A stretch of 64,000 nucleotides of DNA from an uncultured Clostridia bacterium (GTDB lineage: Bacteria > Bacillota > Clostridia > Christensenellales > Borkfalkiaceae), in assembly GCA_944367565.1 (NCBI GenBank), contig CALVWR010000002.1, positions 62,001-126,000 of the forward strand, given 5' to 3'. The notes below the pieces were generated by a model. That model had not been told where the DNA came from, searched no databases, and worked only from the letters and a program-made list of their open reading frames with translations. The first letter of the stretch is position 1. Each line of letters begins with the position of its first letter. Both the position numbers and the translations under genes were made by a program. Of the stretch, positions 1 to 64,000 are shown piece by piece.

Positions 1-1
1 T

Positions 2-1318
2 CTCCGCACGGTGGAAGATACCTTTCGCATCAGGGATGCCGTCGACGTCCGCAAACCGAAATCGGCGGTCATCGCGGGCGGCGGTTTTATCGGGCTGGAA
101 GTTGCGGAAAATCTGATCGGTCGGGGCATAAAGGTCACGATTTTACAGAGCGCAAAGCAGCTTATGAACCCCTTTGACGCGGATATGGCGTCCTTGATCC
201 ATGCGGAAGCGAGAAAACACGGGATCACGCTTCTGCTCGGTCATTCGGTTACGGGGTTTGAGGAGCGGGACGATAAAATTTCGGTCTTTGCGGAAGGAAC
301 AAATCCGCTACTGACCGATATGGTGATTCTGGCAATCGGGGTAACGCCGGAAAACGCGCTTGCAAAGGCGGCGGGGTTGAAACTCGGCATCAAGGGAAGC
401 ATCGTCGTCAACGAAAAAATGGAAACGTCCGTAAAGGACATTTATGCCGTGGGGGACGCCGTACAGGTAAAACATTTCGTAACGGGAAAGGACAGCCTGA
501 TCGCCCTTGCGGGGCCGGCGAACAAACAGGGCAGGATCGCCGCGGACAATATCTGCGGCGGCAACAGCGTTTATAAGGGGAGCCAGGGCAGTTCGATCAT
601 CAAAATTTTCGATCTGACGGCTGCAAGCACGGGGATCAGCGAAGCCGCGGCAAGACAAAACGGCATCGACTGCGACAAGGTCGTTCTTTCGCCCATGAAT
701 CATGCTGGATACTATCCGGGCGGCAAGACCATGACGATGAAAGTGGTGTTTGAAAAGGGGACGTATAAACTTCTCGGCGCACAGATCATCGGATACGACG
801 GAGTGGATAAACGGATCGACGTGCTCGCAACGGCCATTCGCGCAAATCTGAGCGCAATCGATCTGAAAGATCTCGATCTCGCCTACGCGCCGCCCTATTC
901 TTCGGCAAAAGATCCCGTGAATATGGCGGGATTCATGATAGAAAACATCGCCAACGGTCTGGTGAAGCAATGGTTTGTCGAGGACGAACCCGCGTTGCCC
1001 CGCGACGGAAGCGTCAACCTTCTCGATACGAGAACGGCACGGGAATATGCCGGAGGACACGTCGACGGATTCATCAATATCCCCGTGGACGAACTCCGCG
1101 AAAGATTGAGCGAACTCGATCAAAGCAAGCCCGTATATGTGATTTGTCAGAGCGGTCTGAGAAGTTACATCGCGACGCGGATTTTATGCGGATACGGGTT
1201 TCAATGTTACAATTTTGCGGGCGGATACCGGTTTTTCGAGGCGGTCAGAAAAGATCGCTGTCTGATCGAGAAAACGACGGATTGCGGCATGGACGATCTG
1301 AAAACAAAAAAGCGTTGA
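2..1318 (+). CDS. CoA-disulfide reductase / NADH oxidase with C-terminal rhodanese domain (5' truncated)
   Basis: FAD/NAD(P)-dependent pyridine nucleotide-disulfide oxidoreductase cut by the left window edge. The reading frame is open from base 2, so the GTG at 11 is not the true start. Visible are the NAD-binding glycine motif GGGFIGLEVAENL, the FAD-contacting segment IYAVGDAV, a dimerisation domain and, from about residue 325, a rhodanese domain with active-site loop CQSGLRS. This order matches the CoA-disulfide reductase-rhodanese family, which reduces CoA disulfide, persulfides or peroxide in the cytoplasm. The N-terminal FAD-binding part and redox cysteine lie outside the window, so the exact substrate cannot be assigned. 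Rubredoxin/rubrerythrin genes close by support a role in oxidative or sulfur stress. Confidence 0.88.
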   Translation, partial: LRTVEDTFRIRDAVDVRKPKSAVIAGGGFIGLEVAENLIGRGIKVTILQSAKQLMNPFDADMASLIHAEARKHGITLLLGHSVTGFEERDDKISVFAEGTNPLLTDMVILAIGVTPENALAKAAGLKLGIKGSIVVNEKMETSVKDIYAVGDAVQVKHFVTGKDSLIALAGPANKQGRIAADNICGGNSVYKGSQGSSIIKIFDLTAASTGISEAAARQNGIDCDKVVLSPMNHAGYYPGGKTMTMKVVFEKGTYKLLGAQIIGYDGVDKRIDVLATAIRANLSAIDLKDLDLAYAPPYSSAKDPVNMAGFMIENIANGLVKQWFVEDEPALPRDGSVNLLDTRTAREYAGGHVDGFINIPVDELRERLSELDQSKPVYVICQSGLRSYIATRILCGYGFQCYNFAGGYRFFEAVRKDRCLIEKTTDCGMDDLKTKKR

Positions 1319-1344
1319 GAACCTTTCTTCTCAACGTTTTTTTT
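1313..1344 (+). terminator. Rho-independent terminator
   Basis: A 9-bp stem (1313-1321 with 1328-1336) is followed by eight T residues. It starts inside the stop codon of the reductase gene. The T-run is on the + strand only. Confidence 0.85.
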
Positions 1345-1354
1345 GTGCGCGGTT

Positions 1355-2014
1355 TTATTTTTCCGCAATTTTTGCAAGTTTTTGTCTGTCTGTAATCGTG
1401 ATGGCGCCGCGCGACAAGGAAACCATCCCTTCGCTCTGGAAATATTTCAGCATCCGCGTTACCACCTCTCTCGGACTCCCCAGATGATTGCCGATCGCTT
1501 CATGGGTGATCTGCAACGATGCGCTGTTTTCAATATCGCTTTGCTCCAATAAAAAAGCGGAAAGCCTGGCGTCAAAACTTTTCCACATGATCTGGTCAAG
1601 CAGCCACATCACATCGGTAAAACGGCTGGAGAGAAGCTCGCTCGTAAAGTTGGAAAGCGGCGCCGATTCCGTCATTACGCCCTTATAAATTTCGGCGGGA
1701 ATAAATAAGGCGTCGGTGTCCTTCTGCGCTTCGATCGTCAGATCAAACTGAATACTTTTCAAAATGCACGACGCCGATAAAAGGCAGATATCCCTTTCAA
1801 ACAGTCGGTAAATGGTAATTTCCCTTCCGCCGTCGGAAATGGTGTAAACCCGTATTTCGCCGCTTAATACGACAAACAACCCGTTGCAATCGTCGCTTCC
1901 GTTGTGGATGATCGTCCCTTTCCTGATTTTTTTACGGATAACGGAAGATGCAAGCGTATTACGCTGCGTGTCCGTCAGTTTATTCCAGACGGGCAGATAA
2001 TCTTTTAATTCCAT
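1355..2014 (-). CDS. Crp/Fnr-family transcriptional regulator
   Basis: About 219 residues: an N-terminal cyclic-nucleotide-binding-like beta-roll (roughly 20-120), a dimer helix, and a C-terminal Crp-type winged helix with recognition segment GSPREVVTRML. The ATG at 2014 is preferred over an upstream in-frame ATG because AGGGGAT sits a few bases before it and the promoter -10 box (2042-2047) lies upstream of it. No N-terminal Fe-S cysteine cluster is present, so it is not a classical Fnr; a pair of cysteines in CLLSASC might sense redox. It is divergent from the rubredoxin/rubrerythrin operon, whose promoter carries a Crp-like palindrome, so it probably controls that operon (inference). Confidence 0.88.
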   Translation of the reverse strand: MELKDYLPVWNKLTDTQRNTLASSVIRKKIRKGTIIHNGSDDCNGLFVVLSGEIRVYTISDGGREITIYRLFERDICLLSASCILKSIQFDLTIEAQKDTDALFIPAEIYKGVMTESAPLSNFTSELLSSRFTDVMWLLDQIMWKSFDARLSAFLLEQSDIENSASLQITHEAIGNHLGSPREVVTRMLKYFQSEGMVSLSRGAITITDRQKLAKIAEK

Positions 2015-2041
2015 GATCTGATCCCCTGAATCGGTATTTCC

Positions 2042-2070
2042 ATTATAGCAGAGCTTTTCGCGCAAGTCAA
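2042..2070 (-). promoter_or_regulatory. Sigma-A promoter of the Crp/Fnr gene
   Basis: On the minus strand, -35 TTGACT (2065-2070) and -10 TATAAT (2042-2047) are separated by exactly 17 bp, upstream of the ATG at 2014. Confidence 0.85.
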
Positions 2071-2146
2071 TCGTTATCGGCTTGCGCAAAAAAGCCGTGT
2101 TTGCGATAAAAAAGCGAAGGCGCGCGAAAAATCGGCGCTGCGGTTT

Positions 2147-2188
2147 TGTGATTTAGTCACGGAAAACATATTTTTTATCTGCTAAAAT
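2147..2188 (+). promoter_or_regulatory. Crp/Fnr-type operator and activator-dependent promoter
   Basis: The palindrome GTGA-N5-TCAC (2148-2160) is centred about 41 bp upstream of the start site predicted from the -10 box TAAAAT (2183-2188). There is no recognisable -35 box. That is the class II activator geometry of Crp/Fnr proteins. Confidence 0.6.
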
Positions 2189-2208
2189 ACAAAAAAAAGG
2201 AGGAAATC

Positions 2209-2814
2209 ATGAAAGAATACGTTTGCGGTGTTTGCGGGTATGTGCATAAAGGCGAGATTCCGAACGATTTTATCTGTCCCGTATGCGGGGCAGGAAGAGA
2301 CGCGTTTCGTTTCAAAGAAGAGTCCGTTCGGAAGGAGCAGACGGAAAAAATGCACTTTGAAAAGGAACTTTCCGCCATGGAAATGAGCGTGATCTGTTCC
2401 GATCTTGCAAGGGGGTGCGAAAAACAGTACTTGCCCGAACAAGCCGAGGCATTCGGCAAACTTGCGGAGTTTTTCCGCTCGGAGGCGGAACCCGTGGAGG
2501 GCGACGCGAAGACCGTACAGGACCTGATAAAAAACGAATTGTCTTTCGGATATCCGGAGGCGAACCGGCAAGCGGATCTTTTTGCCGACAGGGGAGCGAA
2601 GCGCGCGCTCTTATGGAGCGAAAAGGTAACGAGAATGGCGCAATCCCTTCTCGCCAGATATCATGCGGAAGGCGATAAAATGCTGGAAAACACGGGCGTT
2701 TACGTATGTACGGTATGCGGATTTATTTCCGTGGGGGATGCGCCCCCGTCGCTCTGTCCCGTATGCAAGGTACCCGCGTGGAAATTTGAGAAGGCGGAAA
2801 GGAGGGCGGAATGA
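2209..2814 (+). CDS. Rubredoxin / rubrerythrin-like / rubredoxin three-domain protein
   Basis: 201 residues. An N-terminal rubredoxin (residues 1-40) has CGVCGY and CPVCGAG knuckles. A helical rubrerythrin-like region (about 45-155) follows, then a C-terminal rubredoxin-like module with CTVCGF and CPVCKVP. The middle domain keeps few of the glutamate/histidine ligands of a true diiron rubrerythrin, so it may be degenerate. Expected role: cytoplasmic electron carrier or peroxide reductase component in an anaerobe. The start has a strong AAGGAGG. It overlaps the next gene by 4 bp (ATGA) and so is translationally coupled to it. Confidence 0.85.
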
Positions 2815-3959
2815 TGGCGGAAAACTATGCGGTCAGAAATCTGAGGCGCTGCACGAAAGACTGTCTTTGTCTGTACGTTTGTCCCTTAGGGGCGACGGAT
2901 ACGGAAAACAGCATCATCGATGAAAGCAAATGTATCGGATGCGGGAGATGCGCGGAAGCCTGTCCGTCGGGTGCGATCTCCATGATGCCGAAAACGTTGC
3001 CGCCCCAGCAACCGAAAAGCGAAGAGGTCGTTCGCGCGATCAGGGCGATTGTGCAAAGCAAAGTGCAGGCGGAAAAGATTGCGGCTTCTCTTCCCGACGC
3101 ATTGTCGGCGGCGTTGGAAAAATCCTGTCGTCTTACGGCGGAGGATCTGATGCGGGAGGCGGGATATATGCTTCCGCAGAGCGAAAATACAAGGCGGCTT
3201 CTGGAACGCGTCAGAAAGAAGAACGGCGTCCCCGCCGAAGCGGTGGAAACATTATTGAATACGCTTAAATTTAATGAAAAATCGGAGGATAAAACGATGG
3301 AAAAATGGAAATGTACGGTATGCGGGTATATACACGAAGGGCCCATGACGGCGGATTTTCAATGTCCCGTATGCAAGCAGCCCGCAAGCAAGTTCGTAAA
3401 GATCGAAGAAGCTGTACCCGCCGGAAATCCGTACGCGGGGACCAAAACCGAAAAGAACCTTTGGGAAGCGTTTGCGGGCGAATCGCAGGCGAGGAACAAA
3501 TATACGTATTTTGCGAGCGTGGCAAAAAAAGCGGGGTTCGAGCAGATCGCCGCGCTGTTCCTGCAGACCGCCGCAAACGAATCGGAACACGCGAAACTGT
3601 GGTTTAAGGCGCTCGGCGAACTCGGCGACACGGCGGAAAATCTTCTGCACGCGGCGGAAGGTGAAAATGCCGAATGGACGGATATGTATGAGCGCATGGC
3701 GAAAGACGCCGACGAAGAAGGATTTCACGACCTGGCGAAGCAGTTCCGCGGAGTTGCCGCGATCGAGAAATCCCATGAAGAACGGTATCGCGCGTTGCTG
3801 AAAAACATAGAAACGAAAACCGTCTTTGAAAAGAGAGGCGTAACAATTTGGGAATGCAGAAATTGCGGACATATCGCAGTCGGTACGAATGCGCCCGAAA
3901 GCTGCCCCGTATGCAAGCATCCGCAGGCTTATTTCGAAGTGAGAAAGGAAAATTACTGA
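2811..3959 (+). CDS. Ferredoxin-rubredoxin-rubrerythrin-rubredoxin fusion protein
   Basis: 382 residues in one uninterrupted frame. Residues 1-55 form a two-[4Fe-4S] ferredoxin-like module (cysteines 14, 18, 20, 24 and [12 protein letters not shown] at 41-52). Residues 60-160 are a helical linker, 163-205 a rubredoxin (CTVCGY, CPVCKQP), about 215-345 a rubrerythrin diiron four-helix domain ([25 protein letters not shown]), and the C-terminus is a second rubredoxin (CRNCGH, CPVCKHP). Rubrerythrin reduces H2O2 with electrons from rubredoxin, and the extra modules could feed electrons in cis. An internal ATG at 3297 has its own Shine-Dalgarno (CGGAGG), so a standalone rubrerythrin of about 220 residues may also be made. 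The ferredoxin part resembles a separate clostridial 4Fe-4S protein normally encoded beside rubrerythrin. Confidence 0.88.
3286..3299 (+). promoter_or_regulatory. Internal ribosome-binding site and start codon
   Basis: CGGAGG followed by ATG at 3297, in frame inside the fusion gene, exactly at the domain boundary before the first rubredoxin. It is as good as the RBS of independent genes in this window. Confidence 0.65.
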
Positions 3960-4010
3960 AAGGCGCGGACAGGGTTTCAAAATTATTGGAGCGTTTTTTC
4001 GGCGTTTGCA

Positions 4011-4039
4011 TTGACGAACGGAACGATACGCGTTATACT
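4011..4039 (+). promoter_or_regulatory. Sigma-A promoter upstream of DUF3810 gene
   Basis: -35 TTGACG (4011-4016), 17-bp spacer, -10 TATACT (4034-4039). The leader before the coding region is about 145 nt. Confidence 0.75.
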
Positions 4040-4094
4040 GTAAAAAAGCCGGGAGAGATCGGATCCGGCAAAACAGAGGTTAAGACGAAAAGCC

Positions 4095-4178
4095 GCCGCG
4101 TATTTTCCGACGCTTCTGCGCTTTCCGATTTTTGAGGAACGGTTGGTTCGGTCAGCGCCGAAACGGAAAATACGCGGC
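4095..4178 (+). repeat. Inverted repeat in the 5' leader of the DUF3810 gene
   Basis: Perfect 15-bp arms at 4095-4109 and 4164-4178 enclose about 54 nt. The right arm ends 11 nt before the first possible ATG (4190), so the helix could occlude translation initiation. Confidence 0.6.
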
Positions 4179-4189
4179 AAAATCTGTCG

Positions 4190-5311
4190 ATGCAGTCAAA
4201 TAAAACGCAGAGAATCATGCTGAAAACTTTACGGAAAAAACAACCTGAGCGGGGGAAGCTCATCTCCGTTTTCTGTCTTGCCGTGCTGATCTTATACGCG
4301 CTTGTACGCATCCCGTGGGTCGCGGAATACGTCTTTGCACGGGGCGTCACGCGGGGGCTGAGTTATGTGCTCAGCCGCATCACAAATCCGATTCCCGCGT
4401 CCTTTTACGAGATCGTCGCGGCGGTTCTCGTCGTCGGGGGCGTCATGATTTTCTTCTCTCTTTTCGCATTTCTTTTGAAAAAGCAATTTGCCCGCGCGCT
4501 GACGTGGCTGTATTGCCTTACGGTGGCGGCGCTTTCCGTGTTGCTCGCGTTCGGCGTTCTCTATGCGCCGCTGTACTCCCGCGACGGCGCGGACCGGGCG
4601 ATGGGGCTTGAAACCGCCGTCACGGAGCAGTCGGTCTATGCCGCGGCGGAATATTATGTTTCCGCCCTCAACGAAACGTCGACGCTTTTAGAGCGCGACG
4701 AAAACGGAAACGTTGTGCCGACCTGTTCTTTCGACGAACTCGGCGCGCTCATCGACGGCAGTTTTTCTTCTCTTGCCGCAAACGGGTATTTTGCCGGTTA
4801 TTCGGTGCGCCCGAAAGCGGTGCTCCTCTCCGTGCCCATGAGTTATCTCGGCATCACGGGCATCTATTTCCCGTTTACGGCGGAGGCGAACGTCAACGTG
4901 AACATCCCCGCCAGCGAATTGCCCGTCACCGTGGCGCATGAAACGGCGCACGCCAAGGGCGTTTCGCGGGAAAACGACGCAAACCGCACGGCATACGTTT
5001 TGTGTATTCTTTCCTCCGACGCCTATCTGCGCTACAGCGGGCTGATGGACGCCGCGGCGATTTTGCTCAATTCCCTGCCGCGGGAGCAATACGAGGAGCT
5101 GGCGGGCAGGCTGAACGGGGAAGTTCTTAAGGAGTACGCCAACGTGCGCAGGCATTACGAAAAATACGAGGGCTTTATCGACAGCCTTTCTTCCTTTTTC
5201 AACGACCTGTTTCTGAAAGCGAACGGCGTGCCTTCGGGCACGGCGAGCTACGGCGAAACGACGGAGTGTCTCGTCGCGCTGTACGAAAAGATAACCGACG
5301 GCGAAGAATAA
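4190..5311 (+). CDS. DUF3810 family membrane-bound putative zinc metalloprotease
   Basis: 373 residues from ATG 4190; ATG 4217 (MLKTLRKK) is an equally plausible start because neither has a convincing Shine-Dalgarno. Hydrophobic segments near residues 25-45, 65-95 and 100-125 give an N-terminal membrane domain. The extracytoplasmic-looking C-terminal domain contains VAHETAHAKG, an HExxH zinc-protease motif at about residue 245. Length and order match DUF3810 proteins of Bacillota, whose substrate is unknown. It is transcribed alone from the 4011-4039 promoter and converges on an AraC-type regulator. Confidence 0.8.
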   Translation: MQSNKTQRIMLKTLRKKQPERGKLISVFCLAVLILYALVRIPWVAEYVFARGVTRGLSYVLSRITNPIPASFYEIVAAVLVVGGVMIFFSLFAFLLKKQFARALTWLYCLTVAALSVLLAFGVLYAPLYSRDGADRAMGLETAVTEQSVYAAAEYYVSALNETSTLLERDENGNVVPTCSFDELGALIDGSFSSLAANGYFAGYSVRPKAVLLSVPMSYLGITGIYFPFTAEANVNVNIPASELPVTVAHETAHAKGVSRENDANRTAYVLCILSSDAYLRYSGLMDAAAILLNSLPREQYEELAGRLNGEVLKEYANVRRHYEKYEGFIDSLSSFFNDLFLKANGVPSGTASYGETTECLVALYEKITDGEE

Positions 5312-5318
5312 AGAAAAC

Positions 5319-5363
5319 GCAAAGCGGACCCGGAAGCACGGAAGACTTCCGGGTCCGCTTTGC
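5319..5363 (-). terminator. Bidirectional-type hairpin between convergent genes
   Basis: Perfect 18-bp stem (5319-5336 with 5346-5363). A T-rich stretch follows on the minus strand, so it best terminates the AraC-type gene. Confidence 0.7.
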
Positions 5364-5373
5364 GATGCGGGCA

Positions 5374-6288
5374 TTATCCGTTTTTCGTCACGGGCAGCTG
5401 AATTTCCACGTATTTTCCGTTTTTGCGGTCGGCGTCGTCGGGTCGCCATTTAAAGACGACGACTTCCGCGCCCTCCGCCAGGACAAAGCCGGAGGAGGGC
5501 AGCCATTCGGTCATGATCCGTCTGCGGATATCGATGTATTCGCCGATGGGTCTCCGCTGTCTTTCCGTACGGAACACCGCATACGTCTGTTTCGGCACGG
5601 CGATGGTTTCAAAGCCCAGCTTGTCCATAAAATCCACTCCCGTTACCGACGGATCATACAGTACCGACCTTGTCCATTCGTCGAGTTCATAGGCAATATA
5701 ATAATCGTATCCGTCGTCGTCGATATGATCTATAATGCAATAATCAGCGGAATAATCGCACGTAGCACCTAAAAGAAGCCATTGTTTCGCGCGCGTGCTC
5801 GTTATAAATTCCTCTTCCTGCCGCGCCCGTTCCTCGCCGTACGGCACGCCGCGGAACCTTTTTTTATAGCCGACGAAAATCCGTTCTTTTATTTCTCTGA
5901 TCTCGTAATCCAAAGGCGTTCCTCCCGTAAAGTTCTGTTCTATCGTGAGGCGCGGAAAACATTTCAGCGCGCCGCCTTTCTTTGCCGCCGAGGGAAGGAT
6001 TCCATGAAATTTACGGAACGCTCTGGAAAAACTTTCCGAAGATTCGTAGCCGTATTTCAGCGCAACGTCGATCACTTTGTCGGAAAAAGCGAGCTCTTTT
6101 CCCGCGAGGGTCAGCCTGCGCCTGCGGATATATTCACCCACGGTCATTCCGCAGACGACGCCGAAAACCCTCTGAAAATGGAATTTGGAAGAATATGCCG
6201 TTTTCGCCAGAACGTCGTAGTCGATTTTTTCCGTCAGATGATCTTCTATGTAATTGACGGCAGATTGCAAACCGCAGAACCAATCCAT
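5374..6288 (-). CDS. AraC-family regulator with GyrI-like effector-binding domain
   Basis: About 304 residues from the ATG at 6288, chosen for GAGGTG just upstream; an upstream in-frame extension lacks support. Residues 1-105 hold two AraC helix-turn-helix motifs (YDVLAKTAYSSKFHFQRVF and VIDVALKYGYESSESFSRAF). Residues 125-300 form a GyrI/BmrR-type ligand-binding fold (YEIREIKERIFVGYKKRF). Such proteins are cytoplasmic transcription activators responding to small amphipathic ligands. It is divergent from the DUF2284-GH78 operon and may regulate it, but no operator was identified. Confidence 0.85.
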   Translation of the reverse strand: MDWFCGLQSAVNYIEDHLTEKIDYDVLAKTAYSSKFHFQRVFGVVCGMTVGEYIRRRRLTLAGKELAFSDKVIDVALKYGYESSESFSRAFRKFHGILPSAAKKGGALKCFPRLTIEQNFTGGTPLDYEIREIKERIFVGYKKRFRGVPYGEERARQEEEFITSTRAKQWLLLGATCDYSADYCIIDHIDDDGYDYYIAYELDEWTRSVLYDPSVTGVDFMDKLGFETIAVPKQTYAVFRTERQRRPIGEYIDIRRRIMTEWLPSSGFVLAEGAEVVVFKWRPDDADRKNGKYVEIQLPVTKNG

Positions 6289-6364
6289 AACGCACCTCGT
6301 ATGTATTGTAACATATTGTGCGCGCCGCGTCCTGATTTTCCGTGCGGAATTTTTCACAATATAG

Positions 6365-6393
6365 TTGTAAAAAAAAAGCAGCTGTGATACAAT
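6365..6393 (+). promoter_or_regulatory. Promoter of the DUF2284-GH78-esterase operon
   Basis: -35 TTGTAA (6365-6370), 17-bp spacer, -10 TACAAT (6388-6393). Confidence 0.65.
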
Positions 6394-6422
6394 GAGGCAA
6401 AACGCTGATAAAAAGGGAAAAC

Positions 6423-6965
6423 ATGAAATATCCTACGGAAGAACTTATCGCTTTTGCGTTGCGGAACGGATTTACCAATGCGGGGGAACTGGATGTCAGG
6501 GCGCTCGTATTCATGCCGGAAGTCAGGGAGATGTGCAGTGCGGACAAATGCCGCGCATACGGCAGGAACTGGCGCTGTCCGCCGGCGTGCGGCAGCATAG
6601 AACAAGCCGCCGAAACCGCGGCGAAATACTCTTACGGTCTGCTGGTGCAGACGGTGGGGAAATTAGAGGACGATTTCGATTACGAAACGATGCAGAAAAC
6701 GGGAAAGGCGCATGCGGAAAGTTTTATCCGCATGATGCGGGAATTGAAAAAGAGATATCCCGATATTCTCGGCATGGGGGCGGGGACGTGCGCGCGGTGT
6801 GAAACCTGCACGTATCCGGACGCGCCCTGTCGGTTTCCCGACGATTCCTATTCATCGATGGAAGCGTACGGACTTTGGGTGAGCAGGGTGTGCGAGCTTT
6901 CGGGCGTAAAGTATAATTACGGACCGCAGACCATCGCGTACACCAGTTGTTATTTATTGAAATAG
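6423..6965 (+). CDS. DUF2284 cysteine-rich putative metal-binding protein
   Basis: 180 residues with the cysteine spacing of the DUF2284 family: CSADKCRAYGRNWRCPPACG near residue 40, and CARCETCTYPDAPCRFP near residue 120. The family is predicted to bind metal or an Fe-S cluster and has no established reaction; it occurs widely in anaerobes. It is soluble with no signal peptide. It is the first gene of an operon with a GH78 glycosidase 11 nt downstream, but no functional link is known. Confidence 0.8.
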   Translation: MKYPTEELIAFALRNGFTNAGELDVRALVFMPEVREMCSADKCRAYGRNWRCPPACGSIEQAAETAAKYSYGLLVQTVGKLEDDFDYETMQKTGKAHAESFIRMMRELKKRYPDILGMGAGTCARCETCTYPDAPCRFPDDSYSSMEAYGLWVSRVCELSGVKYNYGPQTIAYTSCYLLK

Positions 6966-6976
6966 AAGGATAAACC

Positions 6977-8893
6977 ATGGAAAAAGCGAAATGGATCTGG
7001 GCGGCAGACGGCGGAGAAGCGGACGAATACGTGAAGTTTTACGAAACGTTCTCCGCAAGAAGCGCGATTTTAAAAATCTCCGCGGACAGCAATTATGCCG
7101 CGTATGTGAACGGGAAACTTGCGGCATTCGGGCAGTATGCCGATTATCCGCATTTCAAGGTATATGATGAAATCGATCTTACGGCGTATCTGAAAGACGG
7201 GGAAAATAAACTCGTCGTCGTATGCTGGTATTACGGCGTCGATACGTCAACCTATGTGAAGAATCGCGCGGGACTGATATACGAGGTGACTGCGGAAGGA
7301 AAGCCGGTCGCGTATTCCTCCGAGGACACGCTGTCCGCAAAGGCGAAGGACTTTGTTTGTCATCAGAAGAAGATCATCACCGGACAGCTGGGATTTTCGT
7401 ATCGATACGACAGCCGCTTTTACGACGGTTTCGATCGGGAAGATTATCTTCCGCGGGGATTTCAAAGATCCGTCGTCGTTTCCGGGATGCCGCAGACGCT
7501 GCATAAAAGCCGCGTCGAAAAATTAAAATTGCTTCAGCCGGGCGAGGGCGTCCTCGTCAATGAAAAAAAGCGCATATACGATCTCGGATGCGAGCGCGTG
7601 GGATTTCTGCTTTGCCGGATCAAAGCGCCGGCGGGAAAGATCGTGCGGGTGGCGTACGGGGAACATCTCGCGGACGGGGAAGTTCGTTACGCGATCGGGG
7701 ACAGAAATTTTACCGTAGAACTCGTCGGGAACGGAGAATTTTTTACATATTTTCACCCGTTTCGCCGTCTGGGGTGCAGATATCTGCAATTTCTGGATGA
7801 ATGTGAAGTCGGATTTGCGGGCATACGGGAGACGATGTATCCCGTCGCGGAAGAATCGCGCAATTTTGCCGACGCCGAACTGCAGAAGATCTACGACGTG
7901 GGGGTGCGTACCCTGCGGCTTTGTATGCACGAGCATTACGAGGACTGTCCGTGGCGGGAGCAGGCGCTGTACGCCATGGATTCGCGCAATCAGATGCTCT
8001 GCGGCTATTATGCGTTCGGGGAATACCGTTTTGCGCGGGCGAATCTGGAGCTGATGAGCAAAGCGCAGAAGGCGGACAAGCTGTTGCCGCTCTGCTTTCC
8101 GGCGGGGGTGGACGTGCCCATACCGTTTTTCAGTCTGATCTATATCAAGGCGATGAAGGAATACGCGCAGCATTCCGGCGATCGCACCCTGCTGACGGAA
8201 AATTTTCGTCTGCTCGACGATATCGTTCGGGTATTTTTGCAAAAGAGGGAAGAAAACGGACTGATTCCGGCGTTTGAAGGGTACTGGAACTTTTACGAAT
8301 GGACGGACGGAATGGACGGCACGGTGAACGGCGAGCTGATCCCGGCGGTCTTTGAGAAATCCTACGATCTGCCCTTGAACTGTTTCGTGATTCTCGCGTT
8401 GGAAGATCTGAAAGAGATCTGCCGTCTGACGGGCAAAGCGTTTTCTTACGGAGAAGAACTGAGCTCTCTTCGCCGCGCGCTTTCCGCGTTTTACAACGCG
8501 GAAAAGGGACTTTATGTCTCCTATCTCGGAAAAAAGGAGCATTACGGCAAACTTTCCAACTATCTCGCGGTGCTTGCCGATCCGCAGAACGAAAAGAACG
8601 CCGCGCTCGTCGAACGGCTCAAAGCGGACGAAACGATGTGCGACGTCACGTTATCGATGAAGGTTTTCGAGTTCGACGCGCTGCTCGCCGTCGATCGGGG
8701 CAACGCCGGTTATATCGTGCGGAAAATCCGGCAGGATTACGGCTATATGCTTTCCCGCGGGGCGACGAGCTTCTGGGAAACCATCAAAGGGGAAAGCGAT
8801 TTTCTCGGCGCGGGCAGTCTGTGCCACGGCTGGAGCGCGATCCCCGTGTATTATCTTTCCGTGTTATGCCCCGACACGACAGTGAATCATTGA
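6977..8893 (+). CDS. GH78-type alpha-L-rhamnosidase
   Basis: 638 residues, shorter than the 850-1000 usual for GH78, with no signal peptide, so cytoplasmic. An N-terminal beta-sandwich precedes the (alpha/alpha)6 barrel. The family hallmark EDCPWREQALYAMDSRNQ lies near residue 320 and contains a probable catalytic acidic residue. A second conserved segment near residue 590 reads GATSFWETI, followed by SLCHGWSAIPVYY. Expected reaction: hydrolysis of terminal alpha-L-rhamnose from plant oligosaccharides such as rhamnogalacturonan or flavonoid glycosides. The RBS GAAGGAT precedes the start. Neighbouring GH106 and GH130 genes support plant-glycan breakdown. Confidence 0.85.
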   Translation: MEKAKWIWAADGGEADEYVKFYETFSARSAILKISADSNYAAYVNGKLAAFGQYADYPHFKVYDEIDLTAYLKDGENKLVVVCWYYGVDTSTYVKNRAGLIYEVTAEGKPVAYSSEDTLSAKAKDFVCHQKKIITGQLGFSYRYDSRFYDGFDREDYLPRGFQRSVVVSGMPQTLHKSRVEKLKLLQPGEGVLVNEKKRIYDLGCERVGFLLCRIKAPAGKIVRVAYGEHLADGEVRYAIGDRNFTVELVGNGEFFTYFHPFRRLGCRYLQFLDECEVGFAGIRETMYPVAEESRNFADAELQKIYDVGVRTLRLCMHEHYEDCPWREQALYAMDSRNQMLCGYYAFGEYRFARANLELMSKAQKADKLLPLCFPAGVDVPIPFFSLIYIKAMKEYAQHSGDRTLLTENFRLLDDIVRVFLQKREENGLIPAFEGYWNFYEWTDGMDGTVNGELIPAVFEKSYDLPLNCFVILALEDLKEICRLTGKAFSYGEELSSLRRALSAFYNAEKGLYVSYLGKKEHYGKLSNYLAVLADPQNEKNAALVERLKADETMCDVTLSMKVFEFDALLAVDRGNAGYIVRKIRQDYGYMLSRGATSFWETIKGESDFLGAGSLCHGWSAIPVYYLSVLCPDTTVNH

Positions 8894-8917
8894 AGATTTT
8901 CCCTGAGCGAGACGAAG

Positions 8918-9943
8918 ATGAGATTACATCGGTATTTTACAGATAGCAGCGTGATCCAGAGAGGGAGACCCTTTACGGTAAAGGGATTTGAAGCCGTCGG
9001 CAAGGTGACGGTCTGTTTCGGCGGAAAGGAGTATTCCGCCGTTACGGAAAACGGCGCGTTTGCCGTAGTATGTCCGCCGCAGAGCGGGTCGTTTGAACCC
9101 GTTGCCTTCACCGTGCGGGACGGGAGCGGGGAAACGCTGAAGTTTACGGCATTTTTCGGGGACGTTTTTCTCTGTGCGGGGCAGTCGAACATGGAGTACT
9201 GTATCGAGGGATTGGACGATCGGGACGACGTGCTTGCCGCCTGCGCGGAAGCGAAAGGGATTTATTTTCTCAATACGTACGGTACGCTGTCCGACGGCGT
9301 CGCGCTCGTAAGGAGCGCGACGCCGCTGGCGGATTTTGTCGGGGAAGTGCGGTGGCAACCGATTTTTGACGAGTCGGCAAAATACCTGTCCGCCGTGGCG
9401 GCGATCGTCGCACTGAAGCTCATAAAAAGAGCGGACACGCCCATAGGACTTGTGTGTAATCCCGTGGGCGGCGTGCAGATCTGCGCGTATCTGCCGCGGC
9501 GGATCTGGAGCGCGGGAAGCATCACGGGCGGCGCGGCGGAGGTCGCCGTCGGGACGGGCGGTCTGCGCGTTGTCGGCACGCCCGCGCAGAGAGAATATTT
9601 TTATTTCGGGGCGTCGCCCCTGATCGATCTATGCTGCAATCCGCACGGATTGCAGCAATTCACCTCGTTGAAAGTGTGCATGATCCGACGGTCCGGAGAC
9701 GCGCATTTTTGCGGGTTTCTGGTGCGCGGCGGCGGGTTCGTGTACCGTTTTGAACCGAAAGAGATCGAATGGGACGGAACGCGTAAGGTGTTTGACGTCG
9801 ACCTCTTAAACGCCCGTGCGGGAGACGGAAACAGCGCGGAGAACGACAGGGAAATTCTGCGCACGGCGCACGCGGCGGAGCTGTATTTCCGCGGACGGGA
9901 AAAGACGGAAATTCTGATCGAATGGATCATGCCCGTTCCGTGA
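8918..9943 (+). CDS. Sialate O-acetylesterase-like SGNH protein, shortened C-terminus
   Basis: 341 residues. Residues 1-130 match the beta-sandwich plus first SGNH block of sialate/carbohydrate acetylesterases, including the nucleophile motif CAGQSNMEY; a second block, NPVGGVQICAYLPRR, follows near residue 185. Family members are usually 480-650 residues. Here the long middle segment and the catalytic Asp-x-x-His block are not recognisable, and the last 140 residues do not look like the family. It may be a decayed esterase or one remodelled for another use. It is cytoplasmic and co-transcribed with GH78 24 nt upstream. If active it would remove acetyl groups from pectin-type sugars. Confidence 0.6.
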   Translation: MRLHRYFTDSSVIQRGRPFTVKGFEAVGKVTVCFGGKEYSAVTENGAFAVVCPPQSGSFEPVAFTVRDGSGETLKFTAFFGDVFLCAGQSNMEYCIEGLDDRDDVLAACAEAKGIYFLNTYGTLSDGVALVRSATPLADFVGEVRWQPIFDESAKYLSAVAAIVALKLIKRADTPIGLVCNPVGGVQICAYLPRRIWSAGSITGGAAEVAVGTGGLRVVGTPAQREYFYFGASPLIDLCCNPHGLQQFTSLKVCMIRRSGDAHFCGFLVRGGGFVYRFEPKEIEWDGTRKVFDVDLLNARAGDGNSAENDREILRTAHAAELYFRGREKTEILIEWIMPVP

Positions 9944-10035
9944 CGGAAGCGGTAAGGAGCGCAACGGAAAAGCGCGGCAAAAGCGGAAAACCCTACGGCG
10001 GATTGGGAGAAAAATTTTTTTGCAAACGGACAGAA

Positions 10036-10085
10036 GCACGGCAAGCGCCCCCGAAAGGAAAAACTTTCGGGGGCGCTTGCCGTGC
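10036..10085. terminator. Long perfect hairpin between convergent genes
   Basis: 22-bp perfect inverted repeat (10036-10057 with 10064-10085) with a 6-nt loop and no good T-run. The rest of the 280-bp gap 9944-10223 shows nothing else. Confidence 0.55.
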
Positions 10086-10223
10086 TGTGAAAGAGAGCGG
10101 ACGTGCTTTGAAAAGGCAACGTTGGCGCGCCCGTGCGGACGTATTTTTCGGCGTGCTCAGCGCCCGATCGGCCGTCGGGGCTCGGTTCCGGGCGGGATCT
10201 CGGGGGAGTGCGCTTTTCCGTCT

Positions 10224-13200
10224 TTATCGTTTTTGGGACAGGAGAAGAGACACGGTGCCGAAGATCCCGGATCTGATTTTGCGATTGTATCGCGTGGGAA
10301 TGGTCAGATAATGATTGGACAAGGTATTGAAAACCTCGATTTTCAAGCGGTTTTCGCCCCGTTTCAGCAGACCGGTTAAATCGAAGGCGAAAGGCGGATA
10401 GCATTTGATCCCTGCAGAAACGCCGTTGACAAACACCTCGGCGGAACTGCTGAGTTCCGAAATAAGAAGCGTCGCACGGAGGTCGGAAGGATTCTCTTCT
10501 ATACGGAATGTTTTTTCATATACGGCGGCGCCGGAATAAAATTCCATGCCGGGGATATCTTCCCACGCGCCCGTTTGCACCTTTCCGGAGCTGCAATCGC
10601 AATCGATATAGGTTTTGAAAATATTTCCGCCGTAAGCGCCGAACCGTCTGCCGGCGAATACGGATATTTTCTGCGGATGATTTTGCCGTCTTGCAAAGGT
10701 GACCTTAACGCGGTTTCCGAACGTGCGGACATAAAGCGGGGCGGAAGAGGAAATTTTCAGAGGAAGACCGCTTCGGAATCGGAAGGATTTCGTTCCCGGA
10801 GGCGTGTAAAAGAAAAAAGTTTCGCCCGTTTCTTTTTCATCGGATACCGTCCCGTTTTTAAAAGACGCGCCGTCGGCAGCGGGGTTGTTTCCGACGGCTT
10901 CGGGTTTTTGGAAAGCTTCGCCGCGGATGTCGAAGGGCAGAATATCCGGATTGTCGTACCACGTCATGGAAAGCGCGCGGGGCGGACGAAGTTTGTTTTT
11001 CGGCACGCGGGAAAGGATAAAATACGTCCTTCCGTTTCCGTCGATGCGGAAAACGACGCGGTGGATTCCCTTCCCGAACCAACCGCAATCGCCGTGAATT
11101 TCCATCCCGTCCACCCAGATGACGTCGGGCGTTACAGATCCCGTCAGGAAGTAGATTTTCTGCCGCCTGCGGAGGGAAAAATACGTGCAAAAATAGTAGA
11201 CGCTTCCCCTTTCGTCCGGATCGTAAAGCGTTTCGGTCATAGTCTGCCGCGGCTTGCCGAAGACGAGGAATTCGTCGCTCACGTTGCCTTTCAGTCCGTG
11301 ATAGCCCTGATGTCCCGGATCGCCTTCTGCTCCGTAACGCATCGAAAGGGAAACGGCGGTCGGCACATCCGTCGCCCTGCCGTTCAGAATCTGCAGCTCC
11401 GTCAAACGGTCCGCCGTCTTATACGGACCGTAGCGAAGGAACATTTCCGCAGATCCGATTTTCACGCTTTCGCCCGCTTTTTCGCCGTCCGCGCGCGAAA
11501 TCGTGCGGATCTGCGGGGGAATCCGCCGCCGCGTCGCGGGCAGAGAAAAATCTCCGAACCTGTTGTCGAGGACGGGACAAATCCGGAATTTCCATTCGCC
11601 GTCGAGATCTATGCGCTCGTTTTCCCGTTCGGGGTATTTTGGGAATACCGACGTGCCGGACCGGACGAAAAGCACCGTGACGTTCGTCGCTTCGAGAGGA
11701 AGTTTCACCGAGATTCCCGTTTCGTCGGACGAGATCGGGTCAAGGGAATAAAATTTGTTGTTTGCCACGTCGAAAAGCTCCACGATTCCGTGGACCCGCA
11801 GGTGTACGATCTCGCCCTTGGCGCAACCGTAAAGGTAGTAAAAATCAGCGTCGGGAACGCGCCTGTGAAGGAAGAAAAACCGACCGTTTCCCGAACGCTC
11901 GAGATCGGGAACGAGAATCGTTTTCAGAAGGGAAATGCAAAATTTTTCCTGAAAGAGCGCCCCGTTTTTCCCGATTTCGTCGAAAAGAGAAGAAAGGACG
12001 GCGTCGTTTCTTCCCGCGCGGTCGGAACAATCGGGATACCTGCCGACGAAAAGCACTCTGACGCCGGCTTTTGCCAAGGAAAGCAGTTTTTCCGCATTGG
12101 AAAAACGCAGGGCGGTCATCGCGGGAAGAACGATCAACGAAAAATTTTCTCCCGATACGGAAAACTTTCCGTTTCCGACCGTCGCTCTGTCTAAACTTTC
12201 AAAATCGATGAAGTCAAAGTCGTAACCGTTCGCATAGAGTTCTTCGGCGACGGAAAACGCGGTATTTACGGTAAGATCCGCGTCCGTACCCGCTTCGACG
12301 GAAGCCACGGGATAGAAGACGGCTATGTCGCAGACGTGTTTGCCGCGGGAAAGCAGATAGGATAACTGCTTTGTTTCAAAAAGCAGTTTTCCCATGTGTT
12401 TCCAATAGGGCATACGGAAATGATTGCACGGCGGCGCCCATTCCCAGAAGCCGCCGTGCGTCGTGTAATAGAGTCCGTGCAGGGTGAGCAGATTGCTTCC
12501 CTGTCCGAAATTACGGAAAACCGCGTCTGCAACGTCGCCGGAAGAGGTCTGCCAGCCCGAACCGTAAAATCCTTCGAGCCAGACTCTCGGCCGTTCGTAG
12601 AGATGCGCGATGGACGCGGATACTTTGTCTTTGATGAGGTCGGATTGCAAGCCGGGCTGATCGTTTCCCGGACCCTGGTTGTATTTCTGCGTCCGGAAAT
12701 AGTCCCCGAATTCGGTGAGCAGTCTCCCGCGCCCCCCGTGATCGCAGCCGTAGATCATGTTTCGTTCGCGGTGCCATTCGTAGACGGGCGAGAAATAATT
12801 CTCCTCTTCCAACTGCACGATGACATCGTAATAATCCAGCCTGATTTTCGGCGTACGGTCTCCGATGTCGCAGAACAGCGCCGCCAGTTCCGGACGGACG
12901 TCATATCCCTTCCGTCCGATAAATTCCTCGGCGAAAAAGTCGTTCCACAGATTTCCGGAGATATTGAAATTCAATTCGTCGGAAAAGAAAAAGTTCAGAG
13001 CGGTGCCGCACTTTCCGGGAAAGCGTCTTTCGAATTCGCGGAAAAAATGTCTGATGACCGATTTTCCCGCATCGGGGTGCATCGGGTCCAGAGAACGATC
13101 TTTCTTGACGCAGGAGACCGTCCTTATGACGCCGTTCCCGACTCCCCGATCGCCGGGGCGGACGGCAACGGGCGCAGTCCCGTCGGCGGGGAAAAACATA

Positions 13201-13694
13201 CAGGAAACGGTCTCTCCGCGGGACGGAGAGGGGACGGCGTCGCCGTTTCTGACAAAAACTTCTTCATAATGCAGCAGCTTGCCGTTGAGATCCGGGCGTT
13301 CCGACAGGATGTCGTCCATGAAATACCCTTGACCGGCGGAAGCCAGCGTGTAGTCGCTCAACGACAGACAGATTCCCAGCCTTTCGCACTTTCTGAGCAG
13401 CCAGCCGAAAAGGCTCCACCATTGCTCGGAAAAAAGGGGAGGATCGCTTTGATAGGGCAAGCCGAAGAAATAGCCCCCCTTGTCGGTGTGACAGTAATTG
13501 ATCTGCAATCCGCACACATGCCTGCCTTTCAATTTGTTCAGCTGATAGCGCAGTCTTTTTTTCGTCAGTTTATCTCCGACAAACCAATAAAATGCGACCT
13601 CTCCGTATTCGTCGGGCGGCGCCATCAGATTTTGCATCAGCGAAAGACAAGAATCGTCCCGTCGTGCGGTTTCTCCCTTCCGTTTCGTGCTCAT
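10224..13694 (-). CDS. GH106-type alpha-L-rhamnosidase
   Basis: 1156 residues from ATG 13694, whose ATGA overlaps the stop of the upstream GH130 gene, implying translational coupling; a longer in-frame start at 13781 lies inside that gene. The central region near residues 360-420 (RPRVWLEGFYGSGWQTSSG, DAVFRNFGQGSNLLTLHG, then the HGGFWEWAPPCNHFRMPYW segment) resembles GH106 alpha-L-rhamnosidases, which attack rhamnogalacturonan. The C-terminal 110 residues form a galactose-binding-like beta-sandwich (YEKTFRI, AEVFVNGVSAG, LKRGENRLKIEV). No signal peptide, so it acts on imported oligosaccharides. It is the largest gene in the window and the last gene of a two-gene operon. Confidence 0.75.
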   Translation of the reverse strand: MSTKRKGETARRDDSCLSLMQNLMAPPDEYGEVAFYWFVGDKLTKKRLRYQLNKLKGRHVCGLQINYCHTDKGGYFFGLPYQSDPPLFSEQWWSLFGWLLRKCERLGICLSLSDYTLASAGQGYFMDDILSERPDLNGKLLHYEEVFVRNGDAVPSPSRGETVSCMFFPADGTAPVAVRPGDRGVGNGVIRTVSCVKKDRSLDPMHPDAGKSVIRHFFREFERRFPGKCGTALNFFFSDELNFNISGNLWNDFFAEEFIGRKGYDVRPELAALFCDIGDRTPKIRLDYYDVIVQLEEENYFSPVYEWHRERNMIYGCDHGGRGRLLTEFGDYFRTQKYNQGPGNDQPGLQSDLIKDKVSASIAHLYERPRVWLEGFYGSGWQTSSGDVADAVFRNFGQGSNLLTLHGLYYTTHGGFWEWAPPCNHFRMPYWKHMGKLLFETKQLSYLLSRGKHVCDIAVFYPVASVEAGTDADLTVNTAFSVAEELYANGYDFDFIDFESLDRATVGNGKFSVSGENFSLIVLPAMTALRFSNAEKLLSLAKAGVRVLFVGRYPDCSDRAGRNDAVLSSLFDEIGKNGALFQEKFCISLLKTILVPDLERSGNGRFFFLHRRVPDADFYYLYGCAKGEIVHLRVHGIVELFDVANNKFYSLDPISSDETGISVKLPLEATNVTVLFVRSGTSVFPKYPERENERIDLDGEWKFRICPVLDNRFGDFSLPATRRRIPPQIRTISRADGEKAGESVKIGSAEMFLRYGPYKTADRLTELQILNGRATDVPTAVSLSMRYGAEGDPGHQGYHGLKGNVSDEFLVFGKPRQTMTETLYDPDERGSVYYFCTYFSLRRRQKIYFLTGSVTPDVIWVDGMEIHGDCGWFGKGIHRVVFRIDGNGRTYFILSRVPKNKLRPPRALSMTWYDNPDILPFDIRGEAFQKPEAVGNNPAADGASFKNGTVSDEKETGETFFFYTPPGTKSFRFRSGLPLKISSSAPLYVRTFGNRVKVTFARRQNHPQKISVFAGRRFGAYGGNIFKTYIDCDCSSGKVQTGAWEDIPGMEFYSGAAVYEKTFRIEENPSDLRATLLISELSSSAEVFVNGVSAGIKCYPPFAFDLTGLLKRGENRLKIEVFNTLSNHYLTIPTRYNRKIRSGIFGTVSLLLSQKR

Positions 13695-14788
13695 CGCTTT
13701 GTTGCCGTTCCTTTTTCCGAAAGGGATTTTTCCGCGGCGCGGCCGATCACATGGTCGCTTGCGCCGTAATACATCGTCCATTTCCCATGAAAATGCGTGA
13801 TGCCGTTACAGACGAGACAGGGCGTGGGAACGTGTCCTTTTTTCTCCCAGTCGTATTCGGGGAAAAGATGCGGCTCTTCGAGAACGTCGAGAACGGTGCA
13901 GAGGTCGTTTTTGTCGACGAGCGCCTGTCCCTGCGTCCAGAACGCGCTGGGATTTTCGCCGGCTGCCGCCGCATTGAAAAAATAAACGATGCCGTCATCC
14001 GTTAAAATCGCCGCCGCGCCCGCTTCGCAGGAAGCGTTCGCATAGGGCTTCTTCGCAAAGTCGTCGTCGGAGAAGAGACACTTTTGTTTTCCCGTTCCGT
14101 CGAGGACGGGTTCCCAATGCACCAGATCTTCCGACGTCGACATCCAGCCGTTGTGCGCGGCATACATCACGTATTTTCCGCCGATCTTTCTGGCAATCAG
14201 CTTATCGCCGACAAGCTCGCTTACGATCACCCCGCTCCGCGTGTGGTTCCGACAGTCTTCGGCAAACGCCGGACCGTGCTTCTTCCAGTGCACGAGATCC
14301 TCCGACGACGCCACCATCAGCACGTCCACATACGGAGGGTTGTGCGCGGGATCGTCTCTCGTCTTGTCGTAGCTGCCCACCCATGCCGTATAATTCATGT
14401 AAAATCTGCCGTCCTCGCTCTCTACGATGTGCAGATCCTGGCATCCGCCGTCCCATTCGTAGCGCTTATATGCATCCTCGTCGGGATAAACGACGGGTTC
14501 GGGATCATTCCTGAAATGGAAGCCGTCTTCGCTGACCGCGTGCCCGATACGGCAGGTCACCATCGGATTGCCCCAGGTGTCGAGAAAGGGGCGCGCCGTG
14601 TCGTCCGCGCGGTAAAACAGATGCAGAACGCCGTCTTTTATCGCAAGAGCGGGATTGTATACGTTGGTGTCCTGCCAGCGAACTTTCCGTTTGCTTACGG
14701 GACAAAAAAAAGTGAGCGATCCGTCGGGAACGAGGATGGGTTTCTGATCTTTCACAAAGGGGCCGAACGCCCATTTCGGCAACTGCAT
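13691..14788 (-). CDS. GH130-like mannoside phosphorylase / glycosidase
   Basis: 365 residues with a five-bladed beta-propeller pattern. Motifs NPALAIKDGVLHLFYRADD (residue 45), IGHAVSEDGFHF, GGCQDLHIVESEDGRFYMNYTAW (about 115) and EEPHLFPEYDW fit GH130, which includes beta-1,4-mannosyl phosphorylases and hydrolases; GH43/GH32-like propellers are alternatives. CGGAGG lies before the start. It is first in the operon with GH106, suggesting they act on the same oligosaccharide. No export signal is seen. Confidence 0.72.
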   Translation of the reverse strand: MQLPKWAFGPFVKDQKPILVPDGSLTFFCPVSKRKVRWQDTNVYNPALAIKDGVLHLFYRADDTARPFLDTWGNPMVTCRIGHAVSEDGFHFRNDPEPVVYPDEDAYKRYEWDGGCQDLHIVESEDGRFYMNYTAWVGSYDKTRDDPAHNPPYVDVLMVASSEDLVHWKKHGPAFAEDCRNHTRSGVIVSELVGDKLIARKIGGKYVMYAAHNGWMSTSEDLVHWEPVLDGTGKQKCLFSDDDFAKKPYANASCEAGAAAILTDDGIVYFFNAAAAGENPSAFWTQGQALVDKNDLCTVLDVLEEPHLFPEYDWEKKGHVPTPCLVCNGITHFHGKWTMYYGASDHVIGRAAEKSLSEKGTATKR

Positions 14789-14844
14789 ATCCGTTTTTCC
14801 TCCGAAAATTCCGCCGTCGGCAAAAACCGTACGGCATTTTTTCC

Positions 14845-14873
14845 ATTATATCGGAAAAATTTTTTTATTGCAA
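14845..14873 (-). promoter_or_regulatory. Promoter of the GH130-GH106 operon
   Basis: Minus-strand -35 TTGCAA (14868-14873), 17-bp spacer, -10 TATAAT (14845-14850). Confidence 0.7.
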
Positions 14874-14951
14874 ACGATGAAGCGAAAATTTATGAAAATT
14901 ACGCAAAAGAAGACATATCAAAATTTTACATATTTTCGCTAAGATTTTCCA

Positions 14952-14980
14952 TTGTAAAAGAAAAATCGGAGTGCTAAAAT
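14952..14980 (+). promoter_or_regulatory. Promoter of the URO-D-like gene pair
   Basis: -35 TTGTAA (14952-14957), 17-bp spacer, -10 TAAAAT (14975-14980). It is divergent from the glycosidase promoter, only about 80 bp away. Confidence 0.65.
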
Positions 14981-15008
14981 AAAGACAAAAATCGAAAAAG
15001 GTGAGAAA

Positions 15009-16220
15009 ATGAAGTATTTCAACGCGCCGGAGAAAGGATATCTGGACAAGTTATACAAAACGATCGATTATGAAGAGCACAACGCGATGGTGGAAGCGCT
15101 CGAAAAGAAGATTGCGGAAGGAAAACCGGATCGGATGAAGATGTGGCTGGGGATCAATTCGCGGTTTCTTTTACTGAACGCGCAATATAACAGGAAGGGA
15201 ATCAGGTATAAGGAATATACATACGATTCCCGTTTGATGTTCGAGGTGCTTGCGGAGTTTCAGTATTTCTGTAATATGTATGTGCCGTATTTTCATCGGA
15301 TGGGGCCGGGCGCGCCGTTGGAACTGTTTCCCGATTTTCAGAATTTTTCGGAAGCGCAATGGATGGGTGCGGAGCTGGTGTTTCCCGAGGACGACGTTCC
15401 GGGAACGCGTCCGTTTCTCACGGAAGACAATAAGAATATTCTTTTCGACCGCGGGCTGCCCGATCCGTTTTCGGGGATTTTTGCCGTCGGCTGGGAACAT
15501 TACGAAAAGTTCCGCGAATATGCAAAGGATTACGAGATTGACGGCAGTCGGGTGGTGAACGTATGGCCGGCGGGGATGTCGAGCGACGGACCGTTTACGC
15601 TGGCGTGCGAGCTGCTCGGCACGACGGAAGCGTGCGTTTTACTGTACGAAGATCCCGATTATATGAAAAAGCTTCTGGATTTTTTCACGACGGCGATCAT
15701 CAATCGGGTGAAGGCGTTCCGCAAGCGGTGGGGCGTTGCCGAAAAGCTGCAGGGCTGGTTTATGGCGGATGACAGTATTGCGCTGTTGTCGTGCGAGATG
15801 TATCAGGAGGCGGTGCTGCCGTTCCACAAGCGGATGGTGGACGAACTGATCGAAGAAAGCGGAACGCTGAACATTCACCTGTGCGGGGACGCGACGCGGC
15901 ATTTTCCGATTATACAGAAGGAACTGCGTTGTCGGAATTTCGATACGGGTTTTCCGGTGAAGCACGGGGAGCTTTGTAAAACGCTGGGACCGGATACGAC
16001 AATCATGGGCGGACCGTCGGTGGCGTTTTTGGAAAGCCACAACGAGGAGGAAATCGAAGCGGAGGTAAAGCGCATCATCGAAGAGGTGACTCCCTATACG
16101 CGGCGATTCGTCATGCGGGAGGGAAATAACGTGCCTCCGAAGATGGATCTCGGAAAAATTCTCGCGATGTACCGCGCAACGGTAAAATACGGGAAATATG
16201 GTGCGGATTTTGTAACTTAA
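15009..16220 (+). CDS. Uroporphyrinogen decarboxylase superfamily protein (methyltransferase-like), first of pair
   Basis: 403 residues of the URO-D/MtaA TIM-barrel superfamily. The His-x-Cys zinc pair of the methyltransferase branch is visible as HLCG (H290, C292). The third zinc ligand of MtaA-type enzymes, a cysteine before a Pro-rich ENI-like motif, is replaced: the region reads MREGNNVPPKMDLGKI. The enzyme is thus probably not HemE, and a canonical cobamide:CoM-type reaction is doubtful. The gene lies between glycan-degrading genes and a second URO-D-like gene, with no corrinoid protein in the window. Substrate unknown. Confidence 0.75.
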   Translation: MKYFNAPEKGYLDKLYKTIDYEEHNAMVEALEKKIAEGKPDRMKMWLGINSRFLLLNAQYNRKGIRYKEYTYDSRLMFEVLAEFQYFCNMYVPYFHRMGPGAPLELFPDFQNFSEAQWMGAELVFPEDDVPGTRPFLTEDNKNILFDRGLPDPFSGIFAVGWEHYEKFREYAKDYEIDGSRVVNVWPAGMSSDGPFTLACELLGTTEACVLLYEDPDYMKKLLDFFTTAIINRVKAFRKRWGVAEKLQGWFMADDSIALLSCEMYQEAVLPFHKRMVDELIEESGTLNIHLCGDATRHFPIIQKELRCRNFDTGFPVKHGELCKTLGPDTTIMGGPSVAFLESHNEEEIEAEVKRIIEEVTPYTRRFVMREGNNVPPKMDLGKILAMYRATVKYGKYGADFVT

Positions 16221-16294
16221 TGTATGATAAGTGTATTGATAAGACGATGTGAATATTGTATACTGAATATACCGAATCCGGAAGGAGAAGAAAA

Positions 16295-17398
16295 ATGACG
16301 AACAGAGAACGCGTAAAGATCGCGATGCAGGGGGGAATGCCGGACAGAGTGCCGGTATTTCCCGTGATTACGGATATGCACACAACGTACCGATGCGGAA
16401 TTCCCATGTGGCAGACGGGCGCATTTCCGCGTCTGAAATACGATTTACTGGAGATGGCGGTACGGGAGTACGGATTTGACGGCTTTGAAGCGCCGATCGG
16501 TCCGCCGCTGCTGTACGGGCGGGCGTTTTGCGTGAAGGACGAAGGCGGGAAAAAATATCTCTACGACAACGGCGTAAAGACGTTGGAGCTGCTGGACGAT
16601 AACTATCCCATCCCCGTTACGCCGCCGGCGCTTCCGCTGGTAAACAGCGTGGAAGAGGTCAAAAAACTGACGTATGAAACGGTAAAGGACTATAAGGACA
16701 ACGGCTGGCTGTACGAACTTGAACGGCTGAAGAAGCGTTTCGGCGACGACGCTTATATTTCCAGTCAGGCGGCGGGATTCACCATGAACGGACTGGTAAG
16801 TATGCGCGGGTCCACGCAGGCGATGCTGGATATCTACGACGATCCCGATTTCGTACACGAGATTCTGCATTATCTGACCGATCAGGCGATCGAGATCGGA
16901 AAGGCGATCGTAGAAGCGGGTGCGGACGGCATTTACATCGGGGACGCATGGAGCAGCTGTTCGGTGATCTCTCCGGATATTTTCCGCGAATTCTGTCTGC
17001 CGTGCTATCAGCGCGCGACGAAAGAATTTCATCGCATGGGGACGGACGTATATCTGCATATCTGCGGCAATTCCGCGCCGCTTTTCGAAATGATGGCGGA
17101 TACGGGCGTCAACGCCATCGAACCGCTCGACCCGCTCGGCGGGGTGTCGGTCGCAGACGCAAAAAAACGCGTGGGCGACAGAGTCTGCCTGAAAGGGGGC
17201 GTGAATACCCTTACCTTTATGAACGGAACGACGGAGGACGTCGAACGGGAAACGCGCGCCGTTCTGGAACAGGGCATGGCGGGCGGCGGATTCCTGCTCG
17301 GTTCGGGAGATGATTTCCCGCGGGAAAGCAAGCCGGAAAACATCAAAACTTTCGTGGAAACGGCGCATAAATACGGCAAATACCCCGTAAAAAAGTAA
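16295..17398 (+). CDS. Uroporphyrinogen decarboxylase superfamily protein, second of pair
   Basis: 367 residues from the ATG at 16295, selected for AAGGAGA 5 nt upstream; an in-frame ATG at 16256 lacks support. TIM-barrel URO-D family: N-terminal TNRERVKIAMQGGMPDRVPV, His-x-Cys site HICGN (H255, C257), C-terminal PENIKTFVETAHKYGKYP. As in its neighbour, the third zinc cysteine is absent (LGSGDDFPRESKPENI). It lies 74 nt after its partner and is probably co-transcribed. Likely cytoplasmic and acting on a methylated or carboxylated small molecule (inference). Confidence 0.8.
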   Translation: MTNRERVKIAMQGGMPDRVPVFPVITDMHTTYRCGIPMWQTGAFPRLKYDLLEMAVREYGFDGFEAPIGPPLLYGRAFCVKDEGGKKYLYDNGVKTLELLDDNYPIPVTPPALPLVNSVEEVKKLTYETVKDYKDNGWLYELERLKKRFGDDAYISSQAAGFTMNGLVSMRGSTQAMLDIYDDPDFVHEILHYLTDQAIEIGKAIVEAGADGIYIGDAWSSCSVISPDIFREFCLPCYQRATKEFHRMGTDVYLHICGNSAPLFEMMADTGVNAIEPLDPLGGVSVADAKKRVGDRVCLKGGVNTLTFMNGTTEDVERETRAVLEQGMAGGGFLLGSGDDFPRESKPENIKTFVETAHKYGKYPVKK

Positions 17399-17446
17399 TT
17401 AGATCACAAAAAAAGAAAAATATTTACAAAATTTTTGAAAAGGGTA

Positions 17447-17475
17447 TTGACAAAGCCGGGAAAATCGGTTATAAT
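17447..17475 (+). promoter_or_regulatory. Perfect consensus sigma-A promoter
   Basis: TTGACA (17447-17452), 17-bp spacer, TATAAT (17470-17475). It is the best promoter in the window, yet no recognised gene follows. Confidence 0.9.
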
Positions 17476-17609
17476 ACAGGCGAACATAGGAAAACGGCAA
17501 AAGCCGTCAACGGGGAGGGCAGACCGATGAATCAGACCGAAACGGAGCGGGCAGGCTCAATCTCGTGAATTTTTCGGGTGCTTAAAACGTAAGGAAGAAT
17601 TCAGCCCGG

Positions 17610-17882
17610 TTGTTCGCTCGGGAAAGAAAAAAAGACGTTCGGAAAAACGGGCGGAAGAAAAATGCGGATATTTTTCGTTTCGTCTTTGCGCAGGGCGTAA
17701 TCCGCTATGGGATTGTGCGAAAAAGGTTTCGGACGCAGAAAAGCAGGACAGGATATGCGCCGCAGGGTAAAAGGGTCAATTCCGGAAAAGAGGAGCCGGA
17801 AAACGCAATCGATTTGCGGGAATACGTTGCGGGAGTACGCATACAGGTCGTTGCTTTTGACAGCCGCGGGAAGACCCCGTAA
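17610..17882 (+). CDS. Possible small basic protein inside the orphan transcript
   Basis: A 90-codon frame opening with TTG at 17610, 12 nt after AAGGAAG. No ATG exists in frame and a stop codon lies upstream at 17583. The product would be very basic (RKKDVRKNGRKK near the start) and ends in a more ordinary-looking segment with EYVAGVRIQVVAF. A second frame of 63 codons (17707-17898) overlaps it. Both may simply be open by chance within a structured RNA. I recognise no family. Confidence 0.2.
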   Translation: MFARERKKDVRKNGRKKNADIFRFVFAQGVIRYGIVRKRFRTQKSRTGYAPQGKRVNSGKEEPENAIDLREYVAGVRIQVVAFDSRGKTP

Positions 17883-17914
17883 GGCAGTGAAAAACTGAAT
17901 ACCAGCAGAAATTT

Positions 17915-17950
17915 AACGGCGGAAGTGTTTTACTTCCGCCGTTTGTATTT
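17915..17950 (+). terminator. Terminator of the orphan transcript
   Basis: 11-bp perfect stem (17915-17925 with 17933-17943), 7-nt loop, then TGTATTTT. Confidence 0.85.
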
Positions 17951-17975
17951 TAAATGTCGGTCAACAACGCGCTCC

Positions 17976-18077
17976 GAGCAGACAATCTGCATTAAAGCGG
18001 CAAATTTTCAGTTTGAGCAGACAATCCGCATTAAAGCGTCGGTCAGTCTTCTAGTCCGAGCAGATAGTCCGCAGATA
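17976..18077. repeat. Three-copy degenerate repeat matching the 3' end of the Xre gene
   Basis: GAGCAGACAATCYGCATTAAAGCG occurs at 17976-17999 and 18015-18038. A third related copy (18058-18077) is the antisense of the codons for the ADYLLGL end of the Xre protein. It looks like partial duplication of the gene's 3' end. Confidence 0.6.
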
Positions 18078-18255
18078 TGTCCAACGCGCGGCAAATCAAA
18101 AACAGCGTGTCGATCGAAGGTTCGCTTTTCCCGGATTTATAATCAGAAATACATTGTTTAGATACATTTGCCGCCTTTGCCAAATCGGTTTGTTTGATTT
18201 GCGTGTATTGAAGGCATTCAATAAAACGCTCTTGAAATTTCGTTATTTTTTCCAT
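18043..18255 (-). CDS. Xre-family helix-turn-helix regulator (module 1)
   Basis: 70 residues from ATG 18255. The Cro/CI-type HTH spans residues 17-65 (QTDLAKAANVSKQCISDYKSGKSEPS) and the C-terminal signature is ALDISADYLLGLED. An upstream in-frame extension to 18324 is rejected: a TATAAT box lies 6 nt before this ATG, predicting a leaderless message. Divergent from a DUF975 membrane protein. Three related palindromes in the intergenic region suggest it represses both itself and its neighbour (inference). Confidence 0.85.
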   Translation of the reverse strand: MEKITKFQERFIECLQYTQIKQTDLAKAANVSKQCISDYKSGKSEPSIDTLFLICRALDISADYLLGLED

Positions 18256-18261
18256 ATAAGA

Positions 18262-18339
18262 ATTATAACCAAAAAGTACGCTAATACTTGACAAGTACGT
18301 TAATAACGTATCATAATTATGCAATACGCTATTAGCGTG
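18262..18339. promoter_or_regulatory. Divergent promoters with three operators (module 1)
   Basis: Palindrome TACGTTAATAACGTA (18296-18310) is perfect and lies within the 18-bp spacer of the + promoter (TTGACA 18288-18293, CATAAT 18312-18317). Related copies are at 18325-18339 (TACGCTATTAGCGTG) and, weaker, at 18277-18291, over the -35 region of the minus promoter (-10 TATAAT at 18262-18267). Confidence 0.7.
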
Positions 18340-18357
18340 CTTTTTAGAGGAAAGGAA

Positions 18358-19008
18358 ATGACGGCACGGGAATACAGGGGATTTGCACGGGAAAAGATAC
18401 GGGAAAAGATACGGGGAAAGTGGGGGCTTTTGGCGCTCATAAGTTTTATTTACGGCGTGTTGCTCGGCGTTGTGAGCGCGATTTCGCCATGGATAGGATC
18501 GGTTGTCGCGGTGGCGGTCGGCGGCGCGTTTTCATTAAGTTTTTCCATGATCGCTCTCCGCGTGATAAAAGACGAAACGGTGAAAGTCGAAATGCTGTTC
18601 GACGGATTTCGTTTATACGTCAAATCGCTTTTGCTTTATCTGATTATCGGCATTTTTGTCTTTTTATGGTCATTGCTCCTGATTGTTCCGGGGATCGTAA
18701 AGGCTTATTCGTACAGTCTTTCATATTATATTTTGGCGGAAAACAAGGAAATTTCCGCAAACGACGCGCGGAAGCGTTCGGAAGAACTCATGTACGGCAA
18801 CAGGTGGCGGCTTTTCTGTCTGGATTTCAGTTTTATCGGTTGGATATTGCTGAGTTTGCTGACGCTCGGCATTCTGCTGTTTTGGATTATTCCGTATATG
18901 GAGGCGGCGCACGCGGCGTTTTACCGGGATCTGGTTTTTCAAACGCCAACCGACGGAGAGAAAGACGTACCGGAAGAAAATTTCGGAGACGGCGGGGATA
19001 CGGAATAG
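18358..19008 (+). CDS. DUF975 family integral membrane protein
   Basis: 216 residues from ATG 18358 (AGAGGAAAGGA upstream). An N-terminal charged segment (TAREYRGFAREKIREK) precedes about five membrane helices. The family signature AYSYSLSYYILAEN...RSEELMYGNRWRLFCLDFSFIGW is clear near residues 120-170. Function of DUF975 is unknown; members are common in Clostridia and lactobacilli. The acidic C-terminal tail is probably cytoplasmic. It is controlled by the Xre palindromes in its promoter. Confidence 0.88.
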   Translation: MTAREYRGFAREKIREKIRGKWGLLALISFIYGVLLGVVSAISPWIGSVVAVAVGGAFSLSFSMIALRVIKDETVKVEMLFDGFRLYVKSLLLYLIIGIFVFLWSLLLIVPGIVKAYSYSLSYYILAENKEISANDARKRSEELMYGNRWRLFCLDFSFIGWILLSLLTLGILLFWIIPYMEAAHAAFYRDLVFQTPTDGEKDVPEENFGDGGDTE

Positions 19009-19026
19009 AAGAAGAGAAGCGCGTAT

Positions 19027-19059
19027 CGGCGGGGAGCGAAAACATCCCCGCCGTTTTTT
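19027..19059 (+). terminator. Rho-independent terminator
   Basis: 9-bp stem (19027-19035 with 19045-19053) and six T residues after the DUF975 gene. Confidence 0.88.
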
Positions 19060-19102
19060 GTTAACACGCGCTTTTTTTCTTTTTCCGGCATATATTGAGA
19101 AT

Positions 19103-20110
19103 ATGCGAAACAAAGCCGTGATTGATTTAAGAATTTTGCGGGAAAACGCGCTTGCGGTAAAAGCGGGGCTGAAGGACGGGGCGCAGCTGAACGCGGTAGT
19201 GAAGGCGAATGCATACGGGCATGGCGACGCGGAGTGTGCGAACGCGTTGTACGACATAGCCGATTCTTATTCGGTGGCGTTGGCGGAAGAGGGGGTACGC
19301 CTGCGCCGTGCGGGAATCGATAAGCCGATCCTTGTGCTGATCGAACCGTTCGAGAGCGACGCGCGGCTTTTTGCGCGTTACGGTTTAACGGCGAGCGTAT
19401 CGTCCGTTGAAACGCTGAAAATTCTGCATATAGCGGCAGCGGAGCAAAACGCCGTGATTCCCTTTCATATCAAGGTCAATACCGGCATGAACCGGTTGGG
19501 AACCGACGCGGAGGGTGCGGAACGTATTGCGGCGGAAGCGGAAAGATTCAAAGGCGTCCGTTGTACGGGAATTTACTCTCATTTGGCGGTTCCGGAAGAA
19601 AAAGCGGTGCTTTCGGAGCAACGCAAGGCGTTTTTGCTTGCATATAATCGGGTGAAAGGGTATAATAAAGATATTAAAGCGCATCTATCCGCGAGCGGCG
19701 GATATTTACAGGGCGAATATTTCGATCTGTGCCGCATCGGGATTTTGCTTTACGGATACAAGCCGTTTGAGAGCGACGCCGTACAAGTGCGGCCGGTGAT
19801 GTCGGTGCGTGCGCCGACGCTTACGGTGCGCAAACTGAAGGCGGGGGAACGGATTTTGTACGGGAACACGCCTTTGGAGCGGGATTGTACGGCGAGTATT
19901 TACCGATACGGATATGCGGACGGGCTGGCGCGGAAGCAAAGCGGGAATCTGCTCAACAACCGTTGCATGGATCTTTCGGCGGCGGAAGGGGCATATGAAG
20001 AAATCGACGTTCTGCGCGATCTGGAGCGGAAAGCGAAGGAAAGCGGCACGATCACATACGAAATGCTTTGCGGCGCGGCGAACCGTTGCGAAAGGGTGTA
20101 TTTAAGATGA
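19103..20110 (+). CDS. alr: Alanine racemase, short form
   Basis: Interconverts L- and D-alanine for peptidoglycan using PLP. 335 residues from ATG 19103. The PLP lysine is K34 in AVVKANAYGHG; the substrate segment HIKVNTGMNRLG and the second-base region YRYGYADGLARK are present. The C-terminal beta domain is about 35-45 residues shorter than in typical Alr: the usual long loop around the RVCMDQ motif is reduced to NNRCMDLSAAEG. No Shine-Dalgarno is seen; a weak -10 (TATATT, 19091-19096) sits 6 nt before the ATG, so the message may be leaderless. Overlaps the next gene by 4 bp. The Ddl at 59979 would use its product. Confidence 0.87.
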   Translation: MRNKAVIDLRILRENALAVKAGLKDGAQLNAVVKANAYGHGDAECANALYDIADSYSVALAEEGVRLRRAGIDKPILVLIEPFESDARLFARYGLTASVSSVETLKILHIAAAEQNAVIPFHIKVNTGMNRLGTDAEGAERIAAEAERFKGVRCTGIYSHLAVPEEKAVLSEQRKAFLLAYNRVKGYNKDIKAHLSASGGYLQGEYFDLCRIGILLYGYKPFESDAVQVRPVMSVRAPTLTVRKLKAGERILYGNTPLERDCTASIYRYGYADGLARKQSGNLLNNRCMDLSAAEGAYEEIDVLRDLERKAKESGTITYEMLCGAANRCERVYLR

Positions 20111-20652
20111 AGAAAGACCGTGCACGGCGGATTTTTTCCGCCAGGAGGGACAGGCTGTCGCCGGCGGCGAGGGAGAGGGCGGAGCGCAGGATCGAAGAAA
20201 ATCTTTTTGCGCTGGACGGATTCAGAGAGCACGCGCATTATTTTGTATATCTGAGTTTTAAGAGCGAAGTGTCCACGGCGAACATCATTTCTCGGCTGAT
20301 CAACGAAGGGAAGAAGGTCTATGTGCCGAAGATCGTAAACGGAAAGATGATCGCGGCGGAAATTTCCGGGGGGATGGAGAACAATGCGTACGGGATAGCG
20401 GAGCCGCGGGATACGATCGAAGCAGGGAAGGTGGACGTATGCATCACGCCCCTGCTTGCGGCGGACAAGTCGTTGTACCGCGTGGGATACGGAAAGGGAT
20501 ATTATGACAGATTTTTTGCGGAACATGACTGCGTAAAGATCGGCATTTTATATTCCGTACAGAAATACGGAAAGAATTTCAAAACGGAAAGCACGGATAT
20601 TCCGCTGGATTATGCGGTTTCGGAAAAAGGAACGGAGAAGAAGGAACATTGA
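20107..20652 (+). CDS. 5-formyltetrahydrofolate cyclo-ligase
   Basis: 181 residues; ATP-dependent conversion of 5-formyl-THF to 5,10-methenyl-THF. Start ATG 20107 overlaps the alr stop (ATGA). Family motifs: N-terminal basic helix, VYLSFKSEVST, VYVPKIVNGKMIAAEIS, and the diagnostic GYGKGYYDRFF near residue 140. It is in a tightly coupled operon alr - this gene - membrane protein - rsmD - coaD. Confidence 0.92.
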   Translation: MKKDRARRIFSARRDRLSPAARERAERRIEENLFALDGFREHAHYFVYLSFKSEVSTANIISRLINEGKKVYVPKIVNGKMIAAEISGGMENNAYGIAEPRDTIEAGKVDVCITPLLAADKSLYRVGYGKGYYDRFFAEHDCVKIGILYSVQKYGKNFKTESTDIPLDYAVSEKGTEKKEH

Positions 20653-21365
20653 AAACGGTCAAGTATTTTTTGAAAGAGACATGGGTCGTATGGGTGTATA
20701 CGATTCTGACGATGGTCACGGCGATCGCCATCACGATGATCGGGGCAGAAGAAGCGGAAAGGACGGGCGTAAACAAGCTGTTATGGTTGCAGGGCATTCT
20801 GTTCGTACTCAATCTCGGCTTATACGGGGTGGTGGTGTACATGATGCTTTACAAGACGGGGGAAACGGCGGCGAAGCTGAAACACTCCAACGACATCAAG
20901 CGTCGCGTGATCGCGGAGACGGGGGATTATTACGATTTTGACCGCGTTTCGGAATACGGAAAGTATAAGGGGCTGTATATCGGGCTTTTCGCTTCTGCGC
21001 CGCTGATTCTGCTGTTGCTGATACAGGGAATTTTGGATATATGCGGTTCGGAGAGCACGACGGTGACGGCAATCATCGGATTTGCATACGGGGCGTTTTT
21101 TCTGCCGATCAGGAGCGTGATTTCGGCGAGCGCAAGCGTTTACTGGTCCTTTTACGCGGTGGCGATCAACGTGATTCTGATCGCCGTGGCGTATCGGATG
21201 GGCGCATACAAGATCAAGAAGCAGAACGATCGGATCAAAAAGACCAATGCGGTGATATACGGCGACGGACAGCGCAAGATGGGCGAAAAGCCGATCGAAG
21301 AAGTCGTAAGGGAGAATGCGAAGTACAACAAGCGGCGCAGGAACAGGAAGGCGAAGAGAAGATGA
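20649..21365 (+). CDS. Hypothetical multi-pass membrane protein
   Basis: 238 residues starting at TTG 20649, which overlaps the previous stop (TTGA) and has GGAGAAGGAAC upstream. About five hydrophobic segments lie near residues 12-32, 46-70, 115-135, 142-160 and 170-190. The C-terminal 45 residues are strongly basic (YNKRRRNRKAKRR) and presumably cytoplasmic, perhaps RNA- or membrane-surface binding. I do not recognise a family. Position inside the folate/rsmD/coaD operon, with 4-bp overlaps on both sides, shows it is expressed with them. Confidence 0.75.
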   Translation: MKTVKYFLKETWVVWVYTILTMVTAIAITMIGAEEAERTGVNKLLWLQGILFVLNLGLYGVVVYMMLYKTGETAAKLKHSNDIKRRVIAETGDYYDFDRVSEYGKYKGLYIGLFASAPLILLLLIQGILDICGSESTTVTAIIGFAYGAFFLPIRSVISASASVYWSFYAVAINVILIAVAYRMGAYKIKKQNDRIKKTNAVIYGDGQRKMGEKPIEEVVRENAKYNKRRRNRKAKRR

Positions 21366-21898
21366 GGGTGATCGGCGGGAAATTCCGGTCGAGGAAACTT
21401 GTCGGATTTGAAGGGGAGAGCATACGCCCGACGGCGGACAGAACGAGGGAGAGTCTGTTCAATATTCTGCGGATCGGCGAGGGTGTACGGTTTCTGGACG
21501 CATTTTGCGGCAGCGGCGCGGTGGGGATCGAAGCGATCTCGCGGGGCGCGACGAGTACCTTTTTGGATTGCGACGGGAAAAGCGCGGCGATTGCGGAGCG
21601 GAATTTTGCATTGCTCGGAATCGACGCGAAGGTCAGAAGGACGCGGGCGGAGGATTTTTTGTCCGCGACGGCAGAAAAATACGATGTGATCTTTCTGGAT
21701 CCGCCGTATGCGTCGGAGAGCGGACGGAGGGCTTTGGAGATCATCGGGGAGAGGCGGATCCTTGCGGAAAACGGCGTTGCGGTGTATGAACACGAAGGAA
21801 CGTTTGCGGAAGAGATTCCGTTTCTGACGCGTACCGACGAGCGTCGGTACGGCAGGGCGGTGCTTACGTTTTTCAGGGCGGAGGGAGAAAAAACATGA
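21362..21898 (+). CDS. rsmD: 16S rRNA (guanine(966)-N(2))-methyltransferase
   Basis: 178 residues. SAM-dependent methyltransferase with family start MRVIGGKFRSRKL, conserved RPTADRTRESLFNIL, SAM loop DAFCGSGAVGIEAISRGA and catalytic DPPY (IFLDPPYAS). Modifies G966 of 16S rRNA. The ATG overlaps the preceding stop by ATGA, and its own stop overlaps coaD in the same way. The gene order rsmD-coaD-ylbJ matches ylbH-ylbI-ylbJ of Bacillus, although the third gene is here inverted. Confidence 0.93.
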   Translation: MRVIGGKFRSRKLVGFEGESIRPTADRTRESLFNILRIGEGVRFLDAFCGSGAVGIEAISRGATSTFLDCDGKSAAIAERNFALLGIDAKVRRTRAEDFLSATAEKYDVIFLDPPYASESGRRALEIIGERRILAENGVAVYEHEGTFAEEIPFLTRTDERRYGRAVLTFFRAEGEKT

Positions 21899-22389
21899 GA
21901 GAATGCGTATTTGCCGGAACGTTCGACCCTTTTACCATCGGGCATAAGGACGTTGTGGAAAAATGTCTGAAGATGTTCGACAGGGTGCACATCGCGGTGC
22001 TGAACAATCACGATAAAACGCCGCTGTTCGACGGGGAGACGCGCGTCGGATTCATCGGGAAAATCTTTTCGGGAGACGAACGGGTGGTCGTGGAACATTC
22101 CGACGGATTGCTGGTCGATTTCATGCGGGAAAAAAACATCTTCGTCAACGTGCGGGGCATCCGCAACGCGGAAGATTTTAAATACGAAACGAATATGTTT
22201 TATTACAATCAGGAAATGTTTCCCGAACTGATCACGGTATATCTGCCGTCTTCGCTGAATAAAACACATATTTCCTCCACGTCGATCCGGATGCTGATCA
22301 ACGCGGGTGCGGATATAACGCCCTATGTGCCCGAGGAGATCGCCGAAGACATCAAAGAGGCGTTACGGTCGTTAAAAAAAGTAAAATAA
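21895..22389 (+). CDS. coaD: Phosphopantetheine adenylyltransferase
   Basis: 164 residues; the penultimate step of coenzyme A synthesis (ATP + 4'-phosphopantetheine to dephospho-CoA). Nucleotidyltransferase motif TFDPFTIGH at residues 9-17 and the C-terminal ISSTSIRMLI motif are intact; length is normal. ATGA overlap with rsmD. Its last 38 bp overlap the 3' end of the convergent ylbJ-like gene. Confidence 0.95.
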   Translation: MRECVFAGTFDPFTIGHKDVVEKCLKMFDRVHIAVLNNHDKTPLFDGETRVGFIGKIFSGDERVVVEHSDGLLVDFMREKNIFVNVRGIRNAEDFKYETNMFYYNQEMFPELITVYLPSSLNKTHISSTSIRMLINAGADITPYVPEEIAEDIKEALRSLKKVK

Positions 22390-23344
22390 GAAAGGTAAAA
22401 ACCGCGTGCAGAAATTTGGAAAGAAAGAACCGCGCGGTTTTTATTTTTGCTTTTTTGAGGAAAACAAGCGATTGCGTCATGACGGAAATCCCGCCGAAGG
22501 AAATCAGAAATCCGACGGCGGGTATTTTTAACGGCGAAAGAGAAGAGGCGGCATACCCGATCCCCGTCGTACATTCCACCAGCCCGTACGCAAATCCGCG
22601 CGCGAGCGTTTCGTCGCCGAAAAGGAGGGTAAACAGTCGGACGGGCAACAGAAAGAAGCCGCATTGTTCCAGCATACGGATCAGAACGAAATATAAAGTG
22701 ACCAGTCCGCCCAGAACGAGAAGGGAGATCACGCTGTCGTAAACCGCTTCATAGAGAAGATTGTCGGCGCCCGTTTTTTTCGGAACAAAAACGGCGTTTT
22801 CGGCTTTGTCGCGTTTACCGCGCAGCAGAAATGCGGTAAAAAGTACCGATAAAAAATGCGCGGCAAAAATCGCAAACCCCGCCGCGCGGTTTTTCAGGAG
22901 CATCGCGCCCGCCGTTCCCAGAATAAAAAGAGGGGACGACATCGAACAGAATCCGCTCATCCTGTACGCGTCGGAATAGGAAACCAGGTTTTTCGCATAC
23001 AGTTCGGCGGTGATTTTGCTGCCGCCGGGATATCCCGATACCGCCGCGATAAAAAACGCGTAACCGCTCATGCCGTCGCATCCGAACAGCCGCCGCGTCA
23101 GCGCGGAACAGCGGGAAGCGATGCGCGCCGCGCTGTCGAGGGAAGTGAGAAGGGCGGTAAACACAAAATAAGGAAAGACGCTCGGTACGATGTTGAACGC
23201 CCATAATTTTATGCCGTCGAGCGTGGCTGCGGCGTAAGTATCCGACGAAAGCGCAAAAACGATCATGGCAGCCGCGATCAGCGCGGAAAAAACGGCGTTT
23301 TTATACCGGAGCAGAATATTTTTTACAAAAACAGCTTGTTTCAC
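22352..23344 (-). CDS. ylbJ: YlbJ-like sporulation integral membrane protein
   Basis: 330 residues with eight or more hydrophobic segments and the nucleoside-recognition/gate-like signature SGYPGGSKITAELYAKN (residue 105) and GFCSMSSPLFILGTAGAML. YlbJ is needed for spore cortex formation in Bacillus. Identification rests on the membrane-gate motif plus synteny with rsmD-coaD. The start is uncertain: GTG 23344 has no evident RBS. The 3' end runs 38 bp into coaD on the opposite strand, so both messages share antisense ends. Confidence 0.78.
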   Translation of the reverse strand: MKQAVFVKNILLRYKNAVFSALIAAAMIVFALSSDTYAAATLDGIKLWAFNIVPSVFPYFVFTALLTSLDSAARIASRCSALTRRLFGCDGMSGYAFFIAAVSGYPGGSKITAELYAKNLVSYSDAYRMSGFCSMSSPLFILGTAGAMLLKNRAAGFAIFAAHFLSVLFTAFLLRGKRDKAENAVFVPKKTGADNLLYEAVYDSVISLLVLGGLVTLYFVLIRMLEQCGFFLLPVRLFTLLFGDETLARGFAYGLVECTTGIGYAASSLSPLKIPAVGFLISFGGISVMTQSLVFLKKAKIKTARFFLSKFLHAVFTFLILLFLTTVTPL

Positions 23345-23410
23345 GGTAAAGTATATGCCGCGCCGCGGGAAAAATGCAGAAATCGGGGGAATGCGGATCC
23401 TTCTTCCCGA

Positions 23411-24196
23411 TCAATGCATCTTTTTATAATTGCCGGGCGAAACGGAAAAATATTTTTTGAAGATCTTGGAAAAGTTGAACACGTCGCGATATCCGCAAAG
23501 AAGCGCGGTTTGCGTGACGGAATAACCGCTTTTTAAAAATTCCGCCGCATTGCCGAGCCGCACGGAGATCAGATAATGCTGGATGGTCCGGCCCTCTCTT
23601 TCTTTGAATTTTCTGCCGATGTAGCGTCTGTCCAGATAGACGAGTTTTGCGAGCTGTTCCACCGTAAGATCCTTCATATAATTGTTGCGGATATAACTTT
23701 TGATCGTTTCCACGGCGTCGACGCGTTTTTGTTCTTCGCGAAAAAGCTCTTCCGTCAGGGTGTAGAGCAAAACGAGCGTCGAATCCGCCTGCGCGGAGCC
23801 GTTTTCCGAAAATTCCTTCAGTTTATTGAAATAATATTCCGATACGGCGTTTACACGGCTTGTCAGAAGATCGAACCGCCGGGCATATTTGCCGTCAAAC
23901 GCAATCCAGCTGTATTCCCAGGGATCGTTCGCGTCGGCGGCATATACGGTGATTTCGCCCGGTCGGATGAGAAACATTTCCCCCGTATGTACGTTGAGCG
24001 ACCGGCCGTCGACGTAAAAAGTTCCCGCGCCTTTTCCGACAAAATGAATCAGATAATATCCCCGTATCGACGGGCCGAAGCGATGTCCCTTAGCGCACGC
24101 TTCATGTCCTATAAACAGCGGATTCAGGTCCTGAAAAGCGGTATAATTTTCCGTTCCCGGCACCTTGGGATAGGGGGAAGAAACGATAATTTCCAT
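23411..24196 (-). CDS. AraC-family regulator with cupin sensor domain
   Basis: 261 residues. Residues 20-130 form an AraC-type cupin sugar-binding domain (YYLIHFVGKGAGTFYVDG, then EMFLIRPGEITVY). Residues 160-260 hold the two-HTH DNA-binding domain (VEQLAKLVYLDRRYIGRKFKE and YSVTQTALLCGYRDVFNFSKIFKKYF). AAAGGAT precedes the ATG. It is divergent from a GH4 glycosidase, which is the most likely target, with a sugar as inducer (inference). Confidence 0.9.
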   Translation of the reverse strand: MEIIVSSPYPKVPGTENYTAFQDLNPLFIGHEACAKGHRFGPSIRGYYLIHFVGKGAGTFYVDGRSLNVHTGEMFLIRPGEITVYAADANDPWEYSWIAFDGKYARRFDLLTSRVNAVSEYYFNKLKEFSENGSAQADSTLVLLYTLTEELFREEQKRVDAVETIKSYIRNNYMKDLTVEQLAKLVYLDRRYIGRKFKEREGRTIQHYLISVRLGNAAEFLKSGYSVTQTALLCGYRDVFNFSKIFKKYFSVSPGNYKKMH

Positions 24197-24230
24197 AAAC
24201 GGTATCCTTTTGCGATCGTTATTAAGTTAC

Positions 24231-24260
24231 ATTTTAACATATTTTGCGTACATAAGTCAA
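24231..24260 (-). promoter_or_regulatory. Promoter of the AraC gene
   Basis: Minus-strand -35 TTGACT (24255-24260) and -10 TAAAAT (24231-24236), spacer 18 bp. Confidence 0.6.
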
Positions 24261-24318
24261 TGGCTTGACGCGAAAGGAAATGGTAAAATAAAAGCAGAAA
24301 AAAGTGCGGAGGAAAGCA

Positions 24319-25638
24319 ATGAAAAAAATTTGTTTTATCGGAGCGGGAAGCACGGTATTTTGCAAAAACGTGCTGGGAGATACGCTGCTTTGCGAAAGTC
24401 TGAGCGATGCAAATATTGCGCTTTACGATATCGACGAGCAGAGGCTGGAAGAATCGTTTTTGCTCATTGACAAGCTGAATCACGAGCTGAACGGGGGAAG
24501 AGCGGTTATAGAGAAATATCTCGGCGTAAAAAATCGCAGAACGGCGCTGAAAGACGCCGATTTTATCGTAAACGCCATTCAGGTCGGGGGATACGAACCG
24601 TGTACCGTCATCGATTTCGAGATCCCGAAGAAATACGGCTTAAATCAGACGATTGCGGATACGCTGGGCGTCGGGGGCATCATGCGGGGACTGAGGACCA
24701 TCAAGGTGCTCAAGGAGATTGCGGAGGATATCGAGGCGGTTTGTCCGGATGCATGGCTGCTCAATTACACCAACCCCATGGCGATATTGACGGGGTATAT
24801 GTTGCGGTATACAAAGGTAAAGACCGTCGGTCTTTGCCACAGCGTGCAGGTCTGTTCGGAAACGCTTTTGAAGGAATTGGGCATGGAAGCGTATCTCGAA
24901 GGGAGAACGGAAAAGATCGCGGGAATCAATCATATGGCGTGGCTGTTGGAACTGAAGGATAAAGACGGAAACGATCTTTATCCGGAGATCCGAAAGCGGG
25001 CGAAGGAAAAGAATAAAGAAAAGCACAATGACATGGTGCGGTTTGATTATATCGACAAGTTGGGGTATTACTGCACCGAAAGCAGCGAGCACAATGCGGA
25101 ATATTCCGCGCTGTATATCAAGAAAAACAGACCCGATCTGATCGAAAAATTCAATATTCCTCTCGACGAATATCCGCGCCGTTGTATCAACCAGATCAAG
25201 GGCTGGAAGGAACAGAAGGAAAAGCTGTTGCATCACGAAGCGATCGCGCACGTCCGTTCCAACGAATACGGATCGAGAATCATGGAAGCGATTACAACGG
25301 GAATTCCCTATGAGATCAACGGAAACGTGATCAACAACGGCGTTATCGAGAACCTGCCGAAGGACGCGTGCGTGGAGGTCAAATGTCTCGTCGACAGGGA
25401 AGGAATCCATCCGACGTATGTCGGCGCTTTGCCGTTGCAGCTTGCGGCGATGAATGCAAGCAACATTTATCCGCAGATGCTGACGATCGAGGCGGCGCGG
25501 CTGGGAACGAGAGAGGCAATCTGGCGGGCGGTGATGGCGGATCCGCACGCGGCGGCGGAGCTTTCCACCGACGAGATCGTTCAAATGTGCAACGAACTCA
25601 TCGAAGCGCACGAAAAAGCGGGATATCCCGTCCTGTAA
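24319..25638 (+). CDS. GH4-family alpha-galactosidase / alpha-glucosidase, NAD-dependent
   Basis: 439 residues from ATG 24319 with GCGGAGG upstream. The Rossmann start KKICFIGAGSTVF binds NAD+. GH4 catalytic/metal segments NYTNPMAILT, GLCHSVQ and GINHMAWLLEL carry the Mn-binding Cys and His. Residues resemble the MelA (alpha-galactosidase) branch, though alpha-glucosidase or alpha-galacturonidase cannot be excluded; the latter would suit the pectin context. Cytoplasmic. Transcribed alone and followed by a strong terminator. Confidence 0.87.
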   Translation: MKKICFIGAGSTVFCKNVLGDTLLCESLSDANIALYDIDEQRLEESFLLIDKLNHELNGGRAVIEKYLGVKNRRTALKDADFIVNAIQVGGYEPCTVIDFEIPKKYGLNQTIADTLGVGGIMRGLRTIKVLKEIAEDIEAVCPDAWLLNYTNPMAILTGYMLRYTKVKTVGLCHSVQVCSETLLKELGMEAYLEGRTEKIAGINHMAWLLELKDKDGNDLYPEIRKRAKEKNKEKHNDMVRFDYIDKLGYYCTESSEHNAEYSALYIKKNRPDLIEKFNIPLDEYPRRCINQIKGWKEQKEKLLHHEAIAHVRSNEYGSRIMEAITTGIPYEINGNVINNGVIENLPKDACVEVKCLVDREGIHPTYVGALPLQLAAMNASNIYPQMLTIEAARLGTREAIWRAVMADPHAAAELSTDEIVQMCNELIEAHEKAGYPVL

Positions 25639-25649
25639 AAAATGCATAA

Positions 25650-25685
25650 GACGCGCGGAGCAAATCGTTGCTCCGCGCGTCTTTT
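25650..25685 (+). terminator. Rho-independent terminator
   Basis: 14-bp perfect stem (25650-25663 with 25668-25681), then TTTT. Confidence 0.88.
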
Positions 25686-25726
25686 CGTATCGGACAGGTT
25701 GTTTCATAAAAAACGCGTTCCGCCGC

Positions 25727-26086
25727 TCACCGAAAAAGAGTACAGAAAAACAAATATCGCAAAACGTTTGCGGCAAGCAGAGCAAAGGCAATGCATTTCG
25801 CCCCTTTGTTTCTGACGTAAAAAAGCGTCCATACCGCCGCGGCGACGGGCAATGCAAAGGAATTTGCGGCAAAATAATTTTTCGCATCTCCGCAAAAAAG
25901 CGCAATCATCGCCCGCGTCATGTCGCAGGTCGGACAGGCGTGTCCCGTCAGCAGCCGGATCGGACAGGTCGCTCCGAGCAAAGCCAGAAAACAAAAATAC
26001 AACGCCGCCGCAAGCAGTGCGACGGCGTGCGTTCGCAGGATCCGTAAAAATTCGGCTTTACGCCAGAAACAGTTTAACTTTTTCAA
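25727..26086 (-). CDS. DUF2752 small membrane protein
   Basis: About 119 residues with three hydrophobic segments and the DUF2752 signature CPIRLLTGHACPTCDMTRA at residues 41-59. The central glycine usually found in CPxCGMTRA is aspartate here. Function unknown. The start (TTG 26086) overlaps the end of the TM2 gene by 29 bp and lacks a clear RBS, so initiation may be coupled to that gene. Both are controlled by the Xre module 2 promoter. Confidence 0.8.
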   Translation of the reverse strand: MKKLNCFWRKAEFLRILRTHAVALLAAALYFCFLALLGATCPIRLLTGHACPTCDMTRAMIALFCGDAKNYFAANSFALPVAAAVWTLFYVRNKGAKCIAFALLAANVLRYLFFCTLFR

Positions 26087-26408
26087 AGTTGATCGCGCGG
26101 ATCCGTTTTGAAATCAGAAAAAGATCGATAAGCCACCAGATGCCGCATGCGCCTCCCGTCAGCAGTTTTCCGATTCCGAGTCCGATGTCTCCCGCATAAA
26201 ACCGGTCAACCCCGATTCCTCCCAGCAAAATCGATAAAATCAGCCCCGTCGTCGGATTTTTCAGCTCCACCATCTCCAGATCGCGCAGTTTGTCGTCGCT
26301 TGCCGCATGCAGTGACGAACGCAGATTCGCTAAATATTCCTGCCCGAAATATTTCCCCTTGAACTGCAAAAACGCGTTGATCTTGTTTTCCCTTTCCTTT
26401 TCTTCCAT
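26058..26408 (-). CDS. TM2 domain membrane protein
   Basis: 116 residues from ATG 26408 with GAGGAGG upstream. The N-terminal half is soluble and charged. The C-terminal TM2 domain has two helices (NPTTGLILSILLGGIGVDRFYAGDIGLGI, then KLLTGGACGIWWLIDLFLI). TM2 proteins are widespread with no settled role. Divergent from an Xre regulator; its promoter spacer is exactly filled by an operator palindrome. Confidence 0.88.
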   Translation of the reverse strand: MEEKERENKINAFLQFKGKYFGQEYLANLRSSLHAASDDKLRDLEMVELKNPTTGLILSILLGGIGVDRFYAGDIGLGIGKLLTGGACGIWWLIDLFLISKRIRAINFEKVKLFLA

Positions 26409-26422
26409 ATGTACCTCCTCTT

Positions 26423-26497
26423 TCTCACTATAGTAAGATAATGTAATTATAATCTTACAAAAGTAAGAAGTCAAGTATTTTTCTTACAAAAGTGAGA
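26423..26497. promoter_or_regulatory. Three-palindrome operator and TM2 promoter (module 2)
   Basis: Palindromes TCTCACTATAGTAAGA (26423-26438), TCTTACAAAAGTAAGA (26453-26468) and TCTTACAAAAGTGAGA (26482-26497) are spaced 29-30 bp centre to centre. The middle one sits in the 17-bp spacer of the minus promoter (-35 TTGACT 26469-26474, -10 TATAAT 26446-26451). Confidence 0.82.
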
Positions 26498-26508
26498 AAA
26501 ATAAACAT

Positions 26509-26715
26509 ATGGAGACAGAATTCGGAAAAAGATTGAAGGAATTGAGGGAAGAAAAGGGGGTGAGTCAGCCTGCGCTTGCCGCGGCATTGGGCGTCAGCAA
26601 GGCAATTGTCAGTTTCTGGGAAAACGGTCGGCGGGAACCTACGCTGTCCAATCTGATCGCAATTGCGGATTATTTCGGCGAAAGTCTCGATTATCTTGCG
26701 GGGCGGAAGGAGTGA
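26509..26715 (+). CDS. Xre-family helix-turn-helix regulator (module 2)
   Basis: 68 residues that are essentially only a Cro/CI HTH (KRLKELREEKGVSQPALAAALGVSKAIVSFWENGRREP) ending in the family tail ADYFGESLDYLAGRKE. No good Shine-Dalgarno precedes the ATG. The third operator lies 12-27 bp before the start, so it probably represses its own synthesis as well as the divergent TM2-DUF2752 operon (inference). Confidence 0.88.
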   Translation: METEFGKRLKELREEKGVSQPALAAALGVSKAIVSFWENGRREPTLSNLIAIADYFGESLDYLAGRKE

Positions 26716-26941
26716 CTGTCGCGTAAGGCGCGCCGGCGGGAGATCTGCGATCGGCTCGGCGGCAGAAGCGGGTCTGCGGCGCTTGCGTTGAGAAAAAAAC
26801 GGTGCAGTTTAGCGGCGGAAAAGCGGAGGGAACGATCATTCTGCGCGGCACGGCGACGGGTTCGGAAAGAGTGACTTTTGTGCAAGGTTCACCGGCGGGA
26901 GATCTGCGATCGGCTCGGCGGCAGAAGCGGGTCTGCGGCGC
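26704..26941. repeat. Two-copy direct repeat including the 3' end of the Xre gene
   Basis: About 79 bp (26704-26782 and 26863-26941) repeated at a 159-bp offset. The last 50 bp of each are identical (26733-26782, 26892-26941). The repeat begins in the final codons of the Xre gene. The gap 26716-27001 contains no gene. Confidence 0.85.
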
Positions 26942-26966
26942 GAGCGGCGGAAAGTCGGGAAAACCC

Positions 26967-26995
26967 TTGTCAACGGAACGCGGATGTGATACACT
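26967..26995 (+). promoter_or_regulatory. Promoter of the first rarA gene (leaderless)
   Basis: -35 TTGTCA (26967-26972), 17-bp spacer, -10 TACACT (26990-26995). The ATG at 27002 coincides with the expected transcription start and there is no Shine-Dalgarno. Confidence 0.75.
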
Positions 26996-27001
26996 GTAGT
27001 T

Positions 27002-28318
27002 ATGGATCTTTTCGATTATCGTTTACAACAGGAACAGAGGTCGGTGCAGCCGCTTGCGGAGAGGATGCGGGCGCGGACGCTGAAGGAATTTATCGGGCAG
27101 GAGCATATCGTATCGGAGACGAGTCTGCTGTTTCGGGCGATACGGACGGACAGGCTGGGGAGTTGTATTTTCTGGGGGCCTCCGGGGACGGGGAAGACGA
27201 CGCTTGCGAATATTGTGGCGAATTCCACGGGCGGGAACGCGATCAGGCTGAACGCGGTGAATGCCGGCATTGCGGATGTAAAGGCGGCGGTGGAGAAGGC
27301 GCGCAGCGATCTGAAATTGTACGGCAGGCGCACCTATCTTTTACTCGACGAATGTCATCGGTTCAACAAAGCGCAATCCGACTCGTTATTGCCGGCGATA
27401 GAGTGCGGGGATATTCTTTTTATCGGATCCACGACGGAGAACCCGTATGCCGCGATGACGCCGGCGATCGTATCGCGGTGTCGGGTATTTGAATTCCGCG
27501 CGCTCAGCGAGAAAAACATTTACGGGGCGCTGAAGAAAGCGGCGACCGATCGGGAACGGGGGCTCGGGAATATGCTGCTGGAGGTAGACGAGGCGGCTTA
27601 CGCGCATTTTGCGTCCATGGCGGCGGGCGATCTTCGGGTGGCGTATAACGCGCTGGAGCTTGCGGCGCTGACGACGGCGGCGAACGCGGACGGCGTGGTG
27701 CATATCACGTTGCGGGATGCAGAGGAATCCATCCAGCGCAAGGCGCTTTCCTACGACGAAAATCTCTATTACGATCTGCTTTCGGCGTTTTGTAAGAGTC
27801 TCAGGGGGAGCGATTCCGATGCCGCGCTTTACTATATGCAGCGGTTGATCAACGGGGGATGCGATCCGCTGATCATCGCGCGGCGGCTGATCGCCCATGC
27901 CAGCGAAGACGTGGGCATGGCGGATTCCGAAGCGCTCGTCGTGGCGGTTTCCGCGATGACGGCTTACGAACGCATGGGAAAGCCGGAAGGACTGATTCCG
28001 CTCACGCACGCCGTGATCTACGTTTGCGAAGCGCCGAAATCCAATTCGGTGATTCTCGCCATGGAAGGGGCGATGGACGACGCGCTGCATCATAAGGACG
28101 ACGCCGTCCCGCCGCATCTGAAGAATGCCGTTTACGGGAGTGAAGAAGATCAGAAGAAATCGTCGGAATATAAATATGTGCACGATTACGGCGGTTATGT
28201 GAAGCAGCAATATCTGCCGGACGGGCTTGTCGGACGCGTTTATTATCGTCCCAAGGACGTCGGCGAGGAAAAAAAGGTGAAAGAGCGCCGTCGGGAAAAG
28301 GGAATGGAAGATCGATAA
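27002..28318 (+). CDS. rarA: Replication-associated recombination protein A (RarA/MgsA), paralogue 1
   Basis: 438 residues. AAA+ ATPase of the clamp-loader clade: Walker A GPPGTGKTT at 59-67, Walker B LLLDECHRFNKAQ, sensor 1 GSTTENPY, arginine finger region SRC, then the MgsA tetramerisation domain (LLSAFCKSLRGSDSDAALYYMQRL). It acts at stalled forks and gaps. The Walker B variant is DECH, where the second copy at 42433 has DEIH. The predicted mRNA is leaderless. Followed by a very strong hairpin. Confidence 0.93.
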   Translation: MDLFDYRLQQEQRSVQPLAERMRARTLKEFIGQEHIVSETSLLFRAIRTDRLGSCIFWGPPGTGKTTLANIVANSTGGNAIRLNAVNAGIADVKAAVEKARSDLKLYGRRTYLLLDECHRFNKAQSDSLLPAIECGDILFIGSTTENPYAAMTPAIVSRCRVFEFRALSEKNIYGALKKAATDRERGLGNMLLEVDEAAYAHFASMAAGDLRVAYNALELAALTTAANADGVVHITLRDAEESIQRKALSYDENLYYDLLSAFCKSLRGSDSDAALYYMQRLINGGCDPLIIARRLIAHASEDVGMADSEALVVAVSAMTAYERMGKPEGLIPLTHAVIYVCEAPKSNSVILAMEGAMDDALHHKDDAVPPHLKNAVYGSEEDQKKSSEYKYVHDYGGYVKQQYLPDGLVGRVYYRPKDVGEEKKVKERRREKGMEDR

Positions 28319-28372
28319 ACCGCCGGAAAACGAGCGTTCGGAGAGCGGGAAAACAGTAAGATTTTCTCGGGA

Positions 28373-28417
28373 AACGCGAGCCGCCCGCAACATTTGTTGC
28401 GGGCGGCTCGCGTTTTT
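28373..28417. terminator. Long bidirectional terminator hairpin
   Basis: 20-bp perfect stem (28373-28392 with 28395-28414) and a T5 run, between convergent rarA and tmcAL. Confidence 0.85.
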
Positions 28418-28423
28418 GTCCGT

Positions 28424-29611
28424 TTATTTTTTTGTTTCGTCGGAAACGATCAAAGTGAAATATTCGTTTTGTTTTCCGCGGGAAACGAGGTTGTAAAGAT
28501 CGTTTGCGAGCGCGTCTTTCAAAAAGCAGTCGAGCGCTGTCTTTTCGAGAACGCGATAGTCGGATTTCCGCATCAGGAGCGGGACGGAGGCAGCCGCTTT
28601 TATTTCGGAAAGCAACGGGGAATTTTCCCTGACGGCAAGCACCTTGATGTAAAGATCGCTCTTCAGACAGCGGAAAATAAAATCTTCCGAAATACGCAGA
28701 AAGTTTGCAAGAAAAATTCGCCTTACGCGCGCTTGGGTATATCGTTTTGTCACCACTTTTCCGAGGAGGTCGTCATAATCGGGATTGTCTTTCAGCAGCG
28801 CCTTGATCCGGTTTTCAAGCCCTTCCGAACAGTCTAAAATTTCCGAAAGCTCCTTTGCCGTGGCGCTCATCAGCGCCGAAACCACGGGAATCCGGAAATC
28901 GGGCGGGAATTCCGGAAGATCGGCATAAACGTATTTCGGCAGAAATTTTCTGATCTTTTTTTTCTTTCCTTCCGCGAGTTGCAAACGGATGCTCCTTGCG
29001 CTGGTAACGCTTTTTTTGAGCCGAACGTCATTGTGGATATTTTCTCTGAGAAAAGGATAAAGCTCCGTGTTCATGCCGAGCTTGATCGCCGCTTTTGCGT
29101 ATTCGAGCGCAAGGATGTTGTTGGGCGAGGAAACAAGATTTTCGTCCAGATCGGGGAGATTGAGCTGTTTTACGGTGTTGAATTTCGCCTTTGCAAGGGA
29201 AATTCCCGTTTCCAGCTCGCGTTTGAGGACCTGTTTGAATTCCTTGGTTTCATTGAGCATCGCTTTTGCGGCGGTGCGATAGGTTTGGGCGTCGCCCGAT
29301 TCCACGCCGAAGCAAAGTGCGTCGATACAGCCGAGGCTCCTGACGATCTTCATCGCGCCGGTCGCAAAAATTTCCGCATTTGCCGTGGCAAAAACCGTCG
29401 GCAGCTCGATGACGATGTCCGCGCCCGCAAGGATGGCGTGTTTTGCACGGGTATACTTATCCATCACGGCGCTTTCGCCCCGTTCGCAGAAATCGCCCGA
29501 TAAAATAACCGTAAGCGTTTTTGCCCCGAGATCGTTTTTGATGTGGGAAATCAGTTTCAGATGTCCCGAATGGAGGGGGTTATATTCGGCGATACAGGCG
29601 CAATTTTTCAT
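28424..29611 (-). CDS. tmcAL: tRNA(Met) cytidine acetate ligase (YlbM family)
   Basis: 395 residues. TmcAL acetylates C34 of elongator tRNA-Met from acetate and ATP. N-terminal nucleotidyltransferase motif AEYNPLHSGHL (residues 8-18), then SGDFCERGESAVMDKYTRA and the KSVTSARSIR motif near residue 205. The conserved SGNFVQRG is here SGDFCERG. AGGGAGA precedes the ATG. Its substrate acetate is made by the pta-ackA operon that begins 200 bp away on the other strand. Confidence 0.9.
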   Translation of the reverse strand: MKNCACIAEYNPLHSGHLKLISHIKNDLGAKTLTVILSGDFCERGESAVMDKYTRAKHAILAGADIVIELPTVFATANAEIFATGAMKIVRSLGCIDALCFGVESGDAQTYRTAAKAMLNETKEFKQVLKRELETGISLAKAKFNTVKQLNLPDLDENLVSSPNNILALEYAKAAIKLGMNTELYPFLRENIHNDVRLKKSVTSARSIRLQLAEGKKKKIRKFLPKYVYADLPEFPPDFRIPVVSALMSATAKELSEILDCSEGLENRIKALLKDNPDYDDLLGKVVTKRYTQARVRRIFLANFLRISEDFIFRCLKSDLYIKVLAVRENSPLLSEIKAAASVPLLMRKSDYRVLEKTALDCFLKDALANDLYNLVSRGKQNEYFTLIVSDETKK

Positions 29612-29817
29612 AAAAGAATCTCCCTAAATCGTTTACAATTCAGACGTTATGTTGTATAATTAAAAGGTAATATCGGTACAGTAAACGGGCGGCGAAAGAC
29701 CGTCCGCCCGCCGTGCGACAGAAAAATCGGGGCGTGCGGGGAATCCTGTCCGGTTATAGTATACTCTATTTTCCCGAAAAAAGAAAGGGATAAAGTAAAA
29801 ATATTACAGAGGAGAGA

Positions 29818-30822
29818 ATGGAAATGACGAATATTCTGGACGAAATTCTGGAAAAATCGGCGGTTCTCGGCAAAACCATCGTTTTGCCTGAGGGGGAAGA
29901 TCCCCGCGTTGTGGCGGCGGCGTCGTCGGCGGTAGCGCGCGGAATCGCGAAGATCGTGCTTCTCGGCGACGGGGAAGAGATTATGAAAAAGAATCCCGGC
30001 GTGAATCTGAACGGGGTGCAGATCGTGAATCCGAAAACGAGCGATAAGCGCGAAGGGTATGCGAATTTGCTCTATGAACTGAGAAAGAACAAGGGAATGA
30101 CGCAAGAGGATGCGGAAAAACTTTCTTTCGACAATACGTATTTCGGTGTGCTGATGCTGAAGGCGGGGGATGCGGACGGTCTCGTATCGGGAGCGTGCCA
30201 TTCCACGGCGAACACGTTGCGTCCGGGGCTGCAGATCGTGAAAACGCAGCAGGGCGTACCGCTGGTTTCGAGTTATTTTCTGATGCTGCCGCCGAAAACG
30301 GGCAACCGTTACGTCCCGGACGGCGCGCTGATTTTTGCCGACTGCGGAATCAATCAGAACCCGTCGCCGGAAGAGCTGGCGTATATCGCCGTCGCTTCCG
30401 CGAACAGTGCGCGGACCATTGCGGGGCTGGAGCCGCGGGTGGCGTTTTTGTCCCATTCCACCAAGGGAAGCGCAAAGCATCCGGATGTGGATAAAGTACG
30501 GACGGCGGCGGAAAAGATGAAGGAGATCGCGCCCGACGTGATGAGCGACGGCGAATTGCAGCTCGACGCGGCGCTCGATGCGTCGGTGGCGAAACTGAAA
30601 GCGCCCGGCTCGGATGTGGCGGGAAAAGCCAACGTGCTGATATTCCCCGATCTCGACGCGGGCAACATCGGGTACAAGCTGGTGGAACGTCTCGGCGGAT
30701 ATATGGCGATCGGTCCGGTATGTCAGGGCTTTGCAAAGCCCATCAACGATCTCTCCCGCGGGTGCAAGGTAGAGGATATCGTGGCGGCGATCGCGATCAC
30801 CGCATTGCAGGCGCATCATTGA
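29818..30822 (+). CDS. pta: Phosphate acetyltransferase
   Basis: 334 residues from ATG 29818 (AGAGG 5 nt upstream); ATG 29824 is also possible. Converts acetyl-CoA plus phosphate to acetyl phosphate. Family motifs: VLPEGEDPRVVAAAS, GLVSGACHSTANTLRPGLQIVKT and the C-terminal FPDLDAGNIGYKLVERLGG. Length is that of the short clostridial form without an N-terminal regulatory domain. Twelve nucleotides before ackA: together they form the acetate-producing, ATP-yielding fermentation branch. Confidence 0.95.
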   Translation: MEMTNILDEILEKSAVLGKTIVLPEGEDPRVVAAASSAVARGIAKIVLLGDGEEIMKKNPGVNLNGVQIVNPKTSDKREGYANLLYELRKNKGMTQEDAEKLSFDNTYFGVLMLKAGDADGLVSGACHSTANTLRPGLQIVKTQQGVPLVSSYFLMLPPKTGNRYVPDGALIFADCGINQNPSPEELAYIAVASANSARTIAGLEPRVAFLSHSTKGSAKHPDVDKVRTAAEKMKEIAPDVMSDGELQLDAALDASVAKLKAPGSDVAGKANVLIFPDLDAGNIGYKLVERLGGYMAIGPVCQGFAKPINDLSRGCKVEDIVAAIAITALQAHH

Positions 30823-30834
30823 GAGGAAACGGAT

Positions 30835-32034
30835 ATGAAAATTCTGGTTATCAACGCGGGCAGTTCATCGCTGAAATATCAGTTGATCGACATGAAGGAC
30901 GAGAGCGTTCTTCTCAAAGGTCTTTGCGAACGCATCACGTTCAGCGGCGGCAGACTCGTTCAGAAAACGGCGGACGGCAGGGAACTGATTGTGGAAAAGG
31001 ATATGCCTACGCATAAAGAGGCGATGGAGCTGGTGCTGAAAGCCATGCTCGATCCCGAAAAAGGCGCGCTGAAAAGCATCTCGGAGATCGGTGCGGCGGG
31101 ACACCGCGTACTGCATTCGGGAGAGGATTTCAAACATTCCGTCGTCATCGACGACGAGGTTATCCGCATCTGTGAAAAGAACGTCGATCTCGGACCGCTG
31201 CATATGCCGGGGAACATCGCGTGCATCAAAAGCTGCCGTGAGGTCATGCCCGGCGTTCCGATGGTGGCGGTGTTCGACACCACGTTCCATTCCACAATGC
31301 CGCCTAAAGCGTATATGTACGGGATTCCTTACGAGGTTTATGAAGAATATAAAGTCCGCAAGTACGGCTTTCACGGGACGTCCCATAAGTTCGTTTCGCA
31401 GGAAACGGCGAAGATTCTCGGCACCGAAAAATGCCGTCTGATCATCTGCCATCTGGGGAACGGCTCTTCGATCTCGGCGGTGAAAGACGGCAAATGCGTG
31501 GATACGTCCATGGGCTTTACGCCGCTCGAAGGTCTGGTGATGGGAACGCGAAGCGGCGACATCGATCCCGCGGCGGTGGATTATATGCGCGTCAAACTCG
31601 GCATCCCCGCCGACGAAGTGGTGAACTTTCTCAATAAAAAATGCGGAATGCTTGGGATCAGCGGACTGTCCAGCGACTGCCGCGATCTGACTGCCGCGGC
31701 GGCGGAGGGGAACGAACGCGCGGCGCTCGCCCTCGAAATGACGGCATACCGCGTGAAGAAATACATCGGAAGCTATGCCGCGGTACTCGACGGAGCGGAC
31801 GCGATCGTGTTTACCGGCGGAATCGGGGAACACTCCCCGTATATCCGGAATCTCGTATTGCAGGATATGGAATATATGGGCGTGGAGTACGACGCGCAGG
31901 CGAACGAGGCATATCCTCATGCGGGGATCGGCGTTCTGAGCAAGCCGACTTCCAAGGTAAAAGTGCTGATCGTGCCGACGAACGAAGAACTTTCCATCGC
32001 GCGCGAAACGCGGGAACTCGTCAAAAAGGCGTAA
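30835..32034 (+). CDS. ackA: Acetate kinase
   Basis: 399 residues, normal length. Makes ATP and acetate from acetyl phosphate. ASKHA-fold motifs: VINAGSSSLKYQL at the N-terminus, FDTTFHSTMP, YGFHGTSHKFVS, CHLGNGSSISAV, FTPLEGLVMGTRSGDIDPA and FTGGIGEHS. GAGAGGAAACGG upstream gives a modest RBS. Operon partner of pta. Confidence 0.97.
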   Translation: MKILVINAGSSSLKYQLIDMKDESVLLKGLCERITFSGGRLVQKTADGRELIVEKDMPTHKEAMELVLKAMLDPEKGALKSISEIGAAGHRVLHSGEDFKHSVVIDDEVIRICEKNVDLGPLHMPGNIACIKSCREVMPGVPMVAVFDTTFHSTMPPKAYMYGIPYEVYEEYKVRKYGFHGTSHKFVSQETAKILGTEKCRLIICHLGNGSSISAVKDGKCVDTSMGFTPLEGLVMGTRSGDIDPAAVDYMRVKLGIPADEVVNFLNKKCGMLGISGLSSDCRDLTAAAAEGNERAALALEMTAYRVKKYIGSYAAVLDGADAIVFTGGIGEHSPYIRNLVLQDMEYMGVEYDAQANEAYPHAGIGVLSKPTSKVKVLIVPTNEELSIARETRELVKKA

Positions 32035-32069
32035 AAAAGTGCGGTTTGTAAAAAAATACGCGAAAAAAG

Positions 32070-32098
32070 TTGACATTACGCGGAGAATATAATAAAAT
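32070..32098 (+). promoter_or_regulatory. Promoter of the DUF177-rpmF operon
   Basis: TTGACA (32070-32075), 17-bp spacer, TAAAAT (32093-32098). Confidence 0.8.
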
Positions 32099-32131
32099 AA
32101 GTAGGCTTGAGCGCCTTTCGGAAAAGAAAAT

Positions 32132-32527
32132 ATGATTATCGATTTGAAAGAGATCAGGAAGAAAGGAAAAGAAGAAGAGGCATTTTACTTCGAGTATTTT
32201 CCCTCAGCGCAATTGTGTGCCGTTCCCAATGTGGAGATCGCGCCGCCCGTCAAGATTCAGGGCAGGGTGCGGATTCTGGACAAGACGACGGTTTTTGCGG
32301 AAGGAGAGGTTTTCTTCACTTTGAAAGGCGAGTGTACCAGATGTCTGAATCCGGCGGAAAAGTCCTATGTTGCCGACTTTGCGGAAGAATTTTCTTCGGC
32401 GGGGGAAGAAGGCGCGTATCCTTATTGCGCGGATAAGATCGATTTGACAAAGGCGATTGACGATCTGCTGATTCTTGAAATGCCGATGACGTTTGTCTGC
32501 GGCGAAGATTGCAAGGCGGAGTATTAA
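32132..32527 (+). CDS. DUF177 (YceD family) protein
   Basis: 131 residues of the DUF177/YceD family, linked to 23S rRNA accumulation in other bacteria and plastids. Conserved LKGECTRCLNP (residue 68) and a second C-terminal cysteine pair FVCGEDC probably form a metal site. It precedes rpmF by 18 nt, the arrangement found across bacteria. Confidence 0.9.
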   Translation: MIIDLKEIRKKGKEEEAFYFEYFPSAQLCAVPNVEIAPPVKIQGRVRILDKTTVFAEGEVFFTLKGECTRCLNPAEKSYVADFAEEFSSAGEEGAYPYCADKIDLTKAIDDLLILEMPMTFVCGEDCKAEY

Positions 32528-32545
32528 GGGAAAAGAGGTGTAAAA

Positions 32546-32737
32546 ATGGCTGTTCAGAAGAGTAAAACGTCGAAACAGAGGACGAACAAGAGATTTGCGA
32601 ATTTCAAGGTTGCGGCTCCCACGCTGGTGGAATGTCCGCAATGCCATGAATTGAAAGTACCGCACAAGGTCTGCAAGAAGTGCGGATATTACGACGGCGC
32701 GGTCGTAGTGGAACAGAAAGAAAAGAAGGAAGACTGA
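32546..32737 (+). CDS. rpmF: 50S ribosomal protein L32
   Basis: 63 residues. Start AVQKSKTSKQRTNKRF and zinc ribbon CPQCHELKVPHKVCKKCGYY with four cysteines, that is, the zinc-binding form of L32. RBS AAGAGGTG. Terminator follows. Confidence 0.97.
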   Translation: MAVQKSKTSKQRTNKRFANFKVAAPTLVECPQCHELKVPHKVCKKCGYYDGAVVVEQKEKKED

Positions 32738-32760
32738 TTTCTTTTGATCCGAATCGACGG

Positions 32761-32786
32761 GCGGATAGGTTCTATCCGCTCTTTTT
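32761..32786 (+). terminator. Terminator after rpmF
   Basis: 8-bp stem (32761-32768 with 32772-32779), then TCTTTTT. Confidence 0.8.
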
Positions 32787-32851
32787 GTGTTTTAACGGGA
32801 AAGAAAAAACGTTTTTCATCGATCGGGTGGGAAAGATGCGTATATCAGGAC

Positions 32852-32933
32852 GCAAAAACGGCGGGGAAAGTGTGTTTCCCGCCGTTTTTGCGCAAATTGA
32901 AGCCGCGCCGTGACGGCGCGCAGTATTTTTTTT
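32852..32933. terminator. Two further hairpins between convergent genes
   Basis: An imperfect 17-bp stem (32852-32869 with 32875-32891) is followed by CGCGCCG-TGA-CGGCGCG (32904-32920) and a run of T. Nothing else is seen in 32738-32937. Confidence 0.65.
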
Positions 32934-32937
32934 CGGT

Positions 32938-34326
32938 TCAGTTCGTCATATCTTCACCGGGACGATCGGATGCAGAATACAGACCGTCCGTTTCCGACGT
33001 ACCGTCATCCTGCCGTTCGGATTGCTGCGACGGATCTGTCTTCGTTTTTTCCGAAGTTGTCGCACCGTCATCCTGCCGTTCGGATTGCGGCGACGGATCT
33101 GCCGTTTCCGTTGCGCCGCCGATCTTCGCCGCGCGAAGAAGTTCTTCCCGTTTTTTATGGCGACTTTCCAACCTCGAAGAAAAGAACGTGACGCAGCCGC
33201 CGAGCAGGATATAGAGATAGAAACAAAGAATACGCCATGTCAGCATGGCGGTGAAACCGAGTCCGCCCTGCAGATTATCCCGGAAGATAAAGAAGAAAGA
33301 CACTTCGCTTGCGCCGGCGTTGCCGGGCGTGGGGATAAACGAAACCGAGGAGTAAAGGATGATCACGATCTGGATCATCTCGAACCATTCGCCCATGCCG
33401 CCGACGTTGGGGTTATCGTAGCCGAACGTACGCAAAGTAAAATAGGCGATGGAAGCGAGGGCAAGCTGGGAAAGCAACGCACAAAGCACGGCGAAGACAA
33501 ACATCAGTTTATGCTGACCGATACTTTTGAGGCATTTGGTATTTTTGCTGATCACGCCGATCGCTTTTTTAATCAGTCTGTCGGGATTGCGCACCAGTCT
33601 GATTTTATATCCGAAACGGATCACGCCCGCCACGATTTTTGTGGTCGCTTTGGGCATAATGGAAAAGACGAAGACGGCGACGGGGACGAGAACGTAAAAG
33701 AGAAGTCCGACGAGCGCCATGACTTTGACCGCCGGAGTAATCAAAGAAAAAGACAGGATCAGGCTGACGATACAGAGGATAATAAAGCTGAATTGTTGCA
33801 GTAAAAAAGCACTGATGACTACGGCGGTAGCAGTACCGCCGTGAACGCCTTTTTTCGTCATGAGATACGCCGCAAAGGGCTGCCCGCCCGCGCCGAAAGG
33901 GGTGATATAGTCGTAAAATTTCGTAATGACGGCGGTTTCCGCACACAGCTTGAAGCGAGGCTTTTTCTCGAAACCGTAGAGCAGACAGACGGTTTTAAGC
34001 CAGTCGAAGAACAGAACAAGCAGCGCGGAAAGTGCGGCAAAAACGAGGTAAAACCAGTTTTTGCCGATGGTGGCGATGATTTCTTGAAAGGATAAAACGT
34101 CGCCGGAAAAGTCGCTGAAAGCGGTAAAAGCAAGGCTTGCCGCACAGATCAGAAAAAAGATCAGATAAAAAACGACCTTTTTCTTACCTGATTTCTGAGG
34201 CGGCGTCTGCGCGACGGAAAGATCGTCTCCGGAAGAAAAGTTTTCGTTTTTCACCGACAGATCGGTTCCGGTTTCCGAGGGAATGCCGTTTTTGTTCCGC
34301 GGCCGTGCGTTGCGGGGATCAGTCAT
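32938..34326 (-). CDS. Lysylphosphatidylglycerol synthase transmembrane region-like / flippase-like membrane protein
   Basis: 462 residues. A 45-residue polar N-terminus, then about eight membrane helices with the family motif [20 protein letters not shown] (residue 140) and [18 protein letters not shown] (residue 320). This matches the LPG_synthase_TM/UPF0104 family, which flips or supports lipid synthesis; the soluble MprF synthase domain is absent. The cytoplasmic tail carries two copies of [12 protein letters not shown] from an in-frame DNA repeat. Its start overlaps rplI by 8 bp. Confidence 0.82.
33001..33101 (-). repeat. In-frame direct repeat in the flippase-like gene tail
   Basis: 38-bp near-identical units at 33001-33038 and 33064-33101, offset 63 bp (21 codons), encode the repeated [12 protein letters not shown]. 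Confidence 0.85.
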
Positions 34327-34765
34327 TGATGCTTTCCACCCTGATTTTGATTTTCGCCGTTTCTTCCGCGGAGATTCTCACGTCAAGAGAGTAAACGCCC
34401 GTAGATTTGATCGGCGTATTTAATATTATTTTCTTTTTATCGACTTTATAACCCTGTTCGGCGAGTTTTTCGGCAATTTCCTTACTGGTTACGCTGCCGA
34501 AGAATTTTCCGTTTTCGCCGGTTTTGACGGTAACGACGATTTCTTTGCCTTCCAGTTTTTGCCTTAGCTCCTTATTGAGGCGTTTTTGTTCCGCGACATG
34601 AAACGCCTGCGCCTGTTTTTGCTGCTGATTTTCGTTCAGAGCCTGGGAAGCGGCTTCGACGGCGCTGCCGTTTTTTAAAAGAAAACGGGCAAAACCGTCT
34701 TTGCTTTCCACAATGTCGCCTTTTTTACCCGTACCTTTCACGTCTTTCAATAAAATTATCTTCAT
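34319..34765 (-). CDS. rplI: 50S ribosomal protein L9
   Basis: 148 residues, full length. N-terminal [35 protein letters not shown] is the L9 signature; the C-terminal domain ends with [28 protein letters not shown]. Transcribed with the flippase-like gene. Confidence 0.96.
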
Positions 34766-34795
34766 ATTGACCTCTTTTCAGACCAGTATAGTTGA

Positions 34796-34824
34796 AGTTT
34801 ACTAAAAAACGTGCTGTTTGTCAA
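34796..34824 (-). promoter_or_regulatory. Promoter of rplI
   Basis: Minus-strand -35 TTGACA (34819-34824), 17-bp spacer, -10 TAAACT (34796-34801). Confidence 0.6.
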
Positions 34825-34902
34825 CTTATACCGTATAAAAATTCAAAGAATAAGGCATAATGAACAATAAAAGCGGCGAAATTGCCAAAAAGGAGAGAAA
34901 AC

Positions 34903-35046
34903 ATGAACAAAAACAAATCGATCAGATGCGACGTGACGAAGTGTCGGCACAATGCCGACGGATGCAACTGCTGTCTTGACAGCATTGAAGTTACCTGCGG
35001 ATGCAACGAACATCAGACCTGTTGCGGAAGTTTTTGCGAAAAGTAA
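34903..35046 (+). CDS. DUF1540 cysteine-rich mini-protein
   Basis: 47 residues with ten cysteines (begins MNKNKSIRCDVTKCRHNADG), matching the CxVxxCxxNxxxxCxAxxIxV-like pattern of DUF1540, a small family of Clostridia thought to bind metal; some members are found in spores. A strong AAGGAGAG precedes the ATG at 34903, and a strong terminator starts 5 nt after the stop. Too short for many gene callers. Confidence 0.85.
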   Translation: MNKNKSIRCDVTKCRHNADGCNCCLDSIEVTCGCNEHQTCCGSFCEK

Positions 35047-35050
35047 TCTT

Positions 35051-35090
35051 AAAAAGCCGCTCCGGAAATCCGTTCCGGAGCGGCTTTTTT
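35051..35090 (+). terminator. Terminator after the DUF1540 gene
   Basis: 17-bp stem (35051-35067 with 35073-35089) ending in TTTTTT. Confidence 0.9.
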
Positions 35091-35106
35091 GCAGAGCATG
35101 GCGTAT

Positions 35107-36504
35107 TCAGATTTTTCGGAAGTTTTTACAGTGATCGAATAAGATCGGTTCCTTTACCGGCGCCAGAATCGCGTTGAAACGTTCAGGTCCGATCGCGTCT
35201 TTCAGTGCGGCAAGATCGGACGGGGTATATTCGGAAAGATCGAAGTCCCCGATGTGAATGTCCGCATTGTCAAACGTCACGTTGTCGGCGTTTTTCAGAA
35301 CAAAACGGTAGGGCAGGGAATACGCGTGGGTGATCATCGCGTCGTAACCGTCGCCCCACGCTTTGGGTTTGGGCTCGATCTCAAAGATGCAGTTTTTTAC
35401 CGTTACGCCGTCGATTCTTCCGTTTTTTTCGGCATAAAAATATCCCGCGCCGTTGCCGCGGAAACGAAAATTTTCCACCTTTATGTTTGAAATCACACCT
35501 TCGTTCGCCGTAAAGCACAGGGCGGTTCCGGGAAAAGTCTGTTCCATGACGTTGTTTTGAAACGTCACGTCGGAGATGTCGCCGTCGCAGGCGTTGATGA
35601 GCAACGCGGCGCAGCCTTCGCGGATCCGGCAGTTTTCGATGCGGATGTTTTTTACATACGCACCCGTATCCCTGCCGTAGATCACGTCGAGATCCAGACC
35701 GGAATAGACGCGCACCGCATGGATGGATGTTTCGAGTACGCAGTGTTCCACCGTAATGTTTTCGCACGGCTTGCCGTAGGCGCAGTCGACGGCGATACAG
35801 TCGTCGCCGCAGTAAAAATCGCCGTTTTTCACGAGCACGTCCTTGCAGGATGAAAAATGCAGTCCGTCGGCGCAGGGCTGGTCATAATCGTTGCGGACGG
35901 TCAGCCGGTCGAAGAGCATCGATTCGCAGTGCAGAAACCAGCCGGAAAAACAAGGCGCCTTCTCCACGCGAAGCCCTTCGATCTTCACGTCCCTGCAGTT
36001 TTTGAACAGCATCATTTTCGGACGGGGGCGGATCGGTCTGCGCCAGGAAGACGGCTGTCGGAAATATTCCGGCGCAAAAATGGAGTTCTCGTCGGTGATC
36101 ACGCTTGCAATAGGTTCTTCGCGGCAGTACGATCTGTCGTCCGCGACGAGCGTGCCGCCGAAAATGCGGATCTCTTCCGAACGATTGGCGTAAAGAAGTC
36201 CGTATTGCGCCGTGCCTTCCTCCGGGAAAAAATACGGGCTGGGATGCCGGTCATGACGGCTGTCTTCGTCGTAATCGGCGGCAAAATAATCGGCTTCGTC
36301 GGGCGAAGCAAGCAGCCGCGCGCCCGCTGCGAAATACAGCGTGGTTTTGCTTTGAATCTTCAGCGATCCCGTCAGATACGTCCCTGCCGGAAAGAAAATC
36401 GTTCCTCCGTTTTGCAACGCGGCGCGAAGCGGAGCGGTGTCCTTGCTCACCCCGTCTCCCTGAGCGCCGAAATCTTTAACATTCAGCATAAAAAATTCCG
36501 CCAT
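35107..36504 (-). CDS. GH28-family polygalacturonase-like glycoside hydrolase
   Basis: 465 residues, or 460 if started at the internal ATG 36489 (MLNVKDFGAQGDG). Right-handed parallel beta-helix with the pectate-lyase-3 start FGAQGDGVSKDTAPLRAAL. GH28 catalytic landmarks: QPCADGLHF (in place of NTDG) near residue 220 and CGDDCIAVD near 237; the usual GHG and RIK motifs are altered. Hydrolyses galacturonate- or rhamnogalacturonan-type linkages. No signal peptide, so it acts on imported pectin oligomers, in line with GH78/GH106 elsewhere in the window. Confidence 0.85.
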   Translation of the reverse strand: MAEFFMLNVKDFGAQGDGVSKDTAPLRAALQNGGTIFFPAGTYLTGSLKIQSKTTLYFAAGARLLASPDEADYFAADYDEDSRHDRHPSPYFFPEEGTAQYGLLYANRSEEIRIFGGTLVADDRSYCREEPIASVITDENSIFAPEYFRQPSSWRRPIRPRPKMMLFKNCRDVKIEGLRVEKAPCFSGWFLHCESMLFDRLTVRNDYDQPCADGLHFSSCKDVLVKNGDFYCGDDCIAVDCAYGKPCENITVEHCVLETSIHAVRVYSGLDLDVIYGRDTGAYVKNIRIENCRIREGCAALLINACDGDISDVTFQNNVMEQTFPGTALCFTANEGVISNIKVENFRFRGNGAGYFYAEKNGRIDGVTVKNCIFEIEPKPKAWGDGYDAMITHAYSLPYRFVLKNADNVTFDNADIHIGDFDLSEYTPSDLAALKDAIGPERFNAILAPVKEPILFDHCKNFRKI

Positions 36505-36516
36505 TTATTTTTTTAC

Positions 36517-36545
36517 AGTGTAACACAGCTCAATTTTGCAGTCAA
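36517..36545 (-). promoter_or_regulatory. Promoter of the GH28 gene
   Basis: Minus-strand -35 TTGACT (36540-36545), 17-bp spacer, -10 TACACT (36517-36522). The leader before ATG 36504 would be only about 6 nt. Confidence 0.7.
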
Positions 36546-36571
36546 CGAAAAAGAAAATTTTTTTTGTTTAA

Positions 36572-36602
36572 CGTATAAATGAAGGAATATGCGTCAATAA
36601 AA
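36572..36602 (+). promoter_or_regulatory. Forespore sigma-F/G-like promoter of spoIIR-sleB-ypeB
   Basis: CGTATA (36572-36577), 17-bp spacer, CAATAAAA (36595-36602), one mismatch from the sigma-G consensus (YGHATR, CAHWHTAH). No sigma-A promoter is visible here. Confidence 0.5.
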
Positions 36603-36622
36603 GAGCGTGAGGAGAAGGGAAC

Positions 36623-37162
36623 ATGAAGAAAATCTGCATAATTTTAATGGTCTTTGCCATAATAGCATTAGGTGCGGTCGCGGCGTTCGGAAAGGAAGAG
36701 ACGTACACGGAATATCTCAGGATACATATCCGCGCGGATTCCAACGAGGAGGAAGCGCAGGCGGTCAAATACGGAGTGAAAGCGGCGATCGTCGAATATC
36801 TCACGCCGTATCTTGCGGAGTGCCGCACGAAGGACGCCGCGGAAAAGATGCTGAAGGCGCATCTCGGCGAGATCGAACGTAAAGCCGACGACGTACTGAA
36901 GAAAAACGGATTTGCTTATCGGTCGCGTGCAAGCGTAAGAAACGAGGAGTTTCCCACGCGGATATATGAAGATCTCACGCTGGAACAGGGATTTTACGAC
37001 GCGCTCATCATCGAGCTCGGATCGGGAAAAGGAGATAACTGGTGGTGTGTGGTATACCCGCCGCTTTGTTTTACGTCAGGTGAATGCGGGATCGTATACA
37101 GAAGCAAGATTTTGGAAATGATAGAAAATTTCAGAAAAGAAAGACAAACGGAGGAAAAATGA
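36623..37162 (+). CDS. spoIIR: Stage II sporulation protein R
   Basis: 179 residues. N-terminal signal/anchor (residues 3-22), then YLRIHIRADSNEEEAQAVKYGVKAAIVEYL and the family hallmark NWWCVVYPPLCFTSG at about 137-151. SpoIIR is secreted by the forespore and triggers pro-sigma-E processing by SpoIIGA. RBS GAGGAGAAGG. ATGA overlap with sleB. Co-transcription of spoIIR with sleB-ypeB couples an early and a late forespore function, which is unusual relative to Bacillus. Confidence 0.95.
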   Translation: MKKICIILMVFAIIALGAVAAFGKEETYTEYLRIHIRADSNEEEAQAVKYGVKAAIVEYLTPYLAECRTKDAAEKMLKAHLGEIERKADDVLKKNGFAYRSRASVRNEEFPTRIYEDLTLEQGFYDALIIELGSGKGDNWWCVVYPPLCFTSGECGIVYRSKILEMIENFRKERQTEEK

Positions 37163-37860
37163 AAAGAGGAATCAGGATCGCCGCGGTGATCGTAACGGTA
37201 TTTTCGTTGGGAATTGCGCTGGCAGGAATAACGGGAACGGTGTCGGATACGCCGACGACGGTTTACGCGGCAGTATTGCAGCAGGGGAGCAGAGGAAACG
37301 ACGTCACCACGTTGCAGAAAAAATTGAAGAACTGGGGGTATTACAGCGGATCGGTGGACGGAATCTTCGGGACGAAGACGAAGGAAGCCGTAAAATATTT
37401 TCAGAGGAAAAACGGACTTACGGTCGACGGAATCGTGGGGAAGAATACGCTGGCGGCGCTGGGAATGAGTCTCAGCGGATCGACGGGAACGAGTGCGGCG
37501 GGATATTCCGACGCAGACGTGGCATTGCTTGCGCGGCTGATTCATGCGGAAGCGCGGGGGGAAAGTTATACGGGACAGGTAGCGGTCGGCGCGGTGGTGC
37601 TGAACCGAGTAAGAAGTTCTTCGTTTCCCAATACGATCGCGGGAGTGATCTATCAGCCGTATGCGTTTACGGCGGTGAACGACGGACAGATCAATCTTGC
37701 GCCCGACGACACGGCGCGGAAGGCGGCGTTTGCGGCGATGAACGGATGGGATCCGAGTTACGGAGCGTTATATTATTATAATCCGGCAGTGGCGACCAGC
37801 CAGTGGATCTTTTCGAGAAAGACGACGGTGGTCATAGGCGACCACGTGTTTGCGGTTTAA
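37159..37860 (+). CDS. sleB: Spore cortex-lytic enzyme SleB
   Basis: 233 residues from ATG 37159 (GGAGGA upstream). Signal peptide 1-37, peptidoglycan-binding domain 42-100 (GSRGNDVTTLQKKLKNWGYY, KEAVKYFQRKNGL), then the SleB hydrolase domain with LLARLIHAEARGESYTGQVA (catalytic Glu) and ALYYYNPAVATSQWIF. A lytic transglycosylase that degrades muramic-lactam cortex at germination. Followed 12 nt later by its stabilising partner ypeB. Confidence 0.96.
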   Translation: MKRGIRIAAVIVTVFSLGIALAGITGTVSDTPTTVYAAVLQQGSRGNDVTTLQKKLKNWGYYSGSVDGIFGTKTKEAVKYFQRKNGLTVDGIVGKNTLAALGMSLSGSTGTSAAGYSDADVALLARLIHAEARGESYTGQVAVGAVVLNRVRSSSFPNTIAGVIYQPYAFTAVNDGQINLAPDDTARKAAFAAMNGWDPSYGALYYYNPAVATSQWIFSRKTTVVIGDHVFAV

Positions 37861-37872
37861 CGGAGGAAGAGA

Positions 37873-39564
37873 ATGGAAGAAAAGAAAAACAGTGCGGTGA
37901 TGAAGGCGGAAAAGGCCGCAGATCCGAGAGAAAGCGCGGCGGAGCGCATGGAGAAAGAACGGGACGAGCGGCGCGCGGCGCAGGAAAGGCAGAATGCGGA
38001 CGCGCGTATTGCGCGGGCGAAAGCGAAACTTGAGCAAAAGGAAGAAAAAAAGCGGCGGAAGGCGCAGGCGCGGCGCGCGGCGGAGGCCAAAAAAGCGAAA
38101 AAGAAGGCCGAAGCGCTGCGCGTCGAGCGGGAAAAAGAGGAGCGGCGCGCGGCGTACTACCGCGAACGTCGCGAAGAACGGCGCCGCATGGCGGAGCAGA
38201 AGGAGGAGCGAGCGAAAGAACGGCAGAAAAGACGCGATCGGCGCAGCAGACAGGGCGTCGGGGGCTGGCTGGCGGCGGTGATCTCGCTGGGCGTTACGGT
38301 GCTGGTGCTTTCATCGGTGCTGGCGATGAATATTCTGATGCCCTCGACCAACGACAAGGCGCTTTCGGCAATGTATGAAAAATCGTACTACGATACGCTG
38401 ACCTATGTGAACAACATGGACAACAGCCTTGCAAAGTCGCTGGCGACGAAGGACGGGGGTGCGTTGCAGGAATATTTTACCGATCTCGCGGTGCAGAGCG
38501 AACTTGCGGAGAACGACATCAACCGCCTGCCGCTTCGCGACGAGGCGAAATATTACACCACGAAACTGATCAATCAGATCGGCGATTTTTCTAAGTATCT
38601 CAACAAAAAACTCATCGACGGCGAAACGCTGAGCGAGGCGGATACCGAAGGACTGCGGCAGCTTTACGAAGCCAACAGACAGCTGAGAGAAAGCCTTGCG
38701 GAGATTACCGCAAACATGGGGGCGAACTACGATTTTTCAAAACTGGAAAAGGATGAGGACGTTCTGAGCGGCATGGAAGAGTTGCAGAATCTTTCGGCGG
38801 AATATCCGGAACTCATTTACGACGGACCGTTTTCCGACGGACAGCCGAAGGATAAGATCAAAGGTCTGACGGGCGAGGAAATCACGGCGGAAGAAGCGAA
38901 AGCGCGGTTCGTGGCGATCTTCAACGAATACGGGATCACCGAAATCGAAGAACAAGGGGAAACGAGCGGACTGTTCGACTGTTACAACTTTACGGCAAAA
39001 AGCGAAGGGACGCGGCTTTTTGCGCAGATCAGCAAGATCGGCGGACATTTGATCTTGTTCGACTGTTTCAGCGACTGTACAACCGTCAATTACGACGGCG
39101 AAGATCTGATTCCCGTCGGCAAGGCGTTTCTGGAAAGTCTCGGACTTGAAAATATGACCTGCGTGTGGGCGAGCAGTTCGCGTGCGGTGACGAGTCTGAA
39201 CTTCGCGTATGAAGAAAACGGGATCATCGTATATTCCGATCTGATCAAGCTGACCGTTTGTCAGGAAACGGGCAAGGTGACGGGAATGGAAGCGGCGCCG
39301 TATTATACGAACCACGTTGCAAGGCAGATGCCGAAAGCGAAACTTTCCGCAAAGGAAGCGGCAAAACAGGTTTCTTCTTCTCTCACCGTCACGGGTACGC
39401 GCCTGGCGTATATTCCGAAAAGCGAAAACAGAGAATGTCTCGCGTATGAATTCAGAGCGGAAAAGGACGGAGAAATTTATTATGTATATATCGACGCAAT
39501 CACGGGACGGCAGGCGGAAATGTTCCGCGTGATCGATACCGGCGAAGGCGTCATGCTGTTGTAA
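37873..39564 (+). CDS. ypeB: Germination protein YpeB with long charged N-terminal extension
   Basis: 563 residues, about 110 more than typical YpeB. Residues 1-128 are almost entirely K/R/E/A (for example KAKLEQKEEKKRRKAQARR), a predicted single alpha-helix or coiled coil in the cytoplasm. A membrane helix spans 131-153, and the YpeB/PepSY body follows (ALSAMYEKSYYDTLTYVNNMDNSLAKSL; C-terminal CLAYEFRAEKDGEIYYVYIDA). YpeB is required for SleB assembly in the spore. Same operon as sleB. Confidence 0.93.
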   Translation: MEEKKNSAVMKAEKAADPRESAAERMEKERDERRAAQERQNADARIARAKAKLEQKEEKKRRKAQARRAAEAKKAKKKAEALRVEREKEERRAAYYRERREERRRMAEQKEERAKERQKRRDRRSRQGVGGWLAAVISLGVTVLVLSSVLAMNILMPSTNDKALSAMYEKSYYDTLTYVNNMDNSLAKSLATKDGGALQEYFTDLAVQSELAENDINRLPLRDEAKYYTTKLINQIGDFSKYLNKKLIDGETLSEADTEGLRQLYEANRQLRESLAEITANMGANYDFSKLEKDEDVLSGMEELQNLSAEYPELIYDGPFSDGQPKDKIKGLTGEEITAEEAKARFVAIFNEYGITEIEEQGETSGLFDCYNFTAKSEGTRLFAQISKIGGHLILFDCFSDCTTVNYDGEDLIPVGKAFLESLGLENMTCVWASSSRAVTSLNFAYEENGIIVYSDLIKLTVCQETGKVTGMEAAPYYTNHVARQMPKAKLSAKEAAKQVSSSLTVTGTRLAYIPKSENRECLAYEFRAEKDGEIYYVYIDAITGRQAEMFRVIDTGEGVMLL

Positions 39565-39660
39565 TATGAATGAACGATTGGTAAATTTTTCTGATAAGCG
39601 TAAAGATTCAAGCGATTCACTTAAATGAGGAATTGTCCAAATAGTGTAATTTACTCAAAC

Positions 39661-39702
39661 AATCCAAAAGGCGCGGCTGATTGCAGCCGCGCCTTTTGGA
39701 TT
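39661..39702. terminator. Perfect 19-bp hairpin between convergent genes
   Basis: Arms 39661-39679 and 39684-39702, loop 4 nt; it overlaps the stop codon of the PH-domain gene. The rest of 39565-39660 shows nothing. Confidence 0.7.
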
Positions 39703-40187
39703 CAATTCGTCAGCAATGTGCTGAGATTTTCGGTGTTGACATATTGCTGTAAGAATTCTTTCAGCTTGTCGGGTTGTTTGATTCCGTTCAGCCAAAGATC
39801 TCTCTTGCCCACAAGGTCTACGTGCACGTTTCCGTAACCGAAGATTCTGCCGAAAAAAGTCTGACTTACGTCCACGCCGACTACGTTTGTCAGCAAAGTC
39901 TGGCGATCGTATTTGTTGAAAATACCGCCGTGTTCGGTGATCTTTGTCCCATCGATCGTCAACGTGTACGACTTGATGCTGAAAATCTTAAAAATAAGTA
40001 TGATCAGCGGGATAATAAGTATAAGTACGGAGAAGATGATATAGAGAATCAATCCGCCTCCCATTCTGCCTCCCATTGTTCCGAGTACGTATATGATCAG
40101 CAGGATAATAAGTACGGAGAAGATGATCAAGAGAATCAATCCGCCTCCCATTGTTCCGAGTACGCTTTTTTTTGCAGAAAACTTCAT
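39702..40187 (-). CDS. PH-domain (YdbT-like) membrane protein with duplicated helix
   Basis: 161 residues. Two hydrophobic stretches with near-identical sequence (VLGTMGGGLILLIIFSVLI and GGRMGGGLILYIIFSVLI) come from a tandem duplication. The C-terminal bacterial PH-like domain (SYTLTIDGTKITEHGGIFNKYDRQTLLTNVVGVDVSQ) follows. Such bPH2 proteins are membrane-associated with unknown ligand. GGAGG precedes ATG 40187. Divergent from an Xre gene (module 3), whose palindrome fills the promoter spacer. Confidence 0.82.
   Translation of the reverse strand: MKFSAKKSVLGTMGGGLILLIIFSVLIILLIIYVLGTMGGRMGGGLILYIIFSVLILIIPLIILIFKIFSIKSYTLTIDGTKITEHGGIFNKYDRQTLLTNVVGVDVSQTFFGRIFGYGNVHVDLVGKRDLWLNGIKQPDKLKEFLQQYVNTENLSTLLTN
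39999..40164 (-). repeat. Intragenic tandem duplication in the PH-domain gene
   Basis: Copy at 40092-40164 (73 bp) and a copy at 39999-40089 (91 bp) that differs mainly by in-frame insertions of 6 and 12 bp, the latter itself a duplication of CTGCCTCCCATT type. Confidence 0.85.
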
Positions 40188-40214
40188 CGATAAACCTCCA
40201 AATTATATACTATC

Positions 40215-40266
40215 ATTATATTCACGAAAAACGTGATTGTCAAGCAAAAATCATGAATTTCGTGAT
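40215..40266. promoter_or_regulatory. Operators and PH-gene promoter (module 3)
   Basis: Palindrome TTCACGAAAAACGTGAT (40221-40237) exactly fills the 17-bp spacer between -35 TTGACA (40238-40243) and -10 TATAAT (40215-40220) on the minus strand. A second copy, ATCATGAATTTCGTGAT (40250-40266), is centred 29 bp away. Confidence 0.82.
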
Positions 40267-40344
40267 ATTTTACAATTGCTGAAACGCGGTCGTTTGCGCG
40301 GCGGTTTTACGAGGTTGGGGAATATTCAGATCGGACGTGGTAGC

Positions 40345-40551
40345 ATGAAGGTTTTCGGAGAAAGGCTGGCGGAATTAAGAAGAGAAAAGCACGTTACGCA
40401 AAAGCAGTTGGGGGAGTTTCTGTGCGTCAGCGGCAACACGGTGCACGCATGGGAATCCGATAAACAAGAGCCGTCTTTGACGGCGCTGGTGGCGTTGGCG
40501 GATTATTTCGATATATCGCTTGATTATCTTTTGGGAAGAGAAGAATATTAA
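40345..40551 (+). CDS. Xre-family helix-turn-helix regulator (module 3)
   Basis: 68 residues from ATG 40345; a longer in-frame extension to 40237 would run through the operators and lacks an RBS. HTH: ERLAELRREKHVTQKQLGEFLCVSGNTVHAWESDKQEP, tail ADYFDISLDYLLGREEY, very similar in layout to the module 2 regulator. Presumed repressor of the divergent PH-domain gene. Confidence 0.87.
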   Translation: MKVFGERLAELRREKHVTQKQLGEFLCVSGNTVHAWESDKQEPSLTALVALADYFDISLDYLLGREEY

Positions 40552-40596
40552 AACTTTACGGCGCGGATAGAAAATTAAAAAAAGCGCGTAAAATAA

Positions 40597-40625
40597 TTGA
40601 CAAAGCGGTTTCGTTATGGTAAAGT
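40597..40625 (+). promoter_or_regulatory. Promoter of the Trp T-box operon
   Basis: TTGACA (40597-40602), 17-bp spacer, TAAAGT (40620-40625). Confidence 0.8.
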
Positions 40626-40631
40626 AAAGAA

Positions 40632-40888
40632 AAAAGAGAGCAAACCTGCGAGACGGGGGAGTACCTTAAACAAATGCTTTCAGAGAGCTTCGGGGCGGTG
40701 GAACGGAGCAGCGGCGTTTAAGCGAATGGGCCGTTGAGGGCGGCGCGAAACGAAAAGGAGTAGCGTGCGACGTAACTCTGCGTTAAAGGGAGCCGTATGA
40801 TAGTACGGACTGAGGCGGAAATACGATCCGCGAATTTGGGTGGCAACACGGTAAAAAATCGTCCCAAACGGTTTTTACCGTGTTTTTT
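40632..40888 (+). promoter_or_regulatory. T-box riboswitch, tryptophan specifier
   Basis: Stem I elements CAGAGAGC and GGTGGAA (40681-40702) precede GAATGGG, with candidate specifier codon TGG at 40727-40729. The T-box GGGTGGCAACACGG is at 40838-40851; its TGGC would pair with a tRNA ending GCCA, as tRNA-Trp does. The terminator (ACACGGTAAAAA with 40872-40883, then T6) competes with the antiterminator. Uncharged tRNA-Trp should switch on the downstream TrpB-like gene. Confidence 0.85.
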
Positions 40889-40910
40889 GTTTGTTTCGGA
40901 GGAAAAGAAG

Positions 40911-40964
40911 ATGTTCGTTTTGGATTTTCGATGGCGCGGGAGGAGGTTCGTCGCACATTCATAA
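40911..40964 (+). CDS. Possible 17-residue leader peptide
   Basis: ATG at 40911 directly after GGAGGAAAAGAAG and just past the T-box terminator, stop at 40962. It contains one Trp codon (residue 8). It would be translated whenever the T-box reads through. It may be a leftover initiation site or a second control element. Confidence 0.3.
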   Translation: MFVLDFRWRGRRFVAHS

Positions 40965-40995
40965 AACCAAAATTATAAAAAGGAGAAAAAAGAAA

Positions 40996-42387
40996 ATGAT
41001 CAACAATAAAAAAATACCGACAAAAATTTATCTGAGCGAAGAGGAAATGCCCAAGGCGTGGATGAATCTGCGCGCGGCGATGAAGGAAAAACACGAACCG
41101 TTTCTGAACCCCGCGACGCTGAAACCCTGTACGGCGGAAGAACTTTCTCACGTGTTCTGTCCGGACGTGGTGGCGCAGGAGCTCGATCAGGAAAATCTGT
41201 TCATACCCATTCCGCAGGAGATCCGCGAATTTTACAAGATGTACCGTCCCTCGCCGCTGACGAGAGCGTATTTTCTGGAAAAACTGCTCGATACGCCCGC
41301 GGAGATCTATTACAAATATGAAGGCAACAACACATCGGGATCGCACAAGCTCAACAGTGCGGTCGCGCAGGCATATTACGCGAAGCAGGCGGGCTTGAAA
41401 TCGGTCACCACCGAAACGGGTGCGGGACAGTGGGGTACGGCGCTATCCATGGCGTGTTCCTTCTTCGGACTCGATCTGACGGTCTACATGGTGAAAGTGA
41501 GTTATGAGCAGAAACCTTTCCGCCGCGAGGTGATGCGTACCTATGGTGCGAACGTCATTCCTTCCCCGTCGAATACGACGGAAGTCGGCAGAAAGATCCT
41601 CGCCGAATTCCCCGAAACGGGCGGATCGCTCGGATGCGCCATCAGCGAAGCGGTGGAAAAAGCGATGCAGACGCCCGATTGCCGTTATCTGCTCGGCAGC
41701 GTGCTCGATCATGTGCTGCTGCATCAGTCGGTCATCGGTCTGGAAAGCAAGATCGCCATGGATAAGTACGGGATCCGTCCCGACGTCGTCATCGGTTGCG
41801 CGGGCGGCGGCAGTAACCTCGGCGGGCTGATCGCACCCTTTATGGTGGATAAGATCAACGGCAAGAACAACATCGATTTCATCGCGGTAGAGCCGGCGTC
41901 TTGTCCGTCGCTGACCCGCGGCAAATACGCTTACGATTTCTGCGATACCGGGAAGACGACGCCCCTTGCGCGGATGTACACGCTGGGAAGCGGATTCATG
42001 CCGAGTCCCAACCATGCGGGCGGATTGAGATATCACGGCATGAGCCCCGTCGTTTCCAAACTGTATCACGACGGGTATATGCGTGCGGTTTCCGTAGAGC
42101 AGACGGAAGTTTTCAAGGCGGCGGAAATGTTTGCGCGCGTGGAAGGAACGCTTCCCGCTCCGGAATCGGCGCACGCCATCAAAGCGGCGATCGACGAAGC
42201 GCTCAAATGCAAAAAGACCGGCGAAAAGAAGGTTATTTTGTTCGGTCTTACGGGAACGGGATATTTCGATATGACGGCATACGGCGCGTATAACGACGGC
42301 AAAATGCGCGACTATATCCCCACGGACGAAGATCTGGCGAAGGGATTTGCGTCCCTGCCCGACATTCCGCAGAACAAGGGGATCTGA
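40996..42387 (+). CDS. TrpB2-type tryptophan synthase beta chain-like enzyme
   Basis: 463 residues from ATG 40996 (AGGAG upstream). PLP enzyme with Schiff-base lysine in NNTSGSHKLNSA (residue about 117) and phosphate loop CAGGGSNLGG. The long N-terminus (PTKIYLSEEEMPKAWMNLRA) and the GSGFMPSPNHAGGLRYHGM region place it in the TrpB2 subgroup, which works without TrpA or as an indole-salvage tryptophan synthase. No other trp gene is near; Trp T-box control supports tryptophan production from indole and serine. Confidence 0.92.
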   Translation: MINNKKIPTKIYLSEEEMPKAWMNLRAAMKEKHEPFLNPATLKPCTAEELSHVFCPDVVAQELDQENLFIPIPQEIREFYKMYRPSPLTRAYFLEKLLDTPAEIYYKYEGNNTSGSHKLNSAVAQAYYAKQAGLKSVTTETGAGQWGTALSMACSFFGLDLTVYMVKVSYEQKPFRREVMRTYGANVIPSPSNTTEVGRKILAEFPETGGSLGCAISEAVEKAMQTPDCRYLLGSVLDHVLLHQSVIGLESKIAMDKYGIRPDVVIGCAGGGSNLGGLIAPFMVDKINGKNNIDFIAVEPASCPSLTRGKYAYDFCDTGKTTPLARMYTLGSGFMPSPNHAGGLRYHGMSPVVSKLYHDGYMRAVSVEQTEVFKAAEMFARVEGTLPAPESAHAIKAAIDEALKCKKTGEKKVILFGLTGTGYFDMTAYGAYNDGKMRDYIPTDEDLAKGFASLPDIPQNKGI

Positions 42388-42432
42388 TGAAAAAAGCGAG
42401 CCGCGGCGGGGACTGCCCGCAAGGGAGAAGAA

Positions 42433-43755
42433 ATGTATCAGCCGACGATGTTTGAATCGGAAAAACTGGAACCGCTTGCGGCGCGCCTGCGTCCCGCGGA
42501 TCTTTCGGAATTCTGCGGACAGGAACATCTTCTGGGCGAAGGCAAAATCTTGCGTCGCCTGATCGAGAACGACGCGATCGGCTCGATGATCTTCTGGGGC
42601 CCCCCGGGTGTGGGGAAGACCACCCTTGCGCGCATCATCGCCAATCGCACGAAGGCGAAGTTTATCGATTTTTCCGCGGTTACGAGCGGAATTAAAGAGA
42701 TCCGTCAGGTGATGGACGACGCGGAAAAGAACCGTCGGTTCGGGGAAAAAACCATCCTTTTCGTCGACGAAATTCACCGTTTCAACAAGGCGCAGCAGGA
42801 CGCGTTTCTTCCTTACGTGGAAAAGGGGAGCATCGTGCTGATCGGCGCAACGACGGAAAATCCTTCTTTTGAAGTCAACGGGGCGTTGCTGTCGCGGTGC
42901 AAGGTGTTCGTTCTGCACGCACTCGAGGAAAAGGATCTGGTAAAACTTCTCCGCCGCGCGCTGGAAGACAAACGCGGATTCGGCGGGGAAACGGTACGCA
43001 TCGAGGACGATCTCGTCCGTGCGATCGCCAACTTTGCCAACGGCGATGCCCGCGCCGCGCTGTCCGCATTGGAAATGGCGGTGCTCAACGGCGAACGGAC
43101 GGGGGACGTGATCACCGTAACGCAGGAAATCGTTGCTCAGTGCATTTCCAAAAAATCCCTGCTTTACGACAAAAACGGAGAAGAACATTATAATCTGATC
43201 TCGGCGTTGCATAAATCCATGCGTAATTCCGATCCCGACGCCGCGGTCTACTGGCTGGCGCGGATGCTGGAAGCGGGGGAAGATCCGCTGTACGTCGCGC
43301 GGCGGGTGGTGCGGTTTGCCTCAGAGGATGTGGGGTTGGCGGATCCCCGCGCGCTGGAAACGGCGGTGGCGGCGTATCAGGCGTGCCACTTCATCGGAAT
43401 GCCGGAATGTACGGTGCATCTGACGCAGGCAGTCGTATATCTTTCGCTTGCACCGAAATCCAACGCCCTGTACGTGGCGTACTCCATGGCGCGGAAAGAC
43501 GCGCTCACGTCCCTCGCGGAACCGGTGCCCGAAGTGATCCGCAACGCGCCGACGGCGCTCATGAAGGAACTCGGCTACGGCGCGGGCTATCAGTACGCGC
43601 ACGACGCGGAGGACAAACTCACGAATATGCAGTGTCTGCCCGATTCCCTTCTGGGCAGGGAATATTACCGCCCCACGGAAGAGGGGACGGAAGCGAAATT
43701 CGCTTCGCGCCTGAAAGAGATCAAGGCGTGGAAAAAAGAACACGAAAAGGACTGA
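42433..43755 (+). CDS. rarA: Replication-associated recombination protein A (RarA/MgsA), paralogue 2
   Basis: 440 residues. Walker A GPPGVGKTT at 56-64, Walker B LFVDEIHRFNKAQQ, sensor GATTENPSFEVNGALLSRC, C-terminal MgsA domain (LISALHKSMRNSDPDAAVYWLARMLEAGEDPLY). It is closer to textbook RarA than the copy at 27002. Start with GGGAGAAG upstream, 45 nt after the trpB2-like gene, so probably read through from the T-box operon. Having two full RarA genes within 16 kb is unusual. Confidence 0.93.
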   Translation: MYQPTMFESEKLEPLAARLRPADLSEFCGQEHLLGEGKILRRLIENDAIGSMIFWGPPGVGKTTLARIIANRTKAKFIDFSAVTSGIKEIRQVMDDAEKNRRFGEKTILFVDEIHRFNKAQQDAFLPYVEKGSIVLIGATTENPSFEVNGALLSRCKVFVLHALEEKDLVKLLRRALEDKRGFGGETVRIEDDLVRAIANFANGDARAALSALEMAVLNGERTGDVITVTQEIVAQCISKKSLLYDKNGEEHYNLISALHKSMRNSDPDAAVYWLARMLEAGEDPLYVARRVVRFASEDVGLADPRALETAVAAYQACHFIGMPECTVHLTQAVVYLSLAPKSNALYVAYSMARKDALTSLAEPVPEVIRNAPTALMKELGYGAGYQYAHDAEDKLTNMQCLPDSLLGREYYRPTEEGTEAKFASRLKEIKAWKKEHEKD

Positions 43756-43931
43756 ACGGAGAACGCCGTCGGTATCCGCCGACGTTCCGGCCGTTTGCGG
43801 CAAGTCTGCGAAAAAACAGCCGCCCGCAATCCTTACGGCAAACGATGTGCGGCAACGCCGAAGCAAATCATTGTAAAAAACGATTGTATTCCGGACAACG
43901 CCCGAAAGTAATCCGGCGCGTCCGTTAAAAG

Positions 43932-43976
43932 GCTGTCCCCCGAAAGCCCGCAGTGCTTTCGGGGGACAGCTTTTTT
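43932..43976 (+). terminator. Terminator downstream of second rarA
   Basis: 16-bp stem (43932-43947 with 43955-43970) and T6. Confidence 0.85.
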
Positions 43977-44151
43977 AAAATCGCGCTCCGCGACAAAAGC
44001 GGAGCGCGATGCAAAGGCATTTGTACCGCAAAGAAGTGAAATTAAAGCGATACACGCTGCAAATTGTTTTATCCGCAAGAAGTGAGGCAGAAGCGATACG
44101 AAGTTCACGGAAACTGCAAAACACGAAACCTCGCCGCGGGGGCGTTTTACT

Positions 44152-44264
44152 TTATTTTATCGAGTTGAGATATTTTTTGCGGATAGAGGTATACACTTCG
44201 GGGTCGATCGGTTCGTTTGCGATGCTCGAAGAGGGGAGCAGTTGTTCGCCCGCAGGTAAAATTT
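44152..44264 (-). pseudogene. Remnant 3' end of an unidentified gene
   Basis: In the frame shifted relative to the adjacent HTH gene, a protein-like tail ends in IDPEVYTSIRKKYLNSIK and a stop. It has no start and may be the old C-terminus of a frameshifted neighbour. Confidence 0.25.
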
Positions 44265-44266
44265 TT

Positions 44267-44503
44267 CTATTCCAGATCGGAATTCCGAAAAACGTCGGTA
44301 CTGAAAAATTCCGCAAGAGTCATTCCGAATCCGTCGCACAGCATTTTTATCGTGGCAACACCGGGATTAACGCTCTTTCCGTATAAAATATTTTTTATCG
44401 TTGAGGGAGATACTCCGGATTCAATGGATAAACGATGAATGGATAGGTTGCGTTGTTCCAACAGTTGGAATAACCGTTCTTTTACTGCCTGATAAGTATT
44501 CAT
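44267..44503 (-). CDS. Xre/Cro-type HTH regulator of the AT-rich island
   Basis: 78 residues from ATG 44503 (AAAGG upstream). HTH: LEQRNLSIHRLSIESGVSPSTIKNILYGKSVNPGVATIKMLCDGFGMTLAEFF, the small single-domain type common in Clostridia. Divergent from the two genes below, with AT-rich palindromic sequence (GACTATATATGATACTATAT, 44549-44568) between them. Probably a local repressor (inference). Confidence 0.85.
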   Translation of the reverse strand: MNTYQAVKERLFQLLEQRNLSIHRLSIESGVSPSTIKNILYGKSVNPGVATIKMLCDGFGMTLAEFFSTDVFRNSDLE

Positions 44504-44618
44504 TTTATAACCTTTTTCTTTTATGATACACAATTTTATTGACGTTTATGGACTATATATGATACTATATGTCTATATATAGCCTATAATGAATAGAATT
44601 GCATAAAGGAAAAAGCAA

Positions 44619-45083
44619 ATGAATTATTTTTTGAAAATTATCGGAGATACGAAAATGCGCGCAGAAGATAATTTGATTAAAGAATTTGAAACTGCGGGAG
44701 CTGAATTCTGGAAAAAAGAAAGCAGAATTATTTTAGGTAAAGCTGCAGTGGGGCGCGTGAAAAAGGGCGATATTCTGATACAATACGTGCCTAAGGGGGC
44801 GAAAGATAAAAAATGGGCAGGGCGCGTTGTCGGGTGTTATGAGGTGATCTCAATCGAAAAGCCGACGGACTATAAAACATATTTCGGACATTGGGTTGCG
44901 GATTGCGCGGCGGAAACAATGTTTGAAGAGTTTTCTCGTCAATCGAAGGATAGAACGATTTTACGTATCGATCAACTTTCCGTAAAATTGAACGGGCAGA
45001 TCCAAAGCGGTTTACAAAACCTGTCGCAGGAAGAAGGGCAGCGGTGTGTTCAGAAAATCAAACAAAAGGAATTTGAATTATGA
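44619..45083 (+). CDS. Hypothetical protein, possibly EVE/PUA-like
   Basis: 154 residues, soluble, AT-rich compared with neighbours. The stretch SRIILGKAAVGRVKKGDILIQYVPKGAKDKKWAGRVVGCYEVISIEKP resembles the barrel of EVE/PUA-type domains, which bind modified bases in RNA or DNA and occur in restriction-linked defence genes; the match is by eye only. RBS AAAGGAAAAAG. Its stop overlaps the start of the SHOCT protein (ATGA), so the two are co-translated. Confidence 0.5.
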   Translation: MNYFLKIIGDTKMRAEDNLIKEFETAGAEFWKKESRIILGKAAVGRVKKGDILIQYVPKGAKDKKWAGRVVGCYEVISIEKPTDYKTYFGHWVADCAAETMFEEFSRQSKDRTILRIDQLSVKLNGQIQSGLQNLSQEEGQRCVQKIKQKEFEL

Positions 45084-45907
45084 AAATCGGAAAAAATACC
45101 ATTGAAAACAGAGAATTTTACGATAATCATACAAACGCAAAAAGAAAAAAATGGAAAAAACTTTTGCTCCCGTATAGGTGTGTAATGATTTGTGCTTCTT
45201 TATCTTTATATGTAAGTGCTGTTTGTTTAATTAAAGACTATTTTAATTGGACGAATATTGTTTTGCTTGCAGTAGAAACGATTCTTTTTTTCATTACAGA
45301 GAAATTTGCAAAAAAACAATGGCATATTTATCCTACGGATGCCGTTATAGAAAATTTGCCTCATGAAGAAAGGCAAACGTATATTTATAAAAATACCGTA
45401 CCGCTTTATTTTGGCGTGATCGTGATTGTTTTGTTAGTGCAAATGTTGCTTTCGAGCATAGGGTTGTTCTCGATTTTATTTTCGGCAAGCGTATTTGCAA
45501 CAAACTTTTGGGTAAAGTTACTGTTGCTTGCAATAGCGGTTCTGTCTGTTTGGGCAACGGTTAACAGCGTAAGATTGTTGAATATTATTATAAAATGGAT
45601 TAAGTTTTATCGCTGGACGTGGGACGAGTTGCATTTATCCCTTGCAGAACGGAAAGAAATCTACAATGAGAGAAAAGAAGCATATGCACAGTGGAAACGC
45701 GAACGGCGAAAAAAGAGATTCGATTCTCTGAAAGAAGAATGGCAAGAGGAAATGGACGGATTAAAGAAAAAGAAACAAGATCAATCGCAAAAGAAAAAAG
45801 AGGAAGATTTAAAATGCAAACTGGATAACTTGAAAAAGTTATATGAAAACGGCGTGATCGATGAAGACGAGTATCGTCAAATGAGAAAAAAAGTTTTGGG
45901 GATATGA
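45080..45907 (+). CDS. Membrane protein with C-terminal coiled coil and SHOCT domain
   Basis: 275 residues. Four hydrophobic segments near 30-50, 55-72, 105-135 and 142-165. Then a long charged helix rich in K/E (SLKEEWQEEMDGLKKKKQ) and a terminal SHOCT motif (LKKLYENGVIDEDEYRQMRKKVLG). SHOCT tails mediate oligomerisation. Codon use is AT-rich and A-ending, unlike flanking genes, suggesting horizontal acquisition with its two neighbours. Function unknown. Confidence 0.7.
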   Translation: MKIGKNTIENREFYDNHTNAKRKKWKKLLLPYRCVMICASLSLYVSAVCLIKDYFNWTNIVLLAVETILFFITEKFAKKQWHIYPTDAVIENLPHEERQTYIYKNTVPLYFGVIVIVLLVQMLLSSIGLFSILFSASVFATNFWVKLLLLAIAVLSVWATVNSVRLLNIIIKWIKFYRWTWDELHLSLAERKEIYNERKEAYAQWKRERRKKRFDSLKEEWQEEMDGLKKKKQDQSQKKKEEDLKCKLDNLKKLYENGVIDEDEYRQMRKKVLGI

Positions 45908-45913
45908 AAAAAA

Positions 45914-45944
45914 CGCCCCCGCGCGGCATCGCCGCGCGGGGGCG
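45914..45944 (+). terminator. GC-rich hairpin ending the island operon
   Basis: 14-bp perfect stem (45914-45927 with 45931-45944), followed by a T-rich stretch; the preceding A-run also gives a T-run on the minus strand. Confidence 0.8.
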
Positions 45945-45989
45945 CTGTTTGTTTTACGGTGCCGCCCTGCGGGCGGAAAATCCGGTTTT

Positions 45990-46907
45990 TTATCGGGAAG
46001 CGAGGCCGCTTATTTTCTGCGCCATATATTCGTTCGTCCTTTCGTATTCGGCGCTACGGTCGCCGGCAGCGGTCTTATCGGCTGCCTGTTCGTTAAAGGC
46101 GGCATACAGCGACGAAACGGATTTTGCCACTTCTTCCTTATAGGCGCCGCCCGCCTGTAAAAACGTTTCGCCGCCGTATTTCGCGCTGATGAGCAGTTGT
46201 CCGCCGATCCCGTCCGCCTCGTTCCAGATGTGGATCAGCAGGTTTTCTACGGTTTTTTCCGCAAAGTCGTAATCGGCGTCGATATAGATATACGTTTTTC
46301 CGAGGGAAACGAACGTGCCGCCGCTTTCCTGTTTCGTTTCAATACCCAGTTGCAGCAGAATTTCCCCCGTTTCGGCGTCCATATCCGAGATCATCGTAAA
46401 GTCCGCCTGCCCGTTCACGCCGCCGGCGTCGAACGCGGCGGTGTATCCGACGGCGCCGTCGGATACGGGGAAGTTTTCGTCTTTATACAGTTCGCCCGCC
46501 ATATAGATATACGCCGTCGCGCCCGTCAAATAGACGGTATCCGCCTTTTCGGCGTAGATATCTTCCTCCGTCGCGTAGAACGCGGTCAGCCGTTTCGCGG
46601 CAGGCGCGGAAGATTGCAGATCGGCGGCGTAAGCGTCGAAGAGCAGGTCGGAAATTTTCCCGTAAACTTCCTGAAAGTTTTTTCTGATCTCCGCGTCGCC
46701 GCTTTCGTCCGTCGCGCCGCCTCCGTCGGTCTCTCCGCCTCCGTCGGTCTCTCCGCCTCCGTCGGTCTCTCCGCCGCCGGAACCCTGCTGGGTTTGTTCG
46801 TTTTCCGGCGTTTCGGGCGGTTCGTTGCACGCGGCGAGCGCAAAGGAAAGCGTCAAGGCGATAACGAGCGCGAAACAGAGCGTCATGATGCGTTTTAAAG
46901 GTTTCAT
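45990..46907 (-). CDS. Hypothetical lipoprotein with Gly-Glu-Thr-Asp repeats
   Basis: 305 residues from ATG 46907; the upstream in-frame TTG 46916 is too close to the Shine-Dalgarno AGGGAGA. Signal peptide II with lipobox ALAAC (Cys about 27), so membrane-anchored outside. A linker follows with GETDGG repeats encoded by 18-bp units, then a mostly beta domain containing GQADFTMISDMDAETGEILLQ and KTYIYIDADYDFAEKTVENLL. No family recognised. Confidence 0.75.
   Translation of the reverse strand: MKPLKRIMTLCFALVIALTLSFALAACNEPPETPENEQTQQGSGGGETDGGGETDGGGETDGGGATDESGDAEIRKNFQEVYGKISDLLFDAYAADLQSSAPAAKRLTAFYATEEDIYAEKADTVYLTGATAYIYMAGELYKDENFPVSDGAVGYTAAFDAGGVNGQADFTMISDMDAETGEILLQLGIETKQESGGTFVSLGKTYIYIDADYDFAEKTVENLLIHIWNEADGIGGQLLISAKYGGETFLQAGGAYKEEVAKSVSSLYAAFNEQAADKTAAGDRSAEYERTNEYMAQKISGLASR
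46720..46790 (-). repeat. 18-bp tandem repeats encoding GETDGG
   Basis: Three near-identical 18-bp units plus a diverged one in the lipoprotein linker; in-frame, so copy number can vary without frameshift. Confidence 0.8.
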
Positions 46908-46935
46908 TTTATTCAATCTCCCTGTTTTTTCCTAT

Positions 46936-46964
46936 ATTATAACACTTTTGTTTCGGTTTGGCAA
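46936..46964 (-). promoter_or_regulatory. Promoter of the lipoprotein gene
   Basis: Minus-strand -35 TTGCCA (46959-46964), 17-bp spacer, -10 TATAAT (46936-46941). Confidence 0.7.
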
Positions 46965-47034
46965 GCCGCGGCGCGGCGGAAAAGAAAATTTTGCGGCAAG
47001 CGAAGTTTTGCGCCGGCGGGATTTTTCAGGCAGA

Positions 47035-47080
47035 TAACATTTGCGGGGCGCGGCAGAAGCCGCGCCCCGCAAATGTTATG
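47035..47080. terminator. 21-bp perfect inverted repeat downstream of the 47119 gene
   Basis: Arms 47035-47055 and 47060-47080 with a 4-nt loop. No T-run on either strand, so it may act as an mRNA 3'-end stabiliser rather than a terminator. Confidence 0.55.
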
Positions 47081-47118
47081 TAGGAAAAGACCGTATTTTT
47101 TGCGTGTTGCAGGAAAGA

Positions 47119-48108
47119 TCAGGTTGCCTTTTCTTCGCCGAAACGCAGGCATTCTCCCGTTTCGGCGTCCTGAAAGAGCATCCAGAACCCGTCGCCCTTC
47201 ATTTCAAAGATCGAAAGGGGAATGAAGGTGCAGTGCCCCGCAAGTTCCGCAGGGGGCGTGGAAGAATATTTTGCCGGCAGACCGTAACAGATGTATTTGG
47301 GCTTGCCCTTTTCTTCCGCAACACCCACGAGATAATATCCGCTGCCGTAATCGATCTTTACCCAGCGACTTTCGGGAAGAGTCCCTTTCAGACAGTCTTC
47401 TTCCGGATAATCTGTAAAGAGTCGGTCGAGTTCTTCTTTGACCTTCAGATAATATCCGCTTTCACAGCTTTTGCCGAAAGTAAAGTTTGCCGCATCATCG
47501 TGCAGCGACGGCTCTTCTTCTTTTCCGACGTCTTTCTTTTCGCCGCCAGCGTCAGCACCGACAACCTGCTCAGATACGTTTTGTTCATCTTCTTCTCCTT
47601 TGATGGCGAGTTCGGCCATATCGGCGTCCTCGCGCAGGTAATAATTTTCCGTGGCTACGGCGAGGTCGTCGTAGACCGGCGGCGCAACTTCTTCCGCCGT
47701 CTCAGCCGCCGTCTCAGCCGTCGCCGTTTCGGTAAGTTTTTCATCGATATACTCCAATAAATCCTCCGCGGCGAATCCGTTGCGGGAAGATCCGAACAGC
47801 ACGGGTACGGGCTTATCTTTCGCATAGGCGATCAGGCACGCCAATCCGTTTTTGCACTGCGCGGGGAAATCCTCTTCCCGCGAGCGGGCAACGGCGCCGA
47901 GCGGCAGAAAATACCGGTTTCCGTCCGCAAAGAAAAACGCCGCGTAATATTCGCCTTCGGATACGCCCGCAAGATTGATCAGCGAGATTCCCGTATGCGT
48001 CTTTTTTTCGTATCCTTCCGCGCGTATCAGTCCGTTCGCCGGTTGTCCGGTTGCCGAAAAGCCGCGCGCGATCTCCTTCAACACGATGAATTTTTTGATG
48101 TAATCCAT
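47119..48108 (-). CDS. Conserved hypothetical two-domain cytoplasmic protein
   Basis: 329 residues, no membrane segment. Domain 1 (1-135): DYIKKFIVLKEIARGFSATGQPANGLIR, beta-rich. An acidic linker (140-205; KGEEDEQNVSEQVVGADAGG) joins domain 2 (210-329): SGYYLKVKEELDRLFTDYPEEDCLKGTLPESRWVKIDYGSGYYLVGVAEEKGKPKYICYGLP. The second domain resembles an uncharacterised family I associate with Clostridia. No function assigned. It follows the CNNM gene after a terminator. Confidence 0.75.
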   Translation of the reverse strand: MDYIKKFIVLKEIARGFSATGQPANGLIRAEGYEKKTHTGISLINLAGVSEGEYYAAFFFADGNRYFLPLGAVARSREEDFPAQCKNGLACLIAYAKDKPVPVLFGSSRNGFAAEDLLEYIDEKLTETATAETAAETAEEVAPPVYDDLAVATENYYLREDADMAELAIKGEEDEQNVSEQVVGADAGGEKKDVGKEEEPSLHDDAANFTFGKSCESGYYLKVKEELDRLFTDYPEEDCLKGTLPESRWVKIDYGSGYYLVGVAEEKGKPKYICYGLPAKYSSTPPAELAGHCTFIPLSIFEMKGDGFWMLFQDAETGECLRFGEEKAT

Positions 48109-48229
48109 AAAGTTCTCTCAGCCACGCCGTTTGGATTTTGGTTTATTTCAGTATATGCCGGAAAAAAGGATATATGACAGCCGCCGTCGAATTTGCGGAA
48201 AAACCCCCGAAAACCGTCGTTTAAAGGGG

Positions 48230-48266
48230 AAACCGCCCGCGGGCATGTTCTGCCCGCGGGCGGTTT
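48230..48266 (-). terminator. Terminator hairpin of the CNNM/CorC gene
   Basis: 16-bp perfect stem (48230-48245 with 48251-48266) just past the stop at 48290. Confidence 0.7.
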
Positions 48267-48289
48267 CGTTTTGCGCGCAAACGGCGCGG

Positions 48290-49612
48290 TTATTTTTCCT
48301 CGGTTTCGGAGGGCGTTTTTACCTGCACGCGCATCTTTTCGATGCGGTGGTCTTTTACGGAAAGCACGTCGATGATCAGCTGCGGCGTTTCCACGCGCAT
48401 CGCGCTGCCGTCCTCCGGCACGTTCCCCGATTCGGCGATGACGTACCCGCCGAAGGTTTCGCAGCCGTCGGCGGCGTCGCCCTGCAATTCGATGCCGAGG
48501 GCGCGCTCCGTTTCGTCGAGGGGGGCGAGCCCGCCGATCTCCCATTGGTTTTCGCCGGTCTTTTCGATGTAGTAGTCCCTTTCCTCGCCGGTTTCTTCCA
48601 GATCGCCCACGAGCAGTTCCATCAGATCGTGCAGGGTGATGATGCCGCTCATGCCGCCGTATTCGTCCACCACCACGGCGAAATATTCGCGGGCGGCTTT
48701 CATTTTCTGGAACAGTTTGTCGGCGGGCATGCTCTCCGCCGCGAACATCGCGTTTTTCACGGCGCGGCGCATCACGTTCTTGCGGGATTTGTCCTCCAGC
48801 CGGAAATAGATCTTCGTGTTGAGCACGCCGCGCACGTCGTCGGCGTTCTTGCCGCACACGGGGTAATATGTATGCCGGCTGGAACGGATGCGTTCCAGCC
48901 ACTGTTCGTCGCTTTCCTGCAAAGAGAGCACGACGGCGTCTTTCCTGTGGGTGCACGCCTCGCCGGCGGTGCTGTCGTTAAATTCGAACACGTTGCGGAT
49001 CAGTTCGTTTTCCTTGGCGCCGATGGCGCCCGTTTCGCTGCCCGCCTCCGCCATGAGCAGGATCTCTTCTTCCGTAACCGGTTCTTCTTCCGCCTCCGGC
49101 TTGATGCCGAAAAGCCGCAGAACGCCGTTGACCGAAACGGTGAGTAGCCAAACGAGCGGCGCGAAGAGGACGGAAACGAAACGCAGCATGCCGGACATGC
49201 CCAGCGCCATCTTCTCCGCGCGGCGCATGGCGATGCGCTTGGGGATGAGTTCGCCGAACACGATGTTGAAATAGGAAAGGACGAAGGTGATGAGGATCAT
49301 GCACAGCGTTTTCAGTACGCCTGCGGAAATCGGCACGCCGGTGTTTGCGATGGCCGCGGCGAGGGGGTCGGCGAAGTTTTCCGCCGCGAACGCGCTGCCC
49401 AGCAACCCCGCGAGGGTGATCGCCACCTGAATGGTGGAAAGGAAGCGGGAAGGCTGGCTCGTCAGTTTGGTCAGCCGTTTCGCGCGTTTGTCGCCTTTTT
49501 CCGCCAGTTTGTGCAGTTTGGTCTCGTTGGTGGAGATCACGGCGATCTCCGCGCTGGCGAATACCGCGTTGAGAAAAATCAGTACGATCTGTAAAATAAT
49601 TGCGCCTGCCAT
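48290..49612 (-). CDS. CNNM/CorC (HlyC-type hemolysin family) transporter
   Basis: 440 residues. The DUF21/CNNM membrane domain (1-180) has three helices and the FNIVFGELIPKRIAMRRAEKMAL signature. A linker to two CBS motifs (about 205-330; FEFNDSTAGEACTHRKDAVVL, REYFAVVVDEYGGMSGIITLHDLMELLVGD) and a C-terminal CorC_HlyC domain (350-435) follow. Members export or control Mg2+ and related cations. It is preceded by an unusually long leader with an attenuator-like hairpin. Confidence 0.9.
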   Translation of the reverse strand: MAGAIILQIVLIFLNAVFASAEIAVISTNETKLHKLAEKGDKRAKRLTKLTSQPSRFLSTIQVAITLAGLLGSAFAAENFADPLAAAIANTGVPISAGVLKTLCMILITFVLSYFNIVFGELIPKRIAMRRAEKMALGMSGMLRFVSVLFAPLVWLLTVSVNGVLRLFGIKPEAEEEPVTEEEILLMAEAGSETGAIGAKENELIRNVFEFNDSTAGEACTHRKDAVVLSLQESDEQWLERIRSSRHTYYPVCGKNADDVRGVLNTKIYFRLEDKSRKNVMRRAVKNAMFAAESMPADKLFQKMKAAREYFAVVVDEYGGMSGIITLHDLMELLVGDLEETGEERDYYIEKTGENQWEIGGLAPLDETERALGIELQGDAADGCETFGGYVIAESGNVPEDGSAMRVETPQLIIDVLSVKDHRIEKMRVQVKTPSETEEK

Positions 49613-49780
49613 GTTGTTTCTTTATTCACGCTCCGTAAAATAAATTGAAAGGCAAAAAGGCACCGCCCGTTCCGCAAGGAACGAGCCGTGCCTTCGAGAT
49701 GTCTTTATATCGATCGATAACGGCGCGCGCGCCGCTACTTCGGTCTTCTTCCAAACTCTCCGCCCTCATGATTTTAATGG
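49613..49780 (-). promoter_or_regulatory. Long 5' leader with transcription attenuator, candidate riboswitch
   Basis: The 168-nt leader of the CNNM gene contains a terminator-type hairpin (stem from 49659-49673 and 49678-49692, followed on the minus strand by T5 at 49654-49658). Upstream in the leader is GC-rich self-complementary sequence (GGCGCGCGCGCC, near 49725). It matches no riboswitch consensus that I know. Confidence 0.55.
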
Positions 49781-49784
49781 AAAC

Positions 49785-49813
49785 AGTGTATCATACGGAA
49801 GGCGTTTTGTCAA
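49785..49813 (-). promoter_or_regulatory. Promoter of the CNNM/CorC gene
   Basis: Minus-strand -35 TTGACA (49808-49813), 17-bp spacer, -10 TACACT (49785-49790). Confidence 0.8.
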
Positions 49814-49835
49814 CAAAAAAACGAAACAAAAACAC

Positions 49836-49864
49836 TTTACATTTGATTTTTTCCGTGTTATAAT
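49836..49864 (+). promoter_or_regulatory. Promoter of pckG
   Basis: TTTACA (49836-49841), 17-bp spacer, TATAAT (49859-49864). Leader about 110 nt. Confidence 0.8.
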
Positions 49865-49980
49865 GTATCGTGAGAAACGATGGGGAAATTACGCCGTCGT
49901 TTTCGCGCGGCGCCGCGTCGGGCGGTTTCGCCCCGCCGCCGGCATAAAAACGTAAAATATTTATGTAGGAGTATACAAAG

Positions 49981-51756
49981 ATGACAAGCAACAAAAAAGT
50001 ATTGGCGTTTATCGAAGAAACCAAGGCTTTGTGCGACCCCAAGGAAGTCGTTTGGGTGGACGGCAGCGAAGAACAGCTCGAAGCGTTCAGAAAACAGGCT
50101 GTCGAGGAAGGCATCCTGATCAAACTCAATCAGGAAAAACTCCCCGGCTGCTATCTGCACCGCACCACGCAGAACGACGTGGCGCGTGTGGAAGGCAGAA
50201 CCTATATCTGCTCCAAGAACAAAGATGATTCTTCCCCCATCAACAACTGGATGGAATCGGGTGAAGCGTACGATATGCTGAAGAAGCTTTTCAAGGGATG
50301 CATGAAAGGCAGAACGCTGTATGTGATTCCCTATTCGATGGGAGCTGTCGGCTCGAAATTTTCCAAGATCGGGATCGAGCTGACCGATTCGATCTACGTT
50401 GTCCTGAACATGGCGATCATGACGAGAGTGGGGCAGAAGGTGCTCGACGTGCTCGGCGACGGCGACTTCGTGAAAGGACTGCATTCCTATGCGGAACTTT
50501 CGGAAGAGAAGAGATATATCTGCCACTTCCCCGAGGACGATACCATCATTTCCATCAACTCCAACTACGGCGGCAACGTGCTGCTCGGTAAGAAGTGCTT
50601 CGCGCTCAGAATCGCGTCCTATCTCGGTAAGACGGAAGGCTGGATGGCGGAACACATGCTGATTCTCGGCGTGGAATATCCGAACGGCGAAACGAAGTAC
50701 ATCGCGGCGGCGTTCCCGTCTGCCTGCGGAAAGACCAATCTTGCAATGCTGATTCCTCCCGAAATTTACAAGAAGAAGGGATACAAGGTCTGGTGCGTAG
50801 GCGACGACATCGCGTGGATCAGAGTGGGTGAGGACGGCAGGCTTTACGCCGTCAACCCGGAAAACGGATTCTTCGGCGTTGCGCCGGGAACCAATGAGAA
50901 ATCCAACCCGAACGCGCTGCACACCACGCAGAAGGGAACGATTTTCACGAACGTTGCGTACAATGCGGACAACAACACCGTGTGGTGGGAAGGTCTCGAC
51001 AAGAATCCGCCGAAGAACGGGATCGACTGGAAGGGCAATCCCTGGAACGGCGATATGAAAGACGCCGACGGCAAGCCGATCAAGGGCGCGCATCCGAACA
51101 GCCGTTTCACCGCACCCGCAGTGAACTGCCCGTGTCTTTCCAAAGAATTTGAAAATCCCAACGGCGTGCCTCTGTCCGCGATCGTATTCGGCGGCAGAAG
51201 AGCCAAGACCGCTCCGCTGGTTTACCAGTCCACTTCGTGGAACAACGGCGTATTCGTCGGTTCTTCCATGGCGAGCGAAACGACGGCTGCCGCGACCGGT
51301 GCGGTGGGCGTTGTGAGAAGAGATCCGATGGCGATGCGTCCGTTTGTCGGCTACAACATGGGCGATTATTTCACGCACTGGATCGAAATGGGCAAAAAGG
51401 TCAAGAATCCGCCGAAAATCTTTAACGTCAACTGGTTCAGAACGGATGACGAAGGTCACTTCATCTGGCCGGGATTCGGCGACAATATGCGCGTGCTCGA
51501 CTGGATCTTAAAACGTTGCGCGGGCGAAGTCGACGCGGTGGAAACGCCGATCGGCTATGTTCCGAAAGCGGAAGATATCAATATCGAAGGGCTTGAAGGC
51601 ATCACGGTAGATACCATCAAAGGGCTTCTCGAAATCGACAAGGATACCTGGAAGGAAGAAGCGGAAGGCATTGAAAAATTCTACGGCGAACTCACCAGAG
51701 TGCCGCAGGAACTCAAAGATCAGCTTGCCAACCTGAAAGCGAAACTCAACGCGTAA
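49981..51756 (+). CDS. pckG: Phosphoenolpyruvate carboxykinase (GTP)
   Basis: 591 residues, the length of the GTP-dependent family. Interconverts oxaloacetate + GTP with PEP + CO2 + GDP. The PSACGKTN P-loop with reactive cysteine lies near residue 248; WVGDDIAW-type metal site (CVGDDIAWIR) and the C-terminal NWFRTDDEGHFIWPGFGDNMRVLDWI guanine-binding region are intact. RBS GTAGGAG. In anaerobes it often runs in the carboxylating direction. Confidence 0.97.
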   Translation: MTSNKKVLAFIEETKALCDPKEVVWVDGSEEQLEAFRKQAVEEGILIKLNQEKLPGCYLHRTTQNDVARVEGRTYICSKNKDDSSPINNWMESGEAYDMLKKLFKGCMKGRTLYVIPYSMGAVGSKFSKIGIELTDSIYVVLNMAIMTRVGQKVLDVLGDGDFVKGLHSYAELSEEKRYICHFPEDDTIISINSNYGGNVLLGKKCFALRIASYLGKTEGWMAEHMLILGVEYPNGETKYIAAAFPSACGKTNLAMLIPPEIYKKKGYKVWCVGDDIAWIRVGEDGRLYAVNPENGFFGVAPGTNEKSNPNALHTTQKGTIFTNVAYNADNNTVWWEGLDKNPPKNGIDWKGNPWNGDMKDADGKPIKGAHPNSRFTAPAVNCPCLSKEFENPNGVPLSAIVFGGRRAKTAPLVYQSTSWNNGVFVGSSMASETTAAATGAVGVVRRDPMAMRPFVGYNMGDYFTHWIEMGKKVKNPPKIFNVNWFRTDDEGHFIWPGFGDNMRVLDWILKRCAGEVDAVETPIGYVPKAEDINIEGLEGITVDTIKGLLEIDKDTWKEEAEGIEKFYGELTRVPQELKDQLANLKAKLNA

Positions 51757-51769
51757 GCGGAAATAAGAA

Positions 51770-51805
51770 AAAGGTCTTTGCAGACGGAGCTGCAAAGACC
51801 TTTCT
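51770..51805 (+). terminator. Terminator of pckG
   Basis: 14-bp stem (51770-51783 with 51790-51803), then T-rich. Confidence 0.82.
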
Positions 51806-51915
51806 TTGTAAAAAGAAAAAACGTTCTGTTTTTTGTATAAAATTTCGGGAATCGATCGGCAAATTTCCGTTCTTTATAAACGAACGCGTGCGGAAGATAC
51901 GGCGAAGAAAACGTT

Positions 51916-52710
51916 TTATCGGAAAAATTCCGGTTCTTCCACCTGACGGGGAACGGCGAAAAAAAGACAGATCGCGGAAAAAACCGTCAGGGCTGTTCCG
52001 AACAGGATATAATAAAGACGGAAGGGAACAAAAAAAGAAAACAGCAGGAACGTCAGTCCGAAAAAGAAATATCCGGGAGCGCGCCGGCGTGTGAAAACCG
52101 GTCTGAAAAGTTCGCGTAATTTCTCGCGGAAGGTATATTTTTTCGGCTGTAACGCTTCGGCGGGAAGCATATCGGCGTTTTTGAACAGGGTGTAGGTCGC
52201 GTTGCCGTCGCACAGTATGATTTTATCTCCGAATGTTTTGGCAAACGTCCGCAGTTCCGTTGAAAATTCCGGCGCGAACAGATAGGCTTTCTTGCAGCCG
52301 CTCATCAGATATGCGCGGCTTATATCGTCCTTTTTCACGCCGTCAAAGGAAAAAAACGGATAAACGTAAGCGTCGCTGTCCCGTAAATACACGCCTTTCT
52401 TGGTTGCCGCCGCAATTTTTCCGATTTTACCGAACGCTTCGGCAAAAAGTCTGCCGTTTTCCTTCCGCAATCCGAGATAAAACAGCAGATTTTCCTTTTT
52501 TCCGCTTTCCTTAAAAGAAAGCGCCGTCTTTTCCCGTTTGCCGTAAAGCCTGTAAAAACACAGCGTTGCCGAAATCAACGCGAGCAAAGCCGCAAAGATA
52601 ACCGCCAAAGGAATACGTAAAAAACTCGAAAAAAGTACAAATGTCACCGCAAAAACGGCGAATCCCGTAAAAAACGCGTCGAAAAACACCGAAAACAACA
52701 TTCTCTTCAT
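51916..52710 (-). CDS. Hypothetical membrane protein, two paired membrane hairpins
   Basis: 264 residues from ATG 52710 (GGGAGC upstream); a far longer in-frame extension to 52935 crosses the divergent promoter and is rejected. Hydrophobic pairs at about 5-55 and 205-250 flank a cytoplasmic domain (KTALSFKESGKKENLLFYLGL ... KIILCDGNATYTLFKNADML). The middle domain has alternating beta/alpha character resembling a restriction-endonuclease-like or nucleotide fold only loosely. No family recognised. Confidence 0.7.
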   Translation of the reverse strand: MKRMLFSVFFDAFFTGFAVFAVTFVLFSSFLRIPLAVIFAALLALISATLCFYRLYGKREKTALSFKESGKKENLLFYLGLRKENGRLFAEAFGKIGKIAAATKKGVYLRDSDAYVYPFFSFDGVKKDDISRAYLMSGCKKAYLFAPEFSTELRTFAKTFGDKIILCDGNATYTLFKNADMLPAEALQPKKYTFREKLRELFRPVFTRRRAPGYFFFGLTFLLFSFFVPFRLYYILFGTALTVFSAICLFFAVPRQVEEPEFFR

Positions 52711-52871
52711 TCTTTTCGCTCCCGTACTTTTGTTTCTGAAAAATTCCGGCGCGATGGACGGCATGGCGCCTTCCGCATTGCGCGGCAAACGCGCCGTCCG
52801 ATCGGCGGACGGAAAAATTTTTCTTTGTATATTGTTTCCGTAATTTACAAAAGATAAACGTGTCAAACGGC

Positions 52872-52900
52872 TTGTAAATTTCGTTTGCGTTTGGTATAAT
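52872..52900 (+). promoter_or_regulatory. Promoter of nadD-yqeK (leaderless)
   Basis: -35 TTGTAA (52872-52877), 17-bp spacer, -10 TATAAT (52895-52900). The ATG at 52907 is at the predicted start site. Confidence 0.8.
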
Positions 52901-52906
52901 GAAAAT

Positions 52907-54031
52907 ATGGAAAGGATCGGCATTTTCGGCGGCACGTTTGACCCCGTGCATAATGAACACGTTTATTTGGCTCAACAGGTGAAACGGGAATTGGGTCTGT
53001 CCGCATTGATCGCCGTTCCGACGTTGATTCCGCCGCACAAGTCGCACAGCGAGTGCGCGCCCGCCGCGGCGCGCTGCGAAATGCTCGCGCTTGCGTTCGG
53101 GAGGGAAAACGTATGCGATTACGAGATCCGAGAAGGCGGAACAAGCTACACATATAAAACGCTGGAATATCTGAAGAGCGTTTATCCCGATCGGGAATTG
53201 ATTTTTTTAGTCGGCGGCGATATGCTGGAGGACTTCAAAACGTGGAAATATCCCGAACGGATCCTTGCGGCGGCGCGGCTTGCGGCGTTTGAACGGGAAG
53301 GAACGCACGTCGATTTCGGTCGGGAATGCAGTCTGATCAGGGAGCGGTACGGCGCGGAAGTCATCAGGCTGAAATCTTGCGGAAAAAAGGTTTCGTCCAC
53401 GAAGATCCGGCTTTATACGATGTTCGGACTCGATATATCTGCGTATGTTCCGCGGAAAGTGGAGGCGTACATCCGCAGGGAAGGATTATATGCTCCCACG
53501 CTTGCGGTGGAACTGGTCAGGTCGGTGCTGAACGAAAGGCGGTTCATGCATACGGCGAATGTGGCGGTATGTGCGCTGGACAAGGCGAAAATTCTGGGGT
53601 TAGACCGGGATCGGGTATTCGATGCATGCGTATATCACGATATCGCAAAATACGTCGATCCGAAGAAACAGCCGGGTGCCGTTCCCGCCGACGCGCCGGA
53701 ACCGGTGGCGCACGCGTTTTTGGGAGCGTATATGCTGGAGCACGAATTCGGAATCAAAGACGAAGATATTCTCAATGCGGTAAAATATCATACGACCGGC
53801 AGGGCGGGAATGAGCAAGCTGGAAAAGCTGGTTTTTGTTGCGGACATGGTGGAGGAAGGCAGAAAGTTTGAAGGCGTGGAACGGCTGAGAGAGCTGTTTG
53901 ACACCGATTTTGACGCTTGCTTTGCCGCCTGTGTGGAAACGGAATACCGGCATCTTACCGAGGAAGGAAAAACGCCGTACTTTCTTACGGCGCAGTGTTA
54001 TGAATATTATGTGAAGGAGAAAAAGATTTGA
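52907..54031 (+). CDS. nadD: NadD-YqeK fusion: nicotinate-nucleotide adenylyltransferase plus HD-domain hydrolase
   Basis: 374 residues. Residues 1-195 are NadD (GIFGGTFDPVHNEH; IPPHKSHS; VSSTKIR), which adenylates nicotinate mononucleotide in NAD synthesis. Residues 200-374 are a YqeK-type HD phosphohydrolase (RFMHTANVAVCALDKA, VYHDIAKYVDP, AVKYHTTGRAGMSKLEKLVFVADMVEEGR), known elsewhere as a diadenosine tetraphosphate hydrolase. In most Bacillota these are two adjacent genes; here one frame. Predicted leaderless. Overlaps rsfS. Confidence 0.94.
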   Translation: MERIGIFGGTFDPVHNEHVYLAQQVKRELGLSALIAVPTLIPPHKSHSECAPAAARCEMLALAFGRENVCDYEIREGGTSYTYKTLEYLKSVYPDRELIFLVGGDMLEDFKTWKYPERILAAARLAAFEREGTHVDFGRECSLIRERYGAEVIRLKSCGKKVSSTKIRLYTMFGLDISAYVPRKVEAYIRREGLYAPTLAVELVRSVLNERRFMHTANVAVCALDKAKILGLDRDRVFDACVYHDIAKYVDPKKQPGAVPADAPEPVAHAFLGAYMLEHEFGIKDEDILNAVKYHTTGRAGMSKLEKLVFVADMVEEGRKFEGVERLRELFDTDFDACFAACVETEYRHLTEEGKTPYFLTAQCYEYYVKEKKI

Positions 54032-54372
54032 ACAGCGGAGAACTGGCGAAGAAAGCGGGAGAGATTCTTTCGGGAAAGAAGGCGACGGATATCCTCAAGA
54101 TCGACGTGACGGACAAGACGATTCTTGCCGATTACTATGTGATCGCCACGGGAAGGAGCATGACGCATGTGAAAAGTCTGGCGGAGAATCTGGAAGAAGA
54201 GCTTGACAAACAGGGCGTATCGCCGCTTCGTAGGGAAGGCGTGCGGGAAGGCAGATGGGCGGTGCTCGATTACGGCGACGTGATCGTGCATATCTTCAAC
54301 GACGAAAGCCGTTTGTTTTACCATCTGGAAAGGTTGTGGGATAACGGCGAAAATACCGAAAAAATGAATTAA
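54028..54372 (+). CDS. rsfS: Ribosomal silencing factor RsfS
   Basis: 114 residues from TTG 54028 (GAAGGAG upstream; TTGA overlap with the preceding stop). Family core KIDVTDKTILADYYVIATGRSMTHVKSLAENLEEEL and GRWAVLDYGDVIVHIFNDESRLFYHLERLW. Binds L14 and blocks subunit joining in stationary phase. The nadD-yqeK-rsfS order is conserved. Confidence 0.95.
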   Translation: MNSGELAKKAGEILSGKKATDILKIDVTDKTILADYYVIATGRSMTHVKSLAENLEEELDKQGVSPLRREGVREGRWAVLDYGDVIVHIFNDESRLFYHLERLWDNGENTEKMN

Positions 54373-54397
54373 AAAAACCGCTTTTACGAAAAAGCGG
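54371..54397 (-). terminator. Minus-strand terminator
   Basis: 8-bp stem (54378-54385 with 54390-54397) followed on the minus strand by T7. It would stop transcripts from the 54768-55070 gene after they cross the tandem repeats. Confidence 0.7.
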
Positions 54398-54525
54398 AAA
54401 AGGCTGTCGGAATGCGGGCAAAAAATTCATCGAATACGTTCGGCGGGGAGCCGTTGCGGCAAAACGGATCTGCCTGCCGCGATCGGGAACAAGATTCTTC
54501 CGTCTTGCGATCCGGAAGTACGTCC

Positions 54526-54735
54526 GGCCGTCAGGGGGAACGTTTTTCGGATTGTTTCTTGCCGCGAAAAATGTTGCCGGCCGTCAGGGGAACGTTTTTC
54601 GGATCGCTTCTTGCCGCGAAAAATGTTGCCGGCCGTCAGGGGAACGTTTTTCGGATCGCTTCTTGCCGCGAAAAATGTTGCCGCCGTCAGGGGGAACGTT
54701 TTTCGGATTGTTTCTTGCCGCGAAAATCTTGCGGC
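54526..54735. repeat. Four tandem repeats of 52-53 bp
   Basis: Units begin with GGCCGTCAGG or variant at 54526, 54579, 54631 and 54683. They are nearly identical, with no unique spacers. The unit length is not a multiple of three, so the several open frames across it are not coding. The rest of 54398-54525 shows nothing. Confidence 0.9.
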
Positions 54736-54744
54736 AATTTTTTT
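54715..54744 (+). terminator. Terminator at the end of the tandem repeats
   Basis: TTGCCGC (54715-54721) pairs with GCGGCAA (54731-54737), then T7. Earlier repeat units carry a degenerate version of this stem. Confidence 0.7.
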
Positions 54745-54767
54745 CTTGCCGGGAACGGAAAATTCCG

Positions 54768-55070
54768 TCAGCGATGCTCCGCTACATAGATGCGGTTGAT
54801 CTCGTCGGGACGGATTTCGATGTTATGTACTCTTCTGCGGATCCGCATCGGCTTTTTTGCCGGTGCGGCGGCGGGGCTTTTTTCTTCGGAAGCGATATCC
54901 TGTTTCGGCGCGGCGGCGGTTTTTTCGGCTGCGGAGGATTTCGTTTTCGGAGCGGTGCGGATATAGTAAACGCACAGTTTGACGAAGAGCACGCTCACGA
55001 AGGAGAGCGCGAAAAACAGAACGGTATACAAAAGTCCCGGAAGGAATGTGGATAAAAGAGCATTTTCCAT
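54768..55070 (-). CDS. Small single-pass membrane protein
   Basis: 100 residues from ATG 55070 (GAGGTG upstream). One membrane helix at about 8-35 (FLPGLLYTVLFFALSFVSVLFVKL), an Ala/Lys/Pro-rich flexible linker (SSAAEKTAAAPKQ) and a basic C-terminus (KKPMRIRRRVHNIEIRPDEINRIYVAEHR). The layout recalls OadG-like or DUF4834-like small anchors but no family is claimed. Confidence 0.7.
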   Translation of the reverse strand: MENALLSTFLPGLLYTVLFFALSFVSVLFVKLCVYYIRTAPKTKSSAAEKTAAAPKQDIASEEKSPAAAPAKKPMRIRRRVHNIEIRPDEINRIYVAEHR

Positions 55071-55163
55071 AAAACACCTCTTCGTTTTTCTGTCATGATA
55101 CAATAAAGTGAAGGTATAAAAATGGAAAAATAAGCCGAAAAAAAGGATTTTTTGTAAAATTGC

Positions 55164-55192
55164 TTTACAAATTCCCGAAAAAGGTATATGAT
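55164..55192 (+). promoter_or_regulatory. Promoter of the riboflavin transporter
   Basis: TTTACA (55164-55169), 17-bp spacer, TATGAT (55187-55192). Confidence 0.7.
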
Positions 55193-55207
55193 TTAGAAAA
55201 ATTCAAT

Positions 55208-55326
55208 GTTCTTTGGGGTAAGGTGCAAGTCCTTTCCGATAGTGAAAGTCTATGAACGCGCAGTTTTTTGCGCGCCGACGGGGTGGAATTCCCCGACCGA
55301 CGGTATAGTCCGGATGAGAAAAGAAC
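55208..55326 (+). promoter_or_regulatory. FMN riboswitch (RFN element)
   Basis: P1 GTTCTTT (55208-55214) pairs with AAAGAAC (55320-55326). Conserved RFN blocks GGGGTAAGGTGCAAGTCC, CCGACGGGGTGGAATTCCCC and GACCGACGGTATAGTCCGGATG are present. With FMN bound it should favour the terminator at 55362-55396 and switch off ribU. Confidence 0.93.
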
Positions 55327-55361
55327 GATGATTCGTTGCAGATTGCCGCGGATAAAATCGC

Positions 55362-55396
55362 TTTCCGAAGAGTTTGAATTTTCGGAAAAATTTTTT
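55362..55396 (+). terminator. FMN-riboswitch expression platform terminator
   Basis: TTTCCGAA (55362-55369) pairs with TTCGGAAA (55381-55388), followed by T6 shortly before the ribU Shine-Dalgarno. Confidence 0.8.
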
Positions 55397-55413
55397 ATTC
55401 GGAGGCTTTTTTT

Positions 55414-56022
55414 ATGCAAACGTATTCCAAGACCAAAATACTGGCGGGCAGCGCGGTGTTTGCTGCGCTGGCGTATCTCGTTTCCTTTCTGGAATTTCCG
55501 CTTTTTCCCGCCGTATCGTTTCTGAAACTGGATTTTTCCAACGTATTCACCCTGCTCGGCGGATTCATGTTCGGACCCGTTGCGGGCGTGGCGATTTCCG
55601 CCGTCAAGGAATTTCTCTGTTTTCTGACGAAATCCTCGACGGGCGGCGTGGGAGAGATCGCAAACTTTCTGCTCACCTGTTCGTTTATTCTGATTCCGAC
55701 GGTCGCTTACCGTTTCAGAAAAGGCTTCGGGTGGGTATGCGTCTATCTTGTTTCGGGGATTATCCTGCAGACGGGCGCGGCGCTCCTGATCAATAAATTC
55801 ATCAATTTTCCGTTGTATCAGGCAATCTTTTCCCTGCCGCCGGAAGTTGTGGATTTTTCGCTTCTCTGGCCGTTTATCGTGTGGTTCAATCTGATCAAGG
55901 GAGCGGCGATTTCGTTGCTGACCGTGCTGTTATATAAGCATGTCTCGCGGCTTTTCAAAAGCGTGCATCCCGCGCGGAAGGAAGGAAAAAACAACGCGCA
56001 TCTGCCGCCCGCAGGGGAATAA
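55414..56022 (+). CDS. ribU: ECF riboflavin transporter substrate-binding component
   Basis: 202 residues, six hydrophobic segments. S-component signature: LAGSAVFAALAYLVSFLEFPLFP, then FLKLDFSNVFTLLGGFMFGPVAGV, near residues 8-60. The FMN riboswitch directly upstream identifies riboflavin as substrate. It needs the shared EcfAA'T energising module, which is not in this window. CGGAGG precedes the ATG. Confidence 0.94.
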   Translation: MQTYSKTKILAGSAVFAALAYLVSFLEFPLFPAVSFLKLDFSNVFTLLGGFMFGPVAGVAISAVKEFLCFLTKSSTGGVGEIANFLLTCSFILIPTVAYRFRKGFGWVCVYLVSGIILQTGAALLINKFINFPLYQAIFSLPPEVVDFSLLWPFIVWFNLIKGAAISLLTVLLYKHVSRLFKSVHPARKEGKNNAHLPPAGE

Positions 56023-56036
56023 GTTCAAAAATCCCC

Positions 56037-56065
56037 TTTACTTTGGACGGGAATCGTAATATAAT
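56037..56065 (+). promoter_or_regulatory. Promoter of tsaE-tsaB-rimI (leaderless)
   Basis: -35 TTTACT (56037-56042), 17-bp spacer, -10 TATAAT (56060-56065); ATG at 56072, no Shine-Dalgarno. Confidence 0.78.
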
Positions 56066-56071
56066 AAAACC

Positions 56072-56476
56072 ATGGAAATTTTTATGAGCGACAGCGAAAC
56101 GGCCACGCGGAAATTCGCCGCCGCTTTTGCAAGACAACTCAAATGCGGGGACGTCGTATTGTTATCCGGAGAGCTGGGCGCGGGAAAGACCGCGTTTGTC
56201 AAGGGAATGGCGGAAGGTCTCGGCATAGAGGATGAAGTCGTTTCTCCCACCTACGCCTATCTGAACGTATACGGGGATTATCTGTATCATTATGACTGTT
56301 ACCGTCTGTCGGGCGGGGACGAGGCTGCGGCGTTGGGGCTGACGGATTATTTCGGCGGCGAGAACGTCTGCGTCATCGAATGGGCGCAGAACATCGCGTC
56401 GGCACTGCCGGACGGCTGTTTGGAAGTGACGATCGAAAAGACGGGGGAGAACGGCAGGAAGATCACGGTAAAATGA
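56072..56476 (+). CDS. tsaE: tRNA threonylcarbamoyladenosine biosynthesis ATPase TsaE
   Basis: 134 residues. P-loop LSGELGAGKTAFVKGMAEGLG (residue 32), SPTYAYLNVYGDYLYHYDCYRL and VIEWAQN are diagnostic. ATPase of the t6A37 tRNA-modification complex. Predicted leaderless message; ATG 56087 (MSDSE) is an alternative but also lacks an RBS. ATGA overlap with tsaB. Confidence 0.94.
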   Translation: MEIFMSDSETATRKFAAAFARQLKCGDVVLLSGELGAGKTAFVKGMAEGLGIEDEVVSPTYAYLNVYGDYLYHYDCYRLSGGDEAAALGLTDYFGGENVCVIEWAQNIASALPDGCLEVTIEKTGENGRKITVK

Positions 56477-57078
56477 ATTATCTCGGAATCGACACGAGCG
56501 GGGCGCCGCTCACCGTCGTGATGGAATACGGCGGGAAGAAGTACGAATATGCGGAAGCGGATTGCGGAACGCGCCATTCGGTGGCGCTGATGCCCGCGAT
56601 CGACGGGCTGTTGCGGAAAGCGGGAGCGCGGCTTGACGATTTTGATTTTTTTGCCTGTGTGATCGGCGCGGGGTCGTTTACCGGAATCCGCATCGGGGTA
56701 TCGACGATCAAGGCGTTATGCTATGCGAAAGGGAAGAAGTGTCTTGCCGTCACATCGTTCGACGTTCTCGCATACGATGTACCGGATGGAACGGCGCTTT
56801 GCGTGATCGACGCGCGGCACGGCGCCTATTATGTACGGGAATACGAAAAATTTCTGCCGACGGGGGAAGGGCGGTTCGTACAGACGGAGGAATACGAAAA
56901 ACTCTGTGCAGAACACGCCGTTGCCGCGGCGACGGCAGTGCCGCATCTGAAATATCTGTGCGACGTGACGAGAGGACTGAGAGCGGCGATCGAGGCGAAG
57001 GCGGCGGAATGTACTGACGATCTCGGTGCGCTGGCGCCTCTGTATATCAGGAAATCCCAGGCGGAAGAAGGACGATGA
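56473..57078 (+). CDS. tsaB: tRNA threonylcarbamoyladenosine biosynthesis protein TsaB
   Basis: 201 residues. ASKHA-fold pseudo-protease: start YLGIDTSGAPLTVV, GTRHSVALMPAIDGLL, and IGAGSFTGIRIGVSTIKAL near residue 70. Partner of TsaD and TsaE in t6A synthesis. ATGA overlaps with both neighbours. Confidence 0.94.
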   Translation: MNYLGIDTSGAPLTVVMEYGGKKYEYAEADCGTRHSVALMPAIDGLLRKAGARLDDFDFFACVIGAGSFTGIRIGVSTIKALCYAKGKKCLAVTSFDVLAYDVPDGTALCVIDARHGAYYVREYEKFLPTGEGRFVQTEEYEKLCAEHAVAAATAVPHLKYLCDVTRGLRAAIEAKAAECTDDLGALAPLYIRKSQAEEGR

Positions 57079-57509
57079 AACTGCGGCGCTGGAGGTATAC
57101 CGATATCGTTTCGATTGCGGCGTTTGAAGAGGAACAGGAATTTCCGGACAGGTGGAACTTCAATATGCTGGCGCAGTCGTTTCTGCAGGACGGATTTTAC
57201 GGGATTCTGGCGGAAGAGGAAGGGCAGATTCTGGGAATCGGCGCGATCGTCTTTAATCCGGACGGGGCGGATCTTGTGGATATTCTCGTGGCGAAGGATC
57301 GTCGGCGGCAAGGGATTGCCGACGCGATGATGCAGGCGCTGCTGCGGGAATGTGAAAGGCGCGAGCTGAAGAAACTTTTTCTGGAAGTCAGAGAGAGCAA
57401 TGCGGCGGCGATCGCGTTGTATCGCAAGTACGGATTTGAAAAGATCGGACAGCGGCATCGGTATTACGCGGACGGAGAAAATGCCGACGTGATGTGTCGG
57501 GAAAGCTGA
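57075..57509 (+). CDS. rimI: Ribosomal-protein-alanine N-acetyltransferase RimI
   Basis: 144 residues, GNAT fold. Acetyl-CoA pyrophosphate loop VAKDRRRQGIADAMMQ, then LFLEVRESNAAAIALYRKYGFEKIGQRHRYY. Acetylates ribosomal protein S18. The usual fourth gene of this cluster, tsaD, does not follow; an alpha/beta hydrolase does. Confidence 0.92.
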   Translation: MKLRRWRYTDIVSIAAFEEEQEFPDRWNFNMLAQSFLQDGFYGILAEEEGQILGIGAIVFNPDGADLVDILVAKDRRRQGIADAMMQALLRECERRELKKLFLEVRESNAAAIALYRKYGFEKIGQRHRYYADGENADVMCRES

Positions 57510-57546
57510 ATTGTCTCACCGAAGAAGAAGGATTCGGAGGTGGAGT

Positions 57547-58227
57547 ATGGCAAAACAACAGCTTTTATTTTTACACGGATATTTATCGGACGGCAATGCT
57601 TTTGCCGCACAGACGCGATTTTTTTCGCGTTATTTTGCCTGTTACGCGCCCGACTTACCGGGATTCGGGAAGAACGGCGCGATGCCGTATCCTTATTCGC
57701 TGGACGATTACGTCGCGTGGCTGAAAGGATATATGCGGGAAAACGGGATCGTAAAGCCGCACGTCGTGGCGCATTCGTTCGGGGCGCGCGTCGCAGTGAA
57801 AGCTGCGGCGGAGGACGGCGGGCTTTTTTCTTCTCTCGTCCTGACGGGCGCGGCGGGGATGAAGCCGAGAAGGACGTTATCTTATCGGGTAAAAAAGATG
57901 AAATTTTCCCTGCTGAAAAGGTTTAAAAGCAGAGAGGAACTGGAAAAATATTATTCTTCCGATTATCGCGCCCTCAATGCGGTGATGCGGGAAAGTTTCA
58001 AGAAAATCGTGAACGAGCATCTGGAAAGGGCGGCGAAGAAAGTTCGCAACCGCGTGCTGCTCGTTTACGGAGAAAAGGATCGGGAAACCCCGCTTTATAT
58101 GGCAAGGCGGTACCGACGGCTCATTGCCGGCAGTCGGCTTATCGTGATACGGAATGCGGGGCACTTTGTCTTTGCGGAGCGCGTGGCCGCGTTCAATTAT
58201 CCGGTTCGGGAATTTCTGCTTGCGTGA
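57547..58227 (+). CDS. Alpha/beta hydrolase
   Basis: 226 residues from ATG 57547 (CGGAGG upstream). Oxyanion strand LLFLHGYLSDGNAF, nucleophile elbow AHSFGA (Ser about 78), Asp in VYGEKDRETPL and His in NAGHF complete a serine-hydrolase triad. The cap is small and helical. Substrate unknown. It sits 17 nt before the MurF-like gene, so it may act on a cell-envelope intermediate (inference). Confidence 0.88.
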   Translation: MAKQQLLFLHGYLSDGNAFAAQTRFFSRYFACYAPDLPGFGKNGAMPYPYSLDDYVAWLKGYMRENGIVKPHVVAHSFGARVAVKAAAEDGGLFSSLVLTGAAGMKPRRTLSYRVKKMKFSLLKRFKSREELEKYYSSDYRALNAVMRESFKKIVNEHLERAAKKVRNRVLLVYGEKDRETPLYMARRYRRLIAGSRLIVIRNAGHFVFAERVAAFNYPVREFLLA

Positions 58228-58243
58228 AAGGAGGAAGAGGAAT

Positions 58244-59920
58244 ATGCCTGTTATCAGCCTGACGGCGGAAAACTTTGCGGAACTTTATCAATGGAAATAT
58301 CTGACGATTTATCTGGCGATCAGCGCGCTCAATACCGTTTTGCTTCTTTTTTCTTCGTCGAAATTTCTGCTGGCGTTTCAGCAGTGTGGCTATAAAAAAC
58401 GCGAATATTCGAAATGGTTTATGAGCCGCAACAATGCGTATATTCTGCGGCTTGGGGTGCTTTGCGTTCTGGCGATTATGTTTTTCTGCGTGCTCTGTAC
58501 GACGTTTGCCGGCATCGTCGGCGTATTTGCCGCGTCGTATACGGGATTTGCCTCTTATATTCTGTTTGTGGTCGTGTACATCAACACGGAGCGGCATGTC
58601 AACGCGAAAGTGCAGCTGAAAAAAACGCGGCGTATGGTACGGCTGTGCGTGACGTACTGTCTGTTTCTTTTTGCCATGACGTTCGGGGTGCTGACGCTGG
58701 CGAATTTTATTGCGTTTCTGGTACGCAGTGAGATTCTCGCGCTGCTGATCATGTCGGTAATCTGTCTAACGCCGTTGATCGCGCCGTTGATTCTGATGCT
58801 TGCGGCGCTCGTCAACGCGCCGTTTGAAGATCTGAATAACCGTCGGTATATCAACCGCACGAAAAGAATTCTGGAAAATTCCGACGTCATCAAGATCGGC
58901 ATCACGGGCAGTTTCGGCAAAACGGGCGTAAAGAATATCCTTGCCACAATCCTTTCACAAAAGTACAGAGTGCTTGCAACGCCCGCTTCCTACAACACGC
59001 CGCTCGGCGTGGCGCTTGCGGCGAAAAAACTCGACAGCACGCACGACGTGTTCATCGCGGAAATGGGCGCGCGGCATGTAGGGGATATTTCCGATCTGGC
59101 GAGTCTCGTCAATCCGCAGTACGCCGTTCTTACCGGCGTAAACGATCAGCATCTCGAAACCTTCAAGACGGAAGAAAATATCCGTCTTACCAAATTCGAA
59201 CTCTTTGAACATCTTCCGGAAAAAGCCTGCGGATTCTTCAGTGCGGATAACGAAATCAGCAGGGAACTGTTTGCCGACGCCAAATGCAACAAATACCTTG
59301 CCGGCATCACCGGCACCTTTGTCCATGCGGAACAGATTGCGCAGTCGGAGAGCGGCTCGTCCTTTTTGCTGAAGTTCGAAGGCGAACGCGCGGTGCGGTG
59401 TAACACAACGCTGCTCGGCAAGCATAATATTAGTAATATATGTCTCGCGGCGGCGGTCGCCTATAAAATCGGGCTCACGCCGAAGGAGATCGCGGAAGGC
59501 GTGAACCGGCTCAAGGCCGTGAGCCATCGTCTTGAAATGGTCACCAACAATAAGGATATCCGCATCATCGACGATTCCTATAATTCCAATCGGGACGGCG
59601 TGAAAGCGGCGCTGGAAGTTCTTTCGGGATTCGAAGGACGGAAGATCGTGCTTACGCCGGGGCTGGTGGAGCTGGGAAAAGACGAAGCGTACGCCAATTA
59701 CGAAATGAGCAAAGCGATCGCCGCGGTAGCGGATATTCTGATCGTGATCGGAAGGCATAACGGGGATATGCTCATCAAGGGCTGGCTGGAAAGCGGCAGG
59801 AGCGGCGACGATGCGTTTTTTGCCAAAAACTTAGCGAAAGGAAACGAAAAGCTCAATGAGATCATGCGGGCGGGCGACGTTGTCCTGTTTGAAAACGATC
59901 TGCCCGATACGTATTCGTAA
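58244..59920 (+). CDS. murF: Membrane-anchored MurF-like ligase
   Basis: 558 residues from ATG 58244 (AAAGGAGG). Residues 1-190 form about five membrane helices in place of the usual soluble UDP-MurNAc-tripeptide-binding domain. The Mur ligase ATPase core starts at the P-loop GITGSFGKTGVKN (219-231; usually GSNGKTTTK), then FIAEMGARHVGDI, LTGVNDQHLETF, and the C-terminal domain with DDSYNSNRDGVKAALEVL. The core is of MurF type, adding D-Ala-D-Ala to the stem peptide. ddl follows, supporting that role. Confidence 0.85.
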   Translation: MPVISLTAENFAELYQWKYLTIYLAISALNTVLLLFSSSKFLLAFQQCGYKKREYSKWFMSRNNAYILRLGVLCVLAIMFFCVLCTTFAGIVGVFAASYTGFASYILFVVVYINTERHVNAKVQLKKTRRMVRLCVTYCLFLFAMTFGVLTLANFIAFLVRSEILALLIMSVICLTPLIAPLILMLAALVNAPFEDLNNRRYINRTKRILENSDVIKIGITGSFGKTGVKNILATILSQKYRVLATPASYNTPLGVALAAKKLDSTHDVFIAEMGARHVGDISDLASLVNPQYAVLTGVNDQHLETFKTEENIRLTKFELFEHLPEKACGFFSADNEISRELFADAKCNKYLAGITGTFVHAEQIAQSESGSSFLLKFEGERAVRCNTTLLGKHNISNICLAAAVAYKIGLTPKEIAEGVNRLKAVSHRLEMVTNNKDIRIIDDSYNSNRDGVKAALEVLSGFEGRKIVLTPGLVELGKDEAYANYEMSKAIAAVADILIVIGRHNGDMLIKGWLESGRSGDDAFFAKNLAKGNEKLNEIMRAGDVVLFENDLPDTYS

Positions 59921-59978
59921 ACAGAGGAAAAAATCGGAAAAGCACCAAAGCGAAGAAAAAAAGCGGAGGTGTTTTTTT

Positions 59979-61088
59979 ATGCGTAAAAACGTTTTGGTGG
60001 TTTTCGGCGGACAGAGTACGGAACACGATATTTCCGTGCTGACGGGGGTGATGTGTCTGTCCGCGCTGCAAAACGAAAAGTATGCCGCATATCCGGTTTA
60101 CATCTCGAGGGAAGGAAGCTGGCATTGCGGCGAAGAACTCAAAGAACTTGAATTTTATTCCAGGAAAAGCCGGCTGCCGCAAAAGGTCTGTCTTTTGGGC
60201 GGGGACAATACCCTTTATAAGATCGGGAAAAACGGGAAATTAAAGCCGATGCTGAAAACGGCGTGCATCGTGAACTGCCTGCACGGCGCGCGGGGAGAAG
60301 ACGGCGCGCTTGCGGCGATCGCCGCGCTGTGCGGGATCGCGCTCGTCGGATCGGACATGACGGCGTCGTCCGCGGCATTCGACAAGATCGCGACAAAACA
60401 TATCCTGAAGGGGTTGGGCATCCGGACGTTGCCGTATGTCAGGCTGGAAACGGAGGACGATCTGGACGATGCGGAAAAGCGTTTCGGGTATCCGATGTTT
60501 ATCAAGCCGGCGCGGCAAGGTTCGTCCATCGGCGTGAACAAAGCGGAAAACCGCGCGGAAGCGGAACGGAGCTTCAACAAAGCGCGCAAATTCGATACGA
60601 AAGTGCTGGCGGAGAAATTTGCGGACGGCAAGCTGGAGATCAATGCGGCGGCGTATCGGGGAAAGGACGGAATCGTGGTATCGGAATGTGAAATGCCGGC
60701 GACGGAAAACCGTTTTCTGACCTTTGAAGATAAATACATAAAAGGAGAAAGGCTTTTCCCCGCACCCATTTCCGCGAAACTGTCCGACAAGATCCGTGCG
60801 CTTACGAAAAAAGTGTACGAGGGACTGGACTGTTCCGGCATCGTGCGGGTGGATTTTCTGATCAGCGGCGGAGAAGTCTATGTCAACGAGGTCAATACGG
60901 TACCCGGTTCGCTGGCGTATTATCTTTTCTGCGATACCTTCCGCGACTTTTCCGCCGTACTCGACGAACTGATCGAAGAGGCGTTGCGGCAATCCAACGC
61001 CAGGCAGACGCTGATCGGCAGGTTCGATTGCAATATTTGGGAAAACGCAGGCGTAAAGGGCGGTAAACGCTTTGACAAAAAGCGATAA
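59979..61088 (+). CDS. ddl: D-alanine--D-alanine ligase
   Basis: 369 residues from ATG 59979 (GCGGAGG). ATP-grasp ligase: [14 protein letters not shown] at the N-terminus, [37 protein letters not shown], omega-loop FEDKYIKGE, and Mg/ATP site [10 protein letters not shown]. Joins two D-Ala made by Alr for use by MurF, encoded directly upstream. The 3' end contains the promoter of the next gene. C-terminal 30 residues are a basic tail. Confidence 0.94.
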
Positions 61089-61100
61089 ATCGGATATAAT
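61072..61100 (+). promoter_or_regulatory. Promoter of icd, inside the end of ddl
   Basis: TTGACA (61072-61077), 17-bp spacer, TATAAT (61095-61100). A perfect consensus overlapping the last codons of ddl. Confidence 0.88.
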
Positions 61101-61137
61101 AAAACCGAAGAAAAAACGAATAAACGGAGAGAAACGG

Positions 61138-62337
61138 ATGGAAAAAATCAAGATGACGACACCGCTTGTAGAGATGGACGGCGACGAAATGACCAGAATA
61201 TTGTGGCAGTGGATCAAGGAGCTGCTGATCGAACCGTTTGTGGATTTAAAGACGGAGTATTACGATCTCGGACTGAAGCACAGGGACGAAACGGAAGATC
61301 GGGTGACGCTGGAATCCGCGGCGGCGACGAAGAAATACGGCGTGGCGGTGAAGTGCGCCACGATTACGCCCAATGCGCAGAGGGTGGAAGAATACAATTT
61401 AAAAAAGATGTGGAAGAGTCCGAACGGGACGATCCGCGCCGCGCTGGACGGCACGGTATTCCGCGCGCCCATTCTGCTCGACGGCGTGACGCCGTATATT
61501 CCCACATGGAAAAAACCCATCGTGATTGCACGTCACGCATACGGAGATATCTACAAGGCGGTGGATATGAAAGTCGGCGCGGGAAAAGCGGAGCTGGTCT
61601 ATACCGACGAAACGGGAAAGGAAACGCGCATGACGGTGCATGAATTTGACGGTGCGGGCGTGATCATGGGGATGCACAATACGGATAAATCGATCTATTC
61701 GTTTGCGAGGGCGTGTTTCAATTACGCGTTGGACATGAAGATGCCGCTGTGGTTTTCGACGAAGGATACGATTTCCAAGGTATACGATCACCGTTTCAAG
61801 GACATCTTTGCGGAAGTTTACGAGAACGAATATAAAGAGAAGTTTGCCGCGGCGGGAATCGAATATATGTATACGCTGATCGACGACGTCGTGGCGCGGA
61901 TCGTGCGTTCGGAAGGGGGCGTCGTGTGGGCGTGTAAGAACTACGACGGCGACGTGATGAGCGACATGGTGGCGACGGCGTACGGATCTCTTGCCATGAT
62001 GACGTCGGTGCTGGTTTCGCCGGACGGGATCTATGAATACGAAGCGGCGCACGGCACGGTGACGCGGCATTATTACCGCTATATGCAGGGCGGGGAGACC
62101 TCCACAAACCCCGTGGCGACGATCTTTGCATGGACGGGCGCGCTTGCAAAGCGCGGAGAACTCGACAAAAACGCCGCGCTGGTTTCCTTTGCGAAACGGT
62201 TGGAAAAGGCGACCATCGACACCATCGAGGCGGGCGAAATGACGGGAGATCTCGTTCCCCTCTTTCAAAAGGAAGGCGTCACGCCGAAGAAACTCGAAAG
62301 CAGAGCGTTTCTTCAGGCAATCGCGGAAAGGCTTTAA
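61138..62337 (+). CDS. icd: Isocitrate dehydrogenase (NADP+), dimeric type II
   Basis: 399 residues from ATG 61138 (ACGGAGAG). Decarboxylates isocitrate to 2-oxoglutarate. Start [23 protein letters not shown], substrate loop [17 protein letters not shown], metal region [21 protein letters not shown] and [11 protein letters not shown] show the subfamily with eukaryotic cytosolic enzymes rather than the E. coli type. In a fermenting anaerobe it feeds glutamate synthesis. Transcribed from its own strong promoter. Confidence 0.95.
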
Positions 62338-62350
62338 AAAAAAATTACGT

Positions 62351-62373
62351 CGCCGGCAAAGCGGCGTTTTTTT
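62351..62373 (+). terminator. Terminator of icd
   Basis: Short CGCCG/CGGCG stem (62351-62355 with 62362-62366) and T7. Confidence 0.8.
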
Positions 62374-62433
62374 GATGGAAGTATAATTTTCTTTCGTTCG
62401 GGAAACATTTCAGAAAAGAACGGAGGAAAGAAA

Positions 62434-63525
62434 ATGAAAAAATCGGGTTTGGCATTGATCGTGAGCCTGTTTCTGCTGAGCGCGGTCATGGCGGGATGCA
62501 ACGACGCGGGCGAACATTCGCACGAATGGGGCGCGGCGGAAGTGACGCGGCAGGCGACATATACGCGGGACGGAGAAAAGACTTACACCTGTAAAAGCTG
62601 CGGTCAGACGCGGAAAGAAGGGATTCCGAAACTGACCTTTACGGCGGATCTCACCGTCAGCGCGGGCGAGAGCATTTCGGCTGCGGTGGAGGCGGCGGAG
62701 GACGGGAACTTTATTCTCGTCGAAGCGGGAACGTATCGAGAACAGCTGAAGATCGAAAACAAGCGCGTGACGCTGATCGGACAGGGGACGGTCGTCGTTG
62801 CGGGACCGGAAGATTATTCCAAAATGGAAATCGTCGAAAAACCGGGAGGGGAGCAGCAGAATTACACCGCGCTCGCCCTGATCGTCAATGCGGAGGCGCT
62901 TTTGGAAAATATTGCGTTTACGGGCGATCCGGACAAGGCGGACATTCCTTTTCTGACGGCGGAAAACGCCTATTGCGGCATGGCGTGCGTCGATTCCGCG
63001 CTCACGTTGCAATATGTGAAAATTAAGGAAATCATTTATCCCGAACGGCCTTCGGGAATCCAGAACGGGAGGGGGCTGTTTGCCACGGCGACGCAGGAAA
63101 ATAAACCGCTGACGGTGCTGTATTCGGAGATTTCCGGCTTCAACAAAACGGGCGTTGTGGTCCGCGCGGGGGTTTCGGAATTTATTTTCGACGGCAACAC
63201 CGTCACGGGAGCGGGCAGCCAGACGAGAAACTGTCAGAACGGTTTGCAGGTGGAATGCGATGAGGCGGACATCAAAAACAATACCGTAAAAAATCTCGTA
63301 TACAGCAAGGAAGACGAATGGAATCACGCTTCGTGGGCGATCCTTGTATACGGGAAAGGAAAGGAAGCGACGAAGATCGGCGCCAATCTTTTCGACAACG
63401 TGGACAACGGCGTATATATCTTTGTCAACGGAAGCACGATACTCGGGGAAAACCAATATAAAAATCTTTACGAAGAAGGATATTCCCATTACGAAACGCC
63501 CGAAGAGGACGCATCCTCTTCATAA
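62434..63525 (+). CDS. Lipoprotein with right-handed beta-helix domain
   Basis: 363 residues. Signal peptide II with lipobox SAVMAGC (Cys 22), so anchored outside the membrane. Residues 28-65 contain a CKSCGQTRKEGI zinc-ribbon-like segment of the type found in clostridial surface proteins. Residues 70-345 form a parallel beta-helix (NFILVEAGTYREQLKI, SEFIFDGNTVTGAG, ADIKNNTVKNLVY, TKIGANLFDNVDNGVYIF), a fold of polysaccharide-binding or -cleaving proteins. No catalytic motif was recognised. RBS GGAGGAAAG. Confidence 0.82.
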   Translation: MKKSGLALIVSLFLLSAVMAGCNDAGEHSHEWGAAEVTRQATYTRDGEKTYTCKSCGQTRKEGIPKLTFTADLTVSAGESISAAVEAAEDGNFILVEAGTYREQLKIENKRVTLIGQGTVVVAGPEDYSKMEIVEKPGGEQQNYTALALIVNAEALLENIAFTGDPDKADIPFLTAENAYCGMACVDSALTLQYVKIKEIIYPERPSGIQNGRGLFATATQENKPLTVLYSEISGFNKTGVVVRAGVSEFIFDGNTVTGAGSQTRNCQNGLQVECDEADIKNNTVKNLVYSKEDEWNHASWAILVYGKGKEATKIGANLFDNVDNGVYIFVNGSTILGENQYKNLYEEGYSHYETPEEDASSS

Positions 63526-63543
63526 CGGCAGAAAACAGATGGT

Positions 63544-63571
63544 AAAAGCGCCGCAATTTTGCGGCGCTTTT
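63544..63571. terminator. Bidirectional terminator
   Basis: 13-bp stem AAAAGCGCCGCAA (63544-63556) with 63559-63571; A and T flanks serve both strands. Confidence 0.85.
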
Positions 63572-63590
63572 ATACATCGGTCTGCATCGT

Positions 63591-64000
63591 TCAGCGATGC
63601 ATTTTCAATACGTTGTGGACGATTTCTGCAGAAAACGGACGGTTTTCGTACAATTCCCCGTCGAGGTTGATCACGGGACAGCTTTCGCTTTCAATTTCTA
63701 TTTTTTCGCACAGTTCGATGTGCGCCTGTTTGATTTCGTTTACCTTTCCCTTTTTCAGTTTCAGAAGCGCGGGGATGAGTTTGAGACCTCGGATTTCTTC
63801 CACATAGACAAAATTCAGTTTTCCGTCGGCAATATCCGCTCCGGGCGCGATCTTCAGTCCGCCGCCGAACATACTCGCGTTGGCAAGCGCGGAGATGAAC
63901 GATTTATATTCCTTCTTTACGCCGTCGACCACGGCGGTGAAATGCGAACATTTATAGGTGAACAGCGCGCGGATAAGACTGTTGAAATAGCCTATTTTCG
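63591..64000 (-). CDS. Diacylglycerol/lipid kinase family protein, C-terminal part
   Basis: The frame is open from the right window edge to the stop at 63591 (136 codons), so the N-terminal catalytic domain is missing. The visible part is the C-terminal beta-sandwich of the DagK/YegS/LCB5 family: VVDGVKKEYKSFISALANASMFGGGLKIAPGADIADGKLNFVYVEE and CPVINLDGELYENRPFSAEIV. Role: phosphorylation of diacylglycerol or related lipid. An internal ATG at 63932 is not the true start. Confidence 0.88.
   Translation of the reverse strand, partial: KIGYFNSLIRALFTYKCSHFTAVVDGVKKEYKSFISALANASMFGGGLKIAPGADIADGKLNFVYVEEIRGLKLIPALLKLKKGKVNEIKQAHIELCEKIEIESESCPVINLDGELYENRPFSAEIVHNVLKMHR

Follow-up and report, generated by a model that had tools for sequence, protein, structure and literature searches.

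What does a bacterium make from a stretch of DNA that is bounded by a perfect promoter and a strong terminator and has no recognisable gene between them? Such a unit lies in the window analysed here (the whole stretch of DNA under study, 64 kb), and an earlier note on this sequence had suggested that it might specify either a new structured RNA or a small basic protein. We have compared the unit with known RNA families, with its counterparts in the four sister species of its genus for which sequence was available (G001 to G004) and with related units elsewhere in the family.

A promoter-to-terminator unit without a protein gene

Both boundaries are as the earlier note had described them, a consensus sigma-70 promoter and a strong intrinsic hairpin enclosing ~460 nt, and the stable hairpin that it placed at the start of the unit is predicted as well. 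No protein gene is found within this interval, again as described, and the 90-codon frame that it contains has no Pfam or NCBIfam match. The parts of the unit are as follows.

17447..17475 (+): sigma-70 promoter, TTGACA-17-TATAAT, 12/12 match; both hexamers invariant in the five species of the genus
17482..17943 (+): predicted transcript, ~460 nt, its start site placed from the -10 box
17494..17507 (+): 5' hairpin ACGGC-AAAA-GCCGT, from fold prediction
17512..17518 (+): Shine-Dalgarno (SD) sequence GGGGAGG of the mini-ORF; GGAGG invariant in five species
17527..17568 (+): 13-codon mini-ORF, MNQTETERAGSIS and then a stop; all five species keep the start and the frame, four the position of the stop
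17544..17620 (+): helix P2 (17545-17553 with 17611-17619), with compensatory changes
17568..17601 (+): helix P3 (17568-17575 with 17594-17601), with compensatory changes
17575..17594 (+): conserved loop segment CGGGTGCTTAAAACGTAAGG, without variation in its first 17 nt across the five species
17621..17892 (+): variable-length body, structured and non-coding by fold and sequence comparison
17893..17901 (+): 3' motif AACTGAATA, directly before the terminator and also present in units of other genera
17915..17943 (+): intrinsic terminator hairpin, 13 pairs

The predicted transcript is ~460 nt in this species and reaches ~730 nt in sister species, with most of the variation falling in the mid-region, while the 5' part is kept throughout and the 3' end in most species. 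Since the 64-kb window holds two further promoters with 12/12 matches, at 61072 (+) and 40243 (-), each ahead of an ordinary ORF, a perfect promoter is not unique to the unit there. The gene upstream is URO-D/MtaA-like in this species, G001 and G002, while G003 and G004 have another gene there, which argues that the unit is free-standing and independent of any one neighbour. Downstream, the gene that follows in the window is encoded on the other strand, and the gene after that has its own promoter at 18288. Just past the terminator (17960-18060) there is a short direct repeat, GAGCAGACAATC(T/C)GCATTAAAGCG, with two copies within ~40 bases.

Comparison with known RNA classes

The earlier note could match the unit by eye to none of the standard housekeeping RNAs, and this holds up in a covariance search against the 4227 families of Rfam, in which neither the unit (at the gathering threshold or at E<=0.05) nor its sister units or related units from other genera matched any family. 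More permissive matches (ylbH, E 0.05; HOXA11-AS, E 0.1) are put down to chance, and no tRNA or tmRNA was detected in the unit. RNase P RNA (RF00010/RF00011) gave no match, and the same genome carries, at C34:3565-3906 (278 bits), an RNase P RNA of the standard type A; the variant GGAGGAAAGTCC in G001 resembles RNase P conserved region I, but a normal RNase P RNA is located elsewhere. The unit likewise did not match tmRNA (RF00023), which this genome encodes at C12:31921-32272, or 6S RNA (RF00013), which in G002 lies on contig C89, with the unit on C117. That G002 match is itself weak, and 6S RNA was not detected in this genome or in the other three of the four sister species, possibly because 6S is strongly diverged or because contigs are missing.

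The raiA motif RNA, or ModT (RF03072), found no match in the unit, and in our sample it occurs in 0/37 genomes of the family and in 10/24 other genomes of the order, a pattern that could reflect loss or replacement at the level of the family. OLE, ROOL, GOLLD, HEARO and the other large ncRNAs of Rfam matched neither the unit nor its sisters nor the related units. A CsrA sponge of the CsrB/RsmZ type is ruled out, because CsrA (PF02599) is present in 0/37 sampled family genomes, and the unit is not an ordinary cis-acting leader or attenuator, since no same-strand downstream gene is conserved beside it. Across the window as a whole, the only Rfam matches at gathering thresholds are a T-box leader (40639-40869) and an FMN riboswitch (55205-55329).

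The 5' part is conserved as a structured RNA within the genus

Among 61 genomes searched at the DNA level, the unit was recovered in 4/4 other available species of the genus. When a covariance model (R1) built on the first 160 nt of these units was run against 301 genomes of the family, it found the unit in all five species and nowhere else convincingly; its weak matches in other genera were chance, with the exception of one locus, L025, that led to the units of genus g9 described below. A 20-base pattern taken from the conserved loop, searched against 84,980 species genomes, had bacterial matches in the same four sister species only, in genomes recorded as uncultured Clostridia or Firmicutes, and its lone viral match is a phage coding region.

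The transcript is predicted to fold at -154.6 kcal/mol, compared with -135.1 in shuffles (z -3.3). The closing pair of the 5' hairpin is A-U in this unit and U-A in G003 and G004. Beyond it, helices P2 and P3 are nested, and both carry the compensatory changes that the earlier note had named as a check. Over the five species, 93.6% of P2/P3 cells are paired, a share that is 87.4% for shuffles and does not exceed 49% after sliding, and 10 cells are changed on both sides, compared with 3.5 in shuffles, a value that 0/500 shuffles attained. In P3, all cells (100%) are paired and three pairs are changed on both sides. With n=5 sequences this covariation is modest, giving P2 and P3 good rather than overwhelming support. 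On this comparison the first ~160 nt of the unit are conserved as RNA, and the suggestion of a new structured RNA is borne out by a unit that belongs to no known family, occurs in all five species of the genus and has compensatory base pairs.

A single mini-ORF is interleaved with the conserved helices

The 13-codon ORF with its own ribosome-binding site, which the earlier note had pointed out, is conserved together with its SD and ATG, and it starts at 17527, not at 17532; it runs through 13 codons to a TGA ending at 17568. The SD, its spacing and the ATG do not vary among the five species, and all of them (5/5) have an open frame, with the stop displaced only in G001, where the ORF extends to 19 codons; this is the single SD-bearing mini-ORF conserved in each unit of the genus. 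Relative to G002, 4/5 changes in the ORF are silent; in the other species they are mostly replacements. The codon pattern is thus mixed, and helix P2, which has its 5' strand within the mini-ORF at codons 7-9, accounts for part of it. P3 begins, in turn, with the final base of the stop codon itself.

The 90-codon frame at 17610, by contrast with the mini-ORF, is present but is not conserved as codons: tblastn against the sister species returns short matches that switch between reading frames. The proposal of a small basic protein is therefore unsupported. It is the 13-codon ORF that is the key feature of the unit, tying it to a family-wide class of mini-ORF RNAs.

Units with tandem mini-ORFs occur across the family

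The string GGAGGGCAGACCGATG is present in 6/398 genomes of the family. One of its matches outside the genus, in G278 (genus g9), is a promoter-to-terminator unit with three mini-ORFs, and a search seeded with this unit found similar units throughout g9. A model built from g9 alone, comprising the ORF2 hairpin and ORF3 (R2), has matches at E<=0.01 in 189/398 genomes of the family, of which 95 belong to g9, with the weakest of these matches only partly checked. Twenty R2 matches from g10, g7, g14, g5, g3 and g9 were read by eye, and 18 proved to be units of a shared plan, consisting of a promoter, a 5' hairpin, one to five mini-ORFs with SDs and a structured 3' part, nearly all of them with a motif resembling [AC]AACTGAAT and then a terminator at the 3' end. 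The remaining two, L111 and L112, are ordinary gene starts, as are the R2 matches in other families of the order. No Rfam family matches within the unit at any g9 locus, and RNAalifold yielded no useful consensus for the g9 3' domain, where the alignment is poor.

Across the family a unit carries one to six mini-ORFs (usually three in g9 and two in g14), each of 2-13 codons and each with its own SD. The g9 units are the most informative about how these ORFs are constrained. In 27/27 units ORF1 reaches its stop after 2-6 codons, while the two alternative frames read from its start have stops scattered from codon 0 to codon 88. ORF2 (~9-13 codons) is open in 47/47, compared with 6/47 for the +1 frame and 38/47 for the +2 frame; differences in its length are mostly multiples of three in the alignment, and its stop adjoins the next SD. 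Its start lies inside a covarying hairpin that presents the SD in its loop. ORF3 is exactly 10 codons long in 40/48, and its second codon is TAC in 47/48. Because TAC and TAT are used about equally in the window's ordinary genes, this bias implies that part of the constraint acts on the RNA. ORF3 at times starts with ACG instead of ATG in other genera. Judged from these alignments, the mini-ORFs of other genera are selected as ORFs.

Two g9 loci, L062 (G223) and L064 (G292), hold about five to six tandem mini-ORFs per unit, built from what looks like one duplicated module (an SD, then [AT]CC[AG]ATG, a few codons and a stop); in both, ACG replaces the ATG of ORF3 and the in-frame stop is retained. 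At six g9 loci (L039, L042, L043, L046, L047 and L036) the unit, read by eye, adjoins a putative spoIIE-like and/or Ger(x)C-like spore-germination gene, a neighbourhood that is not kept in the genus of the window.

In the literature on mini-ORFs, minigenes and structured RNAs that we searched, which mostly excludes subscription journals, no such class is described. We call the class new because neither Rfam nor these papers hold a free-standing RNA of this build, and the family units thus appear to form an undescribed RNA class with one to six mini-ORFs and AACTGAAT before the terminator.

The unit is probably a divergent member of this class

Sequence comparison makes it probable that the window's unit is a divergent, single-ORF member of the family-wide class. 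It has its own promoter, a 5' hairpin and an SD-mini-ORF of the form GGAGG-N-CC[AG]ATG, and in G004 the mini-ORF starts with ATGTACC, as in the units of other genera. The AACTGAAT motif before the terminator is exact in this species, G002 and G003, has one change in G004 and is absent in G001, and the first bases, AGGTGAACAWAGGAAAAC, are shared with the units of g14. In G004 the one R2 match within E<=0.01 has E=0.009 and coincides exactly with the unit; in the genome of the window, the R2 search revealed no other unit. Membership is proposed on these grounds, namely the order of parts, SD-CC[AG]ATG, the R2 match in G004, AACTGAATA, AGGTGAACAWAGGAAAAC and the lack of a second R2 unit. More than one mini-ORF, a usual though non-defining feature elsewhere, is absent in this genus, and its conserved loop was not found in units of other genera. 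Since R2 falls below threshold in 4/5 species of the genus, the proposed orthology with the units of other genera rests on short motifs and their order. The GCGCAGGG element after the mini-ORF was dropped as a link between genera because it is too weak.

Discussion

Taken as a whole, the evidence inclines us, by a modest measure, to the view that the unit is an independent, strongly promoted, structured and ribosome-engaging RNA, the genus-level, single-ORF form of the family class, which acts in trans as a translation-sensitive regulator. We infer its level of transcription, ribosome binding in vivo, its action in trans and a regulated target. In such a scheme, 30S subunits would load on the mini-ORF, and a ribosome translating its 13 codons would have to open helix P2, whose 5' strand lies within the ORF, before stopping or pausing where helix P3 begins. 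The traffic of ribosomes would then determine the fold that the RNA adopts, and the RNA would act in trans as a regulator sensitive to translation. Given the overlap of ORF and helices, both the fold and any trans activity would depend on translation.

The alternative that survives best is a purely structural trans-acting ncRNA, either a 6S- or ModT-like regulator or a scaffold, whose SD and 13-codon ORF in this genus are an accident or a relic. It would fit the concentration of conservation in the loop from 17575 and in helices P2 and P3 as well as the mixed codon changes of the mini-ORF, and an AUCGG-CCGAU pairing could account for the retention of the ATG. Against it stand an SD, spacing and ATG that are invariant, a frame open in all five species of the genus and the selected short ORFs in related units of other genera, and we consider it unlikely.

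Alternatively, the RNA might serve as a sink for initiation, titrating initiating ribosomes or producing short peptidyl-tRNAs in the manner of a minigene. Effects of minigenes on translation are documented (PMC8708949), and a consensus promoter combined with SDs, and ORFs of 2-6 codons that reach six in tandem in other genera (L062), would suit that role. Yet this genus has just one ORF, of 13 codons, and a simple sink needs neither a sequence-specific loop nor covarying helices, which makes the idea a poor prospect. It is more doubtful still that the unit is a gene for a functional micro-peptide, of 13 aa here and, elsewhere, of ~10 aa with the form MYxxxxxGAEK or ~10 aa ending in LKIK: the preserved frames and amino-acid patterns of ORF2 and ORF3 across g9 and g10 speak for a peptide, but the peptides differ among genera, ORF1 can be just Met-Gly-stop, and the near-invariant TAC at ORF3 codon 2 points to selection on the RNA. 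A leader or attenuator that controls a downstream gene by read-through would also combine a leader-peptide-like ORF with a terminator, but it deserves hardly any credence here, where the next gene is on the opposite strand, the following one has its own promoter and neighbours vary among species and genera.

Returning to the translation-sensitive regulator, we tentatively extend it to the family: free-standing RNAs of tandem minimal ORFs in which translating the 2-13 codons would constitute the regulation itself, so that the RNA works as a sensor of ribosome traffic and may replace raiA/ModT. This is conjecture, and we hold it with less conviction than the reading of the unit itself.

Dual-function sRNAs such as RNAIII, SgrS and SR1 are regulatory RNAs that also carry a small ORF. 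The units described here resemble them in that pairing, with a regulatory role that is putative, but differ in that their ORFs are of 2-13 codons, often several in tandem, and in that the reading frame in this genus overlaps conserved helices. In C. difficile, ModT is abundant and acts in trans (PMC11706538), and like raiA/ModT (RF03072) the unit is a free-standing structured RNA with a sigma-A promoter and non-conserved neighbours; it has no match to RF03072 in sequence or structure, and the raiA loci of neighbouring families, unlike these units, have no mini-ORFs. Minigenes (lambda bar; the axe-txe minigene, PMC8708949) are similar in having SD-driven ORFs of two or a few codons, but they sit within other genes or operons, whereas the RNAs here are independent, end in a terminator of their own and have no ORFs besides the mini-ORFs. 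Leader-peptide attenuators and uORF motifs (for example ilvB-II, PMC10272879) also interleave a short ORF with helices and a terminator, and differ in having a regulated gene downstream.

Standalone RNAs whose only ORFs are one to six selected frames of 2-13 codons fit no class that Rfam or the searched papers contain. Should ribosomes indeed move along them, these RNAs would offer a direct and genetically simple handle on how cells read their state of translation, in a large group of Clostridia, most of them uncultured, in which the raiA/ModT RNA found in related bacteria is missing.

Elsewhere in the window, at 40030-40190 (-), a small membrane-protein ORF has an imperfect internal duplication in its 5' part, with two copies of CGTACTCGGAACAATGGGAGGC.

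Follow-up and report, generated by a model that had tools for sequence, protein, structure and literature searches.

An AT-rich cassette coupling a predicted EVE/YTH-like reader to a SHOCT membrane protein behind a shared HTH-operator unit in Clostridia

Composition and boundaries of the cassette

An AT-rich cassette of three genes occupies positions 44254-45907 of the window (the whole 64-kb stretch of DNA that was analysed), as delimited by its composition and by its junctions relative to contig L025 of the sister genome G298. No other 1.65 kb of the window is as rich in AT: its GC content is 0.363, against an average of 0.520 (sd 0.034) for all segments of 1654 bases in the 64 kb, the lowest value clear of the island being 0.437, and GC3 is 0.36-0.42 in the three cassette genes vs 0.57-0.80 in eight neighbours. 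The sharp shift in base composition described in the first-pass annotation is thus borne out. On the minus strand lies a 78-aa regulator of the XRE/HTH_26 type (44267-44503; Pfam HTH_26 1.2e-8, HTH_3 2.7e-7), facing away from two plus-strand genes. The first of these encodes a 154-aa EVE/YTH-like protein, predicted from an AlphaFold2 model, Foldseek, VIA and NF002008 to be a reader of modified nucleic acids (44619-45083), and the second a 275-aa membrane protein with a SHOCT domain (45080-45907; Pfam SHOCT, hydropathy and charge, alignment of homologs). Upstream of the regulator is an inverted-repeat operator, GGACTATATATGATACTATATGTCTATATATAGCC (44550-44584), recognised by the recurrence of its core ATCATATATAG in related HTH loci, and overlapping it is a sigma-70-like promoter, TTGACG-N18-TACTAT (44539-44568, plus strand), for the divergent two-gene operon. 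The stop and start codons of the reader and membrane genes share an ATGA (45080-45083, plus strand), consistent with translational coupling, and the same 4-nt overlap occurs in L041, L044 and L055 (see below), so that both the divergent regulator and the coupled pair hold as first described.

Contig L025 of G298 carries the same neighbours as the window, a PALP enzyme (95% aa identity) and a lipoprotein (91%), and between them a 440-aa protein and a further gene, which we take to be an oxidoreductase and an AraC-type regulator, without the cassette and without the RarA copy of the window. Positions 44253-44155 (minus strand) correspond to residues 408-440 of the G298 oxidoreductase (69.7%, E 5.7e-8); the gene remnant suspected at the edge of the island is real and consists of the last 33 codons of that gene. 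Of the island as first delimited (44152-45907), only the part from about 44254 to 45907 was acquired, whereas the remnant (44152-44253, minus strand) is host sequence, also in G298, and lies outside the cassette. On the left, homology to G298 stops at 44253; on the right it starts again with the hairpin directly after the stop codon at 45907, from which it follows that the cassette replaced most of the host oxidoreductase gene, cleanly at both ends. The left hairpin (about 44129-44147) and the right one (45912-45946), the latter a strong, bidirectional, terminator-like structure, are host sequence and present in G298.

On either side of the island lies one arm of a perfect inverted repeat of 14 nt (44135-44148 and 45910-45923), whose 13-nt core has only four copies in the genome, the other two inside genes. 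We rejected an interpretation as transposon terminal inverted repeats because both ends are host terminators found in G298; being part of these terminators, the repeat is no signature of an element. The spot is variable within the genus, since the place taken in the window by RarA and the cassette is occupied in G298 by the oxidoreductase and AraC-type pair (L025:7422-9284). The RarA gene at 42433-43755 is the second RarA/MgsA-type AAA ATPase gene of the window (43% to the copy at 27002-28318); it is absent from the G298 site and has a 79% relative in G297, in another neighbourhood, for which reason G297 was dropped as an empty-site comparison.

The reader and the membrane protein

A single-sequence fold of the 154-aa reader was discarded (pLDDT 34). 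Among five AlphaFold2 models built on the alignment of four homologs, one was confident (pLDDT 74.6, pTM 0.75; the others 28-46). The 20 Foldseek matches of this model at E <= 0.001 were all EVE or YTH structures matched over the whole length, with PH1033 first (1.1e-5) and MJECL36 next (2.3e-5); a DrmAB (DISARM) chain was also listed, at 1.2e-3. We take 1wmm, 2p5d and 2gbs to be EVE structures, and PH1033 is presumably an EVE protein. VIA alignment gave Z scores of 10.9 for PH1033 (1wmm) and 10.3 for MJECL36 (2p5d) and 11.3 for the YTH domain of Mmi1, each over 120-123 residues, and the reader is alike in fold to the YTH domains of Mmi1, YTHDF2 and YTHDC1 generally (Z 9.5-11.3). It is similar in size to, and matches in fold over the full length, the stand-alone EVE proteins (PH1033, MJECL36, NF002008/PRK00809), but its identity to the PH1033/MJECL36 type is 17-20% and it has no Pfam EVE match. 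NF002008, which we take to be an EVE-like family, matches three of the four reader homologs (best 3.3e-5), with 23.6 bits against a cut-off of 139 bits. A Pfam scan of the four homologs gave no match beyond noise and no EVE (PF01878) match; hhalign against seven EVE proteins yielded a probability of 15% for the reader alone (best of 60 shuffles 9.6%) and of 0.6% for the four-reader alignment, so that the profile comparison was at best not clearly above shuffles and lent the link no support, and PDB sequence searches with either query returned nothing credible. In BFVD the model had five matches at E <= 0.001, most of them to viral proteins without a name. W31 and other aromatic residues are invariant in all four homologs. 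The protein likely has an EVE/YTH fold over its whole length, as judged from one confident model of five, and structure prediction agrees with the EVE/PUA-like assignment proposed for the middle gene. Such a reader could serve host RNA.

The membrane protein has about 4-5 hydrophobic segments by hydropathy, and after the last of them an RWTW(E/D) motif, of which RWTW is invariant in the alignment of homologs. Its tail of 98 aa is basic (net charge +5 to +11, pI 9.2-10.0 in four cassettes). The C-terminal SHOCT domain covers residues 247-273 of 275 (34.0 bits vs a Pfam cut-off of 27), in keeping with the original description of a SHOCT membrane protein: several transmembrane segments followed by a C-terminal SHOCT helix pair. 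No Pfam family matched the RWTW(E/D) membrane region, PDB sequence searches with the protein gave nothing credible, and weak matches of it were seen in 4 of 61 relatives. In its C-terminal SHOCT and its membrane segments it resembles other SHOCT-domain membrane proteins (PF09851), but the scanned flanking proteins included neither PspA nor PspC nor Toastrack, in contrast to the setting of SHOCT-like partners in PSP systems. According to the accessible part of the paper, the authors of the SHOCT domain suggested protein or nucleic-acid binding, and their own test did not support oligomerisation (PMC3581485).

Relatives, divergence and the shared regulatory unit

Three of 25 related HTH loci (L041, L044 (Candidatus Coproplasma avistercoris) and L055) have the cassette complete, in the same gene order and with the 4-nt overlap, and since order, divergence and overlap are repeated in three other genomes the trio is more than a chance association. 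A profile search with the four readers found the cassette in 4 of 398 family genomes, namely that of the window and three that belong to a single other genus and are identical in contig and coordinates to L041, L044 and L055. None of the other four members of the window's genus had it (five genus genomes searched). With the reader as sole query there was no match in the genomic contigs or in the collections of phage, plasmid and viral sequences, and in the class sample it found 1 of 391 genomes, the window itself; weak matches in the order and phylum samples (L002 and L003 of 297 genomes, L016-L018 of 398) lay inside unrelated proteins and were taken as chance. Several hosts share the AT-richness of the cassette. 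The three genes might be recently acquired neighbours that decay without a joint function, as the remnant at the edge and the restriction of the cassette to one of the five genus genomes would allow, but we regard this as very improbable, given that the same trio recurs in another genus with all frames open in its three copies.

Among the three cassettes of the other genus the HTH proteins are 75-78% identical, the readers 46-65% and the membrane proteins 40-48%, against 85-91% for housekeeping proteins, and between the window and these three the values are 70-75% for HTH, 43-44% for the reader and 29-33% for the membrane protein, with 66% for PEPCK. Because the divergence within the genus is nearly as deep as that between genera, repeated exchange or diversifying change fits better than plain descent. 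In the other genus the cassette has an aminotransferase gene on one side and a hypothetical gene on the other, with PEPCK following in the two longer contigs. The hypothetical gene (27-40%) and PEPCK (65-66%) also lie on the right of the cassette in the window, where the cassette is turned round relative to these two genes when compared with the other genus; within that genus, the side of an 86-aa gene on which the cassette sits varies. Both rearrangements, together with the foreign composition, would suit superinfection exclusion or another function carried by a mobile element or prophage. Against this, no integrase, transposase or terminal repeat was seen at the cassette (the 14-nt repeat lies in host terminators that G298 shares), phage and plasmid records had no match to the window's reader or membrane protein, and scans of viral contigs with both found no relative beyond one SHOCT-only match; we consider such an origin of the function quite improbable.

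The cassette regulator consists of the HTH domain only, with no sensor domain by Pfam. Searching genomic contigs with it yielded the 25 related loci, the HTHs of the cassettes being 70-78% identical. The inverted repeat TGGGCTATATATGATACAAT...CTATATATAGCCCA recurs upstream of the HTH gene. The 25 loci, 176,070 bases in total, contain its core ATCATATATAG 20 times, in every case <=150 bp upstream of HTH, and the window has a single copy (at 44553). A promoter pattern, TTGAC(A/G)-N17/18-TA(C/T)NAT, overlaps the operator in 19 of 26 HTH upstream regions (window included) compared with 12 among 2390 control pieces; the strict pattern is missed at L041 and L044 because both carry TTGACT. Throughout L041-L065 a conserved HTH with its operator-promoter unit, about 50-80 bp upstream of HTH, stands before varied divergent genes, and the operator is kept irrespective of the identity of the divergent gene. 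At L055/L071 an extra XRE-like gene follows directly after HTH (L071:9752-9997; 36% to the HTH at 18043-18324 of the window).

The first divergent gene of the core-bearing loci has predicted transmembrane or signal segments in 13 of 20 cases (16 of 20 including the three EVE-SHOCT operons), a count that rests on simple hydropathy and a choice of the longest ORF and in which the independent cases are fewer than counted because L059-L061 are near-copies. At L042, a different SHOCT membrane protein is divergent from HTH, without an EVE gene. Envelope proteins, with no reader alongside, are what this type of HTH and operator controls at the majority of the 25 loci; the regulator therefore does not imply defence. 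The HTH with its operator-promoter unit is possibly, in Clostridia, a regulatory cassette with exchangeable cargo, mostly envelope proteins.

The strongest rival to a role in conflict follows from this, since regulators of this type also control many envelope genes: the HTH would be a reused envelope-gene repressor and the EVE-like partner would bind host RNA or DNA (e.g., modified tRNA) and tether or tune the membrane protein under membrane stress. Such an envelope function agrees with the divergent-gene counts, with the housekeeping neighbours of all four cassettes, and with the link between SHOCT-like domains and membrane-stress complexes reported in the part of PMC11237479 that was accessible. 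It agrees less well with the presence of the cassette in only 4 of 398 family genomes, with a reader and a membrane protein that diverge far faster than their neighbours, and with the loss of a host gene to the cassette in the lineage of the window, and we hold it possible but on balance unlikely.

One further locus, L050, keeps the HTH, the operator and the RWTW membrane protein and has no EVE gene. Its RWTW-family membrane protein (L050:2621-3886) has a C-terminal SRA-like region, with a weak match to the SRA profile (E 0.0021, 18.4 bits vs a cut-off of 30.2) that spans profile positions 16-143 of 145. SRA is a modified-base-reader profile. This hints that the EVE gene has given way there to a weakly matching SRA-like fusion, which favours the reader-effector reading given below. 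The SRA-like region had no plasmid tblastn match, no PADLOC match and no credible PDB sequence match. The next gene (1216-2490) resembles a P-loop ATPase.

Known systems and a possible role at the membrane

Bacterial PUA/EVE modified-base readers are known mainly as guides for nucleases and predicted toxins. The first-pass annotation had likened the layout of the locus to small defence or toxin systems, but such a role is not supported by the following results: the four cassettes all lie among housekeeping genes, a setting that the annotation itself had named as speaking against the idea, and PADLOC-DB 2.0.0 has no family for the window's reader and membrane protein. PADLOC likewise gave nothing for the scanned homologs, bar a chance-level Cas1b match (0.02) on L050, only general XRE matches for the window's HTH (best capH 3.7e-4), and none for ten flanking window proteins apart from AAA cross-hits of RarA. 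There is no nuclease or McrB-type GTPase in the cassette, and among the flanking genes Pfam and PADLOC identified only the RarA-type AAA ATPase.

Operons in which EVE proteins take part in predicted toxin-antitoxin or type IV restriction systems are described in the accessible part of PMC7641849. The cassette is similar in its EVE-type reader, its small operon and its nearby HTH, but it has no PIN, GNAT, ASCH, McrB or nuclease partner and instead a coupled membrane protein, a partner of which that part of the article makes no mention for EVE. The pair could form a self-maintaining toxin-antitoxin cassette, with the membrane protein as toxin and the EVE-like protein or the HTH as antitoxin, and its compact, coupled, repressed, patchy and AT-rich character would fit, as would the precedent of these EVE operons. 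Yet no toxin-antitoxin family of Pfam, NCBIfam or PADLOC was matched, bar weak general HTH matches (HigA E 0.083), and both L050, with the same type of membrane gene, and L042, with another SHOCT membrane gene, are without the EVE gene, so that we think this explanation decidedly unlikely. YTH-like readers also occur in the predicted defence systems of the CoCoNuT type IV restriction group (PMC11090510, in its accessible part); these differ from the cassette locus, which has no McrB GTPase, McrC or nuclease.

Two other loci have stand-alone EVE-type proteins in surroundings like those of known restriction contexts, one adjoining an HsdS-like gene (L030:1483-3118), the other an M48/SprT-like peptidase and a second EVE-type protein (L040:472-3003); the gene names at both are our assumption from the sequence. 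Our literature searches found no report of the present cassette or of an EVE reader coupled to a SHOCT membrane protein, and the only papers found that join EVE domains, transmembrane proteins and abortive infection were two versions of the CoCoNuT work. EVE readers in small operons are already known, and the coupling to a SHOCT membrane protein is unreported in the literature searched.

Given the anatomy, recurrence, shared operator, fast divergence and host-gene replacement described above, we tentatively prefer to see in the cassette a rare, exchangeable, HTH-repressed two-gene operon in which an EVE/YTH reader may trigger a membrane effector in a manner resembling abortive infection. A role in conflict rather than in housekeeping is favoured by the rarity, patchiness, exchange and AT-richness of the cassette and by the fast divergence of reader and membrane protein, and fast-evolving EVE domains are typically found in defence contexts (PMC7641849, accessible part). 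The HTH is predicted to sit on the inverted repeat over the promoter and to keep the operon low. The reader would bind a modified base, whether in the DNA or RNA of a phage or in host RNA that infection has changed, and its state might be passed to the coupled membrane protein through the basic, coiled, SHOCT-bearing cytoplasmic tail, whereupon the membrane protein would assemble or open and stop growth. The sensor of such an abortive-infection-like module would be a modified-base reader and its output the membrane, not a nuclease. The more general proposal, of a family of defence modules behind a swappable HTH-operator unit in which a modified-base reader (EVE/YTH in trans, SRA-like fused in cis) controls a membrane-disrupting protein and not a nuclease, and which would amount to modification-dependent abortive infection at the membrane, we regard as doubtful.

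If the reader does signal to the membrane protein, the sensing of modified nucleic acids would be linked with abortive infection directed at the membrane; the existence of four natural variants and of the SRA-like fusion makes such signalling directly testable. Even if the cassette is not a defence system, an ATGA-coupled reader and membrane protein would connect nucleic-acid modification with the envelope in an unusual way, and the shared HTH-operator unit may offer a route to further cargo outside defence islands.
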